Assembly: GCA_020051695.1 (NCBI GenBank)
Contig: JAGVQM010000006.1
Coordinates: forward strand, 62,001 to 126,000
DNA length: 64,000 nt
From: Candidatus Zixiibacteriota bacterium
GTDB taxonomy: Bacteria > Zixibacteria > MSB-5A5 > WJJR01 > JAJRUJ01
Direction of reading: 5' to 3'
This document shows positions 1 to 64,000 of this stretch, piece by piece. Under the pieces are notes generated by a model. It made no database searches and was not told the DNA's origin. It saw nothing but the letters and a program-made list of their open reading frames with translations. A program made the position numbers and the translations under genes. How positions within the stretch are numbered: the first letter of the stretch is position 1; every line of letters begins with the position of its first letter.

Positions 1-30
1 GCGCTTGAGTTCAGGAGAAGTGGAACGATC

Positions 31-1080
31 ATGGTGACAATCAACTACGCCCTGCGCGAAATTAATTGTAAAATCGTCTACTATGGTCCGGGTCTTTCGG
101 GCAAGACGACCAATCTGCAGTTCGTCCACGGCAAAGTCCCTGCGACGGCCCGCGGTGATTTGATCAGTCTGGCCACCGAAGCGGACCGGACATTGTACTT
201 TGATTTTTTGCCGGTTGATGTCGGCAAAATCGCCGGCTTCGATACGAAGTTCCAGTTGTATACCGTTCCCGGCCAGGTTTTCTACAACGCCACCCGGCGG
301 CTGGTCCTGCGCGGCGTGGACGGGCTGGTTTTTGTCGCCGACTCTCAAGCGTCCAAGATGGACGAGAATATCGAGAGTCTGAACAACATGTACGAGAACC
401 TGATCGAATGCGGCATAACCGCCGGACAATTGCCGCTGGTCTTTCAATGGAACAAACGCGACCTGCCCGATATTCTGCCGGTGGCGGACCTTGAGGCCAG
501 ATTGAATCCACTGGGGCTGCCGTCGTTCGAGGCCGTCGCTACCACCGGAGCCGGGGTTTTTGATACCCTTAAGAAAATAACCAAGATGGTACTGGAAGGC
601 GCGCGTGCCCGGGCCGCATCCAAATCGCGGCCGGCGACCGTCCCGGATGTCCCGGGAATTACCTCGCCGCCGATCGGAATCGCCGACGTCCACGGCAAGA
701 ATACAATTAGTGAGCCGTTGCCCGGTTTAACCGGCAATGCGCCCGACTATGCCCAGGCCGTTTCGGTCGGAGTTTCCCCGCGGCCGGCGAAAAGCAGCCC
801 GGTCCGGACAGCCGCCATGTCACGGCCGGGAACTGCCGGACGCGCGCCGTCGATGCAACCTGCCACAATGCCGGTCAGCGCACCGGCGTTGCCTGACTAT
901 GCCGGATATCCCGGCGACCGCCCGGCAACTACCGCGCCGGGCAGCAGTATTCATCGGGAGCCATCTTTAAAAGTCCGTTCGGGGTCGCCGGGAAAATCCC
1001 GCGCTCGACACAGTTACGATGACCGCGATAACAACCAATCCATATTCGCCCGGTTTTTCCGCTGGATTCTCGGACGATAA
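31..1080 (+). CDS. mglA: MglA-like Ras-family GTPase with long C-terminal tail
   Basis: Small GTPase of the MglA family, the polarity switch that in Myxococcus directs type IV pili and gliding machinery to the leading pole. A P-loop GPGLSGKT lies at residues 19-26, the switch-2 TVPGQ at 78-82 and the base-recognition NKRD at 141-144. The GTPase core ends near residue 190. About 160 further residues follow, rich in Pro, Ala, Ser and Arg, ending in an aromatic/basic stretch FARFFRWILGR. Canonical MglA is about 195 residues, so this tail is an unusual addition. The next gene is the probable partner MglB, followed by pilus motor genes, which fits a role in pilus control. The ATG has an AGGAG about 13 bases upstream. 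The family call is firm; the function of the tail is unknown. Confidence 0.9.
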   Translation: MVTINYALREINCKIVYYGPGLSGKTTNLQFVHGKVPATARGDLISLATEADRTLYFDFLPVDVGKIAGFDTKFQLYTVPGQVFYNATRRLVLRGVDGLVFVADSQASKMDENIESLNNMYENLIECGITAGQLPLVFQWNKRDLPDILPVADLEARLNPLGLPSFEAVATTGAGVFDTLKKITKMVLEGARARAASKSRPATVPDVPGITSPPIGIADVHGKNTISEPLPGLTGNAPDYAQAVSVGVSPRPAKSSPVRTAAMSRPGTAGRAPSMQPATMPVSAPALPDYAGYPGDRPATTAPGSSIHREPSLKVRSGSPGKSRARHSYDDRDNNQSIFARFFRWILGR

Positions 1081-1092
1081 GGGGGTGAGAGT

Positions 1093-1575
1093 GTGAGCGA
1101 AGATTCCCTGATAGTGTACGAACAGCAGATGGTGAAAATCGATTCTGCCATTCGCTGGCTGATCAAGAAAGCCGAAGCCAAGTGCGCATTGCTGGTCGAT
1201 AAGGACGGTCATTTGATTACCCGCCAGGGTTTCACTCAGACCCTGGACACGACGGCACTGGCCGCTTTGCTGGCCGGCAGCTTCGCCTCGACCCGCGAAA
1301 TCGCCCGCCTGGTCGGTGAACCGGAATTTTCGGTCCTCTTCCATCAGGGGAAGAAAGACCACATTCACATTTCGCTGGTGAACGACCAAACGATCCTGGC
1401 CGTGATCTTCGACGACCGCACGACAATCGGGATGGTCCGTTTGTATTGCCGGGAGGCCAGCGAAAAATTGAATGACGTTTTTTCTGAGCCACCGCCCGAT
1501 ACGGATCATCCCGGACTCGACGTCGATTTTGCCCGGACCGCGGAGTCGCGAATCGACGACGTGTTCAGCGGATGA
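1093..1575 (+). CDS. mglB: Roadblock/LC7-domain protein, MglB-like GTPase-activating partner
   Basis: A 160-residue roadblock/LC7 protein beginning at a GTG 12 bases after the mglA stop, with a G-rich ribosome site (GGGGGTGAGA). The sequence runs through the expected alpha/beta pattern, with a central segment ALLVDKDGHLITRQG and a later strand HISLVNDQTILAVIFD. MglB proteins are homodimers that stimulate GTP hydrolysis by MglA and mark the opposite cell pole. Its position directly behind mglA, in the same operon, supports that role. The last 30 or so residues are acidic and probably disordered. No catalytic motif is expected in this family. Identification rests on the fold pattern and the neighbour. 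Confidence 0.8.
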   Translation: MSEDSLIVYEQQMVKIDSAIRWLIKKAEAKCALLVDKDGHLITRQGFTQTLDTTALAALLAGSFASTREIARLVGEPEFSVLFHQGKKDHIHISLVNDQTILAVIFDDRTTIGMVRLYCREASEKLNDVFSEPPPDTDHPGLDVDFARTAESRIDDVFSG

Positions 1576-1670
1576 AGTCTGTGGTGGGGTGTACCGCGGT
1601 ATCGGTCGGCCAACCGATTGCGTATGGGGCAGTACGGTGAAGATTTGCGGATAGGAACGGGCGCAGCGTC

Positions 1671-3362
1671 ATGTCAAGCGAATTGGGACAAATGCTGGTC
1701 AAGGCGGGGAAAATTACCCTCGAACAGCTGACCCATGCGCAGGAAGTTCAGGAACGGTCTAATGAAAAGCTGACCGATATCCTGGTCAAGACGGGCGCTG
1801 TCGCCGATGAAGACACCCTGGTTCATTTCATCGGCAAACAACTGAATATCGGCGCCATCCGCCTCGGTGATATCGAACTGAATCCCGAGATCGTCAAACT
1901 CATCCCCCTGGACATTGCCCGGCGCTTCAAAGTCATTGCCATCTCGAAACTGGCCAAGACACTGGTCGTGGCTATTTCCGATCCGCACAACATCTATGTC
2001 CTCGATGCCATCAAGTTCATCACCGGCTGCCAAATCCAGCCGGTCATCAGCCCGGAAAAGGCGATCACCCGGGCCATCGAACAATACTACACCGATTCCG
2101 GCGGTATTTCGGAGATCATTAAGGGCATTGAGGGCGAGGGGCTGGAGCTGATTGAGGCCGATGATGATGTCCCGACCGACATGGACCTCCAATCGGCCGT
2201 GCAGGACAAGCCGCTGGTGCGGCTGGTCGACGGCATGATCGCCGAAGCCATTATCAAGGGCGCTTCCGATATCCATATCGAATCGTACGAAAAGCGCATC
2301 CGACTGCGCTACCGGATTGACGGCGAATTGATTGAGATGGCCCCGCTGCCGTTCAAGCTCCGGGCGGCGATCATTTCCCGCGTCAAGATCATGGCCGATC
2401 TGGATATTTCCGAACGCCGACTGCCGCAGGATGGCCGGATCAAGGTCAAGGTGCAAAACCGCCCCATCGACCTGCGTGTGTCGGTGCTGCCGACGATTTT
2501 CGGCGAGAAGATCGTCATGCGTATTCTCGATCCGACATCATTGCGCACCGACCTGACTAAACTGGGTTTTCCACAGGACGCCTACAAGCGGTTCAACAAG
2601 GCAATCCACCTGCCGTACGGGATGATCCTGGTCACCGGCCCCACCGGGTCGGGCAAGACCACGACCCTCTACTCGGCGCTGCAGACATTAAATCAGGTGG
2701 ATATCAATATCATGACTGCTGAAGACCCGGTGGAGTACAACTTTGATGGAATCAACCAGGTGCTGGTGCGTTCCGATATCGGTCTGAGCTTTGCCTCGGC
2801 CCTGCGGTCGTTTTTGCGGCAGGACCCGGACGTGGTCATGGTGGGCGAGATCCGTGACGGGGAAACTGCGGAAATTGCCATCCGCGCCGCGCTCACCGGC
2901 CACCTGGTTTTTTCGACACTGCATACCAACGACGCCCCCTCGACGATCAACCGTCTGGTGGATATGGGCATCCCGGCGTACCTGGTGGCGTCCTCGACCA
3001 AACTGATCATGGCCCAGCGGATGGTCCGGAAGGTGTGCCCCTCGTGCCGGGAAGAAATTAAAGCCACTCCTGAAATTTTGGATATCCTGGACCTTGAACC
3101 CGGCGATCATCCGGATTTGCGGGTATTCAAGGGCAAAGGATGCTCCGAATGCAATAAATCGGGCCTGACCGGCCGCACCGGCATCTTTGAGGTCATGACT
3201 GTCTCGCCGGATATCGAGCGGCTTATTCTGCGCGACGGCTCAACGGAGGATATTCGTGCCGCCGCGGTCAAAGAGGGGATGGTCACGCTGCGGATGGCCG
3301 CACTTAACAAGATGAAAGCCGGGGAGATACCTCTGGAGCAGGTATTAGCCCAGTCGGTCTAA
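1671..3362 (+). CDS. pilB: Type IV pilus assembly ATPase PilB
   Basis: GspE/PilB-type hexameric ATPase that drives pilus extension from the cytoplasmic face of the inner membrane. Length (563 residues) is normal for PilB. The N-terminal 150 residues form the MshEN/T2SSE-N domain, a c-di-GMP binding fold in some homologues. The motor domain has Walker A GPTGSGKTTT at about 323-332, a Walker B-type segment VVMVGEIRD near 390, and the His-box segment TLHTND. A tetracysteine zinc knuckle (CPSC near 456, CSEC near 491) marks the extension-type subfamily and separates it from PilT. It is followed by pilT and pilC in the same direction. The ATG follows a spacer of about 95 bases after mglB. Confidence 0.95.
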   Translation: MSSELGQMLVKAGKITLEQLTHAQEVQERSNEKLTDILVKTGAVADEDTLVHFIGKQLNIGAIRLGDIELNPEIVKLIPLDIARRFKVIAISKLAKTLVVAISDPHNIYVLDAIKFITGCQIQPVISPEKAITRAIEQYYTDSGGISEIIKGIEGEGLELIEADDDVPTDMDLQSAVQDKPLVRLVDGMIAEAIIKGASDIHIESYEKRIRLRYRIDGELIEMAPLPFKLRAAIISRVKIMADLDISERRLPQDGRIKVKVQNRPIDLRVSVLPTIFGEKIVMRILDPTSLRTDLTKLGFPQDAYKRFNKAIHLPYGMILVTGPTGSGKTTTLYSALQTLNQVDINIMTAEDPVEYNFDGINQVLVRSDIGLSFASALRSFLRQDPDVVMVGEIRDGETAEIAIRAALTGHLVFSTLHTNDAPSTINRLVDMGIPAYLVASSTKLIMAQRMVRKVCPSCREEIKATPEILDILDLEPGDHPDLRVFKGKGCSECNKSGLTGRTGIFEVMTVSPDIERLILRDGSTEDIRAAAVKEGMVTLRMAALNKMKAGEIPLEQVLAQSV

Positions 3363-3459
3363 CGCCCCGTCGTGCATAAAGATATCGTATTTGACGGTCG
3401 ATACTATATAGAGAAGTCCGGGTTGGCGGAAAACCGGCTGCAAAACGAGGAATCTCATC

Positions 3460-4554
3460 ATGTCTTCTGCCCAGATGGTGTCTTTGCGGGAGTTGCTGGA
3501 ATTGATGGCCGAAAAAAAGGCCTCTGATTTACACCTGAGTGTCGGATCGCCGCCCCAGTTGCGCATCGACGGCCGGATGGTAAAAACCGACCTGGATCGT
3601 CTGACCGGTGAAATGACGAAAAAATTGGCCTATTCGATTATGAACGAGCGGCAGCGCAAGGGTTTCGAAGAACGCAACGAAATGGACCTGTCGTTTGGGA
3701 TCGAAAACCTGAGCCGTTTCCGCTGCAATGTGTTTATGCAACGGGGTAACGTTTCGGTCGCCATTCGGCAAATCCCGTTTCGCATTCCGACGTTTGAGGA
3801 ACTTGGTTTGTCGCGGGTTATTGCAGATCTGTCCAACCTCCCCCGGGGGCTGATTTTGGTGACCGGGCCGACCGGCTCGGGGAAGTCCACGACTCTGGCC
3901 GCATTACTCGACAAGATCAACAGTGAACACCATTACCATATCCTGACAGTCGAGGACCCGATCGAATACCTGCACCGGCACAATTGCTCGATTGTCAACC
4001 AGCGGGAAGTGTATACCGACACGAAATCCTTCCCGGCGGCATTGAAGTATGCCTTGCGGGAAGACCCGGACGTGGTGATGATCGGCGAGATGCGCGATCT
4101 GGATACTGTGGAAAGCGCGCTGAATATCTCCGAAACCGGCCATCTGGCGTTCGCCACGCTGCACACCAATTCCTGCGCGGAGTCGATCAACCGCATTGTC
4201 GACGTGTTTCCCGTCAACCAGCAGGAACAAATTCGAGTGACGTTGTCGTTCGTCCTCAAGGCCGTGATCTCTCAGCAGTTGATCCCCAAAATCGGGGGCG
4301 GCCGGGTACTGGCGACGGAGATTCTGATTGTTACTCCGGCGGTCAGCGCGGTCATCCGCGACGACAAGATCCATCAAATTTATAGTCTGATGCAGGCCGG
4401 GACCAAGTACGGGATGAAGACAATGAACAACTCGCTGGCCGAGTTGTATTTTGCGCGCAAGATCACGATCGGGGATGCGGTCAACCGTTCATCGAATCCC
4501 CAGGAAATCAACGAAATCGTCTCGCGGCGCCAGAGCGCGTCCGCGGTGCATTAA
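3460..4554 (+). CDS. pilT: Twitching motility retraction ATPase PilT
   Basis: A 364-residue PilT-family ATPase that powers pilus retraction. Walker A GPTGSGKST begins near residue 137. The Walker B region reads VVMIGEMRD, and the segment HLAFATLHTNSCAESINR matches the conserved His box. The N-terminal part carries the PilT signature KASDLHLSVGS. Unlike the preceding PilB it lacks the tetracysteine knuckle and the MshEN domain, which fixes the assignment. The gene sits 97 bases after pilB and 28 bases before pilC, so one transcript likely covers all three. Both extension and retraction motors being present implies dynamic pili. Confidence 0.95.
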   Translation: MSSAQMVSLRELLELMAEKKASDLHLSVGSPPQLRIDGRMVKTDLDRLTGEMTKKLAYSIMNERQRKGFEERNEMDLSFGIENLSRFRCNVFMQRGNVSVAIRQIPFRIPTFEELGLSRVIADLSNLPRGLILVTGPTGSGKSTTLAALLDKINSEHHYHILTVEDPIEYLHRHNCSIVNQREVYTDTKSFPAALKYALREDPDVVMIGEMRDLDTVESALNISETGHLAFATLHTNSCAESINRIVDVFPVNQQEQIRVTLSFVLKAVISQQLIPKIGGGRVLATEILIVTPAVSAVIRDDKIHQIYSLMQAGTKYGMKTMNNSLAELYFARKITIGDAVNRSSNPQEINEIVSRRQSASAVH

Positions 4555-4582
4555 CGCCGGGTCCTAAGCGGAGGTATCCACC

Positions 4583-5782
4583 GTGCCGGTATTCGAGTAT
4601 AAAGGAAAAACCATTGGGGGGACTGCGGTCAGCGGCCAGTTGAAGGCCAAAAGCAAGGCCGAACTGCAGCGGATTCTGCGCCAGAAAAAAATCCTGGCCG
4701 GCCAGATCTCGCGGCAACCGTCCCAGATTAACCTGAAAATCGGTACCGGGATCAAGAAGGTTCATATTTCGCGGTTCACGCGCCAGTTCGCGACCATGAT
4801 CGGCGCGGGCCTGCCGATGATCCAATGCCTGGAAATTCTGGCCAAGCAATCGGACTCTGCGGAAATGCGCAAGGTTATCACCGAGGTCAAAGACCAGGTG
4901 TCCGGCGGTTCCACGCTGGCTGAGGCGTTGCGCAAACACAAAAAGATCTTTGATGAATTGTATGTGAACATGGTGGAAGCCGGTGAAATCGGCGGCGCGC
5001 TGGATACCATTCTGGCGCGGCTGGCCAACTACCGCGAAAAGGCCGACGCGCTGACGCGCAAGGTCAAGGGCGCAATGATGTATCCGGCAGTGATTGTCGT
5101 GGTCTGCACGTTGATCACCATTGCCATGCTCACCTGGATTGTGCCGGTATTCGCCAAGATGTTTTCCGGGCTGGGCGCCGAACTGCCGACGCCGACATTG
5201 GTGGTGCTGAATATTTCCGGATTTTTGCAGCATTATTATCTGACGATCTTCGGCGGCCTGATTGCCTTGATCGTAGCGTATCGCGCGATAGGCCGCACCG
5301 ACCAGGGGCGCTTATCTTTGGACAAAGGCAAACTGCATATCCCGATGATCGGCACCCTGATCCGAAAAAGTGCCGTTTCCCGTTTCACCCGTACGCTGGG
5401 GACTTTGCTCTCCTCGGGTGTGTCCATCCTTGATGCGCTGGAGATTACGGCGAAAACCGCCGGGAACCGGGTGCTGCACGATGCCATCCGCAAGGCGGTT
5501 ATCTCCATCGCCGAAGGCGATACCATCACCGCGCCGTTGAAGGAAACCGGGGTGTTCCCGCCGATGGTCACGCAGATGATCTCGGTCGGCGAAAAAACCG
5601 GCGGATTGGATACGATGTTGTCCAAAATTGCCGATTTCTACGACGAGGAAGTCGATGCTGCGGTCTCCGCGCTGACTTCGATTATTGAACCGGTGATCAT
5701 TGTGTTTATGGGTATCATTATCGGTGGTATCCTGATTGCCATGTATCTGCCGATGTTTGATATCATCGGCCAGATTCATTAA
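4583..5782 (+). CDS. pilC: Type IV pilus inner-membrane platform protein PilC
   Basis: Polytopic PilC/GspF platform protein, 399 residues, on which PilB and PilT act. It begins at a GTG with GGAGG 9 bases upstream. Two homologous T2SSF domains are visible, at about residues 70-190 and 270-392. Each contains the family pattern of a short helix bundle and an ETGGL/EIGGAL-type motif (VEAGEIGGALD and VGEKTGGLDTM). Hydrophobic spans lie near 170-195, 213-235 and 370-392. The gene closes the pilB-pilT-pilC run and is followed at once by a strong intrinsic terminator. No major pilin or prepilin peptidase is in the window; the minor pilins lie at 58-61 kb. Confidence 0.95.
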   Translation: MPVFEYKGKTIGGTAVSGQLKAKSKAELQRILRQKKILAGQISRQPSQINLKIGTGIKKVHISRFTRQFATMIGAGLPMIQCLEILAKQSDSAEMRKVITEVKDQVSGGSTLAEALRKHKKIFDELYVNMVEAGEIGGALDTILARLANYREKADALTRKVKGAMMYPAVIVVVCTLITIAMLTWIVPVFAKMFSGLGAELPTPTLVVLNISGFLQHYYLTIFGGLIALIVAYRAIGRTDQGRLSLDKGKLHIPMIGTLIRKSAVSRFTRTLGTLLSSGVSILDALEITAKTAGNRVLHDAIRKAVISIAEGDTITAPLKETGVFPPMVTQMISVGEKTGGLDTMLSKIADFYDEEVDAAVSALTSIIEPVIIVFMGIIIGGILIAMYLPMFDIIGQIH

Positions 5783-5797
5783 CGACACATCGGTTGC

Positions 5798-5828
5798 GCC
5801 GGCCCGCCGTGGCGGGCCGGTTTTTTTT
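5798..5828 (+). terminator. Intrinsic terminator after pilC
   Basis: A GC-only stem CCGGCCCGCC / GGCGGGCCGG with a very short loop is followed by eight T. It lies 16 bases after the pilC stop and ends immediately before the start codon of the histidine kinase gene, so it should uncouple the two genes. Confidence 0.85.
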
Positions 5829-5831
5829 GTG

Positions 5832-7601
5832 ATGTTCATCTATCGCAATCGCCGCAGCGATGCGGACGGCAGGGGCCTCTGGCTGCTGGGGGTACGGGCC
5901 CTGGTCTGTGTAGTAGTCCTGGTAACCGACTGGGTCGTCCTGCATAACTCCATCGTGCCGGATACCACCCATGTGCTTTATGTCGTTTTCGGGTTGCTGG
6001 TCTTTTTCACGTATGCCTTGCAGCGGAAATACCGGTTTTACCGGCTGTTTTACCTGTGCCTAAGCATCCAATTCGCCGCCGAACTCATCATCGTCGGGGG
6101 GATTATCGAATCATCGGGGCGGCTGTCCAGTCCGTTTTTTGCCCTGTATCTGCTGACGATCGTCTCGGCGGCCCTGAGTTACCGGCTGGTCGGCACTCTG
6201 CTGGTCGCCACCGCTGCGGCCGTATCGTATATCGCCGTGGTGTACGCCGTCACCGGCGTCCCGTGGCGGTTGCTGGATACGGAGTTCTGGCGTGTCTGGG
6301 CCGTGGAAAATGACAAGTATTTCTTTGCGGTGTTCCTGCGTGTTTGCGTGTTCTACCTGCTGGCATTTATCAGCGGTTTCCTGGCGCAGCGTCTTCAACG
6401 CAAAGACGAGGCCTTGGCTTCCACCTCGCGCGCGCTGCAGGCGGCCCGCACGGAAACCGGGGATATTCTCAAACACCTGCATTCGGGGCTGCTGACTATC
6501 GATACGCAGGGGTTGGTGACGTATTTTAATCAGGCCGCCGAAGACATTCTGAAAATCCGCGTGGAGCAGGTGCGGGGACGCTCGGTACAGGCCGCATTCG
6601 GCAAACGGTATCCGGCGCTGGCCGAACGGCTGCAAATGGCCTGCCAGTCGATGCGCGGCAATATCCGCGGCGAAATAGATGTGGAACCCGAACCCGGCCG
6701 GATCGTTCCGCTGGGGATTTCTACCTCGATTATGGGTAATGCGCGTGATCAGCGGGGGGTCATCGCAGTTTTCCAGGATATTACCGAAGCCAAACAAATG
6801 GAAGAACGGTTGCGGCTGAAAGACCGGCTGGCGGCGATCGGAGAACTGGCTGCCGGTATTGCCCATGAAATCCGCAATCCGCTGGCGGCTATTTCCGGCT
6901 CGGTGGAAGTCCTGCTCAGTGAACTCAACGTCCAGGACGAAAACCGCAAATTGTTGGAATTAATAATCAAAGAATCCTGCCGCTTAAACGATATCATCAC
7001 CGAGTTTTTATATTATTCCCGTATCAGGCCGACGGTGTCCGGTCGCGTGCGCGTCGTCTCGATTCTACAGGATGTATTCGAAATCGTCCGGCCCCGCACC
7101 AAAGACCGGCCCGGAATCCGTCTGCTGGCCCCGGTCAGTCACCCGGATGTCCTGGTTAATGCCGATGAAGATCATCTTAAACAGATTCTGCTGAATCTGG
7201 TCATCAATGCCGTCGAGGCCCTTGGTGATCGACCGGGAACCGTCCGTGTGACGCTCAGCGATGTTGCCGCAGCGGCTCTGCCTGAGCCGGACGATGTGAC
7301 GCCGCAGCATCGAGACGGCAGGCCCGTGCATGACGACCGGTGGCTGCGTCTGACTGTTACTGATGACGGCCCCGGCATTTCTCCCGAAATTCAGAAAAAA
7401 ATCTGGCAGCCGTTTTTTTCCACCAAGAACACCGGAACGGGATTGGGTTTGGCTGTGGTCCAGCGTCTGGTGGAAAACCTCGGTGGACAAATCGAAGTCG
7501 TCAGTGACACCGGCAAGGGTACCCAATTTCACATCTTTCTTAAAAAACATATTCCCCGCACCCCGCAAGTCCGGCTCGCGCCGCCCCCATTGGTCCATTG
7601 A
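5832..7601 (+). CDS. PilS-like membrane sensor histidine kinase
   Basis: A 589-residue histidine kinase. The first 200 residues contain about six hydrophobic spans, as in PilS. A PAS domain follows at about 235-330, then HisKA with the phospho-acceptor in GIAHEIRNPLAA near residue 345, and a HATPase domain with N box LNLVINAVEAL, G1 DDGPGIS and G2 GTGLGLAVV. It has no receiver domain and no adjacent PilR-type regulator, so it is an orphan here. The frame stays open 96 bases further upstream into pilC, but those residues read through the terminator. ATG 5832 (or GTG 5829) begins the hydrophobic domain and is preferred. No Shine-Dalgarno is visible because the terminator T-run abuts the start. 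Confidence 0.85.
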   Translation: MFIYRNRRSDADGRGLWLLGVRALVCVVVLVTDWVVLHNSIVPDTTHVLYVVFGLLVFFTYALQRKYRFYRLFYLCLSIQFAAELIIVGGIIESSGRLSSPFFALYLLTIVSAALSYRLVGTLLVATAAAVSYIAVVYAVTGVPWRLLDTEFWRVWAVENDKYFFAVFLRVCVFYLLAFISGFLAQRLQRKDEALASTSRALQAARTETGDILKHLHSGLLTIDTQGLVTYFNQAAEDILKIRVEQVRGRSVQAAFGKRYPALAERLQMACQSMRGNIRGEIDVEPEPGRIVPLGISTSIMGNARDQRGVIAVFQDITEAKQMEERLRLKDRLAAIGELAAGIAHEIRNPLAAISGSVEVLLSELNVQDENRKLLELIIKESCRLNDIITEFLYYSRIRPTVSGRVRVVSILQDVFEIVRPRTKDRPGIRLLAPVSHPDVLVNADEDHLKQILLNLVINAVEALGDRPGTVRVTLSDVAAAALPEPDDVTPQHRDGRPVHDDRWLRLTVTDDGPGISPEIQKKIWQPFFSTKNTGTGLGLAVVQRLVENLGGQIEVVSDTGKGTQFHIFLKKHIPRTPQVRLAPPPLVH

Positions 7602-7716
7602 CGACCGACACCCTGAACTTCAACCCTTTGTTTTGCGGTGCAAGCACTTCCGTCGGGGGTGCTTTTCTATTGACTCATTGCCGTCGGTGGCGTATGCTGG
7701 ACAGTTTGGTGCGACG

Positions 7717-8691
7717 ATGGATGGACGATTAAAAGAGTATTTGGCGCCGATCAGCGGCCCGATGATCGAGTTCGAGGATGAATTCCGCCGCTCTATTGGC
7801 GGCAATTCCGGTCTCCCGGCTGACATCGGCGATTATCTGGTGCTGGCGCGGGGCAAGCGGATGCGTCCGGCGTTGGTCCTGCTTTCGCAGCGTTCGCAGG
7901 CGCCCGACGGCGAAATCGGTTTGGAAGCCGCTGTGGCCATTGAACTTATTCATACTGCGACTTTATTGCATGATGATGTCGTCGACGTCTCCGACCGCCG
8001 GCGAGGCCGCGTGACTGTGAACGCCCGCTGGAACAATATGGCGGCGGTGTTGATGGGTGATCATCTGCTAGCCCGGGCCTTTGAAATCCTGGTGCATTTG
8101 CGGAACCATCGCGTGCTGGACGCCGTATCAATGGCTACCAGACGAGTGGCAATCGGGGAATTGCGGCAATTGCAGCAGAACGGCAATGTGAATATCGAAG
8201 AAGGCGAATATGCCCGGATCATCGCCGATAAAACCGCTTCGCTGTTCGGCGCGGCGTGCCAGGCCGGTTTGTTAATGGCCAAACCCGATTCCTGGGACGC
8301 TGAAAAATATCAGGATTTCGGCGAAACTCTGGGGATGAGTTTCCAGATTGTCGATGATTTGCTCGATTATGTGGGCGATACGGCCAAAACCGGAAAAACC
8401 CGGGGCAATGATATCAAAGAGGGCAAAATTACACTCCCGCTGATTTACGCCCTGCAAGTGGCCAGTGCCAAAGCGCGGAATGAAATGACGGCCATAGCCG
8501 GCAACTACCAGCCGGATGAGTTCGACCGGGTATATACTTTCATTGCCGACCACGGGGGATTTGATTATGCGCGCAAGCGCGCAAACCAGTTTACCGACCG
8601 CGCCCTGACCTATTTGGCGGACGTGCCGGAATCTCCGTACCGCCGGTCGCTGGAAATGATTGTGGGTTACTCGGTATCGCGATGCGCCTAG
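7717..8691 (+). CDS. Long-chain polyprenyl diphosphate synthase
   Basis: Trans-prenyltransferase of the IspB/HepT/GGPP synthase family, 324 residues, making the isoprenoid tail of the respiratory quinone. The expected motifs are present: GKRMRP near the N-terminus, the first Asp-rich motif LLHDDVVD, and the second DDLLDYVGD, which together bind the Mg-diphosphate. Chain length cannot be read from the sequence with confidence; a C30-C40 product is likely for a menaquinone organism. The open frame runs back to 7363 inside the kinase gene, but those residues are an off-frame reading of the kinase. ATG 7717 starts the real protein at MDGRLKEYLAP. Complex I genes elsewhere in the window use the quinone. 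Confidence 0.88.
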   Translation: MDGRLKEYLAPISGPMIEFEDEFRRSIGGNSGLPADIGDYLVLARGKRMRPALVLLSQRSQAPDGEIGLEAAVAIELIHTATLLHDDVVDVSDRRRGRVTVNARWNNMAAVLMGDHLLARAFEILVHLRNHRVLDAVSMATRRVAIGELRQLQQNGNVNIEEGEYARIIADKTASLFGAACQAGLLMAKPDSWDAEKYQDFGETLGMSFQIVDDLLDYVGDTAKTGKTRGNDIKEGKITLPLIYALQVASAKARNEMTAIAGNYQPDEFDRVYTFIADHGGFDYARKRANQFTDRALTYLADVPESPYRRSLEMIVGYSVSRCA

Positions 8692-8796
8692 CTGCCGGAC
8701 AATTCATTCCCTGGTTTTTTTCGCCAAAAAATGCCAAATCGCACCGGCCCGTCGGTGTATCAGGATACGGGATTAAGAACCGGCGATGAATAACTG

Positions 8797-10938
8797 ATGT
8801 TTCAATTCAACGATGCATATTGGTGGCTGGCCGCGGTGGTCTGTCTCGGCCTGGCGGCATATGCGTTCCTGTATTACCGCCGCACCGTGCCGCCGTTGCC
8901 AAAGTCGTGGCGTATCGGCCTGGCCGTGACCCGCGCGCTGGCGATCACTCTGCTCCTTTTGGCCCTGGCTGAAACCCTGCTCTCGTTCACCCCGGAGATG
9001 GCCGATCCGCCTCTTGCCGTGGGCTTGATCGACCGCTCGGCCAGCATGTTTGCCGGGGATGGCGGGATGCTTCCCTTTGACCGCGCCCGTGAGAGCTGGC
9101 GCGCTGTCGCGCAACGGCTGCCGGATGAAGTCCAGCGTGTAGAATTGTTCGCCGCCGAATCATTACTGGCCGATGGATCTCTTCCCGATTCTGGTGGGCA
9201 GGCCACGGCGCTCGGGCGGGCTTTCGAATCACTCAGGAAAAGGTATGAATCGTTGAACCTTGCCGCGGTATTTCTTTTTTCCGACGGCAATAATAACCTT
9301 GGAAGTGCGCCGGACAGGGCCGCCGAGGAACTTGCCGTCCCGGTCGTTGCCGTAGGCATGGGGCAGCCCGATACCGGCCTGGCACCCTACATCGCGGCAA
9401 TCAGAGTCGACGAACTCGTCCTGGCCAATACCCCGTTTTCGATCAGCGTCGATGCCGGAATGCAGCAGCCCGGTATCCTGAACCTGCGGCTGCTGCGCGA
9501 CAATCGCCAAATCGATGAACAGGCGGTTCGGGTCGACGGTCGCGGCCGGCGAACAGAGGTCGTTTTTACGACCACGGTCTCCGAACCGGGTATCCATAAT
9601 TTCCGCGTCGAACCGGCGACCCAGCCGGAGGCAGGCCGGTCGTTTTTTGTCAAGGCGTTGCGTGAGAAAACCCGCGTGTTGTTGTACGGCTTTCGTCCCG
9701 ACTGGGAGTTTTCGTTTCTGCGGCGAATGCTGGCCGGGATTTCGCGCTTGGAGGTCACGCCGGTCCTGAAAGGGCAGAGTGGGCGGGATTTGCTGGCCGG
9801 TGCTCCGTTGGCCGGTGACGAATGGCTGCACTTTGATGCAATCGTCCTGGTTGGGCCGGACGATTCGTGGCTGAAGTCGGTCTGGGCGCCCATCTCCCAA
9901 CAATTGCGCGGTTCGGGCAAAGGGGTGATGGTCTTATTGGGGGAAAAAACCTTTTCCCGCGCGCGCCCCGGCCTGCCGTACCCGCTTGATTTTGTCCAGC
10001 AGGCGCCGATTTGGCAGCGCGGTGAATTTCCCTTGTCTGTCGATGGGCGATATTTGCGGCACCCGCTGTTATCGTTGAGCGAGACTCCCGATGATTCGCG
10101 ACGGGTGTTTGAATCATTTCCGCCGTTCACCGCATTTTGGCAAATCCAAAACCTGCCCGAAGCGGCCACCGTGCCGCTGTTTTACCGTCCGGTTGGCTTG
10201 AATACGTCGGACGACCGTTCGACGCCGCTGGTCTGGACCATGGACGGGGACGGGGGTAAGGCACTGGTCGTCAATGGCGGGCCGCTGTGGCGCTGGTCGT
10301 TTAATAGTGCGGTGGACCCTGAGGGTATCGATTACTACCAACAATTTATGACCCGCGCCATGCGCTGGTTGACAGTGACCGAGGACCTCGAAAAACAGCG
10401 GATTGTTGCCGACAAGGAAATCTACGCTGCGGGCGAACCGGTACAGTTGCGCGGTCTGTTATATGACGACGGGTACAATTTCCTGTCCCGCGCCTCGGTC
10501 ATTGCCCAGATCAGGCCGGATTCATCTTCGGCAAGCGCCGATTCAGCGGTCGCATTTCTTCCACCGGGCGGCGGTGATTATTATGAGGCGGTCGTGACCG
10601 GGCTGACACCGGGGTTGTACGATTATGCCGGACGGGCGGTGCTCGATAATGACACGCTCCCGATGACCGGCGGAAAACTCAAAATCGAAGTCGTGGGGTT
10701 GGAAAAGACCGCGCGCGGTCTGGACGAGTTGCGGCTGCGCGCCATCGCCGCCGAGTCCGGCGGCCGCTATTATCATGAGAGCGAACCGATTACTATCCTC
10801 GATTCGTTGAACTTTACCGCCCGTACTTATACGATCCGCCGCGAAATCGAAGTCTGGAACCAGCCCTGGCTGCTGATTGCCATTATCGTCCTGTTTTCCG
10901 GCGAATGGTTCTTCCGTAAACGCCGTCAATTGCTGTAA
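8797..10938 (+). CDS. Membrane protein with VWA-type domain (BatA-like)
   Basis: A 713-residue inner-membrane protein. Two hydrophobic spans lie at about 8-27 and 42-63, and one near the C-terminus at 690-707, followed by a basic tail RKRRQLL. Between them a von Willebrand A-type domain begins at VGLIDRSAS; DRSAS at 79-83 is the DxSxS half of a metal-ion-dependent adhesion site, and FLFSDGNNN is the second strand. The remaining 500 residues are periplasmic beta-rich and Rossmann-like segments. The arrangement is that of uncharacterised VWA/glutamine-amidotransferase-like membrane proteins found beside Bat or MoxR operons. No MoxR or BatB is next to it here. Its role is unknown. Confidence 0.7.
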   Translation: MFQFNDAYWWLAAVVCLGLAAYAFLYYRRTVPPLPKSWRIGLAVTRALAITLLLLALAETLLSFTPEMADPPLAVGLIDRSASMFAGDGGMLPFDRARESWRAVAQRLPDEVQRVELFAAESLLADGSLPDSGGQATALGRAFESLRKRYESLNLAAVFLFSDGNNNLGSAPDRAAEELAVPVVAVGMGQPDTGLAPYIAAIRVDELVLANTPFSISVDAGMQQPGILNLRLLRDNRQIDEQAVRVDGRGRRTEVVFTTTVSEPGIHNFRVEPATQPEAGRSFFVKALREKTRVLLYGFRPDWEFSFLRRMLAGISRLEVTPVLKGQSGRDLLAGAPLAGDEWLHFDAIVLVGPDDSWLKSVWAPISQQLRGSGKGVMVLLGEKTFSRARPGLPYPLDFVQQAPIWQRGEFPLSVDGRYLRHPLLSLSETPDDSRRVFESFPPFTAFWQIQNLPEAATVPLFYRPVGLNTSDDRSTPLVWTMDGDGGKALVVNGGPLWRWSFNSAVDPEGIDYYQQFMTRAMRWLTVTEDLEKQRIVADKEIYAAGEPVQLRGLLYDDGYNFLSRASVIAQIRPDSSSASADSAVAFLPPGGGDYYEAVVTGLTPGLYDYAGRAVLDNDTLPMTGGKLKIEVVGLEKTARGLDELRLRAIAAESGGRYYHESEPITILDSLNFTARTYTIRREIEVWNQPWLLIAIIVLFSGEWFFRKRRQLL

Positions 10939-10948
10939 TCACACCCAA

Positions 10949-10977
10949 TAAAAAAAGGCCGCCCAACCAGGCGGCCA
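10949..10977 (-). terminator. Terminator for the peptidase/barrel gene
   Basis: Perfect 7-bp stem GGCCGCC / GGCGGCC with a 6-base loop. On the minus strand it is followed by seven T, placing it 24 bases downstream of the minus-strand gene ending at 11001. It also lies just after the plus-strand VWA gene and may serve both. Confidence 0.85.
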
Positions 10978-11000
10978 TATTTGATTCACATGCGGCCGAA

Positions 11001-14000
11001 TTAGAAATCGCCGCCCAGCGACCAGTAATACTTCGGTCGTTCGGAAACCTTGTCCAGGTCAGTCGGCCACGCCGTATCGAAGCGCAACACCAGGAACCCC
11101 AGGTTGGCGCGAATACCGAACCCAAAAGCCGCTTTGATATCCTCCAGCATAATCCCGCCTCCGGAGGACGTTGCGCCCTTGAATGGTTCGTCTTTATCCC
11201 AGACTGCGCCCATGTCGTAGAACAACGCTCCCTGCAGCTGGGCCAGGGTCAGCGGCAGCGGGAAATTGAGTTTCAGGTAGTCGATAAACGGGTAACGGAA
11301 TTCGAGGTTCATCAACGCGTACCGGGTCCCCGAGAATTCATAATAATTGTAGCCGCGCATGGGTGTGACCAGCTGTGAGAAGTAAAGCCCGTCGACTTCG
11401 TAGACCTCGTTCGAGGCAATGGTCGAACCGATCCAGTTATTAACCCCGCCGAGGAAGAACCGTTTCGGGTTTTCCCCGCCGGAAATCCCACCGGCGATTC
11501 GCGCGCCCACGCTATAGCTGCCCTTCACATGCCAGTACTGGCGGTAATCGGCGGTCAGCGCCTGGTAGGCGATGCCTTTGGACAATGTCGCCGGGGCGTA
11601 TTCCACGGCAACACGGTACCGCCGGCCATTGACCGGCCCGGTCAAACCCCAGATGACTGTATCGTGGATGAGCGAGAACGATCCGACGAATACCCGGTCG
11701 GAACTGCGGTTGTACACGCCATAGCGGTCGGGGTCATAATACTGGCGGTCGATAAAGACCATCCAGCCGTCGAATTCGGCCCGCGTAAATTTGGAAAACG
11801 GCCGGGCCAGCCGCCACTGTGCGCCATAGGTTCGGTCGGAAAACCGCCGCCAGCCGCCGTCGAAATCGGAATAGTACTCGTAATGATACTTTGAATGGAA
11901 CAACCCGACACCATAATCGATCCGCGTGGCATTGTAGGTGTATAAAAGCTGGAAGTTGCTTTGATCGATGGTGTTGATCAGATCAGTATACAAGAGAAAC
12001 TGGTGGTCGCCGAGATAATCCGACAGGACGAACACCATCTGCCCCTGCAGGCCGAAAAACGGATCGAACGAAGTACTGCCCGTGGCGATGTCGGGCGTAA
12101 ATTTCAACTTGTACTTCTTGCTTTGGTACTGCACGACACCGTTGATCGTGTCCCGCGGGGCATCGAGCGTAGACGGGCGCAAATCGGGTTCGTGCCTGCT
12201 GGTTGTGGGATTCCAGACCAGAGGTTGTTCGTCGTTATTGCCGAACACACCGGCCCACACCGTATCGGAGACGGCCGCCAGCGAATCGGCTTCGCGCTGT
12301 GCAGCGTCGGCCGCATTCGAACTGTCCGTAGAATCGACGAACGCGGTCTTATGGATCGTCGGCGCACTGTAGGCATAACCGGTAAACTCGGTTTCCTCGA
12401 TCTCCTCCATTTTTGTCTCGACCACTTGCTCCGGCCGGCCGAAGGCGAAAACAGACTGGGAATCTAATCCATGCCAGGTGCGGGCCAGCTCGGTCAACGG
12501 CAGGGTTTCGCCGGGTTTGGCCTTGGGCTGTAAATCGCGCATAATAAAAATATCAAAGCCGCCACGGTAAAAACCGGAAAAGGCGATATGCTCGCCGTCA
12601 TGGGACCAGGTCGGCGCGAAGCACCCCGAAATGGAATTGGTAATGGGATACGTGACATTGGAATCAAGTTCATGAACGTACAGGTTATAAATGCCGTTGC
12701 GGTCCGAAACAAAACACACCCGCCTGGAATCCGGCGAGAACACCGGCGACTGGTTGATGCCGGTCGTGTCGGTCATCGGCACAACCAGGCCGCTCATCCG
12801 CTCGGCAAGGAAAATGTTGTATGTCCCGTAGGCAAAAACTGATGCCGTATCGGGCAACATCAGCTCTCCCGCCACGGCGGGCCGATCGCAGGCAAACACC
12901 AGATAGCGGCCGTCCAACGAAAATGATGGCTCTTGTTCTTCGTACCGGTCATTGGTCAGCCGAGTCAAGTCGCCGGTTCCCAATTCGAGAGAGTAGAGAT
13001 CGCTTTTCCCATGTTGCCAGCCGGAGAAGACGATTGTCCCACCGTCAGGCGACCACGCCGGGGAGCGCATGGTTGTAAAATCGAATCGCCAGCGCTTGAC
13101 GGTCTTTTTTTCCTCGACCGAATAAATGACCAGCGCATCTTTGCCGTGGCTTTTGGAGACGAACGCCAACTGGTCGCCCAGCGGCGACCACGCCATGCCG
13201 CTGTTGTACGAGTGCAGTGATTCGAATTCAGCGGATTTCGCGCCTTTGAGCACTTTCTGAATCAGTTTGCCGTCCACGCCGGAGATGATGCGGATTTCGG
13301 TGTAGTCGCTGCGGTCGGTGAAAAAGGCCAGTCGGTTGCCCGTGGGGGCAAAGGCCGGCCGTTCATTGTAGAACGAACCGTCTTTGGTGTGATCGGTCAG
13401 ATATTTGGCAAAATCCCGCGGTTCTTCCCGAATCGAGATTTCCGGCCAGTAGGTCTTGCGGAGCCGCCGTTGCCAATCCTCGAAAAATTTTGTGCTGTTG
13501 TTTCCGATGGCGTTTTCCATCCCGTTATCGGTCGACAACTCCGACATCGATTTGTGCAGGATTTCGGAAATTTTTTCCTCGCCGTATTTTTCCACCAGGT
13601 ACAAGACCGCGGATTGGCCCTCCTTGTAGGCTAGGAACCCGCCGACCCACTCCAGCGGCACCAGGTAATCATGGATGACCGCGTCGCGCATAAACATATC
13701 GCTGAATGAATCCCACCCGTGACGGGAAGAGTATTCGGCGAAACCTTCGGCCAGCCAAAGCGGTTGTCGATACATGTAGCGCCGGGACAGTAGTGACCCG
13801 AACACATTGCCATACAGCAAATCAAAAGTCACCGCATGGGTCAATTCGTGGTGCAGGACGTGGCGGAAATCCTCATAGGAACCGGTAAACGGCAGAACCA
13901 TCCGATTTTTGAACGATTCGGTGAAGCCGCCCATACTTTCTTCAACCAGGCCGCCAGTGACATTTGTCTGCTGGAAATCGTTATGTGATTGGTAGAGTAT

Positions 14001-14297
14001 CAGCGGTACGCGCTTGCTCAGTCGATGGTTAAGCTGTTGGGATATCTCAACATAGGCGGATTCAAGCACTGCGGCGCTGAATAGTGCCAACTCGTATCCG
14101 CCCTCATAGAAATAAATGTCGAAGTGGTCGGATTCGATGAACGACCAATCGAAACGATCGTATTGAACCTTATTTTTCCCGAAATAAATCTCCTGGCCCC
14201 AAGCAGTTGTGGCGCCGGCCAGAATAGTGAAACACAGGAGGCAGATGAACATTCGGCCCCCGGTGGAGACCTTATTCCAACGGACTATTTCCGGCAT
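11001..14297 (-). CDS. Secreted gluzincin-type peptidase / beta-propeller / outer-membrane barrel fusion
   Basis: A 1098-residue protein with an N-terminal signal peptide ending near the AWGQ at 33-36. Residues 50-250 resemble the peptidase MA-like domain: HELTH at 150-154 is a zinc HEXXH, and WLAEGFAEY at 181-189 supplies the third ligand Glu of a gluzincin. Residues 290-620 carry repeated TolB/PD40 propeller blades (FAPTGNRLAFFTDRSD, WSPDGGTIVFSGW, FSPDSRRVCFVSDR, WSHDGEHIAFSGF). Residues 730-1098 look like a bacterial surface antigen (BamA/TamA-type) barrel ending in a C-terminal aromatic residue (GGDF). A surface or periplasmic protease anchored by its own barrel is the simplest reading. 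Start ATG 14297 is kept; ATG 14252 would also leave a signal peptide. Confidence 0.8.
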   Translation of the reverse strand: MPEIVRWNKVSTGGRMFICLLCFTILAGATTAWGQEIYFGKNKVQYDRFDWSFIESDHFDIYFYEGGYELALFSAAVLESAYVEISQQLNHRLSKRVPLILYQSHNDFQQTNVTGGLVEESMGGFTESFKNRMVLPFTGSYEDFRHVLHHELTHAVTFDLLYGNVFGSLLSRRYMYRQPLWLAEGFAEYSSRHGWDSFSDMFMRDAVIHDYLVPLEWVGGFLAYKEGQSAVLYLVEKYGEEKISEILHKSMSELSTDNGMENAIGNNSTKFFEDWQRRLRKTYWPEISIREEPRDFAKYLTDHTKDGSFYNERPAFAPTGNRLAFFTDRSDYTEIRIISGVDGKLIQKVLKGAKSAEFESLHSYNSGMAWSPLGDQLAFVSKSHGKDALVIYSVEEKKTVKRWRFDFTTMRSPAWSPDGGTIVFSGWQHGKSDLYSLELGTGDLTRLTNDRYEEQEPSFSLDGRYLVFACDRPAVAGELMLPDTASVFAYGTYNIFLAERMSGLVVPMTDTTGINQSPVFSPDSRRVCFVSDRNGIYNLYVHELDSNVTYPITNSISGCFAPTWSHDGEHIAFSGFYRGGFDIFIMRDLQPKAKPGETLPLTELARTWHGLDSQSVFAFGRPEQVVETKMEEIEETEFTGYAYSAPTIHKTAFVDSTDSSNAADAAQREADSLAAVSDTVWAGVFGNNDEQPLVWNPTTSRHEPDLRPSTLDAPRDTINGVVQYQSKKYKLKFTPDIATGSTSFDPFFGLQGQMVFVLSDYLGDHQFLLYTDLINTIDQSNFQLLYTYNATRIDYGVGLFHSKYHYEYYSDFDGGWRRFSDRTYGAQWRLARPFSKFTRAEFDGWMVFIDRQYYDPDRYGVYNRSSDRVFVGSFSLIHDTVIWGLTGPVNGRRYRVAVEYAPATLSKGIAYQALTADYRQYWHVKGSYSVGARIAGGISGGENPKRFFLGGVNNWIGSTIASNEVYEVDGLYFSQLVTPMRGYNYYEFSGTRYALMNLEFRYPFIDYLKLNFPLPLTLAQLQGALFYDMGAVWDKDEPFKGATSSGGGIMLEDIKAAFGFGIRANLGFLVLRFDTAWPTDLDKVSERPKYYWSLGGDF

Positions 14298-14390
14298 ATC
14301 CCTGACCCCTATTCTCGGCCATGTCCCCCGACATGATATAATACGCTTTTGGGACGTGTTTGATTCCCGAAACCGGCAAAAAATATGGAG

Positions 14391-15653
14391 TTACACGTTT
14401 ACTCTTTGAATATCGGCTCCCAGCCGTTCCAGCTTGCGCTCGATGTTGTGATAGCCCCGGTCAATATGATAGACTCGAAGAACTTCCGATGTGCCCTGGG
14501 CCGCCAGCGCTGCCACGACCAGCCCCGCCCCCGCCCGAATATCGGAAGCCATGACTGAGGCGGCCTTCAATTGCCGCACGCCGGTGATGGTCGCCTCGGC
14601 GCCCGTGACGCGGATTTCAGCGCCCATCCGGCTTAATTCCATGGTGTGGGCGAACCGCTGGGGAAAAACAGTCTCGACCACTCTCGAGGTCCCCTCAGCC
14701 ACAGTGAGTAATGCCAGCATTCCTGCCTGGACATCTGTCGGAAAACCGGGGTAGGGGAAAGTAGTTATGTCCGTAGCCCGGAGTCGGGATGGTCCGTGAA
14801 CGGTGATTTTGTTTTTCGCAGTCTCAATGGTCGCGCCCATTTCCCGCAATTTCATAATCACCACATCCAGGTCTTCGGGACGCACATGAGTCAATTCCAC
14901 ATAACCGCCGGTGATGGCCGCGGCCATCATAAATGTCCCGGCTTCCAGCCGATCGGGCAGGACCGCATATTCCACGGCCTTGAGCTTTTTCGTGCCGGTA
15001 ACGGCAATATGGGGTGTCCCGGCCCCCGATATTTTGGCCCCGGCGGCATTCAGAAAAGCTGCGACATCAACCACCTCCGGGTCGGCCGCCGCATTGATCA
15101 GGACGGTTTTGCCGGGGGCCACGGCGGCGGCCGAGATGAGATTTTCCGTCCCGGTGTGGGTAGGGCGGTCGAAATACACCGTGGAACCGGCGAGCTTCGG
15201 GGCGTCGGCGAGAATGTAGCCGCCTTCCTCGGTAAACCGCACGCCGAGCATGCGCAGCCCTTTCAGGTGCAGATCGACCGGCCGCGGTCCCAGACTGCAG
15301 CCACCGGGCAGCGAAATTTTGGCTTTCCCAAAACGGCCGATCAGCGCGCCCAGCACCAGGAACGATGCCCGCATCTTCCGCATCAGGTCATAGGGCACTT
15401 CATATCGGTTGAGATTTTCCGCATTAATCGACAGTTGGCGGGCCTGCGGGTCATAATCACATACTGCTCCGAGGTGGGTCAGCACGTCCACGGCAGTGTG
15501 GACATCGGCCAGGTCAGGAACGCCTTTGATGGTCGTCGTGCCTTTTTCAATGAGCAGGGCCGCGGTCATGATCGGCAGGACCGCGTTTTTGGAGCCGTCA
15601 ATCCGCACGGAGCCGGAAAGTTTCTTGCCGCCGGTGATAATAAATTTATCCAC
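14391..15653 (-). CDS. murA: UDP-N-acetylglucosamine 1-carboxyvinyltransferase MurA
   Basis: First committed enzyme of peptidoglycan synthesis, transferring enolpyruvate from PEP to UDP-GlcNAc in the cytoplasm. The protein starts DKFIITGGKKLSGSV and keeps the active-site loop PGGCSLGPRPVDLH. The catalytic Cys is present, the residue alkylated by fosfomycin, so the enzyme is predicted to be sensitive. The frame is open to an ATG at 15698, but the extra 15 residues have no counterpart in MurA. GTG 15653 gives 420 residues, the usual length, and is preferred. It is divergent from tgt across about 210 bases. Confidence 0.95.
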   Translation of the reverse strand: MDKFIITGGKKLSGSVRIDGSKNAVLPIMTAALLIEKGTTTIKGVPDLADVHTAVDVLTHLGAVCDYDPQARQLSINAENLNRYEVPYDLMRKMRASFLVLGALIGRFGKAKISLPGGCSLGPRPVDLHLKGLRMLGVRFTEEGGYILADAPKLAGSTVYFDRPTHTGTENLISAAAVAPGKTVLINAAADPEVVDVAAFLNAAGAKISGAGTPHIAVTGTKKLKAVEYAVLPDRLEAGTFMMAAAITGGYVELTHVRPEDLDVVIMKLREMGATIETAKNKITVHGPSRLRATDITTFPYPGFPTDVQAGMLALLTVAEGTSRVVETVFPQRFAHTMELSRMGAEIRVTGAEATITGVRQLKAASVMASDIRAGAGLVVAALAAQGTSEVLRVYHIDRGYHNIERKLERLGADIQRVNV

Positions 15654-15864
15654 GTCTTTCGCCTTTGCTGAATTCTGCGACAGCCAAATGCGCCGCAACT
15701 CTCCGGCGCGCAGTATTTATACCCCCGTCGCTATGGTTTCGCGCAACCGCCCCGAAGTCAAGCGAATTAATGACCGTCCGGGTGTGCGGCCGCCAATCCC
15801 GGTGTTGATTATTGCCGGCAATTGCATTATTATGCCAGGCTGGATAATAACGGTTTGAAGGAGT

Positions 15865-17049
15865 ATGCAGATCACTGGTCCGTGGCCCTTACATTTCGCG
15901 AAAATAAACAGAGTGCCGGATAGTCCAGCCCGTACCGGTTCCGTCACGGTGCGTGGCCGAACCTATGCGACACCGGCATTTATGCCGGTGGGTTCCGCTG
16001 CCTCGGTTAAGGCGCTGACCTTTCCGCACCTTGCGGAAATGAGTGCGCAAATCTGTCTGGCCAACGCTTACCATTTGTACCTGCGCCCGGGGATTGAGGT
16101 CGTGCGTCAATTCGGCGGGCTGCACGGTTTTACCGGCTGGCCGGGGGCGTACCTTGTAGATTCCGGGGGATATCAGGTATTCAGTATGCAGGGTGCGCGG
16201 AAGATTACCGAGGACGGCGTACATTTTCGGTCATACATTGACGGTTCCCCGCATTATTTCGATGCGGAAAAAGTCATCGACGTCCAAATGGCGTTGAACC
16301 CGGACATCGCGATGGTCCTCGATGATTGCACCCCGTATCCTGCCGACCGGGCCCGCGCCCAACGAGGTGTGGACCTGACCCTGAACTGGGCACGACGGGC
16401 CGTTGATCATTTCCGTTCCCTGAACCTCGACCCCCTGACCCGTCCTAGCCTGTTCGGCATTGTCCAGGGATCAGTATATCCGGATCTGCGGAGAACCTGT
16501 GTGGAACGGCTGCGGGAATTGGATTTTGCCGGATATGCCGTGGGCGGATTGTCGGTCGGCGAACCCAAGGAAAACCTGTGGGAGATATTGGAAGCTGTGG
16601 CGCCCATGCTGCCGGACGACAAACCCAAATACCTGATGGGCGTGGGCACCCCGGAAGACCTGGTGCTGGCGGTGGACAGGGGCATCGACATGTTTGATTG
16701 TGTGCTGCCGACCCGCAATGGCCGCAACGGTACGGCGTTTACTTCGCACGGAGCGGTAACGGCCAAGGCCGCGCGGTATAAATTCTCGGAGGAACCGCTG
16801 GATGATCAGTGCGCGTGTTTTGTCTGTCGCACGTATTCCCGGGCCTATCTCCGGCACTTGCTGAATATCAACCATGTCACGGCCTGCACCCTGTTGAGTT
16901 ACCACAATATATGGTTTTACCTGAAACTGATGGAGTCCTTGCGCCGGGCTATCGATACGGATACATTCACGGAGTATAAAGAAAATTTCCTGGCGGCATA
17001 CCGCTCGGGTGACCGGTCGGCGCCGCCTGAGGAAGAGGAGGAAACGTGA
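15865..17049 (+). CDS. tgt: tRNA-guanine transglycosylase
   Basis: Bacterial Tgt, 394 residues, exchanging guanine-34 of GUN-anticodon tRNAs for preQ1 on the way to queuosine. Visible family features are the substrate-pocket LVDSGGYQVFSM, the nucleophile region DDCTPYPADR, the GGLSVGEP loop, the MGVGTPEDL segment, and a zinc site CACFVC followed by the distal His in LLSYHN. The C-terminal tail is rich in Glu. It is the first gene of a compact plus-strand operon; yajC begins one base before its final codon is complete (GTGA overlap). The tgt-yajC order is the classical one also seen in E. coli. Confidence 0.96.
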   Translation: MQITGPWPLHFAKINRVPDSPARTGSVTVRGRTYATPAFMPVGSAASVKALTFPHLAEMSAQICLANAYHLYLRPGIEVVRQFGGLHGFTGWPGAYLVDSGGYQVFSMQGARKITEDGVHFRSYIDGSPHYFDAEKVIDVQMALNPDIAMVLDDCTPYPADRARAQRGVDLTLNWARRAVDHFRSLNLDPLTRPSLFGIVQGSVYPDLRRTCVERLRELDFAGYAVGGLSVGEPKENLWEILEAVAPMLPDDKPKYLMGVGTPEDLVLAVDRGIDMFDCVLPTRNGRNGTAFTSHGAVTAKAARYKFSEEPLDDQCACFVCRTYSRAYLRHLLNINHVTACTLLSYHNIWFYLKLMESLRRAIDTDTFTEYKENFLAAYRSGDRSAPPEEEEET

Positions 17050-17372
17050 TACACTGGATTATGGGCCTGGGGGGCCCGCAGGGCGAGGGAGCCGGGGGCA
17101 GCATGGGCATGGTGATCATGCTGGTCCTGATGTTTGCGGTCATTTATTTCCTGCTCATCCGTCCCCAGCAGAAACGGCAAAAGCAACAGCAAAAAATGAT
17201 TTCCGAATTGCAGAAAGGCGACCGCGTGATCACCACCGGGGGCATGATCGGCCATGTCTTCGGGTTCGGGGACAAAGAAAACATCATCGTCCTCAAATTT
17301 GGCGAAACCACCAAAATCGAGTTTCTGAAATCATCTATCGCCGGGCGCGCCGAGCAATCAACGGAGAAATAA
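17046..17372 (+). CDS. yajC: Preprotein translocase subunit YajC
   Basis: A 108-residue single-span inner-membrane protein of the SecDF-YajC accessory complex. A Gly-rich N-terminus is followed by the hydrophobic span VIMLVLMFAVIYFLLIRPQQ, ending in the diagnostic RPQQKR motif. The cytoplasmic part contains GDRVITTGGMIG, typical of the family. It begins at a GTG overlapping the tgt stop by 4 bases, indicating translational coupling. secD and secF, which often follow, are absent here; def comes next. Confidence 0.95.
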   Translation: MIHWIMGLGGPQGEGAGGSMGMVIMLVLMFAVIYFLLIRPQQKRQKQQQKMISELQKGDRVITTGGMIGHVFGFGDKENIIVLKFGETTKIEFLKSSIAGRAEQSTEK

Positions 17373-17395
17373 TTCGTTTGCGTGATGAGTGTGTG

Positions 17396-17911
17396 ATGGC
17401 CATTCTCCCGGTTCGGATCTACGGCGATGCGGTCTTGCGGGAAACTGCCCGGCCGCTGGCTTCCATTGACGGCACCATCAGCACGCTGGCAGCAAACATG
17501 TTTGCCACGCTGAAAAGGTATCAGGGGCTTGGGCTGGCCGCGCCGCAAGTGGGGCTGGCCGTCCGCTTGTTCATCATGGACGCCTCCGAGGTGGCCGGTG
17601 TCGGCGAGCCGACCGTATTCATCAATCCGGAGATCATCGGCACCAACGGCGAAGCCATCTACCAGGAGGGATGCCTGTCGTTTCCGGGTGTGTATTTTGA
17701 TGTGCGCCGCCCGCGTCAGATCGGCGTACGCTATCTCGACTTGGATGGCCGGGAGCACACCATCGAGGACAACGGCGTCCTGGGCCGGATTATTTTACAT
17801 GAGTATGACCACCTGGAGGGGCGGCTGTTTGTCGATACCCTGACCGAACAGGACCGCCGCAACGTTGAAGCCGCGATGCGGGAGAAAGGGATTATTCCGC
17901 CTGCGCCATGA
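17396..17911 (+). CDS. def: Peptide deformylase
   Basis: Metalloenzyme removing the formyl group from nascent N-terminal formyl-Met. All three signature motifs are present: GLAAPQVG (motif 1), EGCLSFP (motif 2, metal-binding Cys) and HEYDHLEG (motif 3, two His ligands and catalytic Glu). Length from ATG 17396 is 171 residues, normal for the class. The open frame runs upstream to 17009, but those codons lie in tgt and yajC. The stop overlaps the fmt start (ATGA), so the enzymes that add and remove the formyl group are coupled. Confidence 0.96.
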   Translation: MAILPVRIYGDAVLRETARPLASIDGTISTLAANMFATLKRYQGLGLAAPQVGLAVRLFIMDASEVAGVGEPTVFINPEIIGTNGEAIYQEGCLSFPGVYFDVRRPRQIGVRYLDLDGREHTIEDNGVLGRIILHEYDHLEGRLFVDTLTEQDRRNVEAAMREKGIIPPAP

Positions 17912-18849
17912 ATATCGTCTTTTTCGGGACACCGGATTTTTCGGTTGTGTCGCTCCGGCGGCTGATAGAGGAGCGGAAACACCCAATCCTCGGTGTGGTC
18001 ACCGCCTCGGACAAACCCGTCGGGCGGGGGCGGCGGCCGGCCGCGCCCCCGGTCAAGCAATATGCCCGGCAGGCCGATCTGCCGGTGTTGCAGCCCCCGA
18101 AACTGCGGGCGCCGGAGTTTTTGGCCGACTTAAGCCAATGGGGGGCGGATTGTTTTGTGGTGGTGGCTTTTCGCATTTTGCCGGAAGAAATAATCGCCAT
18201 GCCGAGGTATGGGACCATAAACGTCCATGCCTCACTGCTGCCGGCGTACCGGGGGGCCGCGCCGATCCGCCGGGCATTATTTAACGGCGAGACGACAACC
18301 GGCGTAACGACATTCATGATCAGGAAAAAAGTCGATACCGGTGATATTTTGCTGGCCCGGGAAATTGCGATCGGCCCGGAGGAAACCCACGGGGAACTTG
18401 CCGCTCGGCTGGCGCTCACCGGTGCCGAACTCCTGATGGAAACCCTCGACAAAATGGAAAGAAAGGAGGTCAGCCCGCAACGACAGGATGATACACTGGC
18501 GACAAAAGCGCCCAAGATTACCGCGGATGACCGGATCATTGATTGGACACGTAGCGCGCAGCACATAGCCAATCGGGTGCGTGGGCTTGCTCCCGCTCCC
18601 GGCGCGATCTGCCGCATCCGCGACTTGCAGGTAAAGATTTTGCGTTGTCGGCCGGCCGCGACGCCGCTCCCACATGACTCACGAAAACCCGGTGAGACGA
18701 TCGCCATCGACCCGAAACAGGGTGTGATTGTGGCGGCAGGGGAGGGCGCGCTGGTCCTGACCGAAATCCAACCGGCCGGAAAACGGCCGATGACCGGGGC
18801 CGAATTCACGCGGGGTTACCGCGTATCGCCCGGCGAAATATGGAGCTGA
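17908..18849 (+). CDS. fmt: Methionyl-tRNA formyltransferase
   Basis: Formylates Met-tRNA(fMet) for initiation using 10-formyl-tetrahydrofolate. 313 residues, standard length. The N-terminal domain shows MNIVFFGTPDF, the catalytic NVHASLLPAYRGAAPI (Asn and His), and VDTGDIL. The C-terminal OB-like tRNA-binding domain starts near residue 205 with the linker KAPKITADDRIIDW. The ATG overlaps the def stop by 4 bases. A 293-base gap with no convincing gene separates it from rng. Confidence 0.96.
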   Translation: MNIVFFGTPDFSVVSLRRLIEERKHPILGVVTASDKPVGRGRRPAAPPVKQYARQADLPVLQPPKLRAPEFLADLSQWGADCFVVVAFRILPEEIIAMPRYGTINVHASLLPAYRGAAPIRRALFNGETTTGVTTFMIRKKVDTGDILLAREIAIGPEETHGELAARLALTGAELLMETLDKMERKEVSPQRQDDTLATKAPKITADDRIIDWTRSAQHIANRVRGLAPAPGAICRIRDLQVKILRCRPAATPLPHDSRKPGETIAIDPKQGVIVAAGEGALVLTEIQPAGKRPMTGAEFTRGYRVSPGEIWS

Positions 18850-19142
18850 CATGCGTTTTGATCGGGTAGGACACATTGCCTGTTGTTTTGCGATGTGGAC
18901 CATAAGCGGCGGCCGAAATGGGGGCAGGATCTTTCGGCCGGCCGGCCCGTTCGAATATCCCACGCAGGTCTCGGCTCGGCTTGTCTGTCTCCCGCTGATC
19001 CGGCTGGTGCGCGAAGCGCGAAACGCGCTCGGAACGGCACTGGCCCGGCTGTTTGCCGCCGTGGGAGATGATACAGGCAGATATCGCACCGGTAAGTCAC
19101 AGGGACTATCCACGCCGGTGCGCATGTGGAGGAAATCCCGCA
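18850..19142 (+). other. Gap between fmt and rng, no convincing gene
   Basis: A frame is open from ATG 18851, two bases after the fmt stop, and runs on into rng in another frame. Its residues show no recognisable family, and the part beyond 19140 is only the off-frame reading of rng. The stretch contains the rng ribosome site GGAGG at 19128-19132. It may simply be leader for rng. Confidence 0.4.
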
Positions 19143-20705
19143 TTGAAGAAACAAATTGTCATAAACGTTACCGAGCACGAACAGCGGATCGCCATCATCG
19201 AAAACGGGACGCTGGTGGAGTTATGGTACCAGCGGCCCGAGGATGTCAAATTGGCCGGGGGTATTTACAAGGGGATTGTGACCTCGGTCTTCCCGGGGAT
19301 GCAGGCGGCATTCGTCGAAATCGGCGAGGCCCGCACCGCATTTTTGCATTCGTCCGACCTGGGCCGGCTGCCCGACGACGAGGGATATGACGCCGATTAT
19401 GTCGATGAGGAATCGATAACCGACCTGGTTAAAAAACAAAAACGCGGTAATATTCAGGACGTCCTGCGCAAAAACCAGGAAGTCCTCGTCCAGGTCATCA
19501 AGGAACCGCTCGGCTCCAAGGGCGCTCGGTTAAGTACCCAAATTTCGCTGCCCGGCAGGTTCGTGGTGCTGGTGCCGGACGACAACGGCGTTCGCATCTC
19601 CCGGCGCATTCACAATTGGGCGGAAAAACGGCGGTTGAAAAAAATCCTTGCCGATCTCCGTCCGGAAGGATTCGGCATCATTGCGCGCACTGAATCGGAG
19701 GGCAAGACCGAACGGGATTTCAAGAATGATGTCAAAAAACTGGTCAAAACCTGGAAAGTGGTCAGCAGGAATGCCGCGAAAAAAGCCGCCCCGGCGCTGG
19801 TGCATCATGAACTGGATATCACCGGCTCGCTGATGCGGGATGTCTTTTCCGATGATGTCGAGCAGTTGATCGTCGACGACCGCAGGGTCTACCGCGAAAT
19901 CCTCTCTTATCTGAAATCGGTCGATCCCCAGTTGCGGTCGAAAATCGAACGCTATACCGGTGACGTGCCGATTTTCGACCTGTACGGGGTCGAATCGGAG
20001 ATCGAGAAACTGTTCGAACGCAAAGTCTGGCTCAAGAAGGGGGCGTTCCTGGTCATCGATCAGACAGAGGCGATGTTCACCATCGATGTCAACACCGGAC
20101 GGTATGTCGGCAAAAAATCGCAGGAGGACACGATCCTGCGCGCCAACCTCGACGCCGCCCGGGAGGTTGCCCGGCAAATCCGGCTGCGCGATCTCGGCGG
20201 GCTGATCATTATCGACTTCATCGACATGATGCACTTCGACAACCGCCGCCGGGTGTATCAGGAATTCAAAGATGCGTTCCGCGGCGACCGCGCCAAACAT
20301 TCCATTGCCACCATTTCCGATTTCGGCTTGATCGAGATGACCCGGCAGCGCGTACGGCCCTCGCTGATGCAGTCGTTGTCTGATTCGTGTCCGGTGTGCG
20401 GCGGGCGGGGCCGGGTGCCCTCCAAAGACACGCTTAGTTTGAAGCTCGAACGCTGGTTCGCGCGGGCCAGAATCGCGGCCGATATCAAAAAGTTCAAATT
20501 GATTACCCATCCGACTTTTGCGGAATATCTGTCCGACGCCGAAGGAAAACGGCTGGAGAACATCGCCAAGGCCAACAAATGCAAGATCGAATTAGTCGCC
20601 AGTGAAGCCCTGGCCCCGGACAAGTATCAGATATTTTCCGTGGATGACGGTGTTGAATTAACCGAGATGTTCGCGCCGCGCAGCGCGGGGAAGACGCCGG
20701 TATAA
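19143..20705 (+). CDS. rng: Ribonuclease G/E family endoribonuclease
   Basis: A 520-residue RNase E/G catalytic protein, cytoplasmic, acting in rRNA maturation and mRNA decay. The start is taken as TTG 19143 with GGAGG ten bases upstream; it gives KKQIVINVTEHEQRIAIIEN, the usual opening of the family. An S1 domain follows (YKGIVTSVFPGMQAAFVEIG), then the DNase I-like domain with the Mg-binding segment TIDVNTGRYVG and LIIIDFIDM, and a zinc-link SCPVCGGRGR. The long acidic scaffold tail of RNase E is absent, so it is RNase G-like. It closes the tgt-yajC-def-fmt-rng run. Confidence 0.93.
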   Translation: MKKQIVINVTEHEQRIAIIENGTLVELWYQRPEDVKLAGGIYKGIVTSVFPGMQAAFVEIGEARTAFLHSSDLGRLPDDEGYDADYVDEESITDLVKKQKRGNIQDVLRKNQEVLVQVIKEPLGSKGARLSTQISLPGRFVVLVPDDNGVRISRRIHNWAEKRRLKKILADLRPEGFGIIARTESEGKTERDFKNDVKKLVKTWKVVSRNAAKKAAPALVHHELDITGSLMRDVFSDDVEQLIVDDRRVYREILSYLKSVDPQLRSKIERYTGDVPIFDLYGVESEIEKLFERKVWLKKGAFLVIDQTEAMFTIDVNTGRYVGKKSQEDTILRANLDAAREVARQIRLRDLGGLIIIDFIDMMHFDNRRRVYQEFKDAFRGDRAKHSIATISDFGLIEMTRQRVRPSLMQSLSDSCPVCGGRGRVPSKDTLSLKLERWFARARIAADIKKFKLITHPTFAEYLSDAEGKRLENIAKANKCKIELVASEALAPDKYQIFSVDDGVELTEMFAPRSAGKTPV

Positions 20706-21115
20706 AACGACTCCGCACCGCCAGGATTCCCTTCCCGGCGATCCTCGGGGCTGGATTAGTTGGTAGGTCGAAACCCCCGTGGTTTCGACAATCGGCTGTA
20801 GGGCGACTGGGCATAGGAAGAACGGACAAACGCGGAAATCTGCGGCGCACGGGGAGTCTAATCCCACCGCAAGCGGATGGGGCACCCGGGCCGGGGTCTC
20901 TGACCCCGGATCGCGAAGCGATCTAGCGGTGATCCGTATTGTTCGTAGAGACGCTCCTAGAAACTTGGAGCGGAACTCCAGGCCACGCCAGCCCGGAGCC
21001 CACCGGCATGGTGGGTTTTTGAAATTGATGCTCGCGCCTAACAAAATGATTGCGCCCGTCGCGTATCCTACCCATCCATCTCAAGATGGGGTGGGCCACC
21101 CAGCCGGCAAGTCTT
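20706..21115. other. Non-coding spacer with tandem palindromes
   Basis: No credible gene is seen in these 410 bases. Two perfect hairpins lie side by side: CCGGGGTC-TCT-GACCCCGG at 20891-20909, and GATCGC-GAA-GCGATC just after. Near 21070-21100 are CCCATC/GATGGG and GGTGGGCCACC. There is no T-run typical of a terminator. The texture resembles REP-like intergenic repeats on the left side of the HNH insert. Confidence 0.5.
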
Positions 21116-21925
21116 TTAATTATCTTCTTTTGAAGACTTCTTATTGTGAAGGTTCTGTCGCTCGATTAGATCTTCTATGTCAGCGCGCCAGCCGGACCAA
21201 TTGGTAGAGGTCTTAGCATGTTGTTCGAGTTTCTCGATGCTGATATTTGCATCGAGTGCGTCATGAAGCAGTCGCAGAGCCAATCCATTGTCCACGTAGT
21301 TTAATCTGTTGTTCAAAATGCCTCGAATGTAGTACAGTCGGTGCTCAATAGGATTTTCTCGTGCCCTTTTTCTATTTGTACATATCCCACCAACCTTATT
21401 CCATGCTACTTCCACCGATTGTTTGGTGGGCTCCTCTTCGATGTATTCAATGTACTGGTCAACGGCGATTTTCATGGATGTCATGACTTCTTCGAGTCCG
21501 AACTTTCGCTTGTGACTTTTAAGTATTTTGATCCCTCGTTCGTTGAGGGCGAAACCGGGTACTAACTCAGACCAGAACTCAGCCAGCTGATTGGTTAGCT
21601 GATCATCAAGATTAAGTAGGCTCTTCTGCCATTGGAACATCATCTCAATCTGTTCTTTTCGTTCCTGTAAGTCCTCGAGTTGCCGTCGTTGCTTGTCGAG
21701 TATGCTCGTGTCAGTTAATTGGCGATCGGATTTTCCGGCATTGCAGGCTTGGCATGAAGTGATGAGATTCAGGATACTGTTTGTCCCACCTTTGGAAATA
21801 GGTTCAATATGATCAATTACGAGGAGCACATCAGGCGATTTATGACCACAGTATTGACAAGTAAAGGAATCTCGCTTGAAGACCTCAAACCTTAACTTTT
21901 TGGGGATGGCTTTGCGTCTAGTCAT
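21116..21925 (-). CDS. HNH endonuclease-domain protein, AT-richer than its surroundings
   Basis: A 269-residue protein beginning MTRRKAIPKKLRFEVFKRDS, the usual opening of stand-alone HNH proteins. The nuclease motif is at about residues 18-60: CQYCG, VIDHIEPISKGG (catalytic His region), NLITSC and CQAC, so both CxxC zinc pairs and the central DH are intact. The rest is alpha-helical with a predicted coiled coil (RQLEDLQERKEQIEMM) and is not recognised. The frame is open upstream to 22114; ATG 21925 is chosen from domain position, and ATG 21946 is possible. Base composition is clearly lower in GC than its neighbours, suggesting recent acquisition. No methyltransferase or integrase is adjacent, so its target and role are unknown. 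Confidence 0.8.
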   Translation of the reverse strand: MTRRKAIPKKLRFEVFKRDSFTCQYCGHKSPDVLLVIDHIEPISKGGTNSILNLITSCQACNAGKSDRQLTDTSILDKQRRQLEDLQERKEQIEMMFQWQKSLLNLDDQLTNQLAEFWSELVPGFALNERGIKILKSHKRKFGLEEVMTSMKIAVDQYIEYIEEEPTKQSVEVAWNKVGGICTNRKRARENPIEHRLYYIRGILNNRLNYVDNGLALRLLHDALDANISIEKLEQHAKTSTNWSGWRADIEDLIERQNLHNKKSSKEDN

Positions 21926-22090
21926 TATATTTTCAACCGCCGTCATTAAGTCGTTAATGACAATGCTATTAACAATATAAATGTCAAGGACAATTGGACA
22001 AGTAAAAATATTGCGATTGGTGCATGTCTCAAAACGCTCAATATCCAGCAAAAAAGAGCGCATGGCCGTGCGCCCATACAGTTGGCGTGG

Positions 22091-22108
22091 CCCCGGCTTC
22101 GGCCGGGG
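22091..22108. repeat. Perfect palindromic hairpin right of the HNH gene
   Basis: CCCCGGC-TTCG-GCCGGGG, a 7-bp stem closed by a UUCG-type tetraloop, lies between the HNH gene and glyQS. It is not followed by a T-run on either strand. Confidence 0.5.
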
Positions 22109-22150
22109 TTTCAAAGAGTGATCCTATGAAGCAGCAAAAAGGTGGGCTAC

Positions 22151-23473
22151 CTAAAAGGCCGGGCCCATCTTCTCTTTAAGCACCTGCGCGAGTTGCTCGG
22201 CGGCGACGCGATATTGCTCCATTGAGTCGCGTTCACGGATGGTCACTGTCTGGTCTTCCAGAGTTTGGGAATCGACCGTCACGCAAAATGGTGTGCCGAT
22301 TTCGTCCATCCGGCGATAGCGGCGGCCAACCGCAGATTTTTCATCATAAAAACATTTGAAATGTCTCTGCAAATCCCGATAGATCTTCCGTGCGATTTCG
22401 GGCATGCCGTCTTTTTTCACTAGGGGGAATACGGCGACTTTAATCGGCGCGATTTTCGGGGAGAACCCCAGAACAACACGTTTTTCATCACGGACGATTT
22501 CGCTGCGGTAGGCGTCGGCCAGGCAGGTGAGCATCGTGCGGTCCAGCCCGGCCGAGGTTTCGATGATATACGGGACAAATCGCTCCTTGGTCTCGTCATT
22601 AAAAAACGACAGATCGACTCCGGTTGCTTCTTTATGGCGGCTTAAATCAAAATCCGTGCGGTTGTGGATGCCCTCCAACTCTTTCCAGCCGAAGGGGAAT
22701 TCGTATTCGATATCGTAGGCGGCTTTGGCATAATGGGCCAGTTCGCCGGGGCCGTGCTCGTGGAACCGCAGTTTGTCTTTGTTGATTCCTAACGCAAGAT
22801 ACCAGTTGTATCGTTGTTCTTTCCAGTACTCGAACCATTTCTGGTCTTCGCTGGGATGGACAAAATACTGCATTTCCATCTGTTCAAATTCCCGTGAACG
22901 GAAAATGAAATTCCCCGGCGAAATTTCGTTGCGAAATGCCTTGCCGACCTGGGCGATACCGAACGGAATTTTCTGGCGGGAAGGCGCGAGGACATTCAAA
23001 AAGTTGACATAGATTCCCTGTGCGGTTTCCGGGCGCAGGTAAACGACCGCGGCGCTGTCTTCAACTGGTCCCATAAACGTCTTGAACATCAAATTAAATT
23101 GCCGCGCTTCGGTCAATTCCCCGCCGCAATTGGGGCAGACCTTTGTATCCAACTGGTCCGCCCGAAAACGGGATTTGCATTGTTTGCAGTCGACCAGCGG
23201 GTCGGTGAACCCCTCGACATGTCCGGAGGTCACCCACACCTGCGGGTGCATCAAAATCGCGGCGTCCACGCCTTCGATATCGTCGCGGGCCTGGGTCATT
23301 GTTTTCCACCAGAAATCACGAATGTTGCGCTTAAGCTCAACGCCCAGCGGCCCCATATCCCAGCAGGAGTTCACCCCCCCGTAAATTTCGGATGATTGAA
23401 AGACAAAACCCTTGCGCTTGCACAGGGACACCAACAGGTCCATCGTATCGTCTTTGACCGGTTTGTTACCCAC
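22151..23473 (-). CDS. glyQS: Glycyl-tRNA synthetase (dimeric, eukaryote-like form)
   Basis: Class II synthetase charging tRNA-Gly, of the single-chain alpha2 type rather than the GlyQ/GlyS tetramer. Residues from the N-terminus read [20 protein letters not shown], which is diagnostic. A zinc-binding insertion has CKQC and CPNCGG at about 97-120. Motif 2 appears as [10 protein letters not shown], and the anticodon-binding domain begins near residue 340 ([12 protein letters not shown]). Length is 440 residues, normal for the family. It is the last gene of the minus-strand eno-ftsB-recO-glyQS run, 9 bases after recO. A tRNA-Gly gene lies 12 kb away. Confidence 0.95.
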
Positions 23474-23482
23474 GAATCCTCC

Positions 23483-24262
23483 CTACGGCCGGGCATTGGG
23501 CCCGGCCACGCGGCGGACAAATTCGAGCGCTTTCAGCCGCCCGCCGCCGAGGTGATACCCGTAAAATGATTCGGTCACTTCAATGATTTCGCCAACCTCC
23601 GCCGGGGGCGGAATAGTCCCGTTATCCCATTGGATCGACCCCTTGACCACGTTCTTTATCCGTTGATACGCGCCGGGGGAGAGGACCTGGTAGCGCGAAC
23701 CCTCCACGGCACACCGGCGGCAGATCAATCCGCCGCCTTCCCGGTCAAACATCACTTTGCGGCCCTCGCCGGGTTCACGGCCGCAGATCCGGCACCGTTC
23801 AATAGCCGGCTGATAACCGAGGTGGCCCAGGGCGACCAGAAGATACTCGTAAAAGCCCAGGGCCAGCCGATGGCCGGTGAGCTTTTGCCACAGCCCGAAA
23901 TTAAACACCGTCCAATCAAACAGCGTTTCATTGCCTTCCTCGAAGGTATGCCGTTCCAGGAACTCGACCGCGGCAAAGCCATACCCCGCGCGTTCGGGTT
24001 CGGCATACAAACCGCCAAAAGCGTCGCGCAGCAGGCATTGTGATAACAACTGCAACTGGTCGGAAGATTTTCTGTACACCATGGCTTCGATTAAGGAAAA
24101 GGTTTCCAAATGGCCCCAGAATTTGGCCTTGGGCCGCAGCGCGCCTTTGGCCAGAATCGAAATACGCCCCCACTTGCGGGTGTACAAATGGGCGATTTTG
24201 GATGTCTCGCTCCATTTTTGCGTTTTCAGGACAAGCGCGTCTGTTTTTTCCGGACCGGCCAT
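23483..24262 (-). CDS. recO: DNA repair protein RecO
   Basis: RecO mediates loading of RecA at gaps with RecR and RecF. The N-terminal OB fold is recognisable in EKTDALVLKTQKWSETSKI and WGRISILAKGALRPK. The C-terminal domain has the zinc pairs CRICG and CRRCA seen in zinc-bearing RecO. From ATG 24262 the protein is 259 residues; the frame is open 36 bases further, but that extension is Cys/Pro-rich and unlike RecO. It lies between ftsB and glyQS; recO and glyS are often neighbours in this broad group. Confidence 0.9.
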   Translation of the reverse strand: MAGPEKTDALVLKTQKWSETSKIAHLYTRKWGRISILAKGALRPKAKFWGHLETFSLIEAMVYRKSSDQLQLLSQCLLRDAFGGLYAEPERAGYGFAAVEFLERHTFEEGNETLFDWTVFNFGLWQKLTGHRLALGFYEYLLVALGHLGYQPAIERCRICGREPGEGRKVMFDREGGGLICRRCAVEGSRYQVLSPGAYQRIKNVVKGSIQWDNGTIPPPAEVGEIIEVTESFYGYHLGGGRLKALEFVRRVAGPNARP

Positions 24263-24303
24263 AGGCGGGAACTTACACGCGGGAGGGCAACAACACAAGG
24301 GCG

Positions 24304-24328
24304 GAAAGACGGCTATCTGCCGTCTTTC
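24304..24328 (-). promoter_or_regulatory. Hairpin over the ftsB stop codon
   Basis: A perfect 10-bp stem, GAAAGACGGC and GCCGTCTTTC, with a 5-base loop spans the end of the ftsB-like gene and precedes recO by about 40 bases. No T-run follows on the minus strand. It could be a processing or attenuation element; its function is inferred only from position. Confidence 0.4.
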
Positions 24329-24705
24329 GCCAGCGTGTCCAGATAAATCATCTCATTCGGCCGGGACAGGCCATAATCTTCCCGGGCAATTTTCTCGATG
24401 TAGGTGGTGTCGCTTTCCAGTCCGCGGCGGGTATTTTCCAGGCAGATGATTTCGGCAGTCAATTGCTGGTCTGCTGCCTGCAATTGCCGGTCTTCGGTAT
24501 ACAGATTGACCAGCCGGGCAACGCCGGTCGGCCCGGCAGCAAAGGCATACACCAATAACCCGGCAAAAGCCAGTTTGACCGCGACAACCAGCCGCCGTTT
24601 TCTGCTGCCGGCCAGATCATCCGCCCGCCGGCGAATATTCGACACCAAATCGGGGAGGATGACTTTCCCGAGACGGCGGTTCTTACGGTTTGTCCGTTTG
24701 AACAT
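24313..24705 (-). CDS. ftsB: FtsB/DivIC-like septum formation initiator
   Basis: A 130-residue bitopic protein. A basic N-terminus (KRTNRKNRRLGK) precedes one membrane span at about residues 47-65 (LVVAVKLAFAGLLVYAFAAG), then a periplasmic coiled coil (YTEDRQLQAADQQLTAEI) and the C-terminal segment YIEKIAREDYGLSRPNEMIY, which matches the conserved ARE..GL.RP.E signature of FtsB/DivIC. It would join FtsL and FtsQ in the divisome. It starts 4 bases after the enolase stop with an AAAGGGATAA ribosome site, so it is co-translated with eno, the same pairing seen in E. coli. The N-terminal tail is longer than in E. coli FtsB. Confidence 0.85.
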   Translation of the reverse strand: MFKRTNRKNRRLGKVILPDLVSNIRRRADDLAGSRKRRLVVAVKLAFAGLLVYAFAAGPTGVARLVNLYTEDRQLQAADQQLTAEIICLENTRRGLESDTTYIEKIAREDYGLSRPNEMIYLDTLAKDGR

Positions 24706-24709
24706 CGGC

Positions 24710-26026
<1,317 letters not shown>

Positions 26027-26062
26027 TTAACCGGGAAATTCGCCCCCCGCCTAACGGATCGC

Positions 26063-26090
26063 AAAATACGGGGCAAAAATCGCCGGTCAA
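26063..26090 (-). promoter_or_regulatory. Candidate sigma70 promoter for eno
   Basis: On the minus strand TTGACC, 16 bases, then TATTTT. Transcription would begin near 26056, giving a leader of about 48 bases before the eno ATG at 26008. Confidence 0.5.
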
Positions 26091-26145
26091 TATAATTTTT
26101 CACAACAATAGGAAAATCCCGGCGGTCCGTGGAAAACGAGTGTGA

Positions 26146-26208
26146 ATCGGGGGCAGCGCACTTGTTTCGGGAGCAAGGGGTGGGAGGTTCAAATCCTCTC
26201 GCCCCGAT
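26146..26208 (+). pseudogene. tRNA-Pro(CGG)-like gene lacking its D arm
   Basis: The segment folds as most of a tRNA. An acceptor 5' strand TCGGGG pairs with CCCCGA at the 3' end. The anticodon arm CTTGT-TTCGGGA-GCAAG gives anticodon CGG (Pro). GGAGG-TTCAAAT-CCTCT is a normal T arm. The anticodon and variable regions match bacterial tRNA-Pro(CGG) closely. About 14 bases are missing between the acceptor and GCAGCGCA, so the D stem cannot form; the total is 63 bases, not about 77. No CCA is encoded, and a T-run follows. It is probably a decayed copy or a sequence error. It lies between divergent eno and the TSP3 protein gene. Confidence 0.7.
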
Positions 26209-26297
26209 TTTTTTAATTGAAAAATCCGCCGCTTGCGGTATATTGTTTCTACAAACAGGTTTACTACCAAACTCACCCTGAACTCGGGGGAGGGGAC

Positions 26298-28682
26298 ATG
26301 AAGGGCATGATTCGTTTACTCGTGGGCGTATGGCTGGGCGTCTTAATGTTGACTATTGTTTCCATCACTGCGGTCGGCTTTGCTCAAGATGTCAATCAAC
26401 CAACGGTCAGCCCGCGTTTACATGATCAGCCAATAAGCGTTTCGGAGTTCCTGACTCCAGATGGTGGTTTCGATCTTGATGCGGCGCGGTCGTCGGGGTA
26501 CCAAGGGCCTCTGGATCTTGAGGGATTCACATCGGCCATCGACCCAGCCACGGGTCAGCCGTTGCTCCGGCCATCGGGAACCAACGAAACCACCGATGAT
26601 CCAGACGATATTTACTGGTCGCCACTCGGCTCGGGGATGAATTATTGGGTCCTCGCACTCACGGTCTATGACGACCTGTTGATCGCGGGGGGAGAGTTCA
26701 CAACGGCGGGAGGCATTGCGGCCAATTACATCGCTGCTTGGGATGGTTCTGTTTGGTCGCCGTTCGGCTCGGGCATGAATAACTATGTCTATGCACTCAC
26801 AGTTTATGACAACCAGCTAATCGCCGGGGGAAGGTTCACTACAGCGGGGGGTGTCGAGGCCAATTATATCGCCGCCTGGGACGGGTCTGGTTGGTCGCCG
26901 TTTGCCTCGGGGATGAATGAAGGGATCAATGTGCTCACGGTCTATGACAACCAGTTGATTGCGGGGGGATACTTCACAACGGCGGGGAGCGTTGCGGCCA
27001 ATTATGTCGCGTCCTGGGATGGGTTTGGCTGGTCGCCGCTCGGCTCGGGGATGAATGACTTTGTCCGCGCGCTCACGGTCTATGACAACCAGTTGATCGC
27101 GGGGGGACAGTTTACCACGGCCGGGGGCGTTGCGGCTAGTTACATCGCCGCCTGGGACGGGTCTAATTGGTCGCCAGTGGACACAGGCGAGTTCTTAACC
27201 TCGGGGATGGATTTGTGGGTCTTTGCGCTCACGGTATATGATAATAAGTTGATCGCTGGGGGATTCTTTTCCACGGCGGGGGGCGTTGCGGCCAATTCGA
27301 TCGCTGCTTGGGACGGGTTCGGCTGGTTGCCGCTCGGCTCGGGGATGTCGATGGAGCCGCATCCTCGTGTCAATGTGCTCACGGTCTATGACAACCAGTT
27401 GATCGCCGGGGGAGAATTTACCACCGCAGGGGGCGTTGTCGCCAATAACATCGCCACCTGGGACGGGTTCGGCTGGTCGCCGCTCGGTTCGGGGATGAAT
27501 AGTTGGGTCAGGACACTTACGGTCTACGACAACCAGTTGATCGCGGGGGGACCGTTTACCACGACAGGTGGAACGGTTTCCGCTTATATCGCACAGTGGA
27601 GTAAGTTGAGAGATTCTGATAGTGACGGTGTTCATGATTGGACGGATAATTGCCCGACAGATTACAACCCAGCCCAAATTGATATTGATGGCGATGGTCT
27701 AGGCGACGTATGTGATAATTGCATCGACTTCGACGGCGACGGTTATGGCAACCCGGATTTTCCCGAAAATACCTGTCCCAATGACAATTGTCCCGATGTT
27801 GCAAATCCGTTCCAAGTAGATACAGATGGTGACGGCAACGGCGACGCGTGCGACCTCTGCCCCGGTTTCAATGATTATGCGGATATGGACGCGGACGGTG
27901 TACCGAATGGCTGTGATAATTGCCTAAGTGACCCGAATGTCGGACAGGAAGATCAAGACGATGATGGGCGCGGGGACGTATGCGACAATTGCCCGACAGT
28001 CGGGAATTATAATCAGGCGGACGCGGACGGTGATGGGGTAGGCAATGTCTGCGATGCCTGCCCCGGTTATAACGACCATGACGATGCCGACGGGGATACC
28101 GTCCCCGACGGTTGCGACGCCTGTCCCGGTTTTGACGATTTGGCCGACGCCGACGGGGATACTATCGCCGACGGTTGTGATAATTGCATCAATGACGCAA
28201 ATCACGGCCAGGAAGACCGCGACAACGACGGCCGAGGCGATGCCTGCGATAATTGCCCGGACGATATCAATTACTCCCAGGCCGATGGCGATCAGGACGG
28301 CGTGGGCGATGTGTGCGACAATTGCCCCAATGATCCAAATTCAAATCAGGCAGACATCGACGAAGACGACATCGGCGATGTCTGCGATGATTGCGTTTGC
28401 GCCTATGCGCACTGTTATCTATCGGGTTCAATAATCGACGGTGATCCCGTAATAACACCGCTGGACGTGGCTTATATAGTCAACTATGTCTACAAGAACT
28501 TGGATGCTCGCCCCGTTTTGCCGAATTGCCCCGGCGACAACGGCGATTGGGATTGCAGCGGCGCGGTGACCCCGCTGGATGTCACGTACTACGTTCAGTA
28601 TGTCTACAGATCATCCGGCGTCGGCCCGTGTGATCCGTGCGAGTGCGAGCCGTATCCTAACGAGTGTCCGGCATTCCCGTAG
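26298..28682 (+). CDS. Secreted seven-bladed propeller / TSP3 / dockerin-like protein
   Basis: A 794-residue exported protein. ATG 26298 has a GGGGGAGGGG ribosome site and starts a signal peptide (GVWLGVLMLTIVSITAVGFA). Residues about 108-434 are seven repeats of roughly 46 residues with the core LTVYDNQLIAGG.FTTAGGV and an IAAWDG end, which suggests a seven-bladed propeller. Next come many Asp-rich thrombospondin type 3 calcium repeats (DGDGLGDVCDNC type). The C-terminus has two dockerin-like EF-hand segments, TPLDVAYIVNYVY and TPLDVTYYVQYVY. The family role is unknown; calcium-stabilised surface display is plausible. No cohesin protein is in the window. The upstream extension to 26217 has no signal-peptide character and is rejected. 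Confidence 0.8.
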   Translation: MKGMIRLLVGVWLGVLMLTIVSITAVGFAQDVNQPTVSPRLHDQPISVSEFLTPDGGFDLDAARSSGYQGPLDLEGFTSAIDPATGQPLLRPSGTNETTDDPDDIYWSPLGSGMNYWVLALTVYDDLLIAGGEFTTAGGIAANYIAAWDGSVWSPFGSGMNNYVYALTVYDNQLIAGGRFTTAGGVEANYIAAWDGSGWSPFASGMNEGINVLTVYDNQLIAGGYFTTAGSVAANYVASWDGFGWSPLGSGMNDFVRALTVYDNQLIAGGQFTTAGGVAASYIAAWDGSNWSPVDTGEFLTSGMDLWVFALTVYDNKLIAGGFFSTAGGVAANSIAAWDGFGWLPLGSGMSMEPHPRVNVLTVYDNQLIAGGEFTTAGGVVANNIATWDGFGWSPLGSGMNSWVRTLTVYDNQLIAGGPFTTTGGTVSAYIAQWSKLRDSDSDGVHDWTDNCPTDYNPAQIDIDGDGLGDVCDNCIDFDGDGYGNPDFPENTCPNDNCPDVANPFQVDTDGDGNGDACDLCPGFNDYADMDADGVPNGCDNCLSDPNVGQEDQDDDGRGDVCDNCPTVGNYNQADADGDGVGNVCDACPGYNDHDDADGDTVPDGCDACPGFDDLADADGDTIADGCDNCINDANHGQEDRDNDGRGDACDNCPDDINYSQADGDQDGVGDVCDNCPNDPNSNQADIDEDDIGDVCDDCVCAYAHCYLSGSIIDGDPVITPLDVAYIVNYVYKNLDARPVLPNCPGDNGDWDCSGAVTPLDVTYYVQYVYRSSGVGPCDPCECEPYPNECPAFP
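26619..27597 (+). repeat. Seven in-gene tandem repeats of about 138 bases
   Basis: Seven consecutive copies, most of them 138 bases, begin with SP.GSGMN in translation. The DNA is similar enough between copies to suggest recent internal duplication; copies 5 and 6 carry small insertions before SGM and after GMS. They encode the propeller blades of the secreted protein. Confidence 0.85.
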
Positions 28683-28734
28683 GTGATCGGGTTTTGGTGC
28701 CGCACCCAACCGATGCGTTAAGATTAAGCGTGGG

Positions 28735-28755
28735 GCAGGACCCGATGCAGTCCTG
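28735..28755 (+). terminator. Weak hairpin after the TSP3/dockerin-like gene
   Basis: GCAGGAC and GTCCTGT arms with an 8-base loop lie 53 bases after the stop. Only a broken T-rich stretch follows, so termination is uncertain. Confidence 0.35.
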
Positions 28756-28812
28756 TCATATTATTTCTTGCCAATCGGCAGGATCACTTCGCTCGGATTC
28801 TGCCCGGCGCGG

Positions 28813-29223
28813 TTACTGCCAGGCGCCGATTATGATGCCGACCACCACCAGCCCGCACAGATGATACGTGACATTGATCAAACTGAGCGCCACGGGTCGG
28901 GCTTCAAATTTGTCGTTCATCCACAGCGCGGCGGCAATCAGGCAAATCCCAAGGAGCAGGCTGACTTTAATGCCGTCCCCGATCGTTCCCCCGCCAGTCC
29001 AGCTCATAATGCGCGCGATACCATACGCGGCGAAAAATGCAGTGACAATCGCCCACACGTAATTCAGCGGCGAAAAGTCAGCGGCGACTTGCTCTTTCGT
29101 CTTGCCGATACCCCGCATCCAGGCGTTGCCGAACAGGGCGGGTGAATACCACAATGCGCCCAGGATCATGTACGCCACAGCCGCAGCCAGCACCGCCGGA
29201 AAGTTGATTGTCGATGGTCCCAT
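28813..29223 (-). CDS. DUF1761-type four-span membrane protein
   Basis: A 136-residue integral membrane protein with four hydrophobic spans. The opening NFPAVLAAAVAYMILGALWY, with SPALFGNAWMRGIG after it, and the closing YHLCGLVVVGIIIGAWQ fit the DUF1761 family, whose function is unknown. ATG 29223 has an AGGAGGATTTTATCC leader, a near-ideal ribosome site; the frame is open further upstream but lacks one. Both neighbours on this strand also encode membrane or exported products. No partner is obvious. Confidence 0.7.
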   Translation of the reverse strand: MGPSTINFPAVLAAAVAYMILGALWYSPALFGNAWMRGIGKTKEQVAADFSPLNYVWAIVTAFFAAYGIARIMSWTGGGTIGDGIKVSLLLGICLIAAALWMNDKFEARPVALSLINVTYHLCGLVVVGIIIGAWQ

Positions 29224-29401
29224 GGATAAAATCCTCCTATTTTTGGAGTATTTTACGGGAATCGGGCACGAAACGCTAGCCGGGCAAACAAGAAATCCCG
29301 CGGATTGGCGCCGGGTACTCCGTCGTACCATTGCATTACCTGGGAATGCCTTCGTTTACGTCCGAGCCGAGCGGGGACCAGCTCTGACCGTCCCAGGATG
29401 A

Positions 29402-29641
29402 TTACTGTCCGGCGTTTCTCGATCGTGACCACCGGTCGGCCAGCGGCCGGGAAACCGGAATGGCGGCGATCGAACAGACGGCAAACAGCACGACCTGGGT
29501 CAGGTAGGAATCGGTCACGACCGTCGCTAATGCCGCGATCAGCGCCCCCGCGGCAAAACAGATAAACAAAAACGAGGGTTTGGCAATCACCAGGAGCACG
29601 AACACAATCGCCAACGCCACCCAAATCATAACAGGACTCAT
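29402..29641 (-). CDS. Short membrane protein resembling an NfeD N-terminal half
   Basis: A 79-residue frame beginning MSPVMIWVALAIVFVLLVIA. It has two to three hydrophobic spans (to about residue 62) and ends in a basic tail DRWSRSRNAGQ. The layout recalls the membrane half of short NfeD proteins, which normally continue into a cytoplasmic OB domain of about 70 residues. No OB-like sequence is seen downstream in any frame. It may be a truncated NfeD gene or an unrelated small membrane protein. It lies between the S9 peptidase gene and the DUF1761 gene on the same strand. Confidence 0.5.
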   Translation of the reverse strand: MSPVMIWVALAIVFVLLVIAKPSFLFICFAAGALIAALATVVTDSYLTQVVLFAVCSIAAIPVSRPLADRWSRSRNAGQ

Positions 29642-29764
29642 CGGTTACTCCCCAGTCAACGGCCTCGGCTATCAGGGCCGGTCATCACTTCAGTTGCCCG
29701 GAATTTCAAGACATCTTGCCGCCAGGCGCCCGTTGGATTTTTCATGGCCTGCAGCAGACGTCCG

Positions 29765-31798
29765 TCATTTCAAATACTTGTCGAACCATTCGACAATGAA
29801 TTTCAACCGGGCCAGCCGGCGGTCAGGGCGGCCGTGACGGCTCAAGCCGTGCGATTCTTCCGGAAACCGGACAAACTCCACCTTGCGGCGCAACAGTTTC
29901 AACGTCGTGAATAACTGCTCGCCCTGCTCGATCGAACAACGCAAGTCATTTTCCGAATGAATAATCAACAGCGGCGTCCGGATATTCCGGGCATAGGTGA
30001 TCGGCGATTGCCGCTTATACCCCTCCTCATTGGTCCAGGGGAAACCGCCGAATTCGCGGTGGTCCTCAAAACCGATATCCGATGAACCCATAAAGGAGCG
30101 CAAATCGGTCACGCTGCGCTGGGTGACCGCCGCCTTGAACTTCGTGGTATGGCCGACGATCCAGTTGGTCATGTAGCCGCCGTATGAACCGCCGGTGACG
30201 CCCAGCCGTTTGCCGTTAATATATTTTTTCTGTTTTAGGTATTCGACCCCGGCCATGATATCGTCGTAATCAACCGTGCCCCAGTCTTTGACGATTGCGC
30301 CGGAAAAATCCTCACCATAGCCGTGCGATCCCCGTGGGTTGCAGTAAAACACCACGTACCCCCGCGCCGCCAGCAGCTGCATCTCGTGGAAAAACGTGAA
30401 CCCGTACTGTGTGCGCGGCCCGCCATGGATTTCGACCACCGCCGGGTACTTGCGCGTGGGTTTGAAGCCCGGGGGTTTTAAAATCCAGCCCTGCACTCTT
30501 GTTTTCCCGGAACGGAACCAGATAGTCTGCGGTTTTTGAATCTGTACCCCGGCTAATAACTCTTTATTGAAGTCGCTCAATTGGCGCGGTACGCCCGCTT
30601 TTTTCCCGGAGAGGTTCATGATGAACACTTCAGCCGGCGCGGTGGCGGTGGAGATCACTGCCGCGGCAACCGGCGCTTTGGCCGCACAGGCGAATACCAA
30701 CACGTGGAATTCTCCATGGGTGAGTTGCCGCAATTGCCGCCCGCCGGCGGAGACCGCATGGACATTATTGGCGCCTGCGAAACTGGAAAGAAAATAAATC
30801 GTCTTGCCGTCATGCGCCCATTCCAGGACAGTCCCGTGTCCTTCACCTGTGTCCGAGATTGTCGAATCAAAGGCCTGCTGATCCAGGCGCGGCGTCAAAT
30901 CGGCGGCTTGCGGTTTGCCGCTGGGGCCAACCGCCCAGACATGGGTATTGGTCACCCCCCAGGCATCATCGGGGTTGGTATGGCCGAGATAGGCGATTTT
31001 CTTGCCGTTGGGCGCATACCGTGGGTTGGCAATCGGCCCTGCCGGCGTGGGAATTCTCCTGACCTTGCCGCCGCCGGCCGGGACCCACCACAGGTCCTGG
31101 CGCAGCAGTTCGCGGTCGGGGTCCGGCTGACGGTTGGAAATGAACACAATTCGTTTGCCATCGGGTGACCATACTGGCGTTTCATCGTCATAACGCCCTT
31201 TAGTGAGTTGCTGCCCCTTGCCGTCCGCAATATCGAAAACCCAGATATGATAGCTGTCCGCCGGCCGGAAACCCTCCGCATCCAACCGATAAAACAACCG
31301 GGTGATATGCCGGTAGACGGGCGCCTCTTTCTTGGGTGGCGTATCGTCTTTTTTCTCGCCCGCCTTTTTATCCTGGTCTTTTGCCGCGCCGGGGGCCGGG
31401 TCGTTTTGCCGGAACGCGCAGACCAGTCTTTTCCCGTCGGGAGAGAAAGAAACCGAAGCGAACGAACCGTCTTTGGTCACCAGTTCCCGCGCCTCGCCGC
31501 CGTCCACGCCGATGAGATAAATCCCCGGATAGTCGTGGCGTTTTCCGGTGAACGCAATCATGTGGCCGTCGGGCGAGAACGCCGGGTTGCCGTCATTGCG
31601 TTTGCCGAACGTAAACTGACGTGCCTCGCCGCCGGTGGCGTCTACCAGCCACAGATGTGAATAGTATTTCTTTTTATCCTCGCTGATTGTTTCGACTGCA
31701 CAACAGATCGTGCCGCCGTCCGGCGAGATTGCACAGCCACGGACAAATTTCATTCGGATCAAATCCTCGGCTGTCATTTTTTGTTTTTTGGCCGCCAT
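29765..31798 (-). CDS. S9 family prolyl oligopeptidase / acylaminoacyl-peptidase
   Basis: A 677-residue serine peptidase. The N-terminal part is a beta-propeller with TolB-like blades (FSPDGHMIAFTGKRHD, WSPDGKRIVFISNRQ). The C-terminal alpha/beta hydrolase has the nucleophile in GGSYGGYM (Ser at about residue 538), an acid in IHSENDLRC and the His in EESHGLSRHG. No signal peptide is present, so a cytoplasmic peptide- or acyl-peptide-trimming role is likely. ATG 31798 has GGAGGGAACCGG directly upstream; the 12 extra upstream codons are dropped. A Lys/Asp/Pro linker near residue 140-160 (DQDKKAGEKKDDTPPKK) is an unusual insertion in the propeller. Confidence 0.92.
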   Translation of the reverse strand: MAAKKQKMTAEDLIRMKFVRGCAISPDGGTICCAVETISEDKKKYYSHLWLVDATGGEARQFTFGKRNDGNPAFSPDGHMIAFTGKRHDYPGIYLIGVDGGEARELVTKDGSFASVSFSPDGKRLVCAFRQNDPAPGAAKDQDKKAGEKKDDTPPKKEAPVYRHITRLFYRLDAEGFRPADSYHIWVFDIADGKGQQLTKGRYDDETPVWSPDGKRIVFISNRQPDPDRELLRQDLWWVPAGGGKVRRIPTPAGPIANPRYAPNGKKIAYLGHTNPDDAWGVTNTHVWAVGPSGKPQAADLTPRLDQQAFDSTISDTGEGHGTVLEWAHDGKTIYFLSSFAGANNVHAVSAGGRQLRQLTHGEFHVLVFACAAKAPVAAAVISTATAPAEVFIMNLSGKKAGVPRQLSDFNKELLAGVQIQKPQTIWFRSGKTRVQGWILKPPGFKPTRKYPAVVEIHGGPRTQYGFTFFHEMQLLAARGYVVFYCNPRGSHGYGEDFSGAIVKDWGTVDYDDIMAGVEYLKQKKYINGKRLGVTGGSYGGYMTNWIVGHTTKFKAAVTQRSVTDLRSFMGSSDIGFEDHREFGGFPWTNEEGYKRQSPITYARNIRTPLLIIHSENDLRCSIEQGEQLFTTLKLLRRKVEFVRFPEESHGLSRHGRPDRRLARLKFIVEWFDKYLK

Positions 31799-31895
31799 CC
31801 GGTTCCCTCCGATTTCGCGGGTTTTATCCACCAACCGTGAAAATACATGGCGCTAAAGGCGTTGGCAACCAGGAAACTGCCGCCACAGATAAAAC

Positions 31896-31926
31896 TTGAA
31901 ACCGGGCGTTCCGTAACCGATATAAT
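31896..31926 (+). promoter_or_regulatory. Candidate sigma70 promoter for the lipoprotein gene
   Basis: TTGAAA, 19 bases, then a perfect TATAAT. The spacer is slightly long. Transcription would start about 25 bases before the ATG at 31957. Confidence 0.5.
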
Positions 31927-31956
31927 AAGAGTAGGTTAAACCGGTGAGGTAGGGCG

Positions 31957-32724
31957 ATGAGGCAGATTATTTATTTACTGACCATTTGTACAGTGCTGGC
32001 GTTGCTGGGGTGCGACGGTACGCCGACCGGAAAAACCGAACCGGCGGATTACACATTATTCGGGCTGGCCGAAATCAACCTGGAATCCGACGCCGAATAC
32101 CTGTACTTGGAGTTTCTTAAAGAGTCGGCGCCGATCCCCGGGTCATTCGCCCGGATGGGAAACGATACCCTGTATTTTAATACCAATGGCGTAATCAACC
32201 AGGCCATGCCTGCCGGGACCTGGCAGTATAACACTGATCTGGTGATTACCGTGTACGATACGACTGCCGATTACACCCATACGCTCACCGAACGGATGCC
32301 CGGCGATGTCACCGTGGTCAATTTTGTGCCGACCACCCACATTTATCAGGGGGGCAATGTTGTGGTTGAGTGGGCCGGTTCGCCGGCGGCTTCGGGCGTG
32401 CTGGTGACCTGCCTGCCCCGATTGTCAAACTCGGCAGCGCCGGGTTTCGCCGCAAGCTACGGCGCGGGTGTTTCAACGGCGACCATCGGCCCGGAGGCGT
32501 TTATCAATCCCTATTCCGGGATCCGTGTAGCCGACAGCTTTTTCGTGTATGTTACACTCTATAACCCGAGCTTCGAAATCAGGCCGGGCGCGGCGTATAC
32601 TGCTTTTGACCAGATGGACAATTTGAGTTTCCCCAATTCGGTTTCGGGAAACAATATTGCCGGTATCTTCGGCGCTGCGGTCGTCGCCCACCGTGAAATC
32701 CTCGAGGTCGTCGCGCAGGAGTAG
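31957..32724 (+). CDS. Predicted lipoprotein of unknown function
   Basis: A 255-residue protein with a lipoprotein signal: the hydrophobic segment IIYLLTICTVLALLGC has its lipobox LLGC at residues 16-19. The residue after Cys is Asp, which in enterobacteria would favour inner-membrane retention; that rule may not hold here. The mature part is beta-rich with no recognised domain. Repeated short strands (VITVYDTTADYTHTLTERM, VVVEWAGSPAASGVLVTC) suggest a beta-sandwich fold. It is flanked by divergent and convergent genes with its own promoter and terminator, so it is probably monocistronic. Confidence 0.7.
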   Translation: MRQIIYLLTICTVLALLGCDGTPTGKTEPADYTLFGLAEINLESDAEYLYLEFLKESAPIPGSFARMGNDTLYFNTNGVINQAMPAGTWQYNTDLVITVYDTTADYTHTLTERMPGDVTVVNFVPTTHIYQGGNVVVEWAGSPAASGVLVTCLPRLSNSAAPGFAASYGAGVSTATIGPEAFINPYSGIRVADSFFVYVTLYNPSFEIRPGAAYTAFDQMDNLSFPNSVSGNNIAGIFGAAVVAHREILEVVAQE

Positions 32725-32749
32725 GCGCGACGGTAATTAGAACTTTTCG

Positions 32750-32779
32750 GGCAGGGCCTGGTGCGGTCCTGCCTTTTTT
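32750..32779 (+). terminator. Terminator after the lipoprotein gene
   Basis: Stem GGCAGG / CCTGCC followed by six T, 25 bases after the stop codon. Confidence 0.75.
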
Positions 32780-32847
32780 CATGTCGTCACGTCGCGCGTG
32801 CCGGGTTTCCCGGTGCCTGAGGCCGATTCAGGGCGGCCTCTGAGCAT

Positions 32848-32878
32848 AAAAAAAGCCGGACTCGTTTGAGTCCGGCTT
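32848..32878 (-). terminator. Terminator after the PEP-CTERM gene
   Basis: An 11-bp perfect stem AAGCCGGACTC / GAGTCCGGCTT with a 4-base loop. It ends in a T-run on the minus strand, about 31 bases downstream of the stop at 32910. Confidence 0.9.
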
Positions 32879-32909
32879 GTAATTGTGATCAAGTTGATCC
32901 GGATGCTAT

Positions 32910-33593
32910 TTACGCTCTTTTTGCGCGTTTGCGGCGGTAGGCCGCGGCGCCCATCAGGCCCAGTCCCAACAGCGTGAGCGTGGCCGGTTCCGGCACCGGC
33001 GTCCCGTGTTCCAGCTGATCGAAATTCAGGTATTCGTCACCCGTGAACTCGAACCGCGCGGTACGGAAGTACTGGTCGTTGACCACACCGAAAAATGTGG
33101 CGCCGGCCCAATTATCATGGATGGCAAAATCGTTCAGCGTATTGCCGAGATCATCAAGGAATGACACCGTCGTCGGCGGCGCAAAATCGATGGAGGTGAT
33201 ATCGACGCCGAACGAGTTGATCGCGTTGTCGAAGTTGAATTCGACGATCGTGGTGCCAGTGCCGAAGGTCTCGAAGGTCATGACCGAATTGCCCTCGGTG
33301 GTAATCAGATTATTCCCGCTGGTTTGATAGAATCCTGTACCGTTAATCAGGGAAGCCGTGAACAAGCCGAAATCGATCGGATTTCCCGCGGCAAACGACT
33401 CAAATCCTTCCAGCATCAAACTGCCGCCGCCAAATGTCGCGGCACTCCGCCACACATTGCGTTGGGCCGTAAGGGTCGCCAAATCCCCCGGCAAAACGCC
33501 ATTCGCGAGATAGTATGTCGGCACCGCGAACGCGGTAGAACTGCAGACCGCCACGACAATCAGCGCCAATACGAGTTTAATTCCTGCTTTCAT
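32910..33593 (-). CDS. PEP-CTERM sorting-signal protein
   Basis: A 227-residue exported protein. ATG 33593 follows a GGGGAGGATTCACC ribosome site and opens a signal peptide (GIKLVLALIVVAVCSSTAFA). The C-terminus is a complete PEP-CTERM signal: VPEPATLTLLGLGLMG, then an Arg/Lys cluster. Such tails are recognised by an exosortase (EpsH/XrtA type), which transfers the protein to the surface or an exopolysaccharide. The middle is a beta-rich domain with FESFAAGNPIDFG and EFNFDNAINSFGVDITS, common in PEP-CTERM proteins but of unknown role. No exosortase is in the window. A GG-N10-GC element upstream suggests sigma54 control. Confidence 0.85.
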   Translation of the reverse strand: MKAGIKLVLALIVVAVCSSTAFAVPTYYLANGVLPGDLATLTAQRNVWRSAATFGGGSLMLEGFESFAAGNPIDFGLFTASLINGTGFYQTSGNNLITTEGNSVMTFETFGTGTTIVEFNFDNAINSFGVDITSIDFAPPTTVSFLDDLGNTLNDFAIHDNWAGATFFGVVNDQYFRTARFEFTGDEYLNFDQLEHGTPVPEPATLTLLGLGLMGAAAYRRKRAKRA

Positions 33594-33712
33594 GGTGAAT
33601 CCTCCCCTGTTGCGTTTAATATGTTTTTGATAAGTCGTTTCCATCCCTGTGCTTACAAACAAACCGGCATGATTTCTCAATATAGAGATTATGTCATGCC
33701 AACGTTATTTTT

Positions 33713-33730
33713 GAGCATATCCTATGCCGG
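33713..33730 (-). promoter_or_regulatory. Candidate sigma54 promoter upstream of the PEP-CTERM gene
   Basis: On the minus strand CGGCATAGGATATGCTC has GG and GC ten bases apart, the -24/-12 spacing, with GGCA and TGC matching the consensus. It lies about 122 bases before the ATG. PEP-CTERM genes in several lineages use sigma54 with PrsK/PrsR; whether this organism does is unknown. Confidence 0.35.
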
Positions 33731-33903
33731 TTGGCGTAATTCAATGTATGTCATTATCAATCAATATTTTACCGTGATGCACGGGAATTCGATATGTCTA
33801 TGAATTGTCCAAAAAACCGACAATTTAGACGCTGGGCGAGAGGGGTATTGAGTGAACTTATTCACAATTAATAAGTTATCGCCAGAATCTATCCAACCGG
33901 TAC

Positions 33904-33995
33904 GTCCAATCGCTGGACACCATTTCGGTCGGGTGGTGCGGATCCGACCGTGAGGATTAGCCCCGAGGTTGGCCAAGGGCCGGGGGCCTTTTGTG
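33904..33995 (+). ncRNA. Possible structured RNA (consecutive hairpins)
   Basis: Three helices follow each other in a region without a gene: GTCCA/TGGAC at 33904-33918, CGGTCGG/CCGACCG at 33926-33950, and a C/G-rich arm ending GGGGGCC with TTTT near 33990. The rest of 33594-34132 holds the PEP-CTERM leader and nothing else recognisable. No known riboswitch motif was identified, and the strand and limits are uncertain. Confidence 0.25.
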
Positions 33996-34132
33996 CTTCA
34001 ACGATGCGATTTCCGCCTTACTGGAATGATGGACTTCTGGAGCAGCCTCTCCGCATCTGCCCCGATCTATGGTTGCAGATCGTCCGCCAGTGAAGAGGCG
34101 GAGATGCAATCTGGACAATGTCCTGCAAAAAA

Positions 34133-34204
34133 AGCGGGTGATGGGGGTCGAACCCACGACGTCAAGCTTGGGAAGCTTGCATTCTACCGCTGAATTACAC
34201 CCGC
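34133..34204 (-). tRNA. tRNA-Gly(CCC)
   Basis: A 72-base cloverleaf on the minus strand: acceptor GCGGGTG/CACCCGC, D-loop CAGCGGTAGAAT, anticodon arm CAAGC-TTCCCAA-GCTTG with anticodon CCC, and T arm GTGGG-TTCGACC-CCCA(T). It reads GGG glycine codons. The 3' CCA is not encoded. Confidence 0.95.
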
Positions 34205-34303
34205 TTCTGCTGCAAATTCTATGAATTTGGCTGTCAAAGTCAAGCGCAAATCTTTATCCGCGCCGGTATTTAGGCGGGGAAGATATCTTGCTGACAGACA
34301 AAA

Positions 34304-35314
34304 TTATATCCGCAGGCGTGCCAACATATCCTCTGTTGCCGGTTGGACCGTGATTGTTCCGCTGGTGCCGGCCCGTGTCCACGTGACCTTGACTTCGCGA
34401 TCACCCCGTCTGCGGCTGAACCGCGCAGTCAGCCCGCAGGCCGTTCGCCGGGCATCCTCGCAATCGGCGCCGCGGATCAGGGTCAGGGGTGAACCGGTAT
34501 TCATAACTTCACAAAACACATCACCCGGCCCGGCAATCGTTTCGATCTTTTTGTTGTCTTCCTCATTGCGCCCGACAATGATCTTCGTTTGGGGCGAAAA
34601 GCGGAAATGCCGCCCGGCGCGCAATAAATTGATGTCGGTGTACGACGCCAGCGGATCATGGTCCAACAGGTCTTTCAACTTGCGCGCATAATCAGGGTTG
34701 GTCAGCAGGCATCCGCCGGCGGGGGAGGGATAATCGGTCAATCCGAACTCCCGAGCCAGCTCCATTTGCCGTTTGCGCGACCGTCCGGAGATATCCTCCA
34801 GTTGTTCGCGGTCGACCAGCCCCTGCAACTCGGGAATCGTCGGCTCCAGTAATTTCGCCGATAACGGGCGCAACAGACGTCCTTTCAAACCCGACTCGCG
34901 GACCGTTAAATTCATTTTATCGCGCATCTGGGAAAACGGCCGCTGGCCCAGCACCTCACCGGAGATCACAAAATCGGCATTGACGATTTCCATGTATTCT
35001 TTCGCCTGCGCCAGCATTAAAATCCGGCAATCCACGCAGGGGTTCATGTTTTTTCCCCGGCCGTGTTTCGGGTCGCGGACGATCTCGATAAATTTCTGCC
35101 CGAGGTGCATCATCTTCACTTCGAACCCGAATTTTTCGGCCACGGGATAGGGGTCATGCGAACAGGACGATTTATCGCCGGGGTCGCAGCCGAAATGCAT
35201 AAGAAAGGTCAACGCGGTGACTTTGACCTCTTGTTTCAACATCAGGAGCACGGCCAGACATGAGTCCAGTCCGCCGGAGAATAACGCGATGGCATGTGGT
35301 TGTGATGCGCTCAT
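34304..35314 (-). CDS. PP-loop ATPase, tRNA-thiolation-like (MnmA/ThiI superfamily)
   Basis: A 336-residue adenine-nucleotide alpha hydrolase. The pyrophosphatase loop SGGLDS is at residues 13-18, right after the first strand AIALF. Conserved Cys pairs follow in NPCVDCRILML and AGGCLLTNPD, the arrangement of tRNA sulfur-transfer enzymes in which one Cys carries persulfide. The C-terminal third (after about residue 235) contains an NKK/GRNEEDNKKI segment and a small beta domain. It is shorter than MnmA and lacks the ThiI THUMP domain, so the exact substrate tRNA position is not settled. It lies next to tRNA-Gly but on its own transcript. Confidence 0.75.
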   Translation of the reverse strand: MSASQPHAIALFSGGLDSCLAVLLMLKQEVKVTALTFLMHFGCDPGDKSSCSHDPYPVAEKFGFEVKMMHLGQKFIEIVRDPKHGRGKNMNPCVDCRILMLAQAKEYMEIVNADFVISGEVLGQRPFSQMRDKMNLTVRESGLKGRLLRPLSAKLLEPTIPELQGLVDREQLEDISGRSRKRQMELAREFGLTDYPSPAGGCLLTNPDYARKLKDLLDHDPLASYTDINLLRAGRHFRFSPQTKIIVGRNEEDNKKIETIAGPGDVFCEVMNTGSPLTLIRGADCEDARRTACGLTARFSRRRGDREVKVTWTRAGTSGTITVQPATEDMLARLRI

Positions 35315-35431
35315 GAGTTATTCCTGATCTCCCGTTTGGCCCGGCCGCCCTGCCGCATATGAAACGCTGCCGACCGGATGAGTGTTGGCCTTAGAGTGTA
35401 ACGGGAAAACCGTCAAAGGAGTAATCGTGGG

Positions 35432-36862
35432 CTAGAGAAACCACATTGCCGAGGAGTCCGCCAATTTGATAAACAATTCCGGACAGACCCCGATGACCAC
35501 CAGCGCCACCGCGGCGAAAACCAGCGTGAAGATCAGTCCTAAAGAGACCGGCGCCGGCGGCGTCTCGCTCTCGGGAATTTTCATGAAACAGTAGACCGGG
35601 GCGCGCAGGTAATAGTAGACGGAAACGATGGAATTCACCGCGGCGATAATCACCAGCCAGATAAAACCGTGCTGGATCGCCTGCTCAAAAATATAGAATT
35701 TGGCCACAAACCCGGCCACTGGCGGGATTCCCGCCAGCGAAACCATGAACAACGCCAGCGCAAGCGCCAGCGCGGGGTTGGTCTTGCCCTGCCCGGCACA
35801 ATTATCAAAACTCAGTGATTCTTCCTGTTTGCCTTCCAGCGCGGAAATGACCGCGAACGCGCCCACCGCGGCGATGAAATAGCCCAACAAATAAAACCCG
35901 ATCAATCCCACGGCCGCCTGCCCGCCGATCACCAGCCCGATCAGCGCGTACCCGGCATGGGCAATCCCCGAATAAGCCAGCATCCGTTTGACCGAACTTT
36001 GCGTGATCGCCAGGAAATTGCCGACGGTCATCGACAGCACCGCCAGCATCCAGACAAAGCGCCAGATAATCGGGTCGGAAATTGAAAAAGTCCAGATGAT
36101 CAGCCGCAGTAATACCGCAAACGCCGCCACTTTCGGGCCGGCCGCAAAGAAGGCAGTAACCGCCGTGGGCGCACCCTCATAGGCATCGGGCTCCCACATA
36201 TGAAAAGGCACCGCGGCGATCTTAAAAGCCAGCCCGATCAAGATTAAAAGCATCCCGGAGATGCCGACAAAGCTCAGCCCTGCGCCGTCGGCCCAGGCCG
36301 CGGCGATTTCCTCCAGCCGCAGCGAACCGGTCGCGCCATACACCAGCGCGATGCCATACAGCAGAAAACCCGAGGCGAACGCGCCCATCAGGAAATATTT
36401 GGCCCCGGCCTCCACCGAACGGCTGCTGGACCGGCGCAGCGCGGCCATGATGTACAACGGGATAGACATGATCTCCATACCCAGAAACACAATAACCAGG
36501 TTCGCCGCGCTGATCAGCAGCAGCATCCCCAGTACGGAAAATAAAACCAGCGCGTAAAATTCACCATGGTAAGCCCGTTGTTCAGCCAGTGAGCCGGCCG
36601 CCACCGCCACCGCCAGGACCGATCCCAACAATACGAGCGTCGCAAAGAAGATAAAAAACCGGTCGAAAATGACCATCCCCGAAAACAACAAGCCCACCTG
36701 GCCGTCCGACAGCCACAGTAGAACACCGGCGGCCAGCAACACCAGGATGGTACACACCGGCTGTAGGGTGCGTTTGTTCTCCCGGCCAAACGCCTCATAC
36801 AGTAACAGGAGTGTTCCGCCGAGCGCCAGGAGCAGTTGGGGGGAGAACATGGTCAGGTTCAT
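35432..36862 (-). CDS. nuoN: NADH-quinone oxidoreductase subunit N
   Basis: Antiporter-like membrane subunit of complex I, 476 residues with about 14 hydrophobic spans. Typical stretches are GMEIMSIPLYIMAALRR, the conserved Lys region AVPFHMWEPDAYEGAPTAVT with its functional Lys/His neighbourhood, and VSLAGIPPVAGFVAKFYIF. It is the last gene of the nuoJKLMN block, overlapping the nuoM stop by 4 bases (ATGA). It helps translocate protons to the periplasm as electrons pass to the quinone. Confidence 0.96.
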   Translation of the reverse strand: MNLTMFSPQLLLALGGTLLLLYEAFGRENKRTLQPVCTILVLLAAGVLLWLSDGQVGLLFSGMVIFDRFFIFFATLVLLGSVLAVAVAAGSLAEQRAYHGEFYALVLFSVLGMLLLISAANLVIVFLGMEIMSIPLYIMAALRRSSSRSVEAGAKYFLMGAFASGFLLYGIALVYGATGSLRLEEIAAAWADGAGLSFVGISGMLLILIGLAFKIAAVPFHMWEPDAYEGAPTAVTAFFAAGPKVAAFAVLLRLIIWTFSISDPIIWRFVWMLAVLSMTVGNFLAITQSSVKRMLAYSGIAHAGYALIGLVIGGQAAVGLIGFYLLGYFIAAVGAFAVISALEGKQEESLSFDNCAGQGKTNPALALALALFMVSLAGIPPVAGFVAKFYIFEQAIQHGFIWLVIIAAVNSIVSVYYYLRAPVYCFMKIPESETPPAPVSLGLIFTLVFAAVALVVIGVCPELFIKLADSSAMWFL

Positions 36863-38433
36863 GGCCGGATATCCTCCTCCGGCTCATTCGTCACCGGCAC
36901 GGCGGCCGGTCCGACGAATAATGTCGGCGTAAGTGCTTGTTCGCGCACAATCCGCACCTGTTCGACTCGGCTGAGCACCCGCTGCAGCGCCGGCTCCATT
37001 CGTTCCAAAAATGGTTTAGGATAGAGGCCGATCACGAAGATCATCACAATCAGCGGCACCATCACCGCGCGTTCGCGCAGGGTCATATCCGTCACGCGGT
37101 CATTCTCCGGATTGGTCACCTTGCCGAAAAATACCCGCTGGAACATCCACAGCATATAGCCTGCGGCCAGCACGATTCCCGCGGTACCGAATACCGCCGC
37201 GATTGTCTGTGAGCGAAACGCACCCAACAGGATCAAAAATTCACCGACGAAGCCGTTGGTCCCGGGCAAACCCACCGAGGAGAGCATGGTGATCATGAAA
37301 AAGACGCCGTACACCGGGACGACTTTGAATAACCCGCCGTAATCGGCGATCAGCCGCGTGTGCCGCCGTTCATAAATAATCCCCACCAGCAGGAATAACG
37401 CTCCGGTCGACAAGCCATGGTTGAGTTGCTGTAGCAGCGAACCGGTGAAACCGATGGTATTCAGCGCACACATCCCCAGCATCACAAACCCCAGGTGCGA
37501 TACCGAAGAATAGGCCACCAGCGATTTGATGTCTTTTTGCACCATCGCCACCAGCGCGCCGTAAATAATCCCGATAACCGACAAGACCACCAGATAGGGC
37601 AGCGCGTCCAGAAACGCGGCGGGGAACAGCGGGATGGCAAAACGCAGGAAACCATACGTGCCCATTTTCAGCAGCACTCCGGCCAGGATAATCGAACCGG
37701 CGGTCGGCGCCTGCACGTGCGCATCAGGGAGCCACGTATGAAACGGGAACAGGGGGACTTTGATCGCGAAGGCCAGCGCAAAGGCCAAAAACAACCACAA
37801 CTGCTGCGCCGCAGGAATATCGAACTGTGACCAGACCATCAAATCAAACGTCCATACACCCGTATGCTGATGGACCACGTTGGCCGTGTAGATAATGGCG
37901 ACCAGCATAAACAAACTGCCGGTGATCGTATACAGCACAAACTTGATTGTCGCGTAGATCCGGTTGACCCCGCCCCAGATGCCGATGAGGAAATACATCG
38001 GCAGCAGCATCAGTTCCCAGAACACATAAAATAAGAATAAGTCGGTGGCGCAGAATGTACCGACCATCCCGGCTTCGAGGACCAGGAAGGCAATGAAATA
38101 CCCTTTGACTCGTTCTTTGATCCCGGCGAACGAAGCCCACACCGAAATCACTGTCAGAAATGTCGTTAACAGCACGAGGAACAAACTGATCCCGTCGATC
38201 CCGACCTGATAACTGACTCCCAGCGCATCCGACCACACCCAACGCGCGACAAATTGATAGCCCGCGCCCGTTTCAAAAGCAAACAATAGATACAACGAGG
38301 CCACGAATTCAAGCAGCGTGGCGACTAAGGCATAGATGCGGATTGCATCATGCCGGTCACTGCGGACCAGCGTGAGGACCCCCGCCGTGATCAACGGCCA
38401 GAAGATTAAAAATGTCAGGATCGTCGAATCCAT
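36859..38433 (-). CDS. nuoM: NADH-quinone oxidoreductase subunit M
   Basis: Antiporter-like membrane subunit, 524 residues. It contains the invariant TM5 Glu region FYVFWELMLLPMYFLIGIWG, the Lys and His of KVPLFPFHTWLPDAHVQAPT, and SSVGLPGTNGFVGEFLILLG. A periplasm- or cytoplasm-facing C-terminal tail of about 40 residues ends in an acidic stretch. It overlaps nuoN and follows nuoL by 6 bases. All proton-path residues that can be recognised are present. Confidence 0.96.
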   Translation of the reverse strand: MDSTILTFLIFWPLITAGVLTLVRSDRHDAIRIYALVATLLEFVASLYLLFAFETGAGYQFVARWVWSDALGVSYQVGIDGISLFLVLLTTFLTVISVWASFAGIKERVKGYFIAFLVLEAGMVGTFCATDLFLFYVFWELMLLPMYFLIGIWGGVNRIYATIKFVLYTITGSLFMLVAIIYTANVVHQHTGVWTFDLMVWSQFDIPAAQQLWLFLAFALAFAIKVPLFPFHTWLPDAHVQAPTAGSIILAGVLLKMGTYGFLRFAIPLFPAAFLDALPYLVVLSVIGIIYGALVAMVQKDIKSLVAYSSVSHLGFVMLGMCALNTIGFTGSLLQQLNHGLSTGALFLLVGIIYERRHTRLIADYGGLFKVVPVYGVFFMITMLSSVGLPGTNGFVGEFLILLGAFRSQTIAAVFGTAGIVLAAGYMLWMFQRVFFGKVTNPENDRVTDMTLRERAVMVPLIVMIFVIGLYPKPFLERMEPALQRVLSRVEQVRIVREQALTPTLFVGPAAVPVTNEPEEDIRP

Positions 38434-38439
38434 GTCCGC

Positions 38440-40356
38440 CTAACTCAACACATAAATCAACCAGGCGAGGACTGCTACACTGCCCAGAGCAAAGGTTGCA
38501 GCATATCCGCGGAAATACCCGTTTTGCGGCTGCGCGCCGGCCTGGCCCAGTTGTCTGACGAACGCTGCCAGCCCATTGACCGAACCGTCAATGACCAGTT
38601 CATCAAAATATTTCCACAACCAGCGCGAACCGCCGACAATCGGCCGCACAATGACCAGGTGATAGAACTCGTCGATATAATACTTGTTCTGCACCAGCCG
38701 GTATACTGCGGGGAACTTGTTTTTCAGGTTCTCCGGCGCGGTGGAACCTCTCAGATACCAGCGATAGGCCCAGATAAAACCGAGCAGCGCAATGCCGACC
38801 GATAACCCCATTAATAAGAATTCGGTACTGTGAGCGTGGTTTACACCGTGCGGCAACAGTTCCTCGGCCGCGGCAAATACCGGCGCGAGATAATGCTCAA
38901 ACGAGTTGCCGCCGCCCAGCACTTTGGGCCAGCCGATCCACCCGCCGACAAATGATAAAATACCCAGGATGACCAGCGGGCCGGTCATCGACATCGGTGA
39001 TTCGTGCACTTTGGTTGCGGTTTCCTCGGAAAACCGTGACTTGCCGTAGAACGCCAGAAAAAACAGCCGGAACATATAAAACGCCGTTAATCCCGCAGTC
39101 AATACCCCGACAACCCAGAACGCCACACCGCCCAGCGGGGAGGCGAAACTGCTCCACAAAATTTCATCTTTCGACACAAACCCCGCCAGTCCCGGAAAGC
39201 CGGAGATCGCCAGCGTGGCCACCCCGAAGGTCAGAAACGTCGCCGGGAGATATTTCCGCAGGCCGCCCATGTGGCGCAAGTCCTGTTCATGGTGCAACGC
39301 GTGGATTACCGAACCCGCACCCAAAAACAGCAACGCCTTGAAAAACGCATGCGTCATCAGATGGAAAATCGCTGCGGAAAATGCCGCTACCCCGCAGGCC
39401 AGGAACATATACCCCAGCTGGCTGATCGTCGAGTAGGCCAGCACGCGTTTGATGTCGTTTTGCACGGTGGCCATTGTCGCAGCAAACAGCGCAGTCGCCG
39501 CCCCGATGATCGCCACTACCAACAGCGCGGTGGGGGACAGGGCAAACAATACCGAGCAGCGGGCCACCATATACACTCCCGCCGTGACCATCGTTGCCGC
39601 GTGGATCAACGCTGAAACCGGGGTCGGGCCTTCCATGGCATCAGGCAGCCAGACATAGAGCGGAATCTGCGCCGACTTGCCGGTGGCGCCTAAAAACAAT
39701 AACAGACAAATCGCCGTCACCAGAGTATCGCCGGGGACAAACATCTCCGGCGCCGCGGCAAAAACCTCGGGAAAATACACGCTGCCGAATTTCCAGAAGA
39801 TCAGCATGATTCCCAGCGCAAAGCCAAAATCGCCGATCCGGTTGACAATGAACGCCTTTTTCCCGGCGTTGGCCGCCGAATCTTTCTGAAACCAGAACCC
39901 GATCAACAGATAGGAACACAACCCGACACCTTCCCACCCCATGTATAACAGCAGGAAATTGTCGGCCAGAACCAGCACCAGCATGAAAAACACGAATAAA
40001 TTCAAATACGCGAAGTATCGCGAAAACCGCTCGTCCTGCGCCATGTACCCGGTGGAATACACGTGGATTAAAAACGCGACGCCGGAAACGGTCACGGCCA
40101 TCACCGCCGAGAGATGGTCCAGCAGGAAACCGAACGAGACGGTAAACCTCCCTGCAACAATCCACTCGGCCAGCGTGAAACGGTGCGGTCCCTCGCCAAG
40201 GAACAACATCGCCAGCAGCGAGAGGATAAACGATGCGAACACCGTCAGGCACCCCAGCACCCCCGAGCCGTACCGCGTCAGACGGCGGCCGAACAGCCCG
40301 TTGATCATGAAGCCGATCAGCGGAAACACCGGTATGAGCCAGATTGTGTTCAGCAT
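38440..40356 (-). CDS. nuoL: NADH-quinone oxidoreductase subunit L
   Basis: The largest membrane subunit of complex I, 638 residues, with the core antiporter fold and the long lateral helix near the C-terminus. Motifs include LLYMGWEGVGLCSYLLIGFW with the conserved Glu, PLYVWLPDAMEGPTPVSALI with TM7 Lys nearby (GATGKSAQ), and HAFFKALLFLGAGSVIH. The final span FALGSVAVLAWLIYVLS anchors the C-terminus. It lies between nuoK and nuoM in the usual order. Confidence 0.96.
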   Translation of the reverse strand: MLNTIWLIPVFPLIGFMINGLFGRRLTRYGSGVLGCLTVFASFILSLLAMLFLGEGPHRFTLAEWIVAGRFTVSFGFLLDHLSAVMAVTVSGVAFLIHVYSTGYMAQDERFSRYFAYLNLFVFFMLVLVLADNFLLLYMGWEGVGLCSYLLIGFWFQKDSAANAGKKAFIVNRIGDFGFALGIMLIFWKFGSVYFPEVFAAAPEMFVPGDTLVTAICLLLFLGATGKSAQIPLYVWLPDAMEGPTPVSALIHAATMVTAGVYMVARCSVLFALSPTALLVVAIIGAATALFAATMATVQNDIKRVLAYSTISQLGYMFLACGVAAFSAAIFHLMTHAFFKALLFLGAGSVIHALHHEQDLRHMGGLRKYLPATFLTFGVATLAISGFPGLAGFVSKDEILWSSFASPLGGVAFWVVGVLTAGLTAFYMFRLFFLAFYGKSRFSEETATKVHESPMSMTGPLVILGILSFVGGWIGWPKVLGGGNSFEHYLAPVFAAAEELLPHGVNHAHSTEFLLMGLSVGIALLGFIWAYRWYLRGSTAPENLKNKFPAVYRLVQNKYYIDEFYHLVIVRPIVGGSRWLWKYFDELVIDGSVNGLAAFVRQLGQAGAQPQNGYFRGYAATFALGSVAVLAWLIYVLS

Positions 40357-40393
40357 GTGTCGTGTCGCGGTGCTCGTTTGGACTAAGACCCGC

Positions 40394-40696
40394 TCAGCCC
40401 TTCAGGATATTTAATTCATCCACATCAACAGTATTCTTGCGCCGGAAGATGGCGATGACCAGCGACAAACCCACCGCGGCTTCGGCGGCGGCCACCACAA
40501 AAATGATGAATACAAAAACATGCGCGCCCGGATCGGCATGCCAGCGCGCAAAACTGATCAACGCCAGGTTCGCCGCGTTGAGCATCAGCTCCACCGACAT
40601 CAGGATGGTGATCAGGTTGCGCGAGATCAAAACTCCCACCGTGCCCAATCCGAAAAGCACTGCCGAGACCAGCAGATAATGCGACAGCGGGATCAT
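40394..40696 (-). CDS. nuoK: NADH-quinone oxidoreductase subunit K
   Basis: A 100-residue three-span subunit, the MrpC-like part of the membrane arm. It has the two conserved Glu in ILMSVELMLNAANLALI and VAAAEAAVGLSLVIA, which form part of the proton wire. Length and motifs are textbook. Its ATG overlaps the nuoJ stop by 4 bases. A 37-base spacer separates it from nuoL. Confidence 0.97.
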   Translation of the reverse strand: MIPLSHYLLVSAVLFGLGTVGVLISRNLITILMSVELMLNAANLALISFARWHADPGAHVFVFIIFVVAAAEAAVGLSLVIAIFRRKNTVDVDELNILKG

Positions 40697-41223
40697 GAAC
40701 GCTCCTCCGGGGGTTGCGCTTCCTCACGTTTTCCGGCCAGCACCAGCGCCCCGGCCACCGCGATCAACAATAGAATAGAGGTCAACTCAAAAGGCAGTAA
40801 ATACTCTCCAAATAACAACCGTCCCACTTGCGCGACCGAGCCGAATTCAGCGGCCACCACTTGCCCGTCTGTTGGGCTGGATGAGACAAACGCCCGGGCA
40901 ATAAGCGAAATTTCGATAATCAGTGTCCCGCCGATCAGGACACCGAAAGAGCGGAGTCCCGGCTTGCGGTTACTGCCGAATTGGTCCTGGTTGAGGTTCA
41001 GAAGCATAACCACAAACAGGAACAAGACCATAATCGCGCCGGCGTAGATGATAATTTGCAGTGCGGCAATGAATTCCGCTGATAGTTGAAGATATAACAC
41101 CGCCAGCGCAAAAAGGACCACCACCAGTGAGAGAACGGAATTAATCGGTTTTGATTGGAAAATAAGGTTTATCGCGGCAGCCCCGGCTACTCCGGCTGCT
41201 ATCCAGAAAACGGCAAAATCCAT
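40693..41223 (-). CDS. nuoJ: NADH-quinone oxidoreductase subunit J
   Basis: A 176-residue, five-span membrane subunit of complex I. The conserved TM3 stretch LQIIIYAGAIMVLFLFVVML, whose pi-bulge is mechanistically important, is intact. It is the first gene of the block; the hydrophilic subunits and NuoA/H/I are not in the window and must be encoded elsewhere. About 625 bases without a gene lie upstream, holding a duplicated hairpin element. Confidence 0.95.
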   Translation of the reverse strand: MDFAVFWIAAGVAGAAAINLIFQSKPINSVLSLVVVLFALAVLYLQLSAEFIAALQIIIYAGAIMVLFLFVVMLLNLNQDQFGSNRKPGLRSFGVLIGGTLIIEISLIARAFVSSSPTDGQVVAAEFGSVAQVGRLLFGEYLLPFELTSILLLIAVAGALVLAGKREEAQPPEERS

Positions 41224-41444
41224 AGTAGTCTGTCCGAAACCAGCTTAAACACTCTCCCAGCCCCGGTCTTCAATGCCCCGGGATCGGGGCCATAATAATC
41301 GGGGGCTCCGCCGAGTGTCAACCCTTTTTATCTGTTTGGGCGACAATGAATACAGGCCACCAGCCGGTTGGCGCGGGATTTTGACTCTACCTGCGGAATT
41401 TTCGGTGAAAATTCAGGTTATGAGCCGGGGACGACGTTAATAAT

Positions 41445-41528
41445 CCAACCGGTGCGCCGATAACTTAAATGCACGGCGTCTACAACCCCCCTCAAAGGCC
41501 GCTAATCACCAAAAGATTGGCGGCCTTT
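41445..41528. repeat. Hairpin-bearing repeat element, copy 1
   Basis: The unit opens CCAACCGGT, continues with GCCGATA and a 36-base block around GCACGGCGTCTACA followed by six C, and ends in a 14-bp hairpin: outer stem AAAGGCCGC/GCGGCCTTT, inner stem AATC/GATT, 7-base loop. A second copy lies 267 bases downstream. The rest of 41224-41848 shows no gene. Confidence 0.75.
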
Positions 41529-41711
41529 CCCCATTTTGGGACGGCGGAAATGCCGATTGCCCGGCAGCTTTTTGCTGAGATTCAATCTGTCGTTTTCTTA
41601 GCCGCGGGTCATGGTCCGATATAACTTTTGCGCTTACCAGACGCAAAGATAGATTTTTCGGTCGGTTTTCGGTTACGGGGTCCGGCAGGGTCTCGGGAGG
41701 GCTTAAGTGGT

Positions 41712-41794
41712 CCAGCCGGTTGCCGATATAAGAAATGCACGGCGTCTACAGCCCCCCTCAAAGGCCGCTTGACTTATATGAGTCGGGCGGCCTT
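41712..41794. repeat. Hairpin-bearing repeat element, copy 2
   Basis: Same layout as copy 1: CCAGCCGGT, GCCGATA, the 36-base block with one mismatch, and a hairpin with the same outer stem. The inner stem is changed on both sides to GACT/AGTC, so pairing is kept although the sequence differs. It lies 55 bases beyond the end of the helicase gene. Confidence 0.75.
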
Positions 41795-41848
41795 CCCTTT
41801 GCTGGGAGCATGGCAATAGTCGATGTCGATAAAACGAGCGATATCGCG

Positions 41849-44134
41849 TCAAGTAACTGCGGAGACTCCCTTGGCCGCCCAGCGCAGCAGCTTTTCCGCG
41901 CCCCGTTTGCCCTCCGGGCCGATTTCACCTTCGGGTCCCACGCAGGATGGGCATCCAGACGAACACGTACACCGGCCGATCAAATCGGCCGCCGCGGAGA
42001 ACAGTTCATCGGACATCCGGAAAATCTTCGCCGACAAACCCACGCCACCGGGGATGTTGTCATACAGGTAAATCGTTGGACGTTGCGAAAAATTCGAACG
42101 CACCTGCGTAATCGCGCGTACATCCCGCACATCACTCATCACCCACAACGGCACAATCGTGCCCAGCGCGTTGGCCGCCGCGTGCAATATCTCTCCCGCG
42201 CGGTGCGGGGGAAAATCGAGGATTTCATGGAAGTTCGGCTCGAATTCATACCAAAACGACGTCGTGTGCATCTCGATCTCCGGCATGGCCAGCGACCCGA
42301 ACCCGACATTTTCATGCGTAAAAAATCTGATCTTTTTATACAACACCGCCACCGAGGTCAACGATACATCACCCAGGGCTTTTTTGCCCCCGGAGCACAG
42401 CGCTTCCTGTTCGACTTCAAGCACTTTCAGGTCGGTCTTGGTCTCCGCGTCGGTATAATAATCGGTATCGATTTCTTTCACATAGGCCCGCCGCCCCTCC
42501 CAGTCGAGTTCCTCGACCTGGTATTGTCCGGCGCCGTGCAGGTAAATCGCCTTGGGGTGCAGAAATTCGGGCGCGGAAAAATAATCGACATCGCCGATTA
42601 CCCGGTTCTGGTGCGAGCGGTCGAGGATCACAAAATTTTCCGGCGAGGCCGACCGCAGGCTTATCTCATTGGCGGGGTAGACCTCTGAGGCCCAGAACCA
42701 TTTGTCTTTGGAACAGTGCACCACACGCTCGCTCGCCAAATGTTCCAGAAACGGCGCGGCCGGTCCGGCGCCGAACGATTCGCCGCCCTCGAAGGGGATC
42801 TCGAATGCCGCGCACTTGATATGCGACATCAGGACCACCAGGTTGTCCGGGTCGATGATCCCGCTTTCGAACGGCCGCCCGAACAGGTATTCCGGATGGG
42901 TCATCAAAAACTGGTTGACCGGCGAGGAATTGCCGACAAAGACTGCCACCGAAACGTCCTGCTTGCGTCCGGCGCGCCCCGCCTGTTGCCAGATCGATGA
43001 AATCGAGCCGGGATAACCGTTGATCACTGCGGCCGACAACGAGCCGATATCAATCCCCAGCTCCAGCGCGTTGGTCGAGACGACGCCTTTAATTGTCCCC
43101 TCGCGCAGTCCCCGCTCGATTGCCCGCCGCTGGTTGGGCAGATATCCGCCACGGTATCCCTCGATGCCGCTCGTGCTTTTCTTCTGCCGGGTCATCGTTT
43201 CCCGCAAATAGGTCAGCAGCAGTTCGACTTGCCGCCGATAGGGGGTAAAGACAATCGTCGGAATATCCATGGCCAGAAATTGCGCGGCGACATCCCGTGA
43301 TTGCAGCAATGCGGACTTGCGGATTCCCAGCTGCTGGTTGACCACCGGCGGATTGATCATGATGAAGTGTTTTTCCCCGGCGGGCGCGCCGTTATCGTCG
43401 ATGGTCGTGAATTCGGTCTCGGCCAGTTTTTCGGCCAATTCCCGCGGGTTTTGGATCGTGGCCGAGCAGGCGATAAACTGCGGGTCCGAACCATAAAACG
43501 CGCAGACTCGTTTGAGCCGTCGCAGTACATTGCCGAGGTGTGACCCAAACACGCCCCGGTAATGATGGACTTCATCGATGACCACGTATTTGATATTCTC
43601 AAACAATTTAATCCACTTGGTATGGTGCGGCAGGATGCCCGCGTGCAGCATGTCCGGGTTGGTGATCACGATATGCCCTGCTGCGCGGATTTTTTTGCGG
43701 GCGTCGCCCGGCGTGTCGCCGTCAAACGTGTGCGCTTTGATGTCTAGCCCGACGGCATCGATCAAGGCCAGTACCTCGTCCATCTGGTCCTGGGCCAGCG
43801 CCTTGGTGGGAAATAAATACAACGCGCGGTATTCCGGGTGCGCGGCCATCGCCGCCAGCACCGGCAGGTTATAACACAGGGTCTTGCCCGAGGCGGTGGG
43901 GGTCACAACGACCGGGTTTTTGCCGGCCTTAATCGCGTCCCACGCGGCGCGCTGATGCGAGTATAACTGCGAAATCCCGCGCGAGCGCAGGACATCGGCC
44001 AGCCGGGAATCGAGGTCCAGGGGGAATTCGGCGTATTTGCCCGCGCGGCGCGGTATGTGCTGCCAGTGCACGATATTCCGCGCGAATTTGGGATCGCTTT
44101 TGAATTGGTCCAGAATCTGCACCAGATTGATCAT
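41849..44134 (-). CDS. MrfA-like DEAD/DEAH helicase with DUF1998
   Basis: A 761-residue SF2 helicase. Motifs run in order: Q-like SHQRAAWDAI, Walker A TPTASGKT, Ia LFPTKALAQDQ, DEVH in VIDEVHHYRG, SATIQNP, then the second RecA domain with STNALELGIDIGSLSAAV and QQAGRAGR. The C-terminal DUF1998/MZB region ends with the Cys cluster CTCSSGCPSCVGP. This matches Bacillus subtilis MrfA (YprA), a 3'-5' helicase for repair of mitomycin adducts. MrfB, its exonuclease partner, is not beside it. The upstream gene on the same strand is the archaemetzincin-like protein, 103 bases away. Confidence 0.9.
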   Translation of the reverse strand: MINLVQILDQFKSDPKFARNIVHWQHIPRRAGKYAEFPLDLDSRLADVLRSRGISQLYSHQRAAWDAIKAGKNPVVVTPTASGKTLCYNLPVLAAMAAHPEYRALYLFPTKALAQDQMDEVLALIDAVGLDIKAHTFDGDTPGDARKKIRAAGHIVITNPDMLHAGILPHHTKWIKLFENIKYVVIDEVHHYRGVFGSHLGNVLRRLKRVCAFYGSDPQFIACSATIQNPRELAEKLAETEFTTIDDNGAPAGEKHFIMINPPVVNQQLGIRKSALLQSRDVAAQFLAMDIPTIVFTPYRRQVELLLTYLRETMTRQKKSTSGIEGYRGGYLPNQRRAIERGLREGTIKGVVSTNALELGIDIGSLSAAVINGYPGSISSIWQQAGRAGRKQDVSVAVFVGNSSPVNQFLMTHPEYLFGRPFESGIIDPDNLVVLMSHIKCAAFEIPFEGGESFGAGPAAPFLEHLASERVVHCSKDKWFWASEVYPANEISLRSASPENFVILDRSHQNRVIGDVDYFSAPEFLHPKAIYLHGAGQYQVEELDWEGRRAYVKEIDTDYYTDAETKTDLKVLEVEQEALCSGGKKALGDVSLTSVAVLYKKIRFFTHENVGFGSLAMPEIEMHTTSFWYEFEPNFHEILDFPPHRAGEILHAAANALGTIVPLWVMSDVRDVRAITQVRSNFSQRPTIYLYDNIPGGVGLSAKIFRMSDELFSAAADLIGRCTCSSGCPSCVGPEGEIGPEGKRGAEKLLRWAAKGVSAVT

Positions 44135-44237
44135 CGTCGATTCCGCCCCCGGCTACGGCCCGGTGTACCAGTATGCTTTCTGCCCCACTCCGGCAATCAT
44201 TTTCTCATCGGGCCACGTGGCATCTCGGCTTTTGCAC

Positions 44238-44783
44238 TCAAACCGGTTTGCGGACCATATCCCGCCGACAGTTGTCGCAAAACGTGTCGTTTTTGAAATC
44301 AGTATCCGACATATCGGTCGAGCGATACATCACACACCGCGGGTTCCGGCAGTACCGTGCGAGAAACAGGTACCCGACCTGATTGATGGCTTCCTTTTTA
44401 ACCCGTTCAAAGACCAGTTTATCGTCCTCCGGTAGTCCGTAAAATTCCTGTTTGATGCGGTAGCAGGACAACAGCGCGCATCCGGCGTACGGGTCGGACT
44501 CATGATACACGAAGGGTTTGGTCGGGATGTACAGGTCTTCGTCGATAATCCCCAGCAGTTTTTCCCGGTTGTTTGCGCGCAGGCGTTCGAGTTTGCTCAA
44601 AATCACGGTGGAAAAATACTGCAGCCGGCCCGGGTGATAGGCCTCAGGGGCCGGTTCGGTGCCCTGGACAATATCCACCGCCGAGGTGAAGGCCTCGGAC
44701 AACTTGCCGGCGAGTTTATTAATCTGGAAAAAATCCAGCTCACCGATCGGCACAATGATTATTTTCTGGCGGGCTTTCATCAT
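44238..44783 (-). CDS. Archaemetzincin homologue with lost catalytic site
   Basis: A 181-residue protein that aligns along its length with archaemetzincins. It opens IIIVPIGELDFFQINKLAGK; the middle has LGIIDEDLYIPTKPFVY and EFYGLPEDDKLVFERVKKEA. Family members then have HExGHxxGLxHC. Here the same place (residues 134-145) reads NQVGYLFLARYC, so all three zinc-ligand His and the catalytic Glu are replaced. The structural zinc site is kept: Cys 145, 150, 169 and 172, with PRCVM, DTD and FCDNC in family spacing. The fold is therefore expected, but not peptidase activity. Role unknown; perhaps binding. Neighbours are a zinc-ribbon protein and the MrfA-like helicase. Confidence 0.85.
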   Translation of the reverse strand: MMKARQKIIIVPIGELDFFQINKLAGKLSEAFTSAVDIVQGTEPAPEAYHPGRLQYFSTVILSKLERLRANNREKLLGIIDEDLYIPTKPFVYHESDPYAGCALLSCYRIKQEFYGLPEDDKLVFERVKKEAINQVGYLFLARYCRNPRCVMYRSTDMSDTDFKNDTFCDNCRRDMVRKPV

Positions 44784-44843
44784 CTGAGACGTACGTCGGT
44801 TGAGCTTAAGCCGATTGGCATTATGGCTTTTTCGGATAGATGT

Positions 44844-45023
44844 TTATGATGCCTCAAAAAAACGGTCTTTCGAGCCGTACGGCGAGACTTCCACCACCAT
44901 TTTGGCCGCGCACTTGGGGCACCAGGCGACGAAAGCGTCGCCTTTCTTGTTCAAGTACGCCCGGACATATTTGCGGCAGCACTTGAAATGCACGCCAATG
45001 AACGGCCGCCCCTTGTCCGTCAT
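44844..45023 (-). CDS. 59-residue zinc-ribbon protein
   Basis: A small frame starting at ATG 45023 and ending with TAA at 44844. The translation begins MTDKGRPFIGVHFKCCRKYV, continues through an Asn/Lys/Gly turn, and has a second Cys pair in WCPKCAAKMVVEV. Adjacent Cys 15-16 plus CxxC at 35-38 would bind one zinc. Two beta hairpins with a basic first half suggest nucleic acid or protein binding; no named family is recognised. It follows the ROK kinase stop by 18 bases and precedes the archaemetzincin-like gene by 60, so it is probably co-transcribed. Confidence 0.75.
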   Translation of the reverse strand: MTDKGRPFIGVHFKCCRKYVRAYLNKKGDAFVAWCPKCAAKMVVEVSPYGSKDRFFEAS

Positions 45024-45041
45024 GACTGAGGTCCAGTCTCG

Positions 45042-46037
45042 TTATGGATGTTCCGTGGCGTTCCTGCCCAGCGCCGCCGCGCCGATAAAACCTGCCCGGT
45101 TCCCCAGTTTTGCGGGCACCAGTTTTGTCTTGGGGGCGGAATTTTTAAACGTTAACCGTTTGGTCCGCCGAAAGACATCCGCGATAAACTCAGGCGCGGC
45201 ATCCGCTGCACCGCCGCCCACAACCAGGACTTCCGGGTCAAAGGCATTAATGATGCTCGCCAGACCCACCGCCAAGTCGTCGGCCACTGTCTCCAAAAGT
45301 TCGACTGCGGCCGGGTCGCCGTCACGTGCAGCACTGAACACCCCGGCCAGGGAGGAATCCTCTCGGGCGGAAAAATCGATGTGTGCCAGCGCCGAATGTG
45401 GGTAAAAATCGGCCAAACGTGCCGCACGCCGCAGGATGGCTCCGGCCGAGGCGTACAATTCGAGGCACCCCCGGTTGCCGCAGCCGCAGGATGGACCGCG
45501 GGAGTTGATGGAAATATGTCCCAGCTCGGCGCCGGTATAGTGCGCGCCGTGAAAGAGCCGGCCGTCAATGATGATCCCCGAACCGATTCCTGTGCCGAGA
45601 GTCAGGACCAGCGCGTGCCGGCTGCCGCTTGCGGCGCCATAGGTGTACTCGGCATACGCTGAACAGTTCGCGTCATTGTCCACAGCAATCGGCAGCCCGA
45701 ACTCGGCAAACGGCGTGCGCAATTCCACGTTTACCCATCCCGGCAGGTTCGGCGATTCGCCGGTAATTTTTCCGCTACACGGATTGATTGTGCCCGGTGA
45801 ACCGATACCGATGGCCTGGGGCCGAAAACCCCGCGAAACGCTGTGCTCGGCCATTTCTAGGATCACGCGGTGCAGGGTGTCAATTAACCTCTGTGGCCCG
45901 CCGTCCAGTAGAGTCGGCGTGCGTGAGGAAAACAACACAGTGCCGTCCGAATTGACAACCCCGTATTTGACAAACGAACCCCCGATATCCAGACCCAGAT
46001 AGACCGGGTTTCGTGTTTGTCCCGAACTGTTGGTCAT
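45042..46037 (-). CDS. ROK-family sugar kinase (glucokinase-like)
   Basis: A 331-residue ROK protein without the N-terminal winged helix of ROK repressors, hence a kinase. The ATP phosphate-binding LGLDIGGSFVKYGVV is at about 13-27. Further motifs are GIGSPGTINP, the catalytic-Asp region AVDNDANCSAYAEY, GTGIGSGIIIDG, and the zinc site GHISINSRGPSCGCGNRGC. The CGCGNRGCLE motif is typical of glucokinase or N-acetylglucosamine/mannosamine kinases; the sugar cannot be settled from sequence. It begins 6 bases after the aminotransferase stop. Confidence 0.9.
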   Translation of the reverse strand: MTNSSGQTRNPVYLGLDIGGSFVKYGVVNSDGTVLFSSRTPTLLDGGPQRLIDTLHRVILEMAEHSVSRGFRPQAIGIGSPGTINPCSGKITGESPNLPGWVNVELRTPFAEFGLPIAVDNDANCSAYAEYTYGAASGSRHALVLTLGTGIGSGIIIDGRLFHGAHYTGAELGHISINSRGPSCGCGNRGCLELYASAGAILRRAARLADFYPHSALAHIDFSAREDSSLAGVFSAARDGDPAAVELLETVADDLAVGLASIINAFDPEVLVVGGGAADAAPEFIADVFRRTKRLTFKNSAPKTKLVPAKLGNRAGFIGAAALGRNATEHP

Positions 46038-46043
46038 TTTCGG

Positions 46044-47276
46044 TTAATGCGTTTGCTGGTACTCGGCCAACCCGAGCCGCAGCGCCCTCATGGCGCGGAT
46101 TAATTTTTCTTTTTCAAGGACATACGCAATGCGCGCTTCGTTTTTCCCCATGCCCGGCGTCGCATAAAATCCCGGCCCCGGCGCTATCATTACTGTCTGG
46201 TTTTCATAGCTAAAATCGGTCAACATCCAGCGGCAGAAATCCTCGATGTCCGCTACCGGGAATGTTCCCATGAAGTAGAATGCACCCAATGGCTTACGGC
46301 AAAAGCAACCGGGGATTTTATTGAACAAATCGACAATTGTATCCCGGCGGCCGCGATATTCATCGGCCAGCGCCGTGTAATATGATTGCGGCAGGTCCAT
46401 GACGCGCGCGGCGGCAATTTGCTCGATAGTCGGTGAGCACAAGCGGGCTTGCCCGAGGCGCAACGCCGCGTCCATGACTTGTTTGTTGCGGGAGGCCAGG
46501 CACCCCACCCGAGCGCCGCAGGCCGAATACCGTTTGGAGATCGAGTCCAGCATAATCGCCCGTTCGGCGATTTCCTCGAATTCCCAGATTGACGTGTGTT
46601 TTCCGGTGTAGCAGAACTCGCGATAGACTTCATCGGAAAGGACAAACACATTTTTTCGCCGTGCAAGGTCCGCAATCCCGCCCATCACTTCGCGGGACAG
46701 CAGTGTCCCGGTCGGGTTGTTCGGCGAGCATAATAAAATCGCCCGCGTGCGGCCGGTGATTTTCTGCTCTATTTTTTCCAGCGGCGGCAGTCCGTAACCC
46801 TGCCCGGGATCGGTCGCCAGCGGGACTAGTTTTACGCCGGCCTCCACGGCGAAACCCATATAGTTAGTATAGTATGGCTCGAAAACGATGATTTCGTCCC
46901 CGGGATTGGCGATAATCGTCAGGGCAAAGAGGATCGCCTCCGATCCTCCGGTGGTGATTTGAATTTGTTCAACCGGGATGTCCAGCCCGATATTTCGATA
47001 GTATCGAGAAAACGCCGTCAGCAGCTCCGCATGACCCTGGGAATGGCCATAGGCCAGCACCGGCGCGGAGAATGCGCGTACAGCCGCCAGAAATTCCGGC
47101 GGGGTCGGGATGTCCGGTTGGCCGATGTTTAGGCCATAAACGGTGATGCCCCGCTTTCTGGCGGCCTCGGCGAAAGGCACCAGCTTGCGGATCGGTGAAG
47201 CCGGCATCAACCTCGATCGTTCGGATAACAGTAACGCCCCGATTTTGGCCGGGGTAGTGACATTCGGGTCGGACAT
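46044..47276 (-). CDS. PLP-dependent class I/II aminotransferase
   Basis: A 410-residue fold-type I aminotransferase in the aspartate aminotransferase family. Motifs are NIGQPDIPTPP, the cofactor-binding GGSEAILFAL, LCSPNNPTGTLLS, VLSDEVYREF and the Schiff-base Lys in DSISKRYSACGARVG. The tail binds substrate carboxylate (EARIAY Arg). ATG 47276 with an AGG site is chosen over the frame limit at 47309. It heads a minus-strand run with the ROK kinase, zinc-ribbon and archaemetzincin-like genes. The substrate amino acid is not determinable. Confidence 0.9.
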   Translation of the reverse strand: MSDPNVTTPAKIGALLLSERSRLMPASPIRKLVPFAEAARKRGITVYGLNIGQPDIPTPPEFLAAVRAFSAPVLAYGHSQGHAELLTAFSRYYRNIGLDIPVEQIQITTGGSEAILFALTIIANPGDEIIVFEPYYTNYMGFAVEAGVKLVPLATDPGQGYGLPPLEKIEQKITGRTRAILLCSPNNPTGTLLSREVMGGIADLARRKNVFVLSDEVYREFCYTGKHTSIWEFEEIAERAIMLDSISKRYSACGARVGCLASRNKQVMDAALRLGQARLCSPTIEQIAAARVMDLPQSYYTALADEYRGRRDTIVDLFNKIPGCFCRKPLGAFYFMGTFPVADIEDFCRWMLTDFSYENQTVMIAPGPGFYATPGMGKNEARIAYVLEKEKLIRAMRALRLGLAEYQQTH

Positions 47277-47703
47277 GTCATACCTCGCTTTGTCCTTGCC
47301 GCCGGGCAAACCACAGCGGCCGGTCCAGTCCGCCTAAGAATACAGCAATCCGCGGCCAAACCCAAAGCAAAACTTGGCCAGATGATCCCGATCCGTGCCG
47401 GTGGGCTATGCCGACGAAGTCCGACCGACTATTTTTTTCCCTTGACATCCGCCGGCGACAAAATTTCCCTGTCTAAGGAAGACAAGGGGGGAAAGTTTTT
47501 GCGGATATGCAGTTAGGCGGATAATGGCGGGACGTGCATTGTTTTATGGTGCATGCGGTATAATATGCGCATGAAACATTGCCGGTAATTTGCCCGGACG
47601 GTACCGCAAGAGCCACTCGAAACACCAGCAGGAAAAAGCGAAAATACTGCCAGGGAATGGCAGATAAATTGTCGCGCCATGCGCGCGATACTCAGGAGGG
47701 GGC
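47277..47703. other. Intergenic region between divergent genes
   Basis: No gene is seen. A TTGACA at about 47442 has no good -10 partner. A perfect TATAAT near 47559 has only a weak -35 and may serve the plus-strand gene at 47704. The ribosome site GGAGGGGGC directly precedes that ATG. Confidence 0.4.
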
Positions 47704-50124
47704 ATGAATACACGGGTTGTGATTTTGGGAATCCTCGGATTGTTACTGTTTTCACCGGCGGCGTTTGCACAGATGGTGGACACCACATCGCCGGGCCTGA
47801 ATGAGGTCGGCGTAGCGGTTTCCGCGAATATCTATGTCACATTTAATGTGGAAATGAATATCGGGACATTCGATGAGACCAGCTTCGTCGTCTGGGGCAA
47901 TACCATGGGGCGGATCGCCGGGGCTATTTACTATGATATCCCCACCAAAGTTGCCTCGTTCAATCCCACGGGCAATTTCGCCCCCGGCGAGGTGGTTACG
48001 GTGATTTTGACCGACGATATCATCAGCACCAGCAGCGGCCCGCTGACCGGCGGTTATACGTTCTCGTTTGTCGCCGCGACTGACGGCGGCGGCGGAACGT
48101 ACGGCACGGCAGTCAATTACGCAGTTGGCGTCAAACCCACGGGGCTCATTGCCGCACGGCTCAATGCCGGGGCCAATATCGACTTGGCGGTCGTGAACTG
48201 GGATATGGACAGCATCTCGGCCCTGATGAACAACGGCATCGGCATTTTCGGCTCGAAACGGAACTACGCCACGGACAACAGCCCGTGGGGATTGTGCGCC
48301 GCTGATTTCGATACGAATGGTTCGATGGATCTGGCGACGGCCAATTTCGCCGAGGGCACAATCTCGGTGTTGCTTAACGATGCCGATACGGTCGGCAAGT
48401 TTTCCACTCACGCCCAGTATGCGGTGGGTACCGACCCGTATATCCTGACCTGCGGCGATCTGGACAATAACGGTGTTGCCGATATTGTCACGGCCAACTT
48501 CGGTTCGAATACAGTCTCAGCACTGATCGACGACGGTGACGGTACGTTCGCGGCCGCGGTGTCCTATGCCACGAATATCGAACCGTACGGTGTTTGTCTT
48601 GCCGATGTGGATGCCGACGGTCACCTCGATATCATTGCAGGCAACCGGAGTTCCGGGATCGATAACGTTTCGGTATTAATCAACGACGGCGACGGCACGT
48701 TTGCGGCCAAAGTCGATTACGGCGTCGGTCTGACGCCCTTCGCCGTCGGCGCCGCTGATTTGAACGGCGACGGGTACCCGGATATCGTGACCGCCAACCG
48801 GGGCGGGGACAATGTCTCTGTCCTGATCAATGAGGGAGATGGAACTTTTGCCCCCGCGGAATCATATGGCGCCGGTGACGGTCCCTCGGCTGTGGTCATT
48901 GCCGACCTTAATTCAGACGGCTCGCCGGATTTAGCGGTGGCCAACGCCCTGAGCGATAATATCTCGATTTTGCTGAACAACGGCGACGGCGTATTCGATG
49001 ATGATGTGACCTATAACGTCGGGACCCGGCCGTATTTCATCACGGCGGGCGATTTTGATGACGACGGCGATCTCGACCTGGCTGCCGCGAACAATAGCTC
49101 CAACAATATCTCAGTGCTGGCCAACCAGGACGCCAGTGTCTGTATCGACAGCGACGGCGACGGGTATGGCGACCCGGGCCACCCGGAAAATGATTGCGAA
49201 ACCGACAACTGCCCCGATTCGGCCAATGCCAACCAGCTGGATGCCGATGATGACGGTATCGGCGATGTATGCGATAATTGTCCGCAAGTCGCCAACTTCA
49301 ATCAGGCGGATGCCGACAGCGACGGTTTCGGTGATCTTTGTGACCTGTGTCCGGGCTTTCACGACACGCTCGACGCGGATAACGACACAATTCCCGATGC
49401 CTGCGACAATTGCCCGGATTCCACCAACACGAACCAGGCCGACACCGACGACGACGGCAAGGGGGATGTCTGCGATAATTGTCCGAATGCCGCCAATTTC
49501 AATCAGGCGGACAGTGACAGCGACGGCGTGGGCACTGCCTGCGATTTATGCGAGGGGTATGACGACAAGGCTGATCTGGACCACGACACGGTGCCGGACG
49601 GCTGCGATGAGTGCCCTGGGTTCAACGACCTGGTAGACGTCGACGATGACGGCAAACCCGATGGCTGCGATAACTGCCCCGATTCGGCGAACGCCAACCA
49701 GTTGGACACCGACAATGACGGCGTCGGCGATGTCTGTGACAACTGCCCGTTCGTGGCCAACCACAGCCAGGCCGACAGTAACGGCGACGGCGTGGGCGAT
49801 GTCTGCGAGGTCGGGATTCTCGAACCGGAGGAGCCAAATATGCCCGAACGGTTCGACCTGCTGCAGAATTATCCGAACCCGTTCAACCTCGGCACGACAA
49901 TTCCTTTCGCCTTACCGGCACCGGCTCATGTCGAGCTCACCATTTACGATGTTTCCGGTCGCGTGGTGCGGCAGCTGGCCGGTGAATCGTATCAGGCGGG
50001 TGTGCATGCGATCCAGTTCGACGGCCGCAGCAACGGCGGCGAGGCACTGTCGTCGGGCATTTATTTCTATCTGTTAAAAGCAGACCACCAAGTGAAAACC
50101 AGACGAATGGTTTTGTTGAAATAA
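47704..50124 (+). CDS. Secreted FG-GAP propeller / TSP3 protein with C-terminal sorting-type domain
   Basis: An 806-residue exported protein. A signal peptide (VVILGILGLLLFSPAAFAQ) precedes a Big_5-type Ig-like domain at about 22-130. Seven FG-GAP/VCBS repeats follow (for example VCLADVDADGHLDIIAGN and VGAADLNGDGYPDIVTAN), consistent with a seven-bladed propeller. Then come several TSP3 calcium repeats (DADDDGIGDVCDNC type). The last 90 residues have LLQNYPNPFNLGTTIPF, VYDVSGR-like IYDVSGRVVRQL and a SGIYFYLLKA end, the FlgD-like/type IX-type C-terminal domain frequent in FCB bacteria. It shares TSP3 modules with the protein at 26298 but has an unrelated propeller and a different tail. It is monocistronic, with its own terminator. 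Confidence 0.85.
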   Translation: MNTRVVILGILGLLLFSPAAFAQMVDTTSPGLNEVGVAVSANIYVTFNVEMNIGTFDETSFVVWGNTMGRIAGAIYYDIPTKVASFNPTGNFAPGEVVTVILTDDIISTSSGPLTGGYTFSFVAATDGGGGTYGTAVNYAVGVKPTGLIAARLNAGANIDLAVVNWDMDSISALMNNGIGIFGSKRNYATDNSPWGLCAADFDTNGSMDLATANFAEGTISVLLNDADTVGKFSTHAQYAVGTDPYILTCGDLDNNGVADIVTANFGSNTVSALIDDGDGTFAAAVSYATNIEPYGVCLADVDADGHLDIIAGNRSSGIDNVSVLINDGDGTFAAKVDYGVGLTPFAVGAADLNGDGYPDIVTANRGGDNVSVLINEGDGTFAPAESYGAGDGPSAVVIADLNSDGSPDLAVANALSDNISILLNNGDGVFDDDVTYNVGTRPYFITAGDFDDDGDLDLAAANNSSNNISVLANQDASVCIDSDGDGYGDPGHPENDCETDNCPDSANANQLDADDDGIGDVCDNCPQVANFNQADADSDGFGDLCDLCPGFHDTLDADNDTIPDACDNCPDSTNTNQADTDDDGKGDVCDNCPNAANFNQADSDSDGVGTACDLCEGYDDKADLDHDTVPDGCDECPGFNDLVDVDDDGKPDGCDNCPDSANANQLDTDNDGVGDVCDNCPFVANHSQADSNGDGVGDVCEVGILEPEEPNMPERFDLLQNYPNPFNLGTTIPFALPAPAHVELTIYDVSGRVVRQLAGESYQAGVHAIQFDGRSNGGEALSSGIYFYLLKADHQVKTRRMVLLK

Positions 50125-50150
50125 GCGGTCGTCATTGCGGCAAAACGCGG

Positions 50151-50184
50151 GAGGCCGGGTCTACTCAGGTCCGGCCTCTTTTTT
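50151..50184 (+). terminator. Terminator after the FG-GAP/TSP3 gene
   Basis: An 8-bp stem GAGGCCGG / CCGGCCTC with a 12-base loop followed by six T, 26 bases after the stop. Confidence 0.9.
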
Positions 50185-50331
50185 GTCGAGTATTAAACCA
50201 CATCCTCTTGGTTTTATTTCGGACAAGTATCTTAGCGCATTATCACCGGCAATCCATCTTCGCCATGTCATTTGGCGAAGGGGATCGAAAGGCCGCGCAA
50301 CGGTCGTGGTTCTCCGTCGCAATCCGTACTA

Positions 50332-50952
50332 TCAAACTGCAGGGGAAACGTTGTTTCTGGAGCGATCCGCCAACAGCCAGACAACCGCCGCGAGCAAGTC
50401 CTCAGCAATGAGGTTCGGCGGGGGGAGATGTTCGTCCTCGATACGTTCTTTCTCCGCGAAGCCGTAACCGGTCGTGACCAAAATGGACTTGATGCCGAGG
50501 TTTCTGCCGAACTCGATATCGGCCGCGCGGTCGCCGATCATTACCGAATGTCGGAGGTCGACGGCAAACTCTTCCATCGCGCGGCGGGCCAGCCCGATCC
50601 GGGGTTTGCGGCATTCACAATCGATGCGGTAGTGCGGCAGCGTCCCGCCCAGATAATGCGGGCAAAAGTAAATGCCGTCGAGCGCCGCGCCTTCCCGGCC
50701 CAGCAGCTCGCGCAGCCGGTTATTGACCGCCTGGACGGCCTGCTCATCATAGTAACCCCGGGCCACACCGGATTGGTTGGTGACCACGAGGACCAGATAC
50801 CCCCGTTGATTGAGCAGGCGGATGGCCTCGGCCGCGCGGGGGAGAAGCTCCACACCATCCGGGTCGCCGAGGAAATCTTTCTCGACAATGATTGTGCCGT
50901 CGCGGTCTAAAAATACCGCCGAACGCGGGTCGGCGAGGTCGCCGGTGGTCAT
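50332..50952 (-). CDS. gmhB: D-glycero-D-manno-heptose 1,7-bisphosphate 7-phosphatase
   Basis: HAD-family phosphatase of 206 residues, in the heptose pathway that feeds LPS core or S-layer glycans. The nucleophile motif is FLDRDGTII, followed by VVTNQSGVARGYY and MIGDRAADIEFG. The GmhB zinc loop CPHYLGGTLPHYRIDCECRK supplies Cys and His ligands. The frame is open far upstream into the glycosyltransferase gene; ATG 50952, which overlaps that gene's stop by 4 bases, is the real start. The C-terminal 25 residues extend past the usual end. The linked GT9 gene makes a heptose role likely. Confidence 0.9.
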   Translation of the reverse strand: MTTGDLADPRSAVFLDRDGTIIVEKDFLGDPDGVELLPRAAEAIRLLNQRGYLVLVVTNQSGVARGYYDEQAVQAVNNRLRELLGREGAALDGIYFCPHYLGGTLPHYRIDCECRKPRIGLARRAMEEFAVDLRHSVMIGDRAADIEFGRNLGIKSILVTTGYGFAEKERIEDEHLPPPNLIAEDLLAAVVWLLADRSRNNVSPAV

Positions 50953-51983
50953 GGTTGATCTCCATGTGGCATCTTTTCCAGCCGCCGAATGATCTGATCG
51001 GCCAAAAGGGCGGTATCGATCTTCTCGAAACAATACCGGCGGCGGCGATAGCATGCCGATTTGCCGTGACGGCTGCAGGGGCTGCAGAAGATTCCGGAGT
51101 GGACGGCGTGCGCATCGACACCGCGCGGCGCGAAACCCAGTGCCGGGTGGGTCGGCCCGAATAGCCCCCAGGTCGGGATTTCCAACGCCGCTGCGGCATG
51201 CATTAGGCCGGAATCGGACGTAACGAATGCCGAACATCCAGATAAAGCCCCCAAGACCTGCGGCAGGTTCATCCCACAAAAGGGTATTATTTCGTGACGC
51301 CGGTTGGCGGCAATGAAATCAGCGATTTCCGGGTCCCGCGGGTCCTCGGCGAAAAGCAGGTACACCGGCGTCACACGTTCCGCCGCCAGCTTGTCGAACA
51401 GTTCTTCCCACAACCGCGCGGGCACTTCTTTGGTCGGCCAATGCGCCCCCCAGCCGATACCCACCATCGGCCGTCCCTGCGGCCACCCCCGTCGGACCAG
51501 CTCGGCCGCCGCGGCCTTTTTTGCCTCCGGATTCACACGCAACTGCGGCAGCCCGGTTATCGCCGGTATGCCCGCTTGATGCAATGTTGTCAGGTAACGA
51601 TCTACGACATGCCGGGCGGAGCAGAAGCCGTGTTTAAGCCACACCATCTGCCAGCGCCGCCAGAAATCTTTGGGATACGTGTGTATCGCGTTCGCTTTGA
51701 GCCGGCTGATCAGTATTCGCGAACGCCAGTTCGCATGCAGATCAAAAATGTGGTCAAACTGCCGGGTGGATAATTCCCCTGCATACGAGAGCAGGTTTTC
51801 GCGGCTGTGGCCGGCAAACGGATGAATGGTAACCTGCGGGGAAAACTGCTCGACAATTGGCCGGAACCGCTCGGCAACAGCATAATGTACTGTTGTCTCC
51901 GGCTGCGCCGCCAGGGCCGCGACAACGGGCGTGGTCAGAATAATATCGCCCAGTGACGAAAACCGGATGACCAGGCAATTCAT
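50949..51983 (-). CDS. Heptosyltransferase-type glycosyltransferase (GT9)
   Basis: A 344-residue GT-B enzyme of family 9, like WaaC/WaaF. It opens NCLVIRFSSLGDIILTTP, the acceptor-domain signature. The donor domain has MVGIGWGAHWPTKEVP and TSDSGLMHAAAALEIPTWGLFG, the conserved nucleotide-sugar site. A Cys-rich stretch FCSPCSRHGKSACYRRRRYC near the C-terminus resembles that of other GT9 proteins. It would add heptose or a related sugar to lipid A-core on the cytoplasmic face. ATG 51983 is preferred to the GTG two codons earlier. It is coupled to gmhB downstream and 9 bases from uppP. Confidence 0.88.
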   Translation of the reverse strand: MNCLVIRFSSLGDIILTTPVVAALAAQPETTVHYAVAERFRPIVEQFSPQVTIHPFAGHSRENLLSYAGELSTRQFDHIFDLHANWRSRILISRLKANAIHTYPKDFWRRWQMVWLKHGFCSARHVVDRYLTTLHQAGIPAITGLPQLRVNPEAKKAAAAELVRRGWPQGRPMVGIGWGAHWPTKEVPARLWEELFDKLAAERVTPVYLLFAEDPRDPEIADFIAANRRHEIIPFCGMNLPQVLGALSGCSAFVTSDSGLMHAAAALEIPTWGLFGPTHPALGFAPRGVDAHAVHSGIFCSPCSRHGKSACYRRRRYCFEKIDTALLADQIIRRLEKMPHGDQP

Positions 51984-51992
51984 GAGCACACT

Positions 51993-52784
51993 CTACGGTA
52001 AAAAGATCAGCCAGGCAACACCGATGCAAACACAATAGGCTCCAAACCACCAAAAACGCCCTTTTCTAATCATCCCGAACAGGAAACTGAGCGAGGCATA
52101 CCCGACCACCAGGGCAACGAGACCGCCGACTGCGTACATGCCCAGCGTCGCCGCCGAGAGGCCATTCAGGGCCGCCTCACTCAACGACAACATCGCGGCG
52201 CCTGCCACGGCCGGGATCGACAGGATAAACGAAAATTCGGCGGCTTTGGCAGGAGCGATCCCCAGCAGGATTGCGGCGGAAATCGTGGAGCCCGAACGCG
52301 ATACCCCCGGCAGCAACGCCGCGGCCTGAGCCATCCCGACAACCACGGCCCGCCACGGCGTCAACAGCCGCCCTTTGTCCCGCATCAACAGGGTACAGAT
52401 CAGGAACAGCCCGGTGAAAATCAGAAACCCCGCCGCGGCCTTCGGCGAGGAAAACGCTGCTTCAATGTGGTCTTTAAAGAGTACTCCGATCAAAGCCGCG
52501 GGGATGGTGGCCAGCACCAGGGCCAGCACATATCGTCGGCCGGATTCAGCCGGCGGTGCCTCCCGGCCCCGCACCAAATCCCGCAATATGTCGAACAATC
52601 GGCGGCGAAAATAAAAAGTGACCGCCAGCAATGTCCCCAGATGCAAAATGACCTCAAACGTAACCCCGGGCGGATCGACCCCGAGCAGGTGTTCGACCAG
52701 CACCAGGTGCCCCGAACTGGAGACCGGCAAAAATTCCGTCAATCCCTGAATAACACCCAGCACCATGGACTGCCATAGATCCAT
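51993..52784 (-). CDS. uppP: Undecaprenyl-diphosphatase UppP (BacA)
   Basis: Integral membrane phosphatase recycling undecaprenyl pyrophosphate, the carrier for peptidoglycan and O-antigen. 263 residues and about eight spans. The two catalytic motifs are present: GLTEFLPVSSSGHL and PGVSRSGSTISAAILLG. Loss of bacitracin sensitivity can follow its overexpression in other bacteria. ATG 52784 has an AGGGGAGGATTG ribosome site. It begins the uppP-GT9-gmhB envelope run. Confidence 0.96.
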   Translation of the reverse strand: MDLWQSMVLGVIQGLTEFLPVSSSGHLVLVEHLLGVDPPGVTFEVILHLGTLLAVTFYFRRRLFDILRDLVRGREAPPAESGRRYVLALVLATIPAALIGVLFKDHIEAAFSSPKAAAGFLIFTGLFLICTLLMRDKGRLLTPWRAVVVGMAQAAALLPGVSRSGSTISAAILLGIAPAKAAEFSFILSIPAVAGAAMLSLSEAALNGLSAATLGMYAVGGLVALVVGYASLSFLFGMIRKGRFWWFGAYCVCIGVAWLIFLP

Positions 52785-52907
52785 CAATCCTCCCCTGTTG
52801 CGGCCGGCCCGGCCGTCGAGGCAAACAACTCCCTGAACCCCGGGAAAACAAGTGCAGAACGTGCCGTGCCCGACGAATTATCGCCGTTTACGGCGGAGGC
52901 AGACAGC

Positions 52908-53555
52908 TCAAATCCGGAAATTGACCCCGGCCAGCACTCCGACCTGATCGTCCATCTGGATTTCCCCGACCACATCGAAAAACTCCGTGGCTTGCCAGAT
53001 AAATCCCGGATTGAAGCCGATTTCCAGGTCGGTGTCGGTTTCCCAATTTTTGTGCTCGTAGTCCACAGCTTCCAGCCGGATGTTCAGCCGTCCGTACAAA
53101 GTCAGAGTGTTGGCCCGCACCAACAGATCGTGAGAGGCGGCGACATTGGCCCCGAAAGCCCAAACCCGAGCCCCGTCACCGTCGCTCAGCGAGATCTCCG
53201 GCCCGGCCGACAGGCGAAAGGGGTCACCCCAGTGTGGTGCCAGCAAAGCCCATTGCATGTCTGCAGCAATGACCAGTCCGACATCATCCCCGCCGGTGTC
53301 CGAATCGGCGAGGCCGGCCTTCAGCCCGCCGTCACAGTTGGCGCCCAGACCGTAACGGATCTGACCGAAAACAGCAACCGGCAGGTCGTCGCTGCCCGCG
53401 CCGTCGAATAAACCGAGATAACAGCCGATGTCCGTGGCCCCCCGGTCCACCGGTTTGGCCGAATGTACCCAGCCGGTAACCTGCGCCTGCGCCGGAATTG
53501 CGGCGGTCGATACCGCGATCATTAGTCCGAGAATAATCGACGCTCTGCAGCTCAT
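52908..53555 (-). CDS. Predicted outer-membrane beta-barrel protein
   Basis: A 215-residue protein with a signal peptide from ATG 53555 (ASIILGLMIAVSTAAIPAQAQ). The rest is alternating amphipathic strands (FGQIRYGLGANCDGGLKAGL, TLTLYGRLNIRLEAVDYEH, LEIGFNPGFIWQATEFFDV) and a terminal GVLAGVNFRI. The penultimate aromatic pattern suits assembly by BamA. No family is recognised. It lies between uppP and the phasin-like gene on the same strand but with long spacers, so it is probably separate. Confidence 0.65.
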   Translation of the reverse strand: MSCRASIILGLMIAVSTAAIPAQAQVTGWVHSAKPVDRGATDIGCYLGLFDGAGSDDLPVAVFGQIRYGLGANCDGGLKAGLADSDTGGDDVGLVIAADMQWALLAPHWGDPFRLSAGPEISLSDGDGARVWAFGANVAASHDLLVRANTLTLYGRLNIRLEAVDYEHKNWETDTDLEIGFNPGFIWQATEFFDVVGEIQMDDQVGVLAGVNFRI

Positions 53556-53639
53556 TATAGACCCCCCTTCGGTTTTAACAATAATTGTAGTACAGACACC
53601 ATGCCGGCAAAGTTTCCGTATTTTTTGGTTTCCAAGCAA

Positions 53640-53667
53640 GAAAAAACCCCGTGCCGTCACGGGGTTT
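53640..53667 (-). terminator. Terminator for the PHA-regulator/phasin-like gene
   Basis: A stem CCCCGTG/CACGGGG extended by AAA/TTT, with a 4-base loop and a T-run on the minus strand. It lies 30 bases below the stop at 53697. Confidence 0.85.
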
Positions 53668-53696
53668 GCGCCCTTACGGTCGCGGTGTCTCAATTT

Positions 53697-54263
53697 CTAT
53701 TTGTGCAGCGTTTTTTTTATTTCCTCAACCATTGTGGTCAGACGGTCGACTTTGTCGTTGAGCGCTTCCAGATCGATCGTCTTGGCGTATTTTTTCCCCA
53801 GCTTGGCCGATTTCATCGACTCCCTGATTTTGCCGGCCATCTCCTTTGATTTTGCCTCGGCTTTGTCGAGCGCCTCTTTGATCGCCTCGACCCGTTCTCC
53901 TTTGTCCAGTTCACCGCGCTTGATTAATTCATCAATGAGCTTCTCGGCGTTTTCCTTGGTCAGGGAGACAGCTCCGATCGCGGCCATCAGCGTTTTGTTT
54001 AAAATCGTCACCCCGCTTTCACCTCCTTTTTTAATTAACAGCCGGACCAGCTTGCCGGTCTCGGCCGCATTGCCCCATTCGCGGATTTCATCGCTTAAGA
54101 CATTGGTCAGGACCGCCAAGGTGATATCCTTGTTGCTGGTGTTGTCCACGATGCGGAACTGCTCATCGTTTTTGACCAGCAGGGCGATCCCGCCCAGGGT
54201 GACCGCTTGCCGGGTTTGTGTGTCGTACAAGCGGCGGTTTTTATACCGTTTGATGATACGCAC
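53697..54263 (-). CDS. PHA synthesis regulator DNA-binding domain fused to phasin-like coiled coil
   Basis: A 188-residue protein. The N-terminal 60 residues match the PHB accumulation regulator domain (IIKRYKNRRLYDTQTRQAVTL), known as PhaR/PhbF in PHA producers. The remainder is a Lys/Glu/Ala-rich helical region (ENAEKLIDELIKRGELDKGE, KAEAKSKEMAGKIRESMKSA) with a C-terminal coiled coil, like phasins of the PhaF/PhaI type. PhaR binds both DNA and granule, so the pairing is logical. No PHA synthase is in the window. The frame opens at TTG 54284; GTG 54263 is preferred because GGGGG lies before it and the conserved domain starts there. Confidence 0.75.
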   Translation of the reverse strand: MRIIKRYKNRRLYDTQTRQAVTLGGIALLVKNDEQFRIVDNTSNKDITLAVLTNVLSDEIREWGNAAETGKLVRLLIKKGGESGVTILNKTLMAAIGAVSLTKENAEKLIDELIKRGELDKGERVEAIKEALDKAEAKSKEMAGKIRESMKSAKLGKKYAKTIDLEALNDKVDRLTTMVEEIKKTLHK

Positions 54264-54375
54264 GATTCTGCCCACCCCCTTCAATGGTTATACGCGGGAT
54301 GGCCCCGTTTGTTGTGCACCGCACAAGAAATATTTGGAGATCGCCCGTGGACCTGTCTAACCGGTTGGGCGGGAT

Positions 54376-54762
54376 TTACTTATTGACACTCATCAAGACG
54401 ATTTTAATAATTTCCAGCAGCCGTTCGCAGGAAAACGGTTTCTTCACGAACAAGTCGCCACCGACCTTGAAACTGCGGCCGGAATCGTCTCGCGAGTCTT
54501 TGCCGGTCAGGAAGATAACCGGAATGTCCGCGGTTGTCGGCTCGAGTTTTAATTCATTGCAGACTTCATACCCATCCTTGCCGGGCATCATAATATCCAG
54601 CAGGATGACTGCGGGCCGGATTTTCCGGGCGGTTTTGATTCCGTCCGCCGCGGTATTCTCCGCAACGACCGTATAACCGGCATTTGAAAGAAAGACCTCG
54701 ACGATCTCGGTGATTTCCGGTTCATCGTCGATAATCAAAATCGTGGCATGTTTATTATGCAT
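54376..54762 (-). CDS. Single-domain response regulator
   Basis: A 128-residue stand-alone receiver. The acidic pair is in ILIIDDEPEI, the phospho-acceptor Asp in VILLDIMMPGKDGYEV, the switch Thr in VIFLTGKDS, and the Lys in LFVKKPF. No output domain follows, so it signals through a partner. The large histidine kinase gene lies 103 bases upstream on the same strand and is the likely cognate kinase. ATG 54762 has a GGGGACGG site. Confidence 0.93.
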   Translation of the reverse strand: MHNKHATILIIDDEPEITEIVEVFLSNAGYTVVAENTAADGIKTARKIRPAVILLDIMMPGKDGYEVCNELKLEPTTADIPVIFLTGKDSRDDSGRSFKVGGDLFVKKPFSCERLLEIIKIVLMSVNK

Positions 54763-54865
54763 TCTGATCCGTCCCCGGCGAAGGTTCGTGCTCACTAGTA
54801 TGGTTCGGCATCATTATCAGGCCGCTTGAGCGGCCGGGTCGGCCGGTGCCGACCAATCCTCTGTC

Positions 54866-57800
54866 TTATTGAGTGGTCCGGCTGGAGGATTCCAGCATGC
54901 GGGGGCCGTTTTCACTTTCCTCGGGGGCAACAATCGACGACCAGGAAAGGATCCCGGCGGCGTTCTTGTGATATTCCTCCAGCAAATATTCACGCTGTCC
55001 CTCGCTCAGCAGGTATACCTTGACCTCCGGGTAGGCGCTGATCAGCGAGTTATGGATTTTGGCAAAGCGAATCTTGCCGGGGCCGCCGGTGTCGAAGAAG
55101 GCCACGTCCGGCGCCGGGCCGGTCTGTGCGTCGGTTTTGCTGCGGAGGCGGTGGGTTTGCCAGCCGCGGGTGGTCAAATGCTCATGCAGCAACCCGAAGG
55201 TGATATCGTCACGGCAATAGACCATGGCGTGATTGTCTGTGGCCGATTTCGGCGTGGGAAATTCCTGACCGGACGGCGCATCAAGGTAGGGCAGCCGAAT
55301 GATAAATACCGTCTTTTTGCCCGGGATAGACTCCACGAGCAATTCGCCGTCATGTTCGCGGATTATATTGCGGCACACCGACAACCCTAAACCGGTGCCG
55401 CCGCTGCGGGTTTGCGTGCCCCATACTCCCTTGGTCGAGAAAAACGGATCGAAAATCTTTTCAATGATTGCGCTGTCGATACCGTGACCGTTATCCACAA
55501 TTCTGGTCTCCAGCCAGCCCTCGGACTGGTTGACCGAAATTTCCAGGCGGCCGTCCATGTCCTCCATCGCGTCCAGGGAGTTTTGGATCAGGTTCAGCAT
55601 GACCTGCTGCAATTTGCCGGGTACAATCCGGATCGGGGCGATTGACTGATAATTGGTCACCAGTTCCACACCGCGATATTCCAGCTCTTTGCGCACGATG
55701 GCCAGCACCGAATCAATTATGTCGGTAATATGGCAATATTCATAAGTCGTGTCGGATTGGCGGGAGAACGTCAGCAGGCCCAGGGCGATCTCGTTGGCGT
55801 TGGCGGCGATCCGGTTGATTTTTTCCAGCGCTTCGGCAGTCGCCGAGTGGTTTTCGATGTTTTCACTGGCATAACTGGCGTTCCCGATAATCGCGCACAG
55901 GTAATTCTTGAATTCGTGGGCCACACCCGCAGCCAGCAGACCGACCGAAGCCATTTTTTCCGATTCGATGGCCTGCTTTTGCCAGCGGCTTTCCTCGGTG
56001 ATGTCTTTTTTAATTCCCACATAGTTTACGATTACGCCGTCATCGCCACGGACCGGAGTGATGGTCATTGCTTCTTCATAGAGTTCGCCGGACTTTTTCT
56101 TATTGGTCAGTTTGCCCTGCCAGACATCGCCACGGGAGATGGTTTCCCACATGGTGCGGTAAAAGTCCGGCTTTTGCAGTCCGGAATTCAACAGACTGGC
56201 ATTTTCCCCGACCGCCTCATACCGTGAATAACCGGTGACGCGTTCAAATGCCGGGTTCACGTATTCGATCCGTCCGGTGATGTCGGTGATGACGACCATT
56301 TCCACCGTGTTTTCCACCGCGTTCTGCAGAATCTGCCGTCCGCGCTCGCTTTCATGGCGCAGGGTGATGTCGGCATACGTCCAAACCCGGCCGATGATCA
56401 CGCCATTCTCATCGCGAACCGGACCGGTCCAGCGCTCCAGGACCAGCGGCAGAGGCTGGAGCAGCTCCAGCTCGACGGACTGGACCGTCTCATGTTCGGC
56501 GTACAGCCGTTCGACACCTGCACAAAACGCCGTGGGGTCTTTGAAATAGCGTTTGATCGATTCGCGCAGTTCACTATCGAGTTTGCCGATAAGCTGGGTC
56601 GGTTCCACGCCGAAAATTTCCCCGAAGCGGCGGTTGGCCATAGTAATGGTCGGCCCGGCCTCAAGATAACTAACCATCAGCATCGCGTCCGAGGTGGCCT
56701 CCAGGGTGTTCCGGAGGTCATTGGCCAGTAAATGGATTTGTTCTTCTTTCTGGAAACGTTCGGTGATTTCACGGTCGGTACCACGAAATCCAATGATTTC
56801 CCCGACGGTATCAACGACCGGCTTGGCATTGCTTTCCAGATAGTGGATCGAGCCATCCCGTCCGACCCAGCGAATAACGAGGTTGCTCCAGCCTTTCCGC
56901 TCGCGGGTGGACCGCTCGACCTGTTTGCGGGCAATGCTCACATCGTCCGGATGCATCATTTCAAACAACAGCCGGCCCACGATTTCATCCAGGAGGAAGC
57001 CGAGGATCTCGACGGCTGCCGGATTACAGAATTTTACGATTCCCTTGCCGTCGATTTCCCAGACTATTTCGGAGGTGGTCTCGACGATCGACCGGTATTT
57101 TTCCTCACTGCGCGCAAGTTGTTCGGTGCTGATTTCCACCAGTGCGCGCGATTCGCTCATGCGGCGGTCGACACGCGTGATCACGGTGCCCAGAATCCAG
57201 ATCAGGAACAACGATACAATGCCGCCGTAAATACTCATCCGTGCCGTCGTCCGGCCGGCTTCAGCTACCGCCTGAGTGATGTCCACCCACAGGACGAGGT
57301 GGCCGATGAAGACGTTGTCCGAGTCCACCATGCCGATACAGCCGGCGGCAAACTTTGATTTTCCCGTTTCGAATACTCGCGTCTTCAGGTTGCGCGGTGG
57401 CCAGGTGGCGTCGCTCAGCCCGCCCAGGATATCGGGGAATTGGTCGAAAGTGTGGGCCAGGATGACCGGGTCAAATACTTTAAGCGTGTCCGGCTCCACC
57501 CCGTCGGGGACCGGGTAATTATACCACTGGCCCTCACCCAGATAGGATTTGCTGACGACTGCGGCCAGGTCGGACTTGATTCCCCGTTTTAATTCGGTCA
57601 GCAGGTGCCCGATCGCGGTGCCGGCCTCAATAAAGCCCACGCGCGCTTCGGGGTCGCCGAACGGCCGGATAACCCGCACGGCAAACATATGGTTGGAAAA
57701 TTCGATGCCCGAGGCCTGCTTGCGCGTCATCCGCGACAGGTAAAACGTGGACCGTTTGATCGAATCATCATACCGTTCAGGATCGTGCCAGCGCAGGAAA

Positions 57801-58153
57801 CAAGTCCCGCTGGGTTGGATCACCGAGAGCTGGGAAATATTGAATTCAGACTGCAACTGTTCAAACAGCGGCTTACCCAGCAGGTACAGACTGTCCCGCT
57901 GGCGCTGCAGGAACTTCAACAAAAACCGCGGATCATGGTCGATCGTCGAGAGGACCGCCCCCAGGCGCGAGGCGTTATCGTCGATACGCGATTGAAAGTA
58001 CGATTCCGTCTGGCTGGTACGCAACTGCACGGTCTCAAAGATGTTGCTTCGTTGTGTCAGGTAGACCATGAGGGTGAATAACGACCAGGCCACAAAAACG
58101 GAGATCAGAAGTGGAATGAGAATGTTGGCCCTGATTTTTTGTTGTGTGCTCAT
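54866..58153 (-). CDS. Large multi-PAS sensor histidine kinase with degenerate receiver tail
   Basis: A 1095-residue membrane kinase. Spans lie near residues 10-33 and about 290-315, enclosing a 250-residue periplasmic sensor domain. Three PAS modules follow (YRSIVETTSEIVWEIDGKGI; the segment around FGEIFGVEPTQLIGK; VVITDITGRIEYVNPAFERV). HisKA has the phospho-His in LAAGVAHEFKNYLCAI. HATPase has LNLIQNSLDAMEDM, DNGHGIDS, a long lid, and GGTGLGLSVC. The last 110 residues resemble a receiver: an acid pair (CRDD) and Asp in VAFFDTGGPG remain, but the switch Lys is replaced in AAGILSWSS. ATG 58153 opens at STQQKIRANILIP; the upstream extension is rejected. Confidence 0.88.
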   Translation of the reverse strand: MSTQQKIRANILIPLLISVFVAWSLFTLMVYLTQRSNIFETVQLRTSQTESYFQSRIDDNASRLGAVLSTIDHDPRFLLKFLQRQRDSLYLLGKPLFEQLQSEFNISQLSVIQPSGTCFLRWHDPERYDDSIKRSTFYLSRMTRKQASGIEFSNHMFAVRVIRPFGDPEARVGFIEAGTAIGHLLTELKRGIKSDLAAVVSKSYLGEGQWYNYPVPDGVEPDTLKVFDPVILAHTFDQFPDILGGLSDATWPPRNLKTRVFETGKSKFAAGCIGMVDSDNVFIGHLVLWVDITQAVAEAGRTTARMSIYGGIVSLFLIWILGTVITRVDRRMSESRALVEISTEQLARSEEKYRSIVETTSEIVWEIDGKGIVKFCNPAAVEILGFLLDEIVGRLLFEMMHPDDVSIARKQVERSTRERKGWSNLVIRWVGRDGSIHYLESNAKPVVDTVGEIIGFRGTDREITERFQKEEQIHLLANDLRNTLEATSDAMLMVSYLEAGPTITMANRRFGEIFGVEPTQLIGKLDSELRESIKRYFKDPTAFCAGVERLYAEHETVQSVELELLQPLPLVLERWTGPVRDENGVIIGRVWTYADITLRHESERGRQILQNAVENTVEMVVITDITGRIEYVNPAFERVTGYSRYEAVGENASLLNSGLQKPDFYRTMWETISRGDVWQGKLTNKKKSGELYEEAMTITPVRGDDGVIVNYVGIKKDITEESRWQKQAIESEKMASVGLLAAGVAHEFKNYLCAIIGNASYASENIENHSATAEALEKINRIAANANEIALGLLTFSRQSDTTYEYCHITDIIDSVLAIVRKELEYRGVELVTNYQSIAPIRIVPGKLQQVMLNLIQNSLDAMEDMDGRLEISVNQSEGWLETRIVDNGHGIDSAIIEKIFDPFFSTKGVWGTQTRSGGTGLGLSVCRNIIREHDGELLVESIPGKKTVFIIRLPYLDAPSGQEFPTPKSATDNHAMVYCRDDITFGLLHEHLTTRGWQTHRLRSKTDAQTGPAPDVAFFDTGGPGKIRFAKIHNSLISAYPEVKVYLLSEGQREYLLEEYHKNAAGILSWSSIVAPEESENGPRMLESSSRTTQ

Positions 58154-58362
58154 AGTTGCGGACTCTAATTGCTGGGGCCTGCGCAGTCCCTGCAAGGCCA
58201 TGACTAGATTTGTCCGTGACGCCGATCCGTCCGTGAAACCTTCTGACGGTATTATCGGCGTTTCAAAGCAGATATTGATCGGCACGGATTAAACATTTGC
58301 GGGTGGTTGTTTTGGGCGAGTTGTCGGTAATTGATAGTGTACTATATGCTTACCAGCACCGC

Positions 58363-58388
58363 CAGGCCCCCGGTAAGCGGGGGCCTGG
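58363..58388 (-). promoter_or_regulatory. Hairpin downstream of the PilX-like gene
   Basis: A strong stem CAGGCCCCC / GGGGGCCTG with a 7-base loop lies 14 bases after the pilX-like stop. No T-run follows on the minus strand, so it may stabilise the transcript end rather than terminate it. Confidence 0.4.
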
Positions 58389-58401
58389 AGAAATATTCCA
58401 C

Positions 58402-60066
58402 CTATTGGCCGCCGGCCGCGAGGGGCGCCGCATTCAACTGCGCCCATTGTTTTTTCACCACGATATTCACCATCGGCGTGCCGGGCGGTAATTTGTTCGG
58501 GTCCAGCAGGTCCGTGTCGAAACCCCAATCGCGGTTGGGGGCAGTGTAGACAGAGCCATACGTCCACGCGCCATCGGCCTGTTGCGATTCCCACAAATCG
58601 ACCATTGATCCCCGAAATGTCAGTGTTTTTCCCGTCCAGTTTTCGAGGAACCGGGGCAGGTTTTCCAGCCCGCCATTGTAGGCCTGACCGTCCTCGCCGG
58701 TAGTGGTATTCCCCGTGATGAAGGACAGGTTGATCGTCGTGGTATTGGAGGCGACCCGGTCGTTGATCCCCAGCGTGGATTTGGTGTCGTCCCAGTTGTT
58801 CGACAGGACATTAAACGCGTCACAGATGACCGCCGCCGGTTTTTTCGCTACAGAATTGTAGTCGCCCTTGGTATAAAGCGGGTTTTCCGAGACCACCGTC
58901 AGACCCGCCTTCAAGGTGCTGCCGTTGACCAATCGTGTGGCCGGCTGGGTCACGCCGCCCACCGTCTGGCTGGTGTACACCATTCCATTGGTTGGCCAGT
59001 AGGCGCTGGCGTTGAGTTTGGAGATATCAATTTCCAGGGCACTGACGTTTTTCTGCTCGCGGCCATCGTAGAAGGTTTTATTGGAAATCGACCCGTCGGC
59101 AATCATTGCCGCTGTGACGTCGGTCCAGGTATTGTCCGGCTGCCGGAAATATGCCGTGCCGTTGATGATTTTCAATCCGGCCTTCAGTTCATAGGAATCA
59201 GGGTTGGAACCGCCCCCGGAGCTGTTGATCAGGTCGATCGGCTCACCCGAAACCGACACCGGCAGATATAACTCGTTGATCCCATGGTCTTTATCCTGCA
59301 CCTGTCCGTCCCAGCGTTCCAGCGATTCGTCGACCCACTCCGCATCGGCGTTGTCCAGCCAGGTGCCATCCGGGTTTTTCATGTCCTGGTAGGTACCGTC
59401 ATTGTCTTTGATGCGGACCGAGCCGGTGCCGAGCGTTTGCCCCGAACCGGGTTTGCGGCCGTGTCTGATTGTCCCGGCCGCCGACAGGAACGATTCAATA
59501 TCAAGACCGTTATGCGAGCCGAGCCAGAGGTTCCCGTTGGCGTGAACGCGACCGTTGAGCTTCATGAACGGCCCGGGGTGGATCTCCATGTCCGGTTCAT
59601 AAAACACCGCGAATTGGAACAGCGGCACGAGCACTTTTTCCATACGGAGGGAGATGGTGTTGGTGATCGGCGTCGATGACGAGACGGCAGTGCTGATCAC
59701 ATCGTACTGGTTACCCAGCCCGTATAACCCGCGGTACATCCCCTGGGTCATATTGGTCTGTTTGGTGGTATCGAACTGTGCCATCCGGTAGGTGACATTA
59801 TAATTCTCCATGGCCAGCGTGCCGGAGGGCAGGGGGTTGGGCGGATAATTGGTCGAATCGATCGAGTTGCGGAAATAGGTGTACGCCAGTTCCGCACCCG
59901 ATTCGGCGGCATACAGGGCATTAACATCCCGCACCTGCGAGCCGGAAATCGCCACATCATCGGCCGATTTCATCACTGCCGCGGCGCCGATGATCCCCAA
60001 CATCAGCAGAATTGCCAGGCAGGTGATGATTACGAAGCCCCGTTCGTTTCGGATAAGACCCCTCAT
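58402..60066 (-). CDS. PilX-like minor pilin / pilus assembly protein
   Basis: A 554-residue protein with a prepilin-type N-terminus: RNERG|FVIITCLAILLMLGII. The cleavage Gly is at residue 10, and position +5 is Thr rather than Glu, which is normal for PilX. The heptad-like start ADDVAISGSQVRDVNALYAAESGAE matches the PilX N-terminal domain. The large C-terminal part is beta-rich, much longer than the 200 residues of Pseudomonas PilX, and has a central DNDGTY/DGTWLDN region. It would prime pilus assembly or sit at the tip. It closes the pilV-pilW-pilX run and has a GAGG ribosome site. Confidence 0.85.
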   Translation of the reverse strand: MRGLIRNERGFVIITCLAILLMLGIIGAAAVMKSADDVAISGSQVRDVNALYAAESGAELAYTYFRNSIDSTNYPPNPLPSGTLAMENYNVTYRMAQFDTTKQTNMTQGMYRGLYGLGNQYDVISTAVSSSTPITNTISLRMEKVLVPLFQFAVFYEPDMEIHPGPFMKLNGRVHANGNLWLGSHNGLDIESFLSAAGTIRHGRKPGSGQTLGTGSVRIKDNDGTYQDMKNPDGTWLDNADAEWVDESLERWDGQVQDKDHGINELYLPVSVSGEPIDLINSSGGGSNPDSYELKAGLKIINGTAYFRQPDNTWTDVTAAMIADGSISNKTFYDGREQKNVSALEIDISKLNASAYWPTNGMVYTSQTVGGVTQPATRLVNGSTLKAGLTVVSENPLYTKGDYNSVAKKPAAVICDAFNVLSNNWDDTKSTLGINDRVASNTTTINLSFITGNTTTGEDGQAYNGGLENLPRFLENWTGKTLTFRGSMVDLWESQQADGAWTYGSVYTAPNRDWGFDTDLLDPNKLPPGTPMVNIVVKKQWAQLNAAPLAAGGQ

Positions 60067-60087
60067 ACTATACCTCGTCTAGTTAAG

Positions 60088-60939
60088 TTAAAAGCCGAGA
60101 TTGCGGACCTGGACTTTGGTCGCGAATTCCCGGCGGCGATATTCATCCTGAAATTGCAAATCCTCGCGGTTGGTGCGCGCGGTCAAGTCGACCAGCACTT
60201 GCCGTACCAAGCCCGGCTGGTTGGGGACATTCAGCGTATCGCCGTTGAGCATGACAAAGCGGAACTGCAGGTTCTCGATATTTTCGGCGAACGGTGCAGC
60301 CGGTTCACCCATTTCTTCGACCATCAACACCGGATGCAGCGAATCCGACTGGTCGATGTAAAACCGATAGGCCTCGATCATGAACACCTGGCTGCCCTTG
60401 GGATAACAGCGGGACAGCACCGTCGTATTATGCTGAATATGGGCCGCGGCGGCCTGGACTTCGGTGATCACGAAAAACTCGCCGGTGTCAGCCGTGGGGT
60501 CATAAATATACGCCCAGCGGTTTTCTTTGAAACACGAAATGTCGTGGCCGTCACACCGCAGTTCCGCGGAGGGTTGGGGCATATCGTGTTCGATCGGTGC
60601 TTCGCAATGTCCCGGGGGCTGATAGATGACCATCAGCGTATCCGGGTTCGCGTCATGTGCGACCAGTGGCCCGATCTGCTCGGGCAAGCCGAAGCCCGCC
60701 ATGCGAATATGTCCCGAGAGCATCCGGATCGAGGCCCGCGCGGCCTGCTGAGCGTCGGAGACTTCGTCCTGGATCAGCCAGCCGCGGTGCTGGGTTAAAT
60801 ACAACTCGAAAGCCGAGGCCACCACGATCAACCCGATGATGCTGGACACCAACAGTTCGATCAGCGTCATACCCCGCTGGCCGCCGAGCAACCGGGGCCA
60901 GGGCAGCAGTCTCTTTTTTCGACATCTGAATATGCGCAT
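60088..60939 (-). CDS. PilW-like minor pilin
   Basis: A 283-residue prepilin-like protein. The signal QRG|MTLIELLVSSIIGLIVV gives Gly at 23, mature Met, and Glu at +5, all intact for processing by prepilin peptidase. The sequence DEVSDAQQAARASIRMLSGHIRMAGFG is characteristic of PilW. The globular part is beta-rich with Cys residues in CDGHDISC. The leader (22 residues) is basic. It is translated 9 bases after pilV and 21 before pilX. Confidence 0.88.
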   Translation of the reverse strand: MRIFRCRKKRLLPWPRLLGGQRGMTLIELLVSSIIGLIVVASAFELYLTQHRGWLIQDEVSDAQQAARASIRMLSGHIRMAGFGLPEQIGPLVAHDANPDTLMVIYQPPGHCEAPIEHDMPQPSAELRCDGHDISCFKENRWAYIYDPTADTGEFFVITEVQAAAAHIQHNTTVLSRCYPKGSQVFMIEAYRFYIDQSDSLHPVLMVEEMGEPAAPFAENIENLQFRFVMLNGDTLNVPNQPGLVRQVLVDLTARTNREDLQFQDEYRRREFATKVQVRNLGF

Positions 60940-60948
60940 AATTACACC

Positions 60949-61323
60949 TCACGACTTGCGGTACACGAAAGACTTAACCTGCCGGACATGATATTGCTGT
61001 TGGCTGTCTTCCCACATGACCTCAACCACGAGTACATCGAGATTGGCCGTGGGGGGGTCGGTGTCGGTGATCCACCACATGGCGTGGCGATGGGTTTCGA
61101 TATCATATTCCATGCCCCAATCAGGGATCGCCCCGGCCTTGAAGGCCTCGACGATGTTTTGGACATCCTGCATCACTCGGTCATTGAGCTTGGATGTCTC
61201 ATTGCCGGTAATCGATGTGGCCACCATCGGAATCATCAGCAGCATGCCCAGCGAAAACACCAGCATGCCGATCATGACCTCCAACAGGCTGATCCCGGCC
61301 TGACTTCTCATGAGTTTTATCAT
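60949..61323 (-). CDS. PilV-like minor pilin
   Basis: A 124-residue prepilin of the PilV/GspI class. The leader MIKLMRSQAG ends at Gly 10; the mature start ISLLEVMIGMLVFSLGMLL has Glu at +5. The short C-terminal region includes ETHRHAMWWITDTDPPTANL and VVEVMWEDSQQQYHVRQV, a GspI-like strand pattern. It heads the three-gene minor pilin operon. FimT and FimU partners are absent; the major pilin is not in the window. Confidence 0.85.
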   Translation of the reverse strand: MIKLMRSQAGISLLEVMIGMLVFSLGMLLMIPMVATSITGNETSKLNDRVMQDVQNIVEAFKAGAIPDWGMEYDIETHRHAMWWITDTDPPTANLDVLVVEVMWEDSQQQYHVRQVKSFVYRKS

Positions 61324-61941
61324 AAACCTGCCCCTTTACTCAGTTTTGTCTCATGCGGCTCACCCGCTGCAAGTGGTATGTAAAATGCGGTGCCGAATCG
61401 CGAGACAACTTTAATTGGCGGTTGTAACATCCAGCAAGACAAGATATTGGGGCAACATTTAATTGCCGTTCGAATCCGTCGCCCGAAATTCAGGCAGCTC
61501 CGATCATGGCATATTATTGGATTTCCCCCATATTTTATAGCAGCTTGCGGCCAACCCGGGGCCAGGAGTGGATCCCCAAAGAATTCGGGAAGACGGTTGT
61601 TCAGCAGGAAGAAATGAGACTAATATTGTATGTTTAGAAGATCAGCCTTTGGTGAACATTGCGCCAACTTGTTGCAACACTGTATTCCCCGAAGACTGTC
61701 CGGCAGACCAAAAAAACCATATCCCATTGGGAACCTTGTCAAAATGAAAACCGGCCGCTGATATGCCGCTTGACACTCCGCGGGGACATCGATAAAATAT
61801 TCACATGGCAGAGGATCCAATGCACGGATATGCAATGTCTTGTGGTTCTCAGGGGACAGAGGATTCCGCAGCAGACGTGCTGGATGACTTGTTCGCGTAA
61901 GGATCACGGCCAAGTGTGCAATTTGCCGGAAGGGATCTGAC
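61324..61941 (+). other. Long intergenic region between pilV and the Rrf2 gene
   Basis: Short open frames here have no recognisable content. The right end contains the Rrf2 promoter. The left end is the leader of the divergent minor pilin operon. No tRNA or CRISPR is seen. Confidence 0.5.
61770..61798 (+). promoter_or_regulatory. Near-consensus sigma70 promoter for the Rrf2 gene
   Basis: TTGACA, exactly 17 bases, then TAAAAT. Transcription should begin near 61805, leaving a leader of about 137 bases that could hold an operator for autoregulation. Confidence 0.7.
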
Positions 61942-62346
61942 ATGCAATTCACCAAAGCTGAGGAGTACGGGATAATTGGGATGATTCACCTGGCGCGGCA
62001 GCCGCGGGGGGCGGTGGTGAGTCTCAGCGAGATTTCGAAGGTGGAGAACATCCCCGACAAATTTCTGGCGAAGATCTTTCAAAACCTCACGAAAAGCGAG
62101 CTGGTCAAATCTCATCGCGGAGTGCGGGGCGGGTTCTCGTTGGCCAAAACGCCGCGCAAAATTACCATGGGTGAGATTATTCGCTCGGTGCAGGGCGAGG
62201 AAGATCCCATGAAATGTGTCCTGAAGCACCATGTCTGCGACAAAGTGGCTGCCTGTCCGATCCGTAAGGCAGTCCTCGATGCGAACAAACAGCTGTTTGC
62301 CGTCTATAACCGCCACTCGCTTAAGGAATTAGCTGATTCGTATTAG
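61942..62346 (+). CDS. Rrf2-family transcriptional regulator with three-Cys cluster motif
   Basis: A 134-residue winged-helix regulator. The N-terminal MQFTKAEEYGIIGMIHLARQ and helix-turn-helix ISKVENIPDKFLAKIFQNL are typical of Rrf2, followed by the wing SHRGVRGGFSLAKTP. Three Cys lie in MKCVLKHHVCDKVAACPI, with spacings of 6 and 5 residues, close to the [2Fe-2S] site of IscR and the NsrR site. It is therefore likely redox-, NO- or iron-sulfur-sensing. No isc or suf genes are adjacent. A near-consensus promoter precedes it, and 338 bases without a gene follow. Confidence 0.9.
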   Translation: MQFTKAEEYGIIGMIHLARQPRGAVVSLSEISKVENIPDKFLAKIFQNLTKSELVKSHRGVRGGFSLAKTPRKITMGEIIRSVQGEEDPMKCVLKHHVCDKVAACPIRKAVLDANKQLFAVYNRHSLKELADSY

Positions 62347-62684
62347 TCCTGCGCCGAAAATGTCCTTTGCTGCATTGTTCCGATACTTGCTTTTGATGCT
62401 GTTTGAAGATGAGGATGATGCGGTTTGCCGCCAAAGGCGTATGCCACTTCCCGCACGCCCCTTCCGGATGGCATTTTGGTCATTGTCAAAATAACTACAT
62501 GTGCATGCTGCTGCAATTCCTGAACAGCGGTCTGCGCAGAATCGTGTTCGGCAAGAAACCAGGCGATAATTGACTTGGCCTATGTCGTTGTCGCCCATAC
62601 GAAAGCGAAATCCTCGCCGAACGGCAGGGTGTTTGCTTCTCATTTGTGCGGGTAAAAGTATGTAACTGATGGGGAGTGACAATT
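62347..62684. other. Spacer before the short PEP-CTERM gene
   Basis: No gene is recognised in these 338 bases and no clear sigma54 element was found. The ribosome site GGGGAG lies at 62671-62676. Confidence 0.4.
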
Positions 62685-63092
62685 ATGGTAAAAAAGTTGA
62701 TGCTGTCCGTGATGTGTTGCGTCGCGCTGGCTGCCGGGGTCCATGCTTCTGTGGCGCCCCATGCCGTGGAGAAATCCGGCCTTGTTCCGAACGTGTCGGT
62801 GTACCGCGCCGGTGACGGCTCACCGGTGAGTCCGGCCGCAGAGTTTTCGTTGTATGCACAACCGCCGGATGTCGGACCGTCCCTAGCCGCGTCATTTCGT
62901 TCGAGTCCCGGTCAGCCAGGTGCCTTACCCTCCACGACCACTCTAACCACTCAAATTGATTTTGATTATGACCGGTCGACAACGACTGCCACCCCGGCCG
63001 CGCCAGTACCCGAACCGGCGAGCATGATACTCCTCGGCCTTGGCTTGATGGGTGGCGGGCTGGCGGCCCGGAAATGGCGCATATGCCGCTGA
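62685..63092 (+). CDS. Short PEP-CTERM protein
   Basis: A 135-residue exported protein. ATG 62685 has GGGGAG eight bases upstream; the GTG nine bases earlier is rejected. A signal peptide (LMLSVMCCVALAAGVHAS) is followed by a low-complexity, Ser/Thr/Pro-rich stretch of only about 80 residues. It ends with a complete PEP-CTERM signal VPEPASMILLGLGLMGGGLA and a basic tail ARKWR. There is no folded domain visible, so it may be a glycosylated filler or matrix peptide. Ser/Thr-rich exosortase substrates are common. A strong terminator follows. Confidence 0.8.
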   Translation: MVKKLMLSVMCCVALAAGVHASVAPHAVEKSGLVPNVSVYRAGDGSPVSPAAEFSLYAQPPDVGPSLAASFRSSPGQPGALPSTTTLTTQIDFDYDRSTTTATPAAPVPEPASMILLGLGLMGGGLAARKWRICR

Positions 63093-63117
63093 CCATCAGG
63101 TAATCTCGAGCGATTTC

Positions 63118-63147
63118 AGCCCCGGTCTGCCACCGGGGCTTTTTTTG
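63118..63147 (+). terminator. Terminator after the short PEP-CTERM gene
   Basis: A perfect 9-bp stem AGCCCCGGT / ACCGGGGCT with a 5-base loop and seven T. Confidence 0.92.
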
Positions 63148-63359
63148 TGCGAAATCCATTTGTGGGCGACCGTAAATGCCCGGAGTAGTTGCTCCGATAC
63201 CGGTAATAACTGACCGGGGATGAAAGTATGTCGAAACCGGGTACGAAAAAACTTGACATCGCCCATCAGTGGGGAGATATTGCCGTGATGTATTTTGGAT
63301 CTTACCATACGGGGCGAACTACCGGCCAGCCGGTAACCGGCCCAATGGGCGCGGTCCAC

Positions 63360-63436
63360 GGGCGATTAGCTCAGTTGGTTAGAGTGCTTGCTTGACATGC
63401 AAGAGGTCACTGGTTCGATTCCAGTATCGCCCACCA
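63360..63436 (+). tRNA. tRNA-Val(GAC)
   Basis: Full cloverleaf of 77 bases: acceptor GGGCGAT/ATCGCCC, D loop CTCAGTTGGTTAGAG, anticodon arm CTTGC-TTGACAT-GCAAG with anticodon GAC, and T arm ACTGG-TTCGATT-CCAGT. The 3' ACCA is encoded, unlike in the tRNA-Gly gene at 34 kb. Confidence 0.97.
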
Positions 63437-63542
63437 TTCCCTCGTGGTCGCGGATCAGGAACAACGGGCTTAACCGGGCGTCCGGCGAAATCCGGCGTAT
63501 GACCATGACCGGGAATTGTGGCGGTCCAAAAATGAGGACAAT

Positions 63543-64000
63543 ATGGCTCAGCGGATAAAATTGACACTCCCCGACGGCAAGGTGCTCGAATTCGCTTCGG
63601 GGATTACGGCTGCCGGTGTCGCCGAAGCGATCGGCGCCGGGCTGGCCCGTGCCGCGCTTGCCGCGGTCGTTGACGGGCGGGCGGTGGATTTGTCAACGGA
63701 ATTGGATCATGATGCGAGTTTCGAAATCCTGACCTTCGATTCCCGTGCCGGACGGGAAGTGTTCTGGCATTCGTCTGCGCACGTGATGGCCCAGGCGGTC
63801 AAAGCGCTTTATCCGGGCGCCAAACTGGCCATCGGCCCGCCAATCGAGGAAGGTTTCTATTACGATTTCGATCTGCCCAGTCCGCTGACCGAGGATGACC
63901 TCGGGCGGATCGAGGAGCGGATGAAACAACTTATCGCCGCCGATACGACCTTCGAACGCCGTGAATATTCGGCTGCCGAGGCCCGGGAGTTGTTCACCCG
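63543..64000 (+). CDS. thrS: Threonyl-tRNA synthetase, N-terminal part (cut by window end)
   Basis: The frame stays open to the window edge, covering the first 152 residues. A TGS domain (IKLTLPDGKVLEFASGITAA to about residue 60) is followed by the editing/second additional domain with REVFWHSSAHVMAQAVKALY, where the HxxxH-type editing His residues lie, and IGPPIEEGFYYDFDLPSPLT. These are diagnostic of ThrRS. ATG 63543 has TGAGGA upstream. No T-box leader is seen in the roughly 105 bases after tRNA-Val. The catalytic core lies beyond the window. Confidence 0.95.
   Translation, partial: MAQRIKLTLPDGKVLEFASGITAAGVAEAIGAGLARAALAAVVDGRAVDLSTELDHDASFEILTFDSRAGREVFWHSSAHVMAQAVKALYPGAKLAIGPPIEEGFYYDFDLPSPLTEDDLGRIEERMKQLIAADTTFERREYSAAEARELFT

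Follow-up and report, generated by a model that had tools for sequence, protein, structure and literature searches.

The archaemetzincin-like gene and its neighbours

The window, a 64,000-nucleotide stretch of a Candidatus Zixiibacteriota genome, carries on its minus strand a row of genes in the order aminotransferase, ROK kinase, 59-aa four-Cys protein, pseudo-archaemetzincin and helicase. The features are as follows:

46044..47309, minus strand: class I/II aminotransferase (PF00155, 160.6 bits), in the flank of the same row
45042..46037, minus strand: ROK-family kinase (PF00480, 217.6 bits), upstream in the same row, flank only
44844..45023, minus strand: 59-aa four-Cys protein (CC...CPxC), directly upstream of the pseudo-archaemetzincin, with homologues upstream elsewhere in the phylum
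44238..44783 (stop codon included), minus strand: predicted non-catalytic archaemetzincin-like protein of 181 aa (PF07998, NF033823, archaemetzincin PDB entries, orthologues across the phylum)
44562..44645, minus strand: segment of residues 47-74, some positions of which are fixed in the pseudoenzymes alone (weighted column frequencies, pseudoenzyme versus intact)
44352..44384, minus strand: catalytic-motif remnant, residues 134-144, NQVGYLFLARY replacing HExxHxxGxxH (alignment to 3lmc, 4axq and in-phylum homologues)
44268..44351, minus strand: structural Cys4 zinc site, Cys 145, 150, 169 and 172 (invariant in 107 of 107 aligned pseudoenzymes)
41849..44134, minus strand: MrfA/YprA-type DEAD helicase with HRQ1 winged helix and MrfA zinc-binding (MZB) domain, next downstream (PF00270, PF00271, PF22982, PF09369)

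Elsewhere in the window, minus-strand genes at 38443-41223 resemble the NADH dehydrogenase subunits NuoL, NuoK and NuoJ, as read from their translations. On the plus strand, 47704-50124 encodes an 806-aa protein with repeats in which we recognise, by eye, thrombospondin-type-3-like calcium repeats and a C-terminal segment like a type IX secretion sorting domain.

The frame at 44238-44783 is open from its ATG to its stop codon, and its product is an archaemetzincin homologue, as an earlier note on this DNA had claimed. In a Pfam profile search PF07998 (Peptidase_M54) matches it at 54.8 bits, well over the cut-off of 24.4; the note's refuting outcome, a profile search with no archaemetzincin match, did not occur. 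The NCBIfam model NF033823 (archaemetzincin family protease) scores 130.5 bits, just below its cut-off of 145, and the solved archaemetzincins 3lmc, 4axq, 3zvs and 2x7m align with E values from 2e-20 to 3e-12. That the protein follows the archaemetzincin pattern end to end is true of NF033823, which covers residues 7-175, but not of PF07998, the alignment of which takes in residues 46-176 and falls short of full length. The fold is assigned from sequence homology to these solved structures; a two-sequence AlphaFold model has a pLDDT of 38.8. The window copy is the sole M54 gene found in a search of its own genome. Scanning genome contigs with this single sequence recovered one distant relative, a Desulfobacterales locus, and no homologues were detected in the viral contigs scanned.

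The HExxHxxGxxHC motif of 3lmc and 4axq aligns onto NQVGYLFLARYC of the window protein. Residues 134, 135, 138 and 144 are Asn, Gln, Tyr and Tyr where active members have His, Glu, His and His, and residue 141 is Leu where the motif has Gly, so that the catalytic HExxHxxGxxH of M54 is absent. The alignment confirms the loss of all three His ligands and the Glu that the note had read from the letters, and the motif flanks that it described as preserved are indeed present. The structural signature C-x4-C-x-M...CxxC is complete: all four Cys residues named in the note (145, 150, 169 and 172) are there, and the Met-turn Met 152 is kept. The same four Cys positions are the zinc ligands in solved archaemetzincins (PMC3427221). 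Given these substitutions, the window copy almost certainly has no catalytic zinc and no activity.

Graded loss of the catalytic site across the phylum

M54 matches were found in 121 of the 133 genomes of the phylum and in 77 of the 79 good-quality ones, in open frames without stops. From the fetched loci we extracted 138 homologues, 137 from within the phylum and the one Desulfobacterales locus. Among the 137 in-phylum copies (counts that reflect related genomes and not independent events), 28 have an intact motif, one (L137) reads HExxHxxNxxH, and 108 lack at least one His or Glu residue of the catalytic set. At one end of the range, two of the 108 copies keep all three His and have Gln for Glu; at the other, 20 copies, the window copy included, have lost all three His as well as the Glu. 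The first two His are retained in 67 of the 108, many copies carry an acidic residue (Glu or Asp) in the third ligand position, and the catalytic Glu survives in only 11. A sub-clade (families f4 and f17-f19) has Asn at the third ligand place and mostly keeps HExxH. To judge from these residues, the window copy can firmly be called 'dead', the Gln/Arg copies are likely to be so, and the HExxHxxGxxN copies may or may not be.

The close relatives of the window copy are altered in the same way. Its nearest relative, from another genus, reads ALIGYLHLARYC (motif ALIGYLHLARY), and the motif in genomes of the same order is HLVGQLHRLVS, RLLGQLYNLNT, TQVGRLYQLGH or HQVGHLFRLTT. The possibility that sister genomes all carry HExxH, which would have pointed to a local error, is contradicted by a genome of the same family (KKEATALIGYLHLARYCRNPRCVMY) and by same-order copies with HLxxQ, HVxxQ, RLxxQ, TQxxR or HQxxH. 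Outside the phylum, all 23 sampled loci other than those of CarG, the non-proteolytic archaemetzincin of Myxococcus xanthus, retain the three His and the Glu (L186-L208). As judged from the alignments, catalytic residues have gone in most of the phylum, by degrees that range from a single substitution to a wholly erased motif; the selective loss of the active site that the note described is real, but it is not peculiar to the window gene.

Selection on the dead set

In the dead set the catalytic columns 134, 135, 138 and 144 rank 132nd, 118th, 114th and 173rd of 181 by weighted entropy conservation, and the four zinc-site Cys are invariant (107 aligned sequences). Among close relatives in the dead clade dN/dS is 0.015-0.117 where dS is measurable; these figures come from other lineages of the clade, dS being saturated between the window copy and its nearest relative. 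Taken together, the variable catalytic columns, the invariant Cys and the low dN/dS indicate that the gene is maintained for something other than its catalytic site, and point to a metzincin-type protein that is under strong purifying selection and the catalytic zinc site of which is not maintained.

The dead set has also fixed positions of its own. Glu 47 (99%), Lys 64 (about 100%) and Glu 74 (100%) are fixed, whereas at these places the commonest residue of the intact set reaches 22% at most; Glu 66 is enriched to 85%. We regard residues 47-74 as a candidate binding surface. With 108 copies, invariant Cys, variable catalytic columns, newly invariant positions and low dN/dS behind it, the note's proposal of a retained non-proteolytic role instead of decay is well supported.

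Phylogeny and number of losses

Our careful tree was built with the five motif columns excluded and with 31 representative non-canonical copies and L137 among the taxa; these 31 copies and L137 form one clade with 99/94 support. L137 is nested inside it, grouping with L124/L126 at 80/37 in a 97/91 sub-clade. A clade of dead copies without L137 nevertheless withstood the AU test made on the quick tree (p 0.65). The position of this intact-motif member implies either repeated loss of activity within the phylum or a misplacement of L137; from the tree topology, more than one loss is probable. L137 also has the ROK–aminotransferase–helicase neighbourhood, with the helicase downstream and ROK upstream, and because it shares this place the archaemetzincin–helicase gene order may be older than the loss of the active site.

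CarG lies outside the dead clade and groups with motif-keeping Myxococcota homologues, at 99/81 (with L253/L255) and 98/83. An AU test on an earlier sampling that did not include those Myxococcota relatives did not reject a joint clade of CarG and the dead copies. The loss in CarG is best read as separate from that in the phylum. Some Myxococcota homologues that score below the CarG cut-off have damaged motifs of their own (L252, L256 and L257, with DAxxQ, HQxxL and a third His changed to Gly), and these stand beside Myxococcota relatives with an intact motif.

Conservation of the gene neighbourhood

A homologue of the four-Cys protein, which has no match in a Pfam search, lies directly upstream of 91 of 108 pseudo-archaemetzincin genes, of none of 30 intact ones (28 in-phylum copies, L137 and L032) and of none at 53 out-of-phylum archaemetzincin loci, over half of which are CarG loci. 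The gene is absent from several in-phylum genomes. The 59-aa family, with CC and CPxC invariant, also occurs in several other phyla (L241-L249) with no archaemetzincin adjoining, which weakens the case for a strict partnership. At L241 and L242 the gene adjoins or overlaps another that looks, by eye, macro-domain-like.

All four domains of the downstream helicase (DEAD, Helicase_C, HRQ1 winged helix and MZB) score above cut-off. An MrfA/YprA-type helicase follows within 600 nt at 71 of the 99 pseudo loci with enough flanking sequence for this count, and at 0 of 27 loci of the other, intact in-phylum paralogues. MZB is found in 58 of the 79 good-quality genomes, against 77 for M54. The pseudo gene stands without an adjoining helicase in families f12 and f19 and in the near-complete genomes G025 and G059-G061; G125, the nearest relative, has its helicase on a separate contig from the archaemetzincin. 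Genes farther upstream vary by family (ROK/aminotransferase or DeoC/DeoB) while the row of four-Cys protein, pseudo-archaemetzincin and helicase persists. Note that shared transcription alone can give a conserved gene order.

Intact archaemetzincins have other neighbours. They adjoin a sensor histidine kinase, in some cases with a CxxCH motif, and an NtrC-type response regulator, the latter directly upstream of 21 of the 28 in-phylum intact copies; in-phylum intact loci with two-component genes are L063, L079, L081, L090, L117-L123, L125, L127, L130, L132, L152 and L158. Two-component homologues also adjoin 12 of the 23 sampled out-of-phylum non-CarG loci (L188, L196, L198, L200-L208), often overlapping. 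Active archaemetzincins of bacteria may function in the context of such two-component genes.

Proposed role and alternative explanations

CarG is not proteolytic and does not bind DNA; it depends on its four Cys and works together with CarD, to which it binds (PMC3427221, PMC4374960). Following this precedent of a non-proteolytic, Cys4-dependent protein that acts with a partner, we propose that the pseudo-archaemetzincin would be a non-enzymatic binding protein, an adaptor or scaffold with its fold held by the Cys4 zinc. The stretch around residues 45-74, with its newly fixed charges, would form part of its interface, and its associates would be the co-directional four-Cys protein upstream and the MrfA/YprA-type helicase downstream. 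An adaptor role is probable, and the window protein may bind peptides or proteins. The fuller reading, a pseudoenzyme adaptor with the four-Cys protein and the helicase as leading partner candidates, is one that we favour on balance. Gene order gives the four-Cys protein about an even chance of being a partner and the helicase a somewhat lower one; a role in DNA repair is doubtful. We can suggest only tentatively that, phylum-wide, a vertically inherited archaemetzincin turned into a non-enzymatic subunit of a hitherto unrecognised complex with the repair-type helicase and the four-Cys protein, with stepwise and repeated loss of the site while the complex was kept.

The alternative that survives best, although we consider it unlikely, is that the protein is a CarG-like transcription co-regulator, brought to the transcription machinery by a further protein, its gene neighbours being incidental. 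CarG, recruited through CarD, is the only characterised bacterial non-proteolytic archaemetzincin that we found, and genomes that lack the helicase still keep the archaemetzincin gene. However, we detected no CarD or CdnL partner in the window's own genome, where the single CarD_TRCF-domain match belongs to a 1211-aa frame, most likely Mfd, making the same partner as CarG's improbable. Furthermore, NF033824 (non-proteolytic archaemetzincin-like protein; Myxo_non_zincin), which from the paper and from the model's name and range we take to represent the CarG family, gives the window protein 94.9 bits against an equivalog cut-off of 250, while its members in myxobacteria score 250-340. This score and the placement of CarG among motif-keeping Myxococcota rule out the window gene as a CarG member.

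It is quite improbable that the protein is a residual or altered metal enzyme that retains its chemistry at a different metal site, such as HxxxH plus Glu or Asp. The 67 copies with the first two His, and the many with an acidic residue at the third ligand place, would fit such a site, but the window copy and 19 others have neither a His ligand nor the Glu, the Glu base persists in only 11, and the catalytic columns vary freely inside single families. Slimmer still are the prospects of a modulator of intact archaemetzincin, in which the dead copy would bind the substrates or partners of an active paralogue: both kinds do occur together in some genomes (e.g. G007, G130, G131, G045, G060 and G061), and PMC11266112 describes the regulation of active cousins as a general role of pseudoenzymes, yet the window genome has a single M54 gene and most genomes with a dead copy lack an intact one. 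Gene decay or sequencing error has a negligible chance despite the loss of every catalytic residue, since a local error or pseudogene is ruled out by the open frames without stops, by the same loss in independent sister genomes and by the low dN/dS in other lineages of the clade.

Significance and comparison with known systems

We know of no settled biological role for archaemetzincins. The window protein is well supported as a non-proteolytic archaemetzincin, as the note had held, but the kind as such is already known from CarG and perhaps from vertebrate AMZ1, doubtful as a protease. In bacteria, the literature that we could search describes it only in myxobacteria. That search, which covered few subscription journals, turned up no phylum-wide non-proteolytic family beyond myxobacteria, no graded loss at one locus and no link to an MrfA/YprA helicase. 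The series of active sites from intact to fully erased, largely in one neighbourhood, amounts to a natural experiment in the conversion of a metzincin into a non-enzyme; it also supplies candidate partners to test. A further consequence is that annotation by Pfam M54 alone labels many probable non-proteases as peptidases.

CarG resembles the window protein in being a stand-alone archaemetzincin homologue of about 170-180 aa with the Cys4 site kept and the motif broken. They differ in that the CarG-type sequences sampled read HQxxHxxGxxY or HLxxHxxGxxY, whereas the window copy has no ligand left; sampled CarG loci, most of which span only about 1.5 kb on each side, contain neither an MrfA-type helicase nor the four-Cys gene. 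In vertebrate AMZ1 the third His ligand is replaced by Asn, Ser or Thr (PMC3427221), similarly to families f4 and f17-f19 with their Asn at this place. AMZ1 keeps more of the motif than the window copy, and its activity is doubtful.

In Bacillus subtilis, MrfA pairs with the MrfB exonuclease in mitomycin repair (PMC11194089). The gene downstream in the window is of the MrfA/YprA type, with MZB and the HRQ1 winged helix, but its neighbour here is a dead archaemetzincin and not MrfB (YprB): the RNase_H_2 (MrfB-type) match is on contig C17 and the helicase on C32. The words metzincin, M54 and protease are absent from the main text of a survey of the YprA family (PMC12458937).

Finally, the active-motif archaemetzincins (AfAmzA, 3zvs/4a3w; Methanopyrus kandleri, 2x7m; and 3lmc) share with the window protein sequence homology, the Cys4 site and the Met-turn Met. 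The archaeal archaemetzincins studied in PMC3427221 did not cleave the protease substrates offered to them. The window copy differs from the active-motif proteins in having no catalytic Glu or His ligands, and the dead set to which it belongs varies at those positions while fixing 47, 64 and 74.
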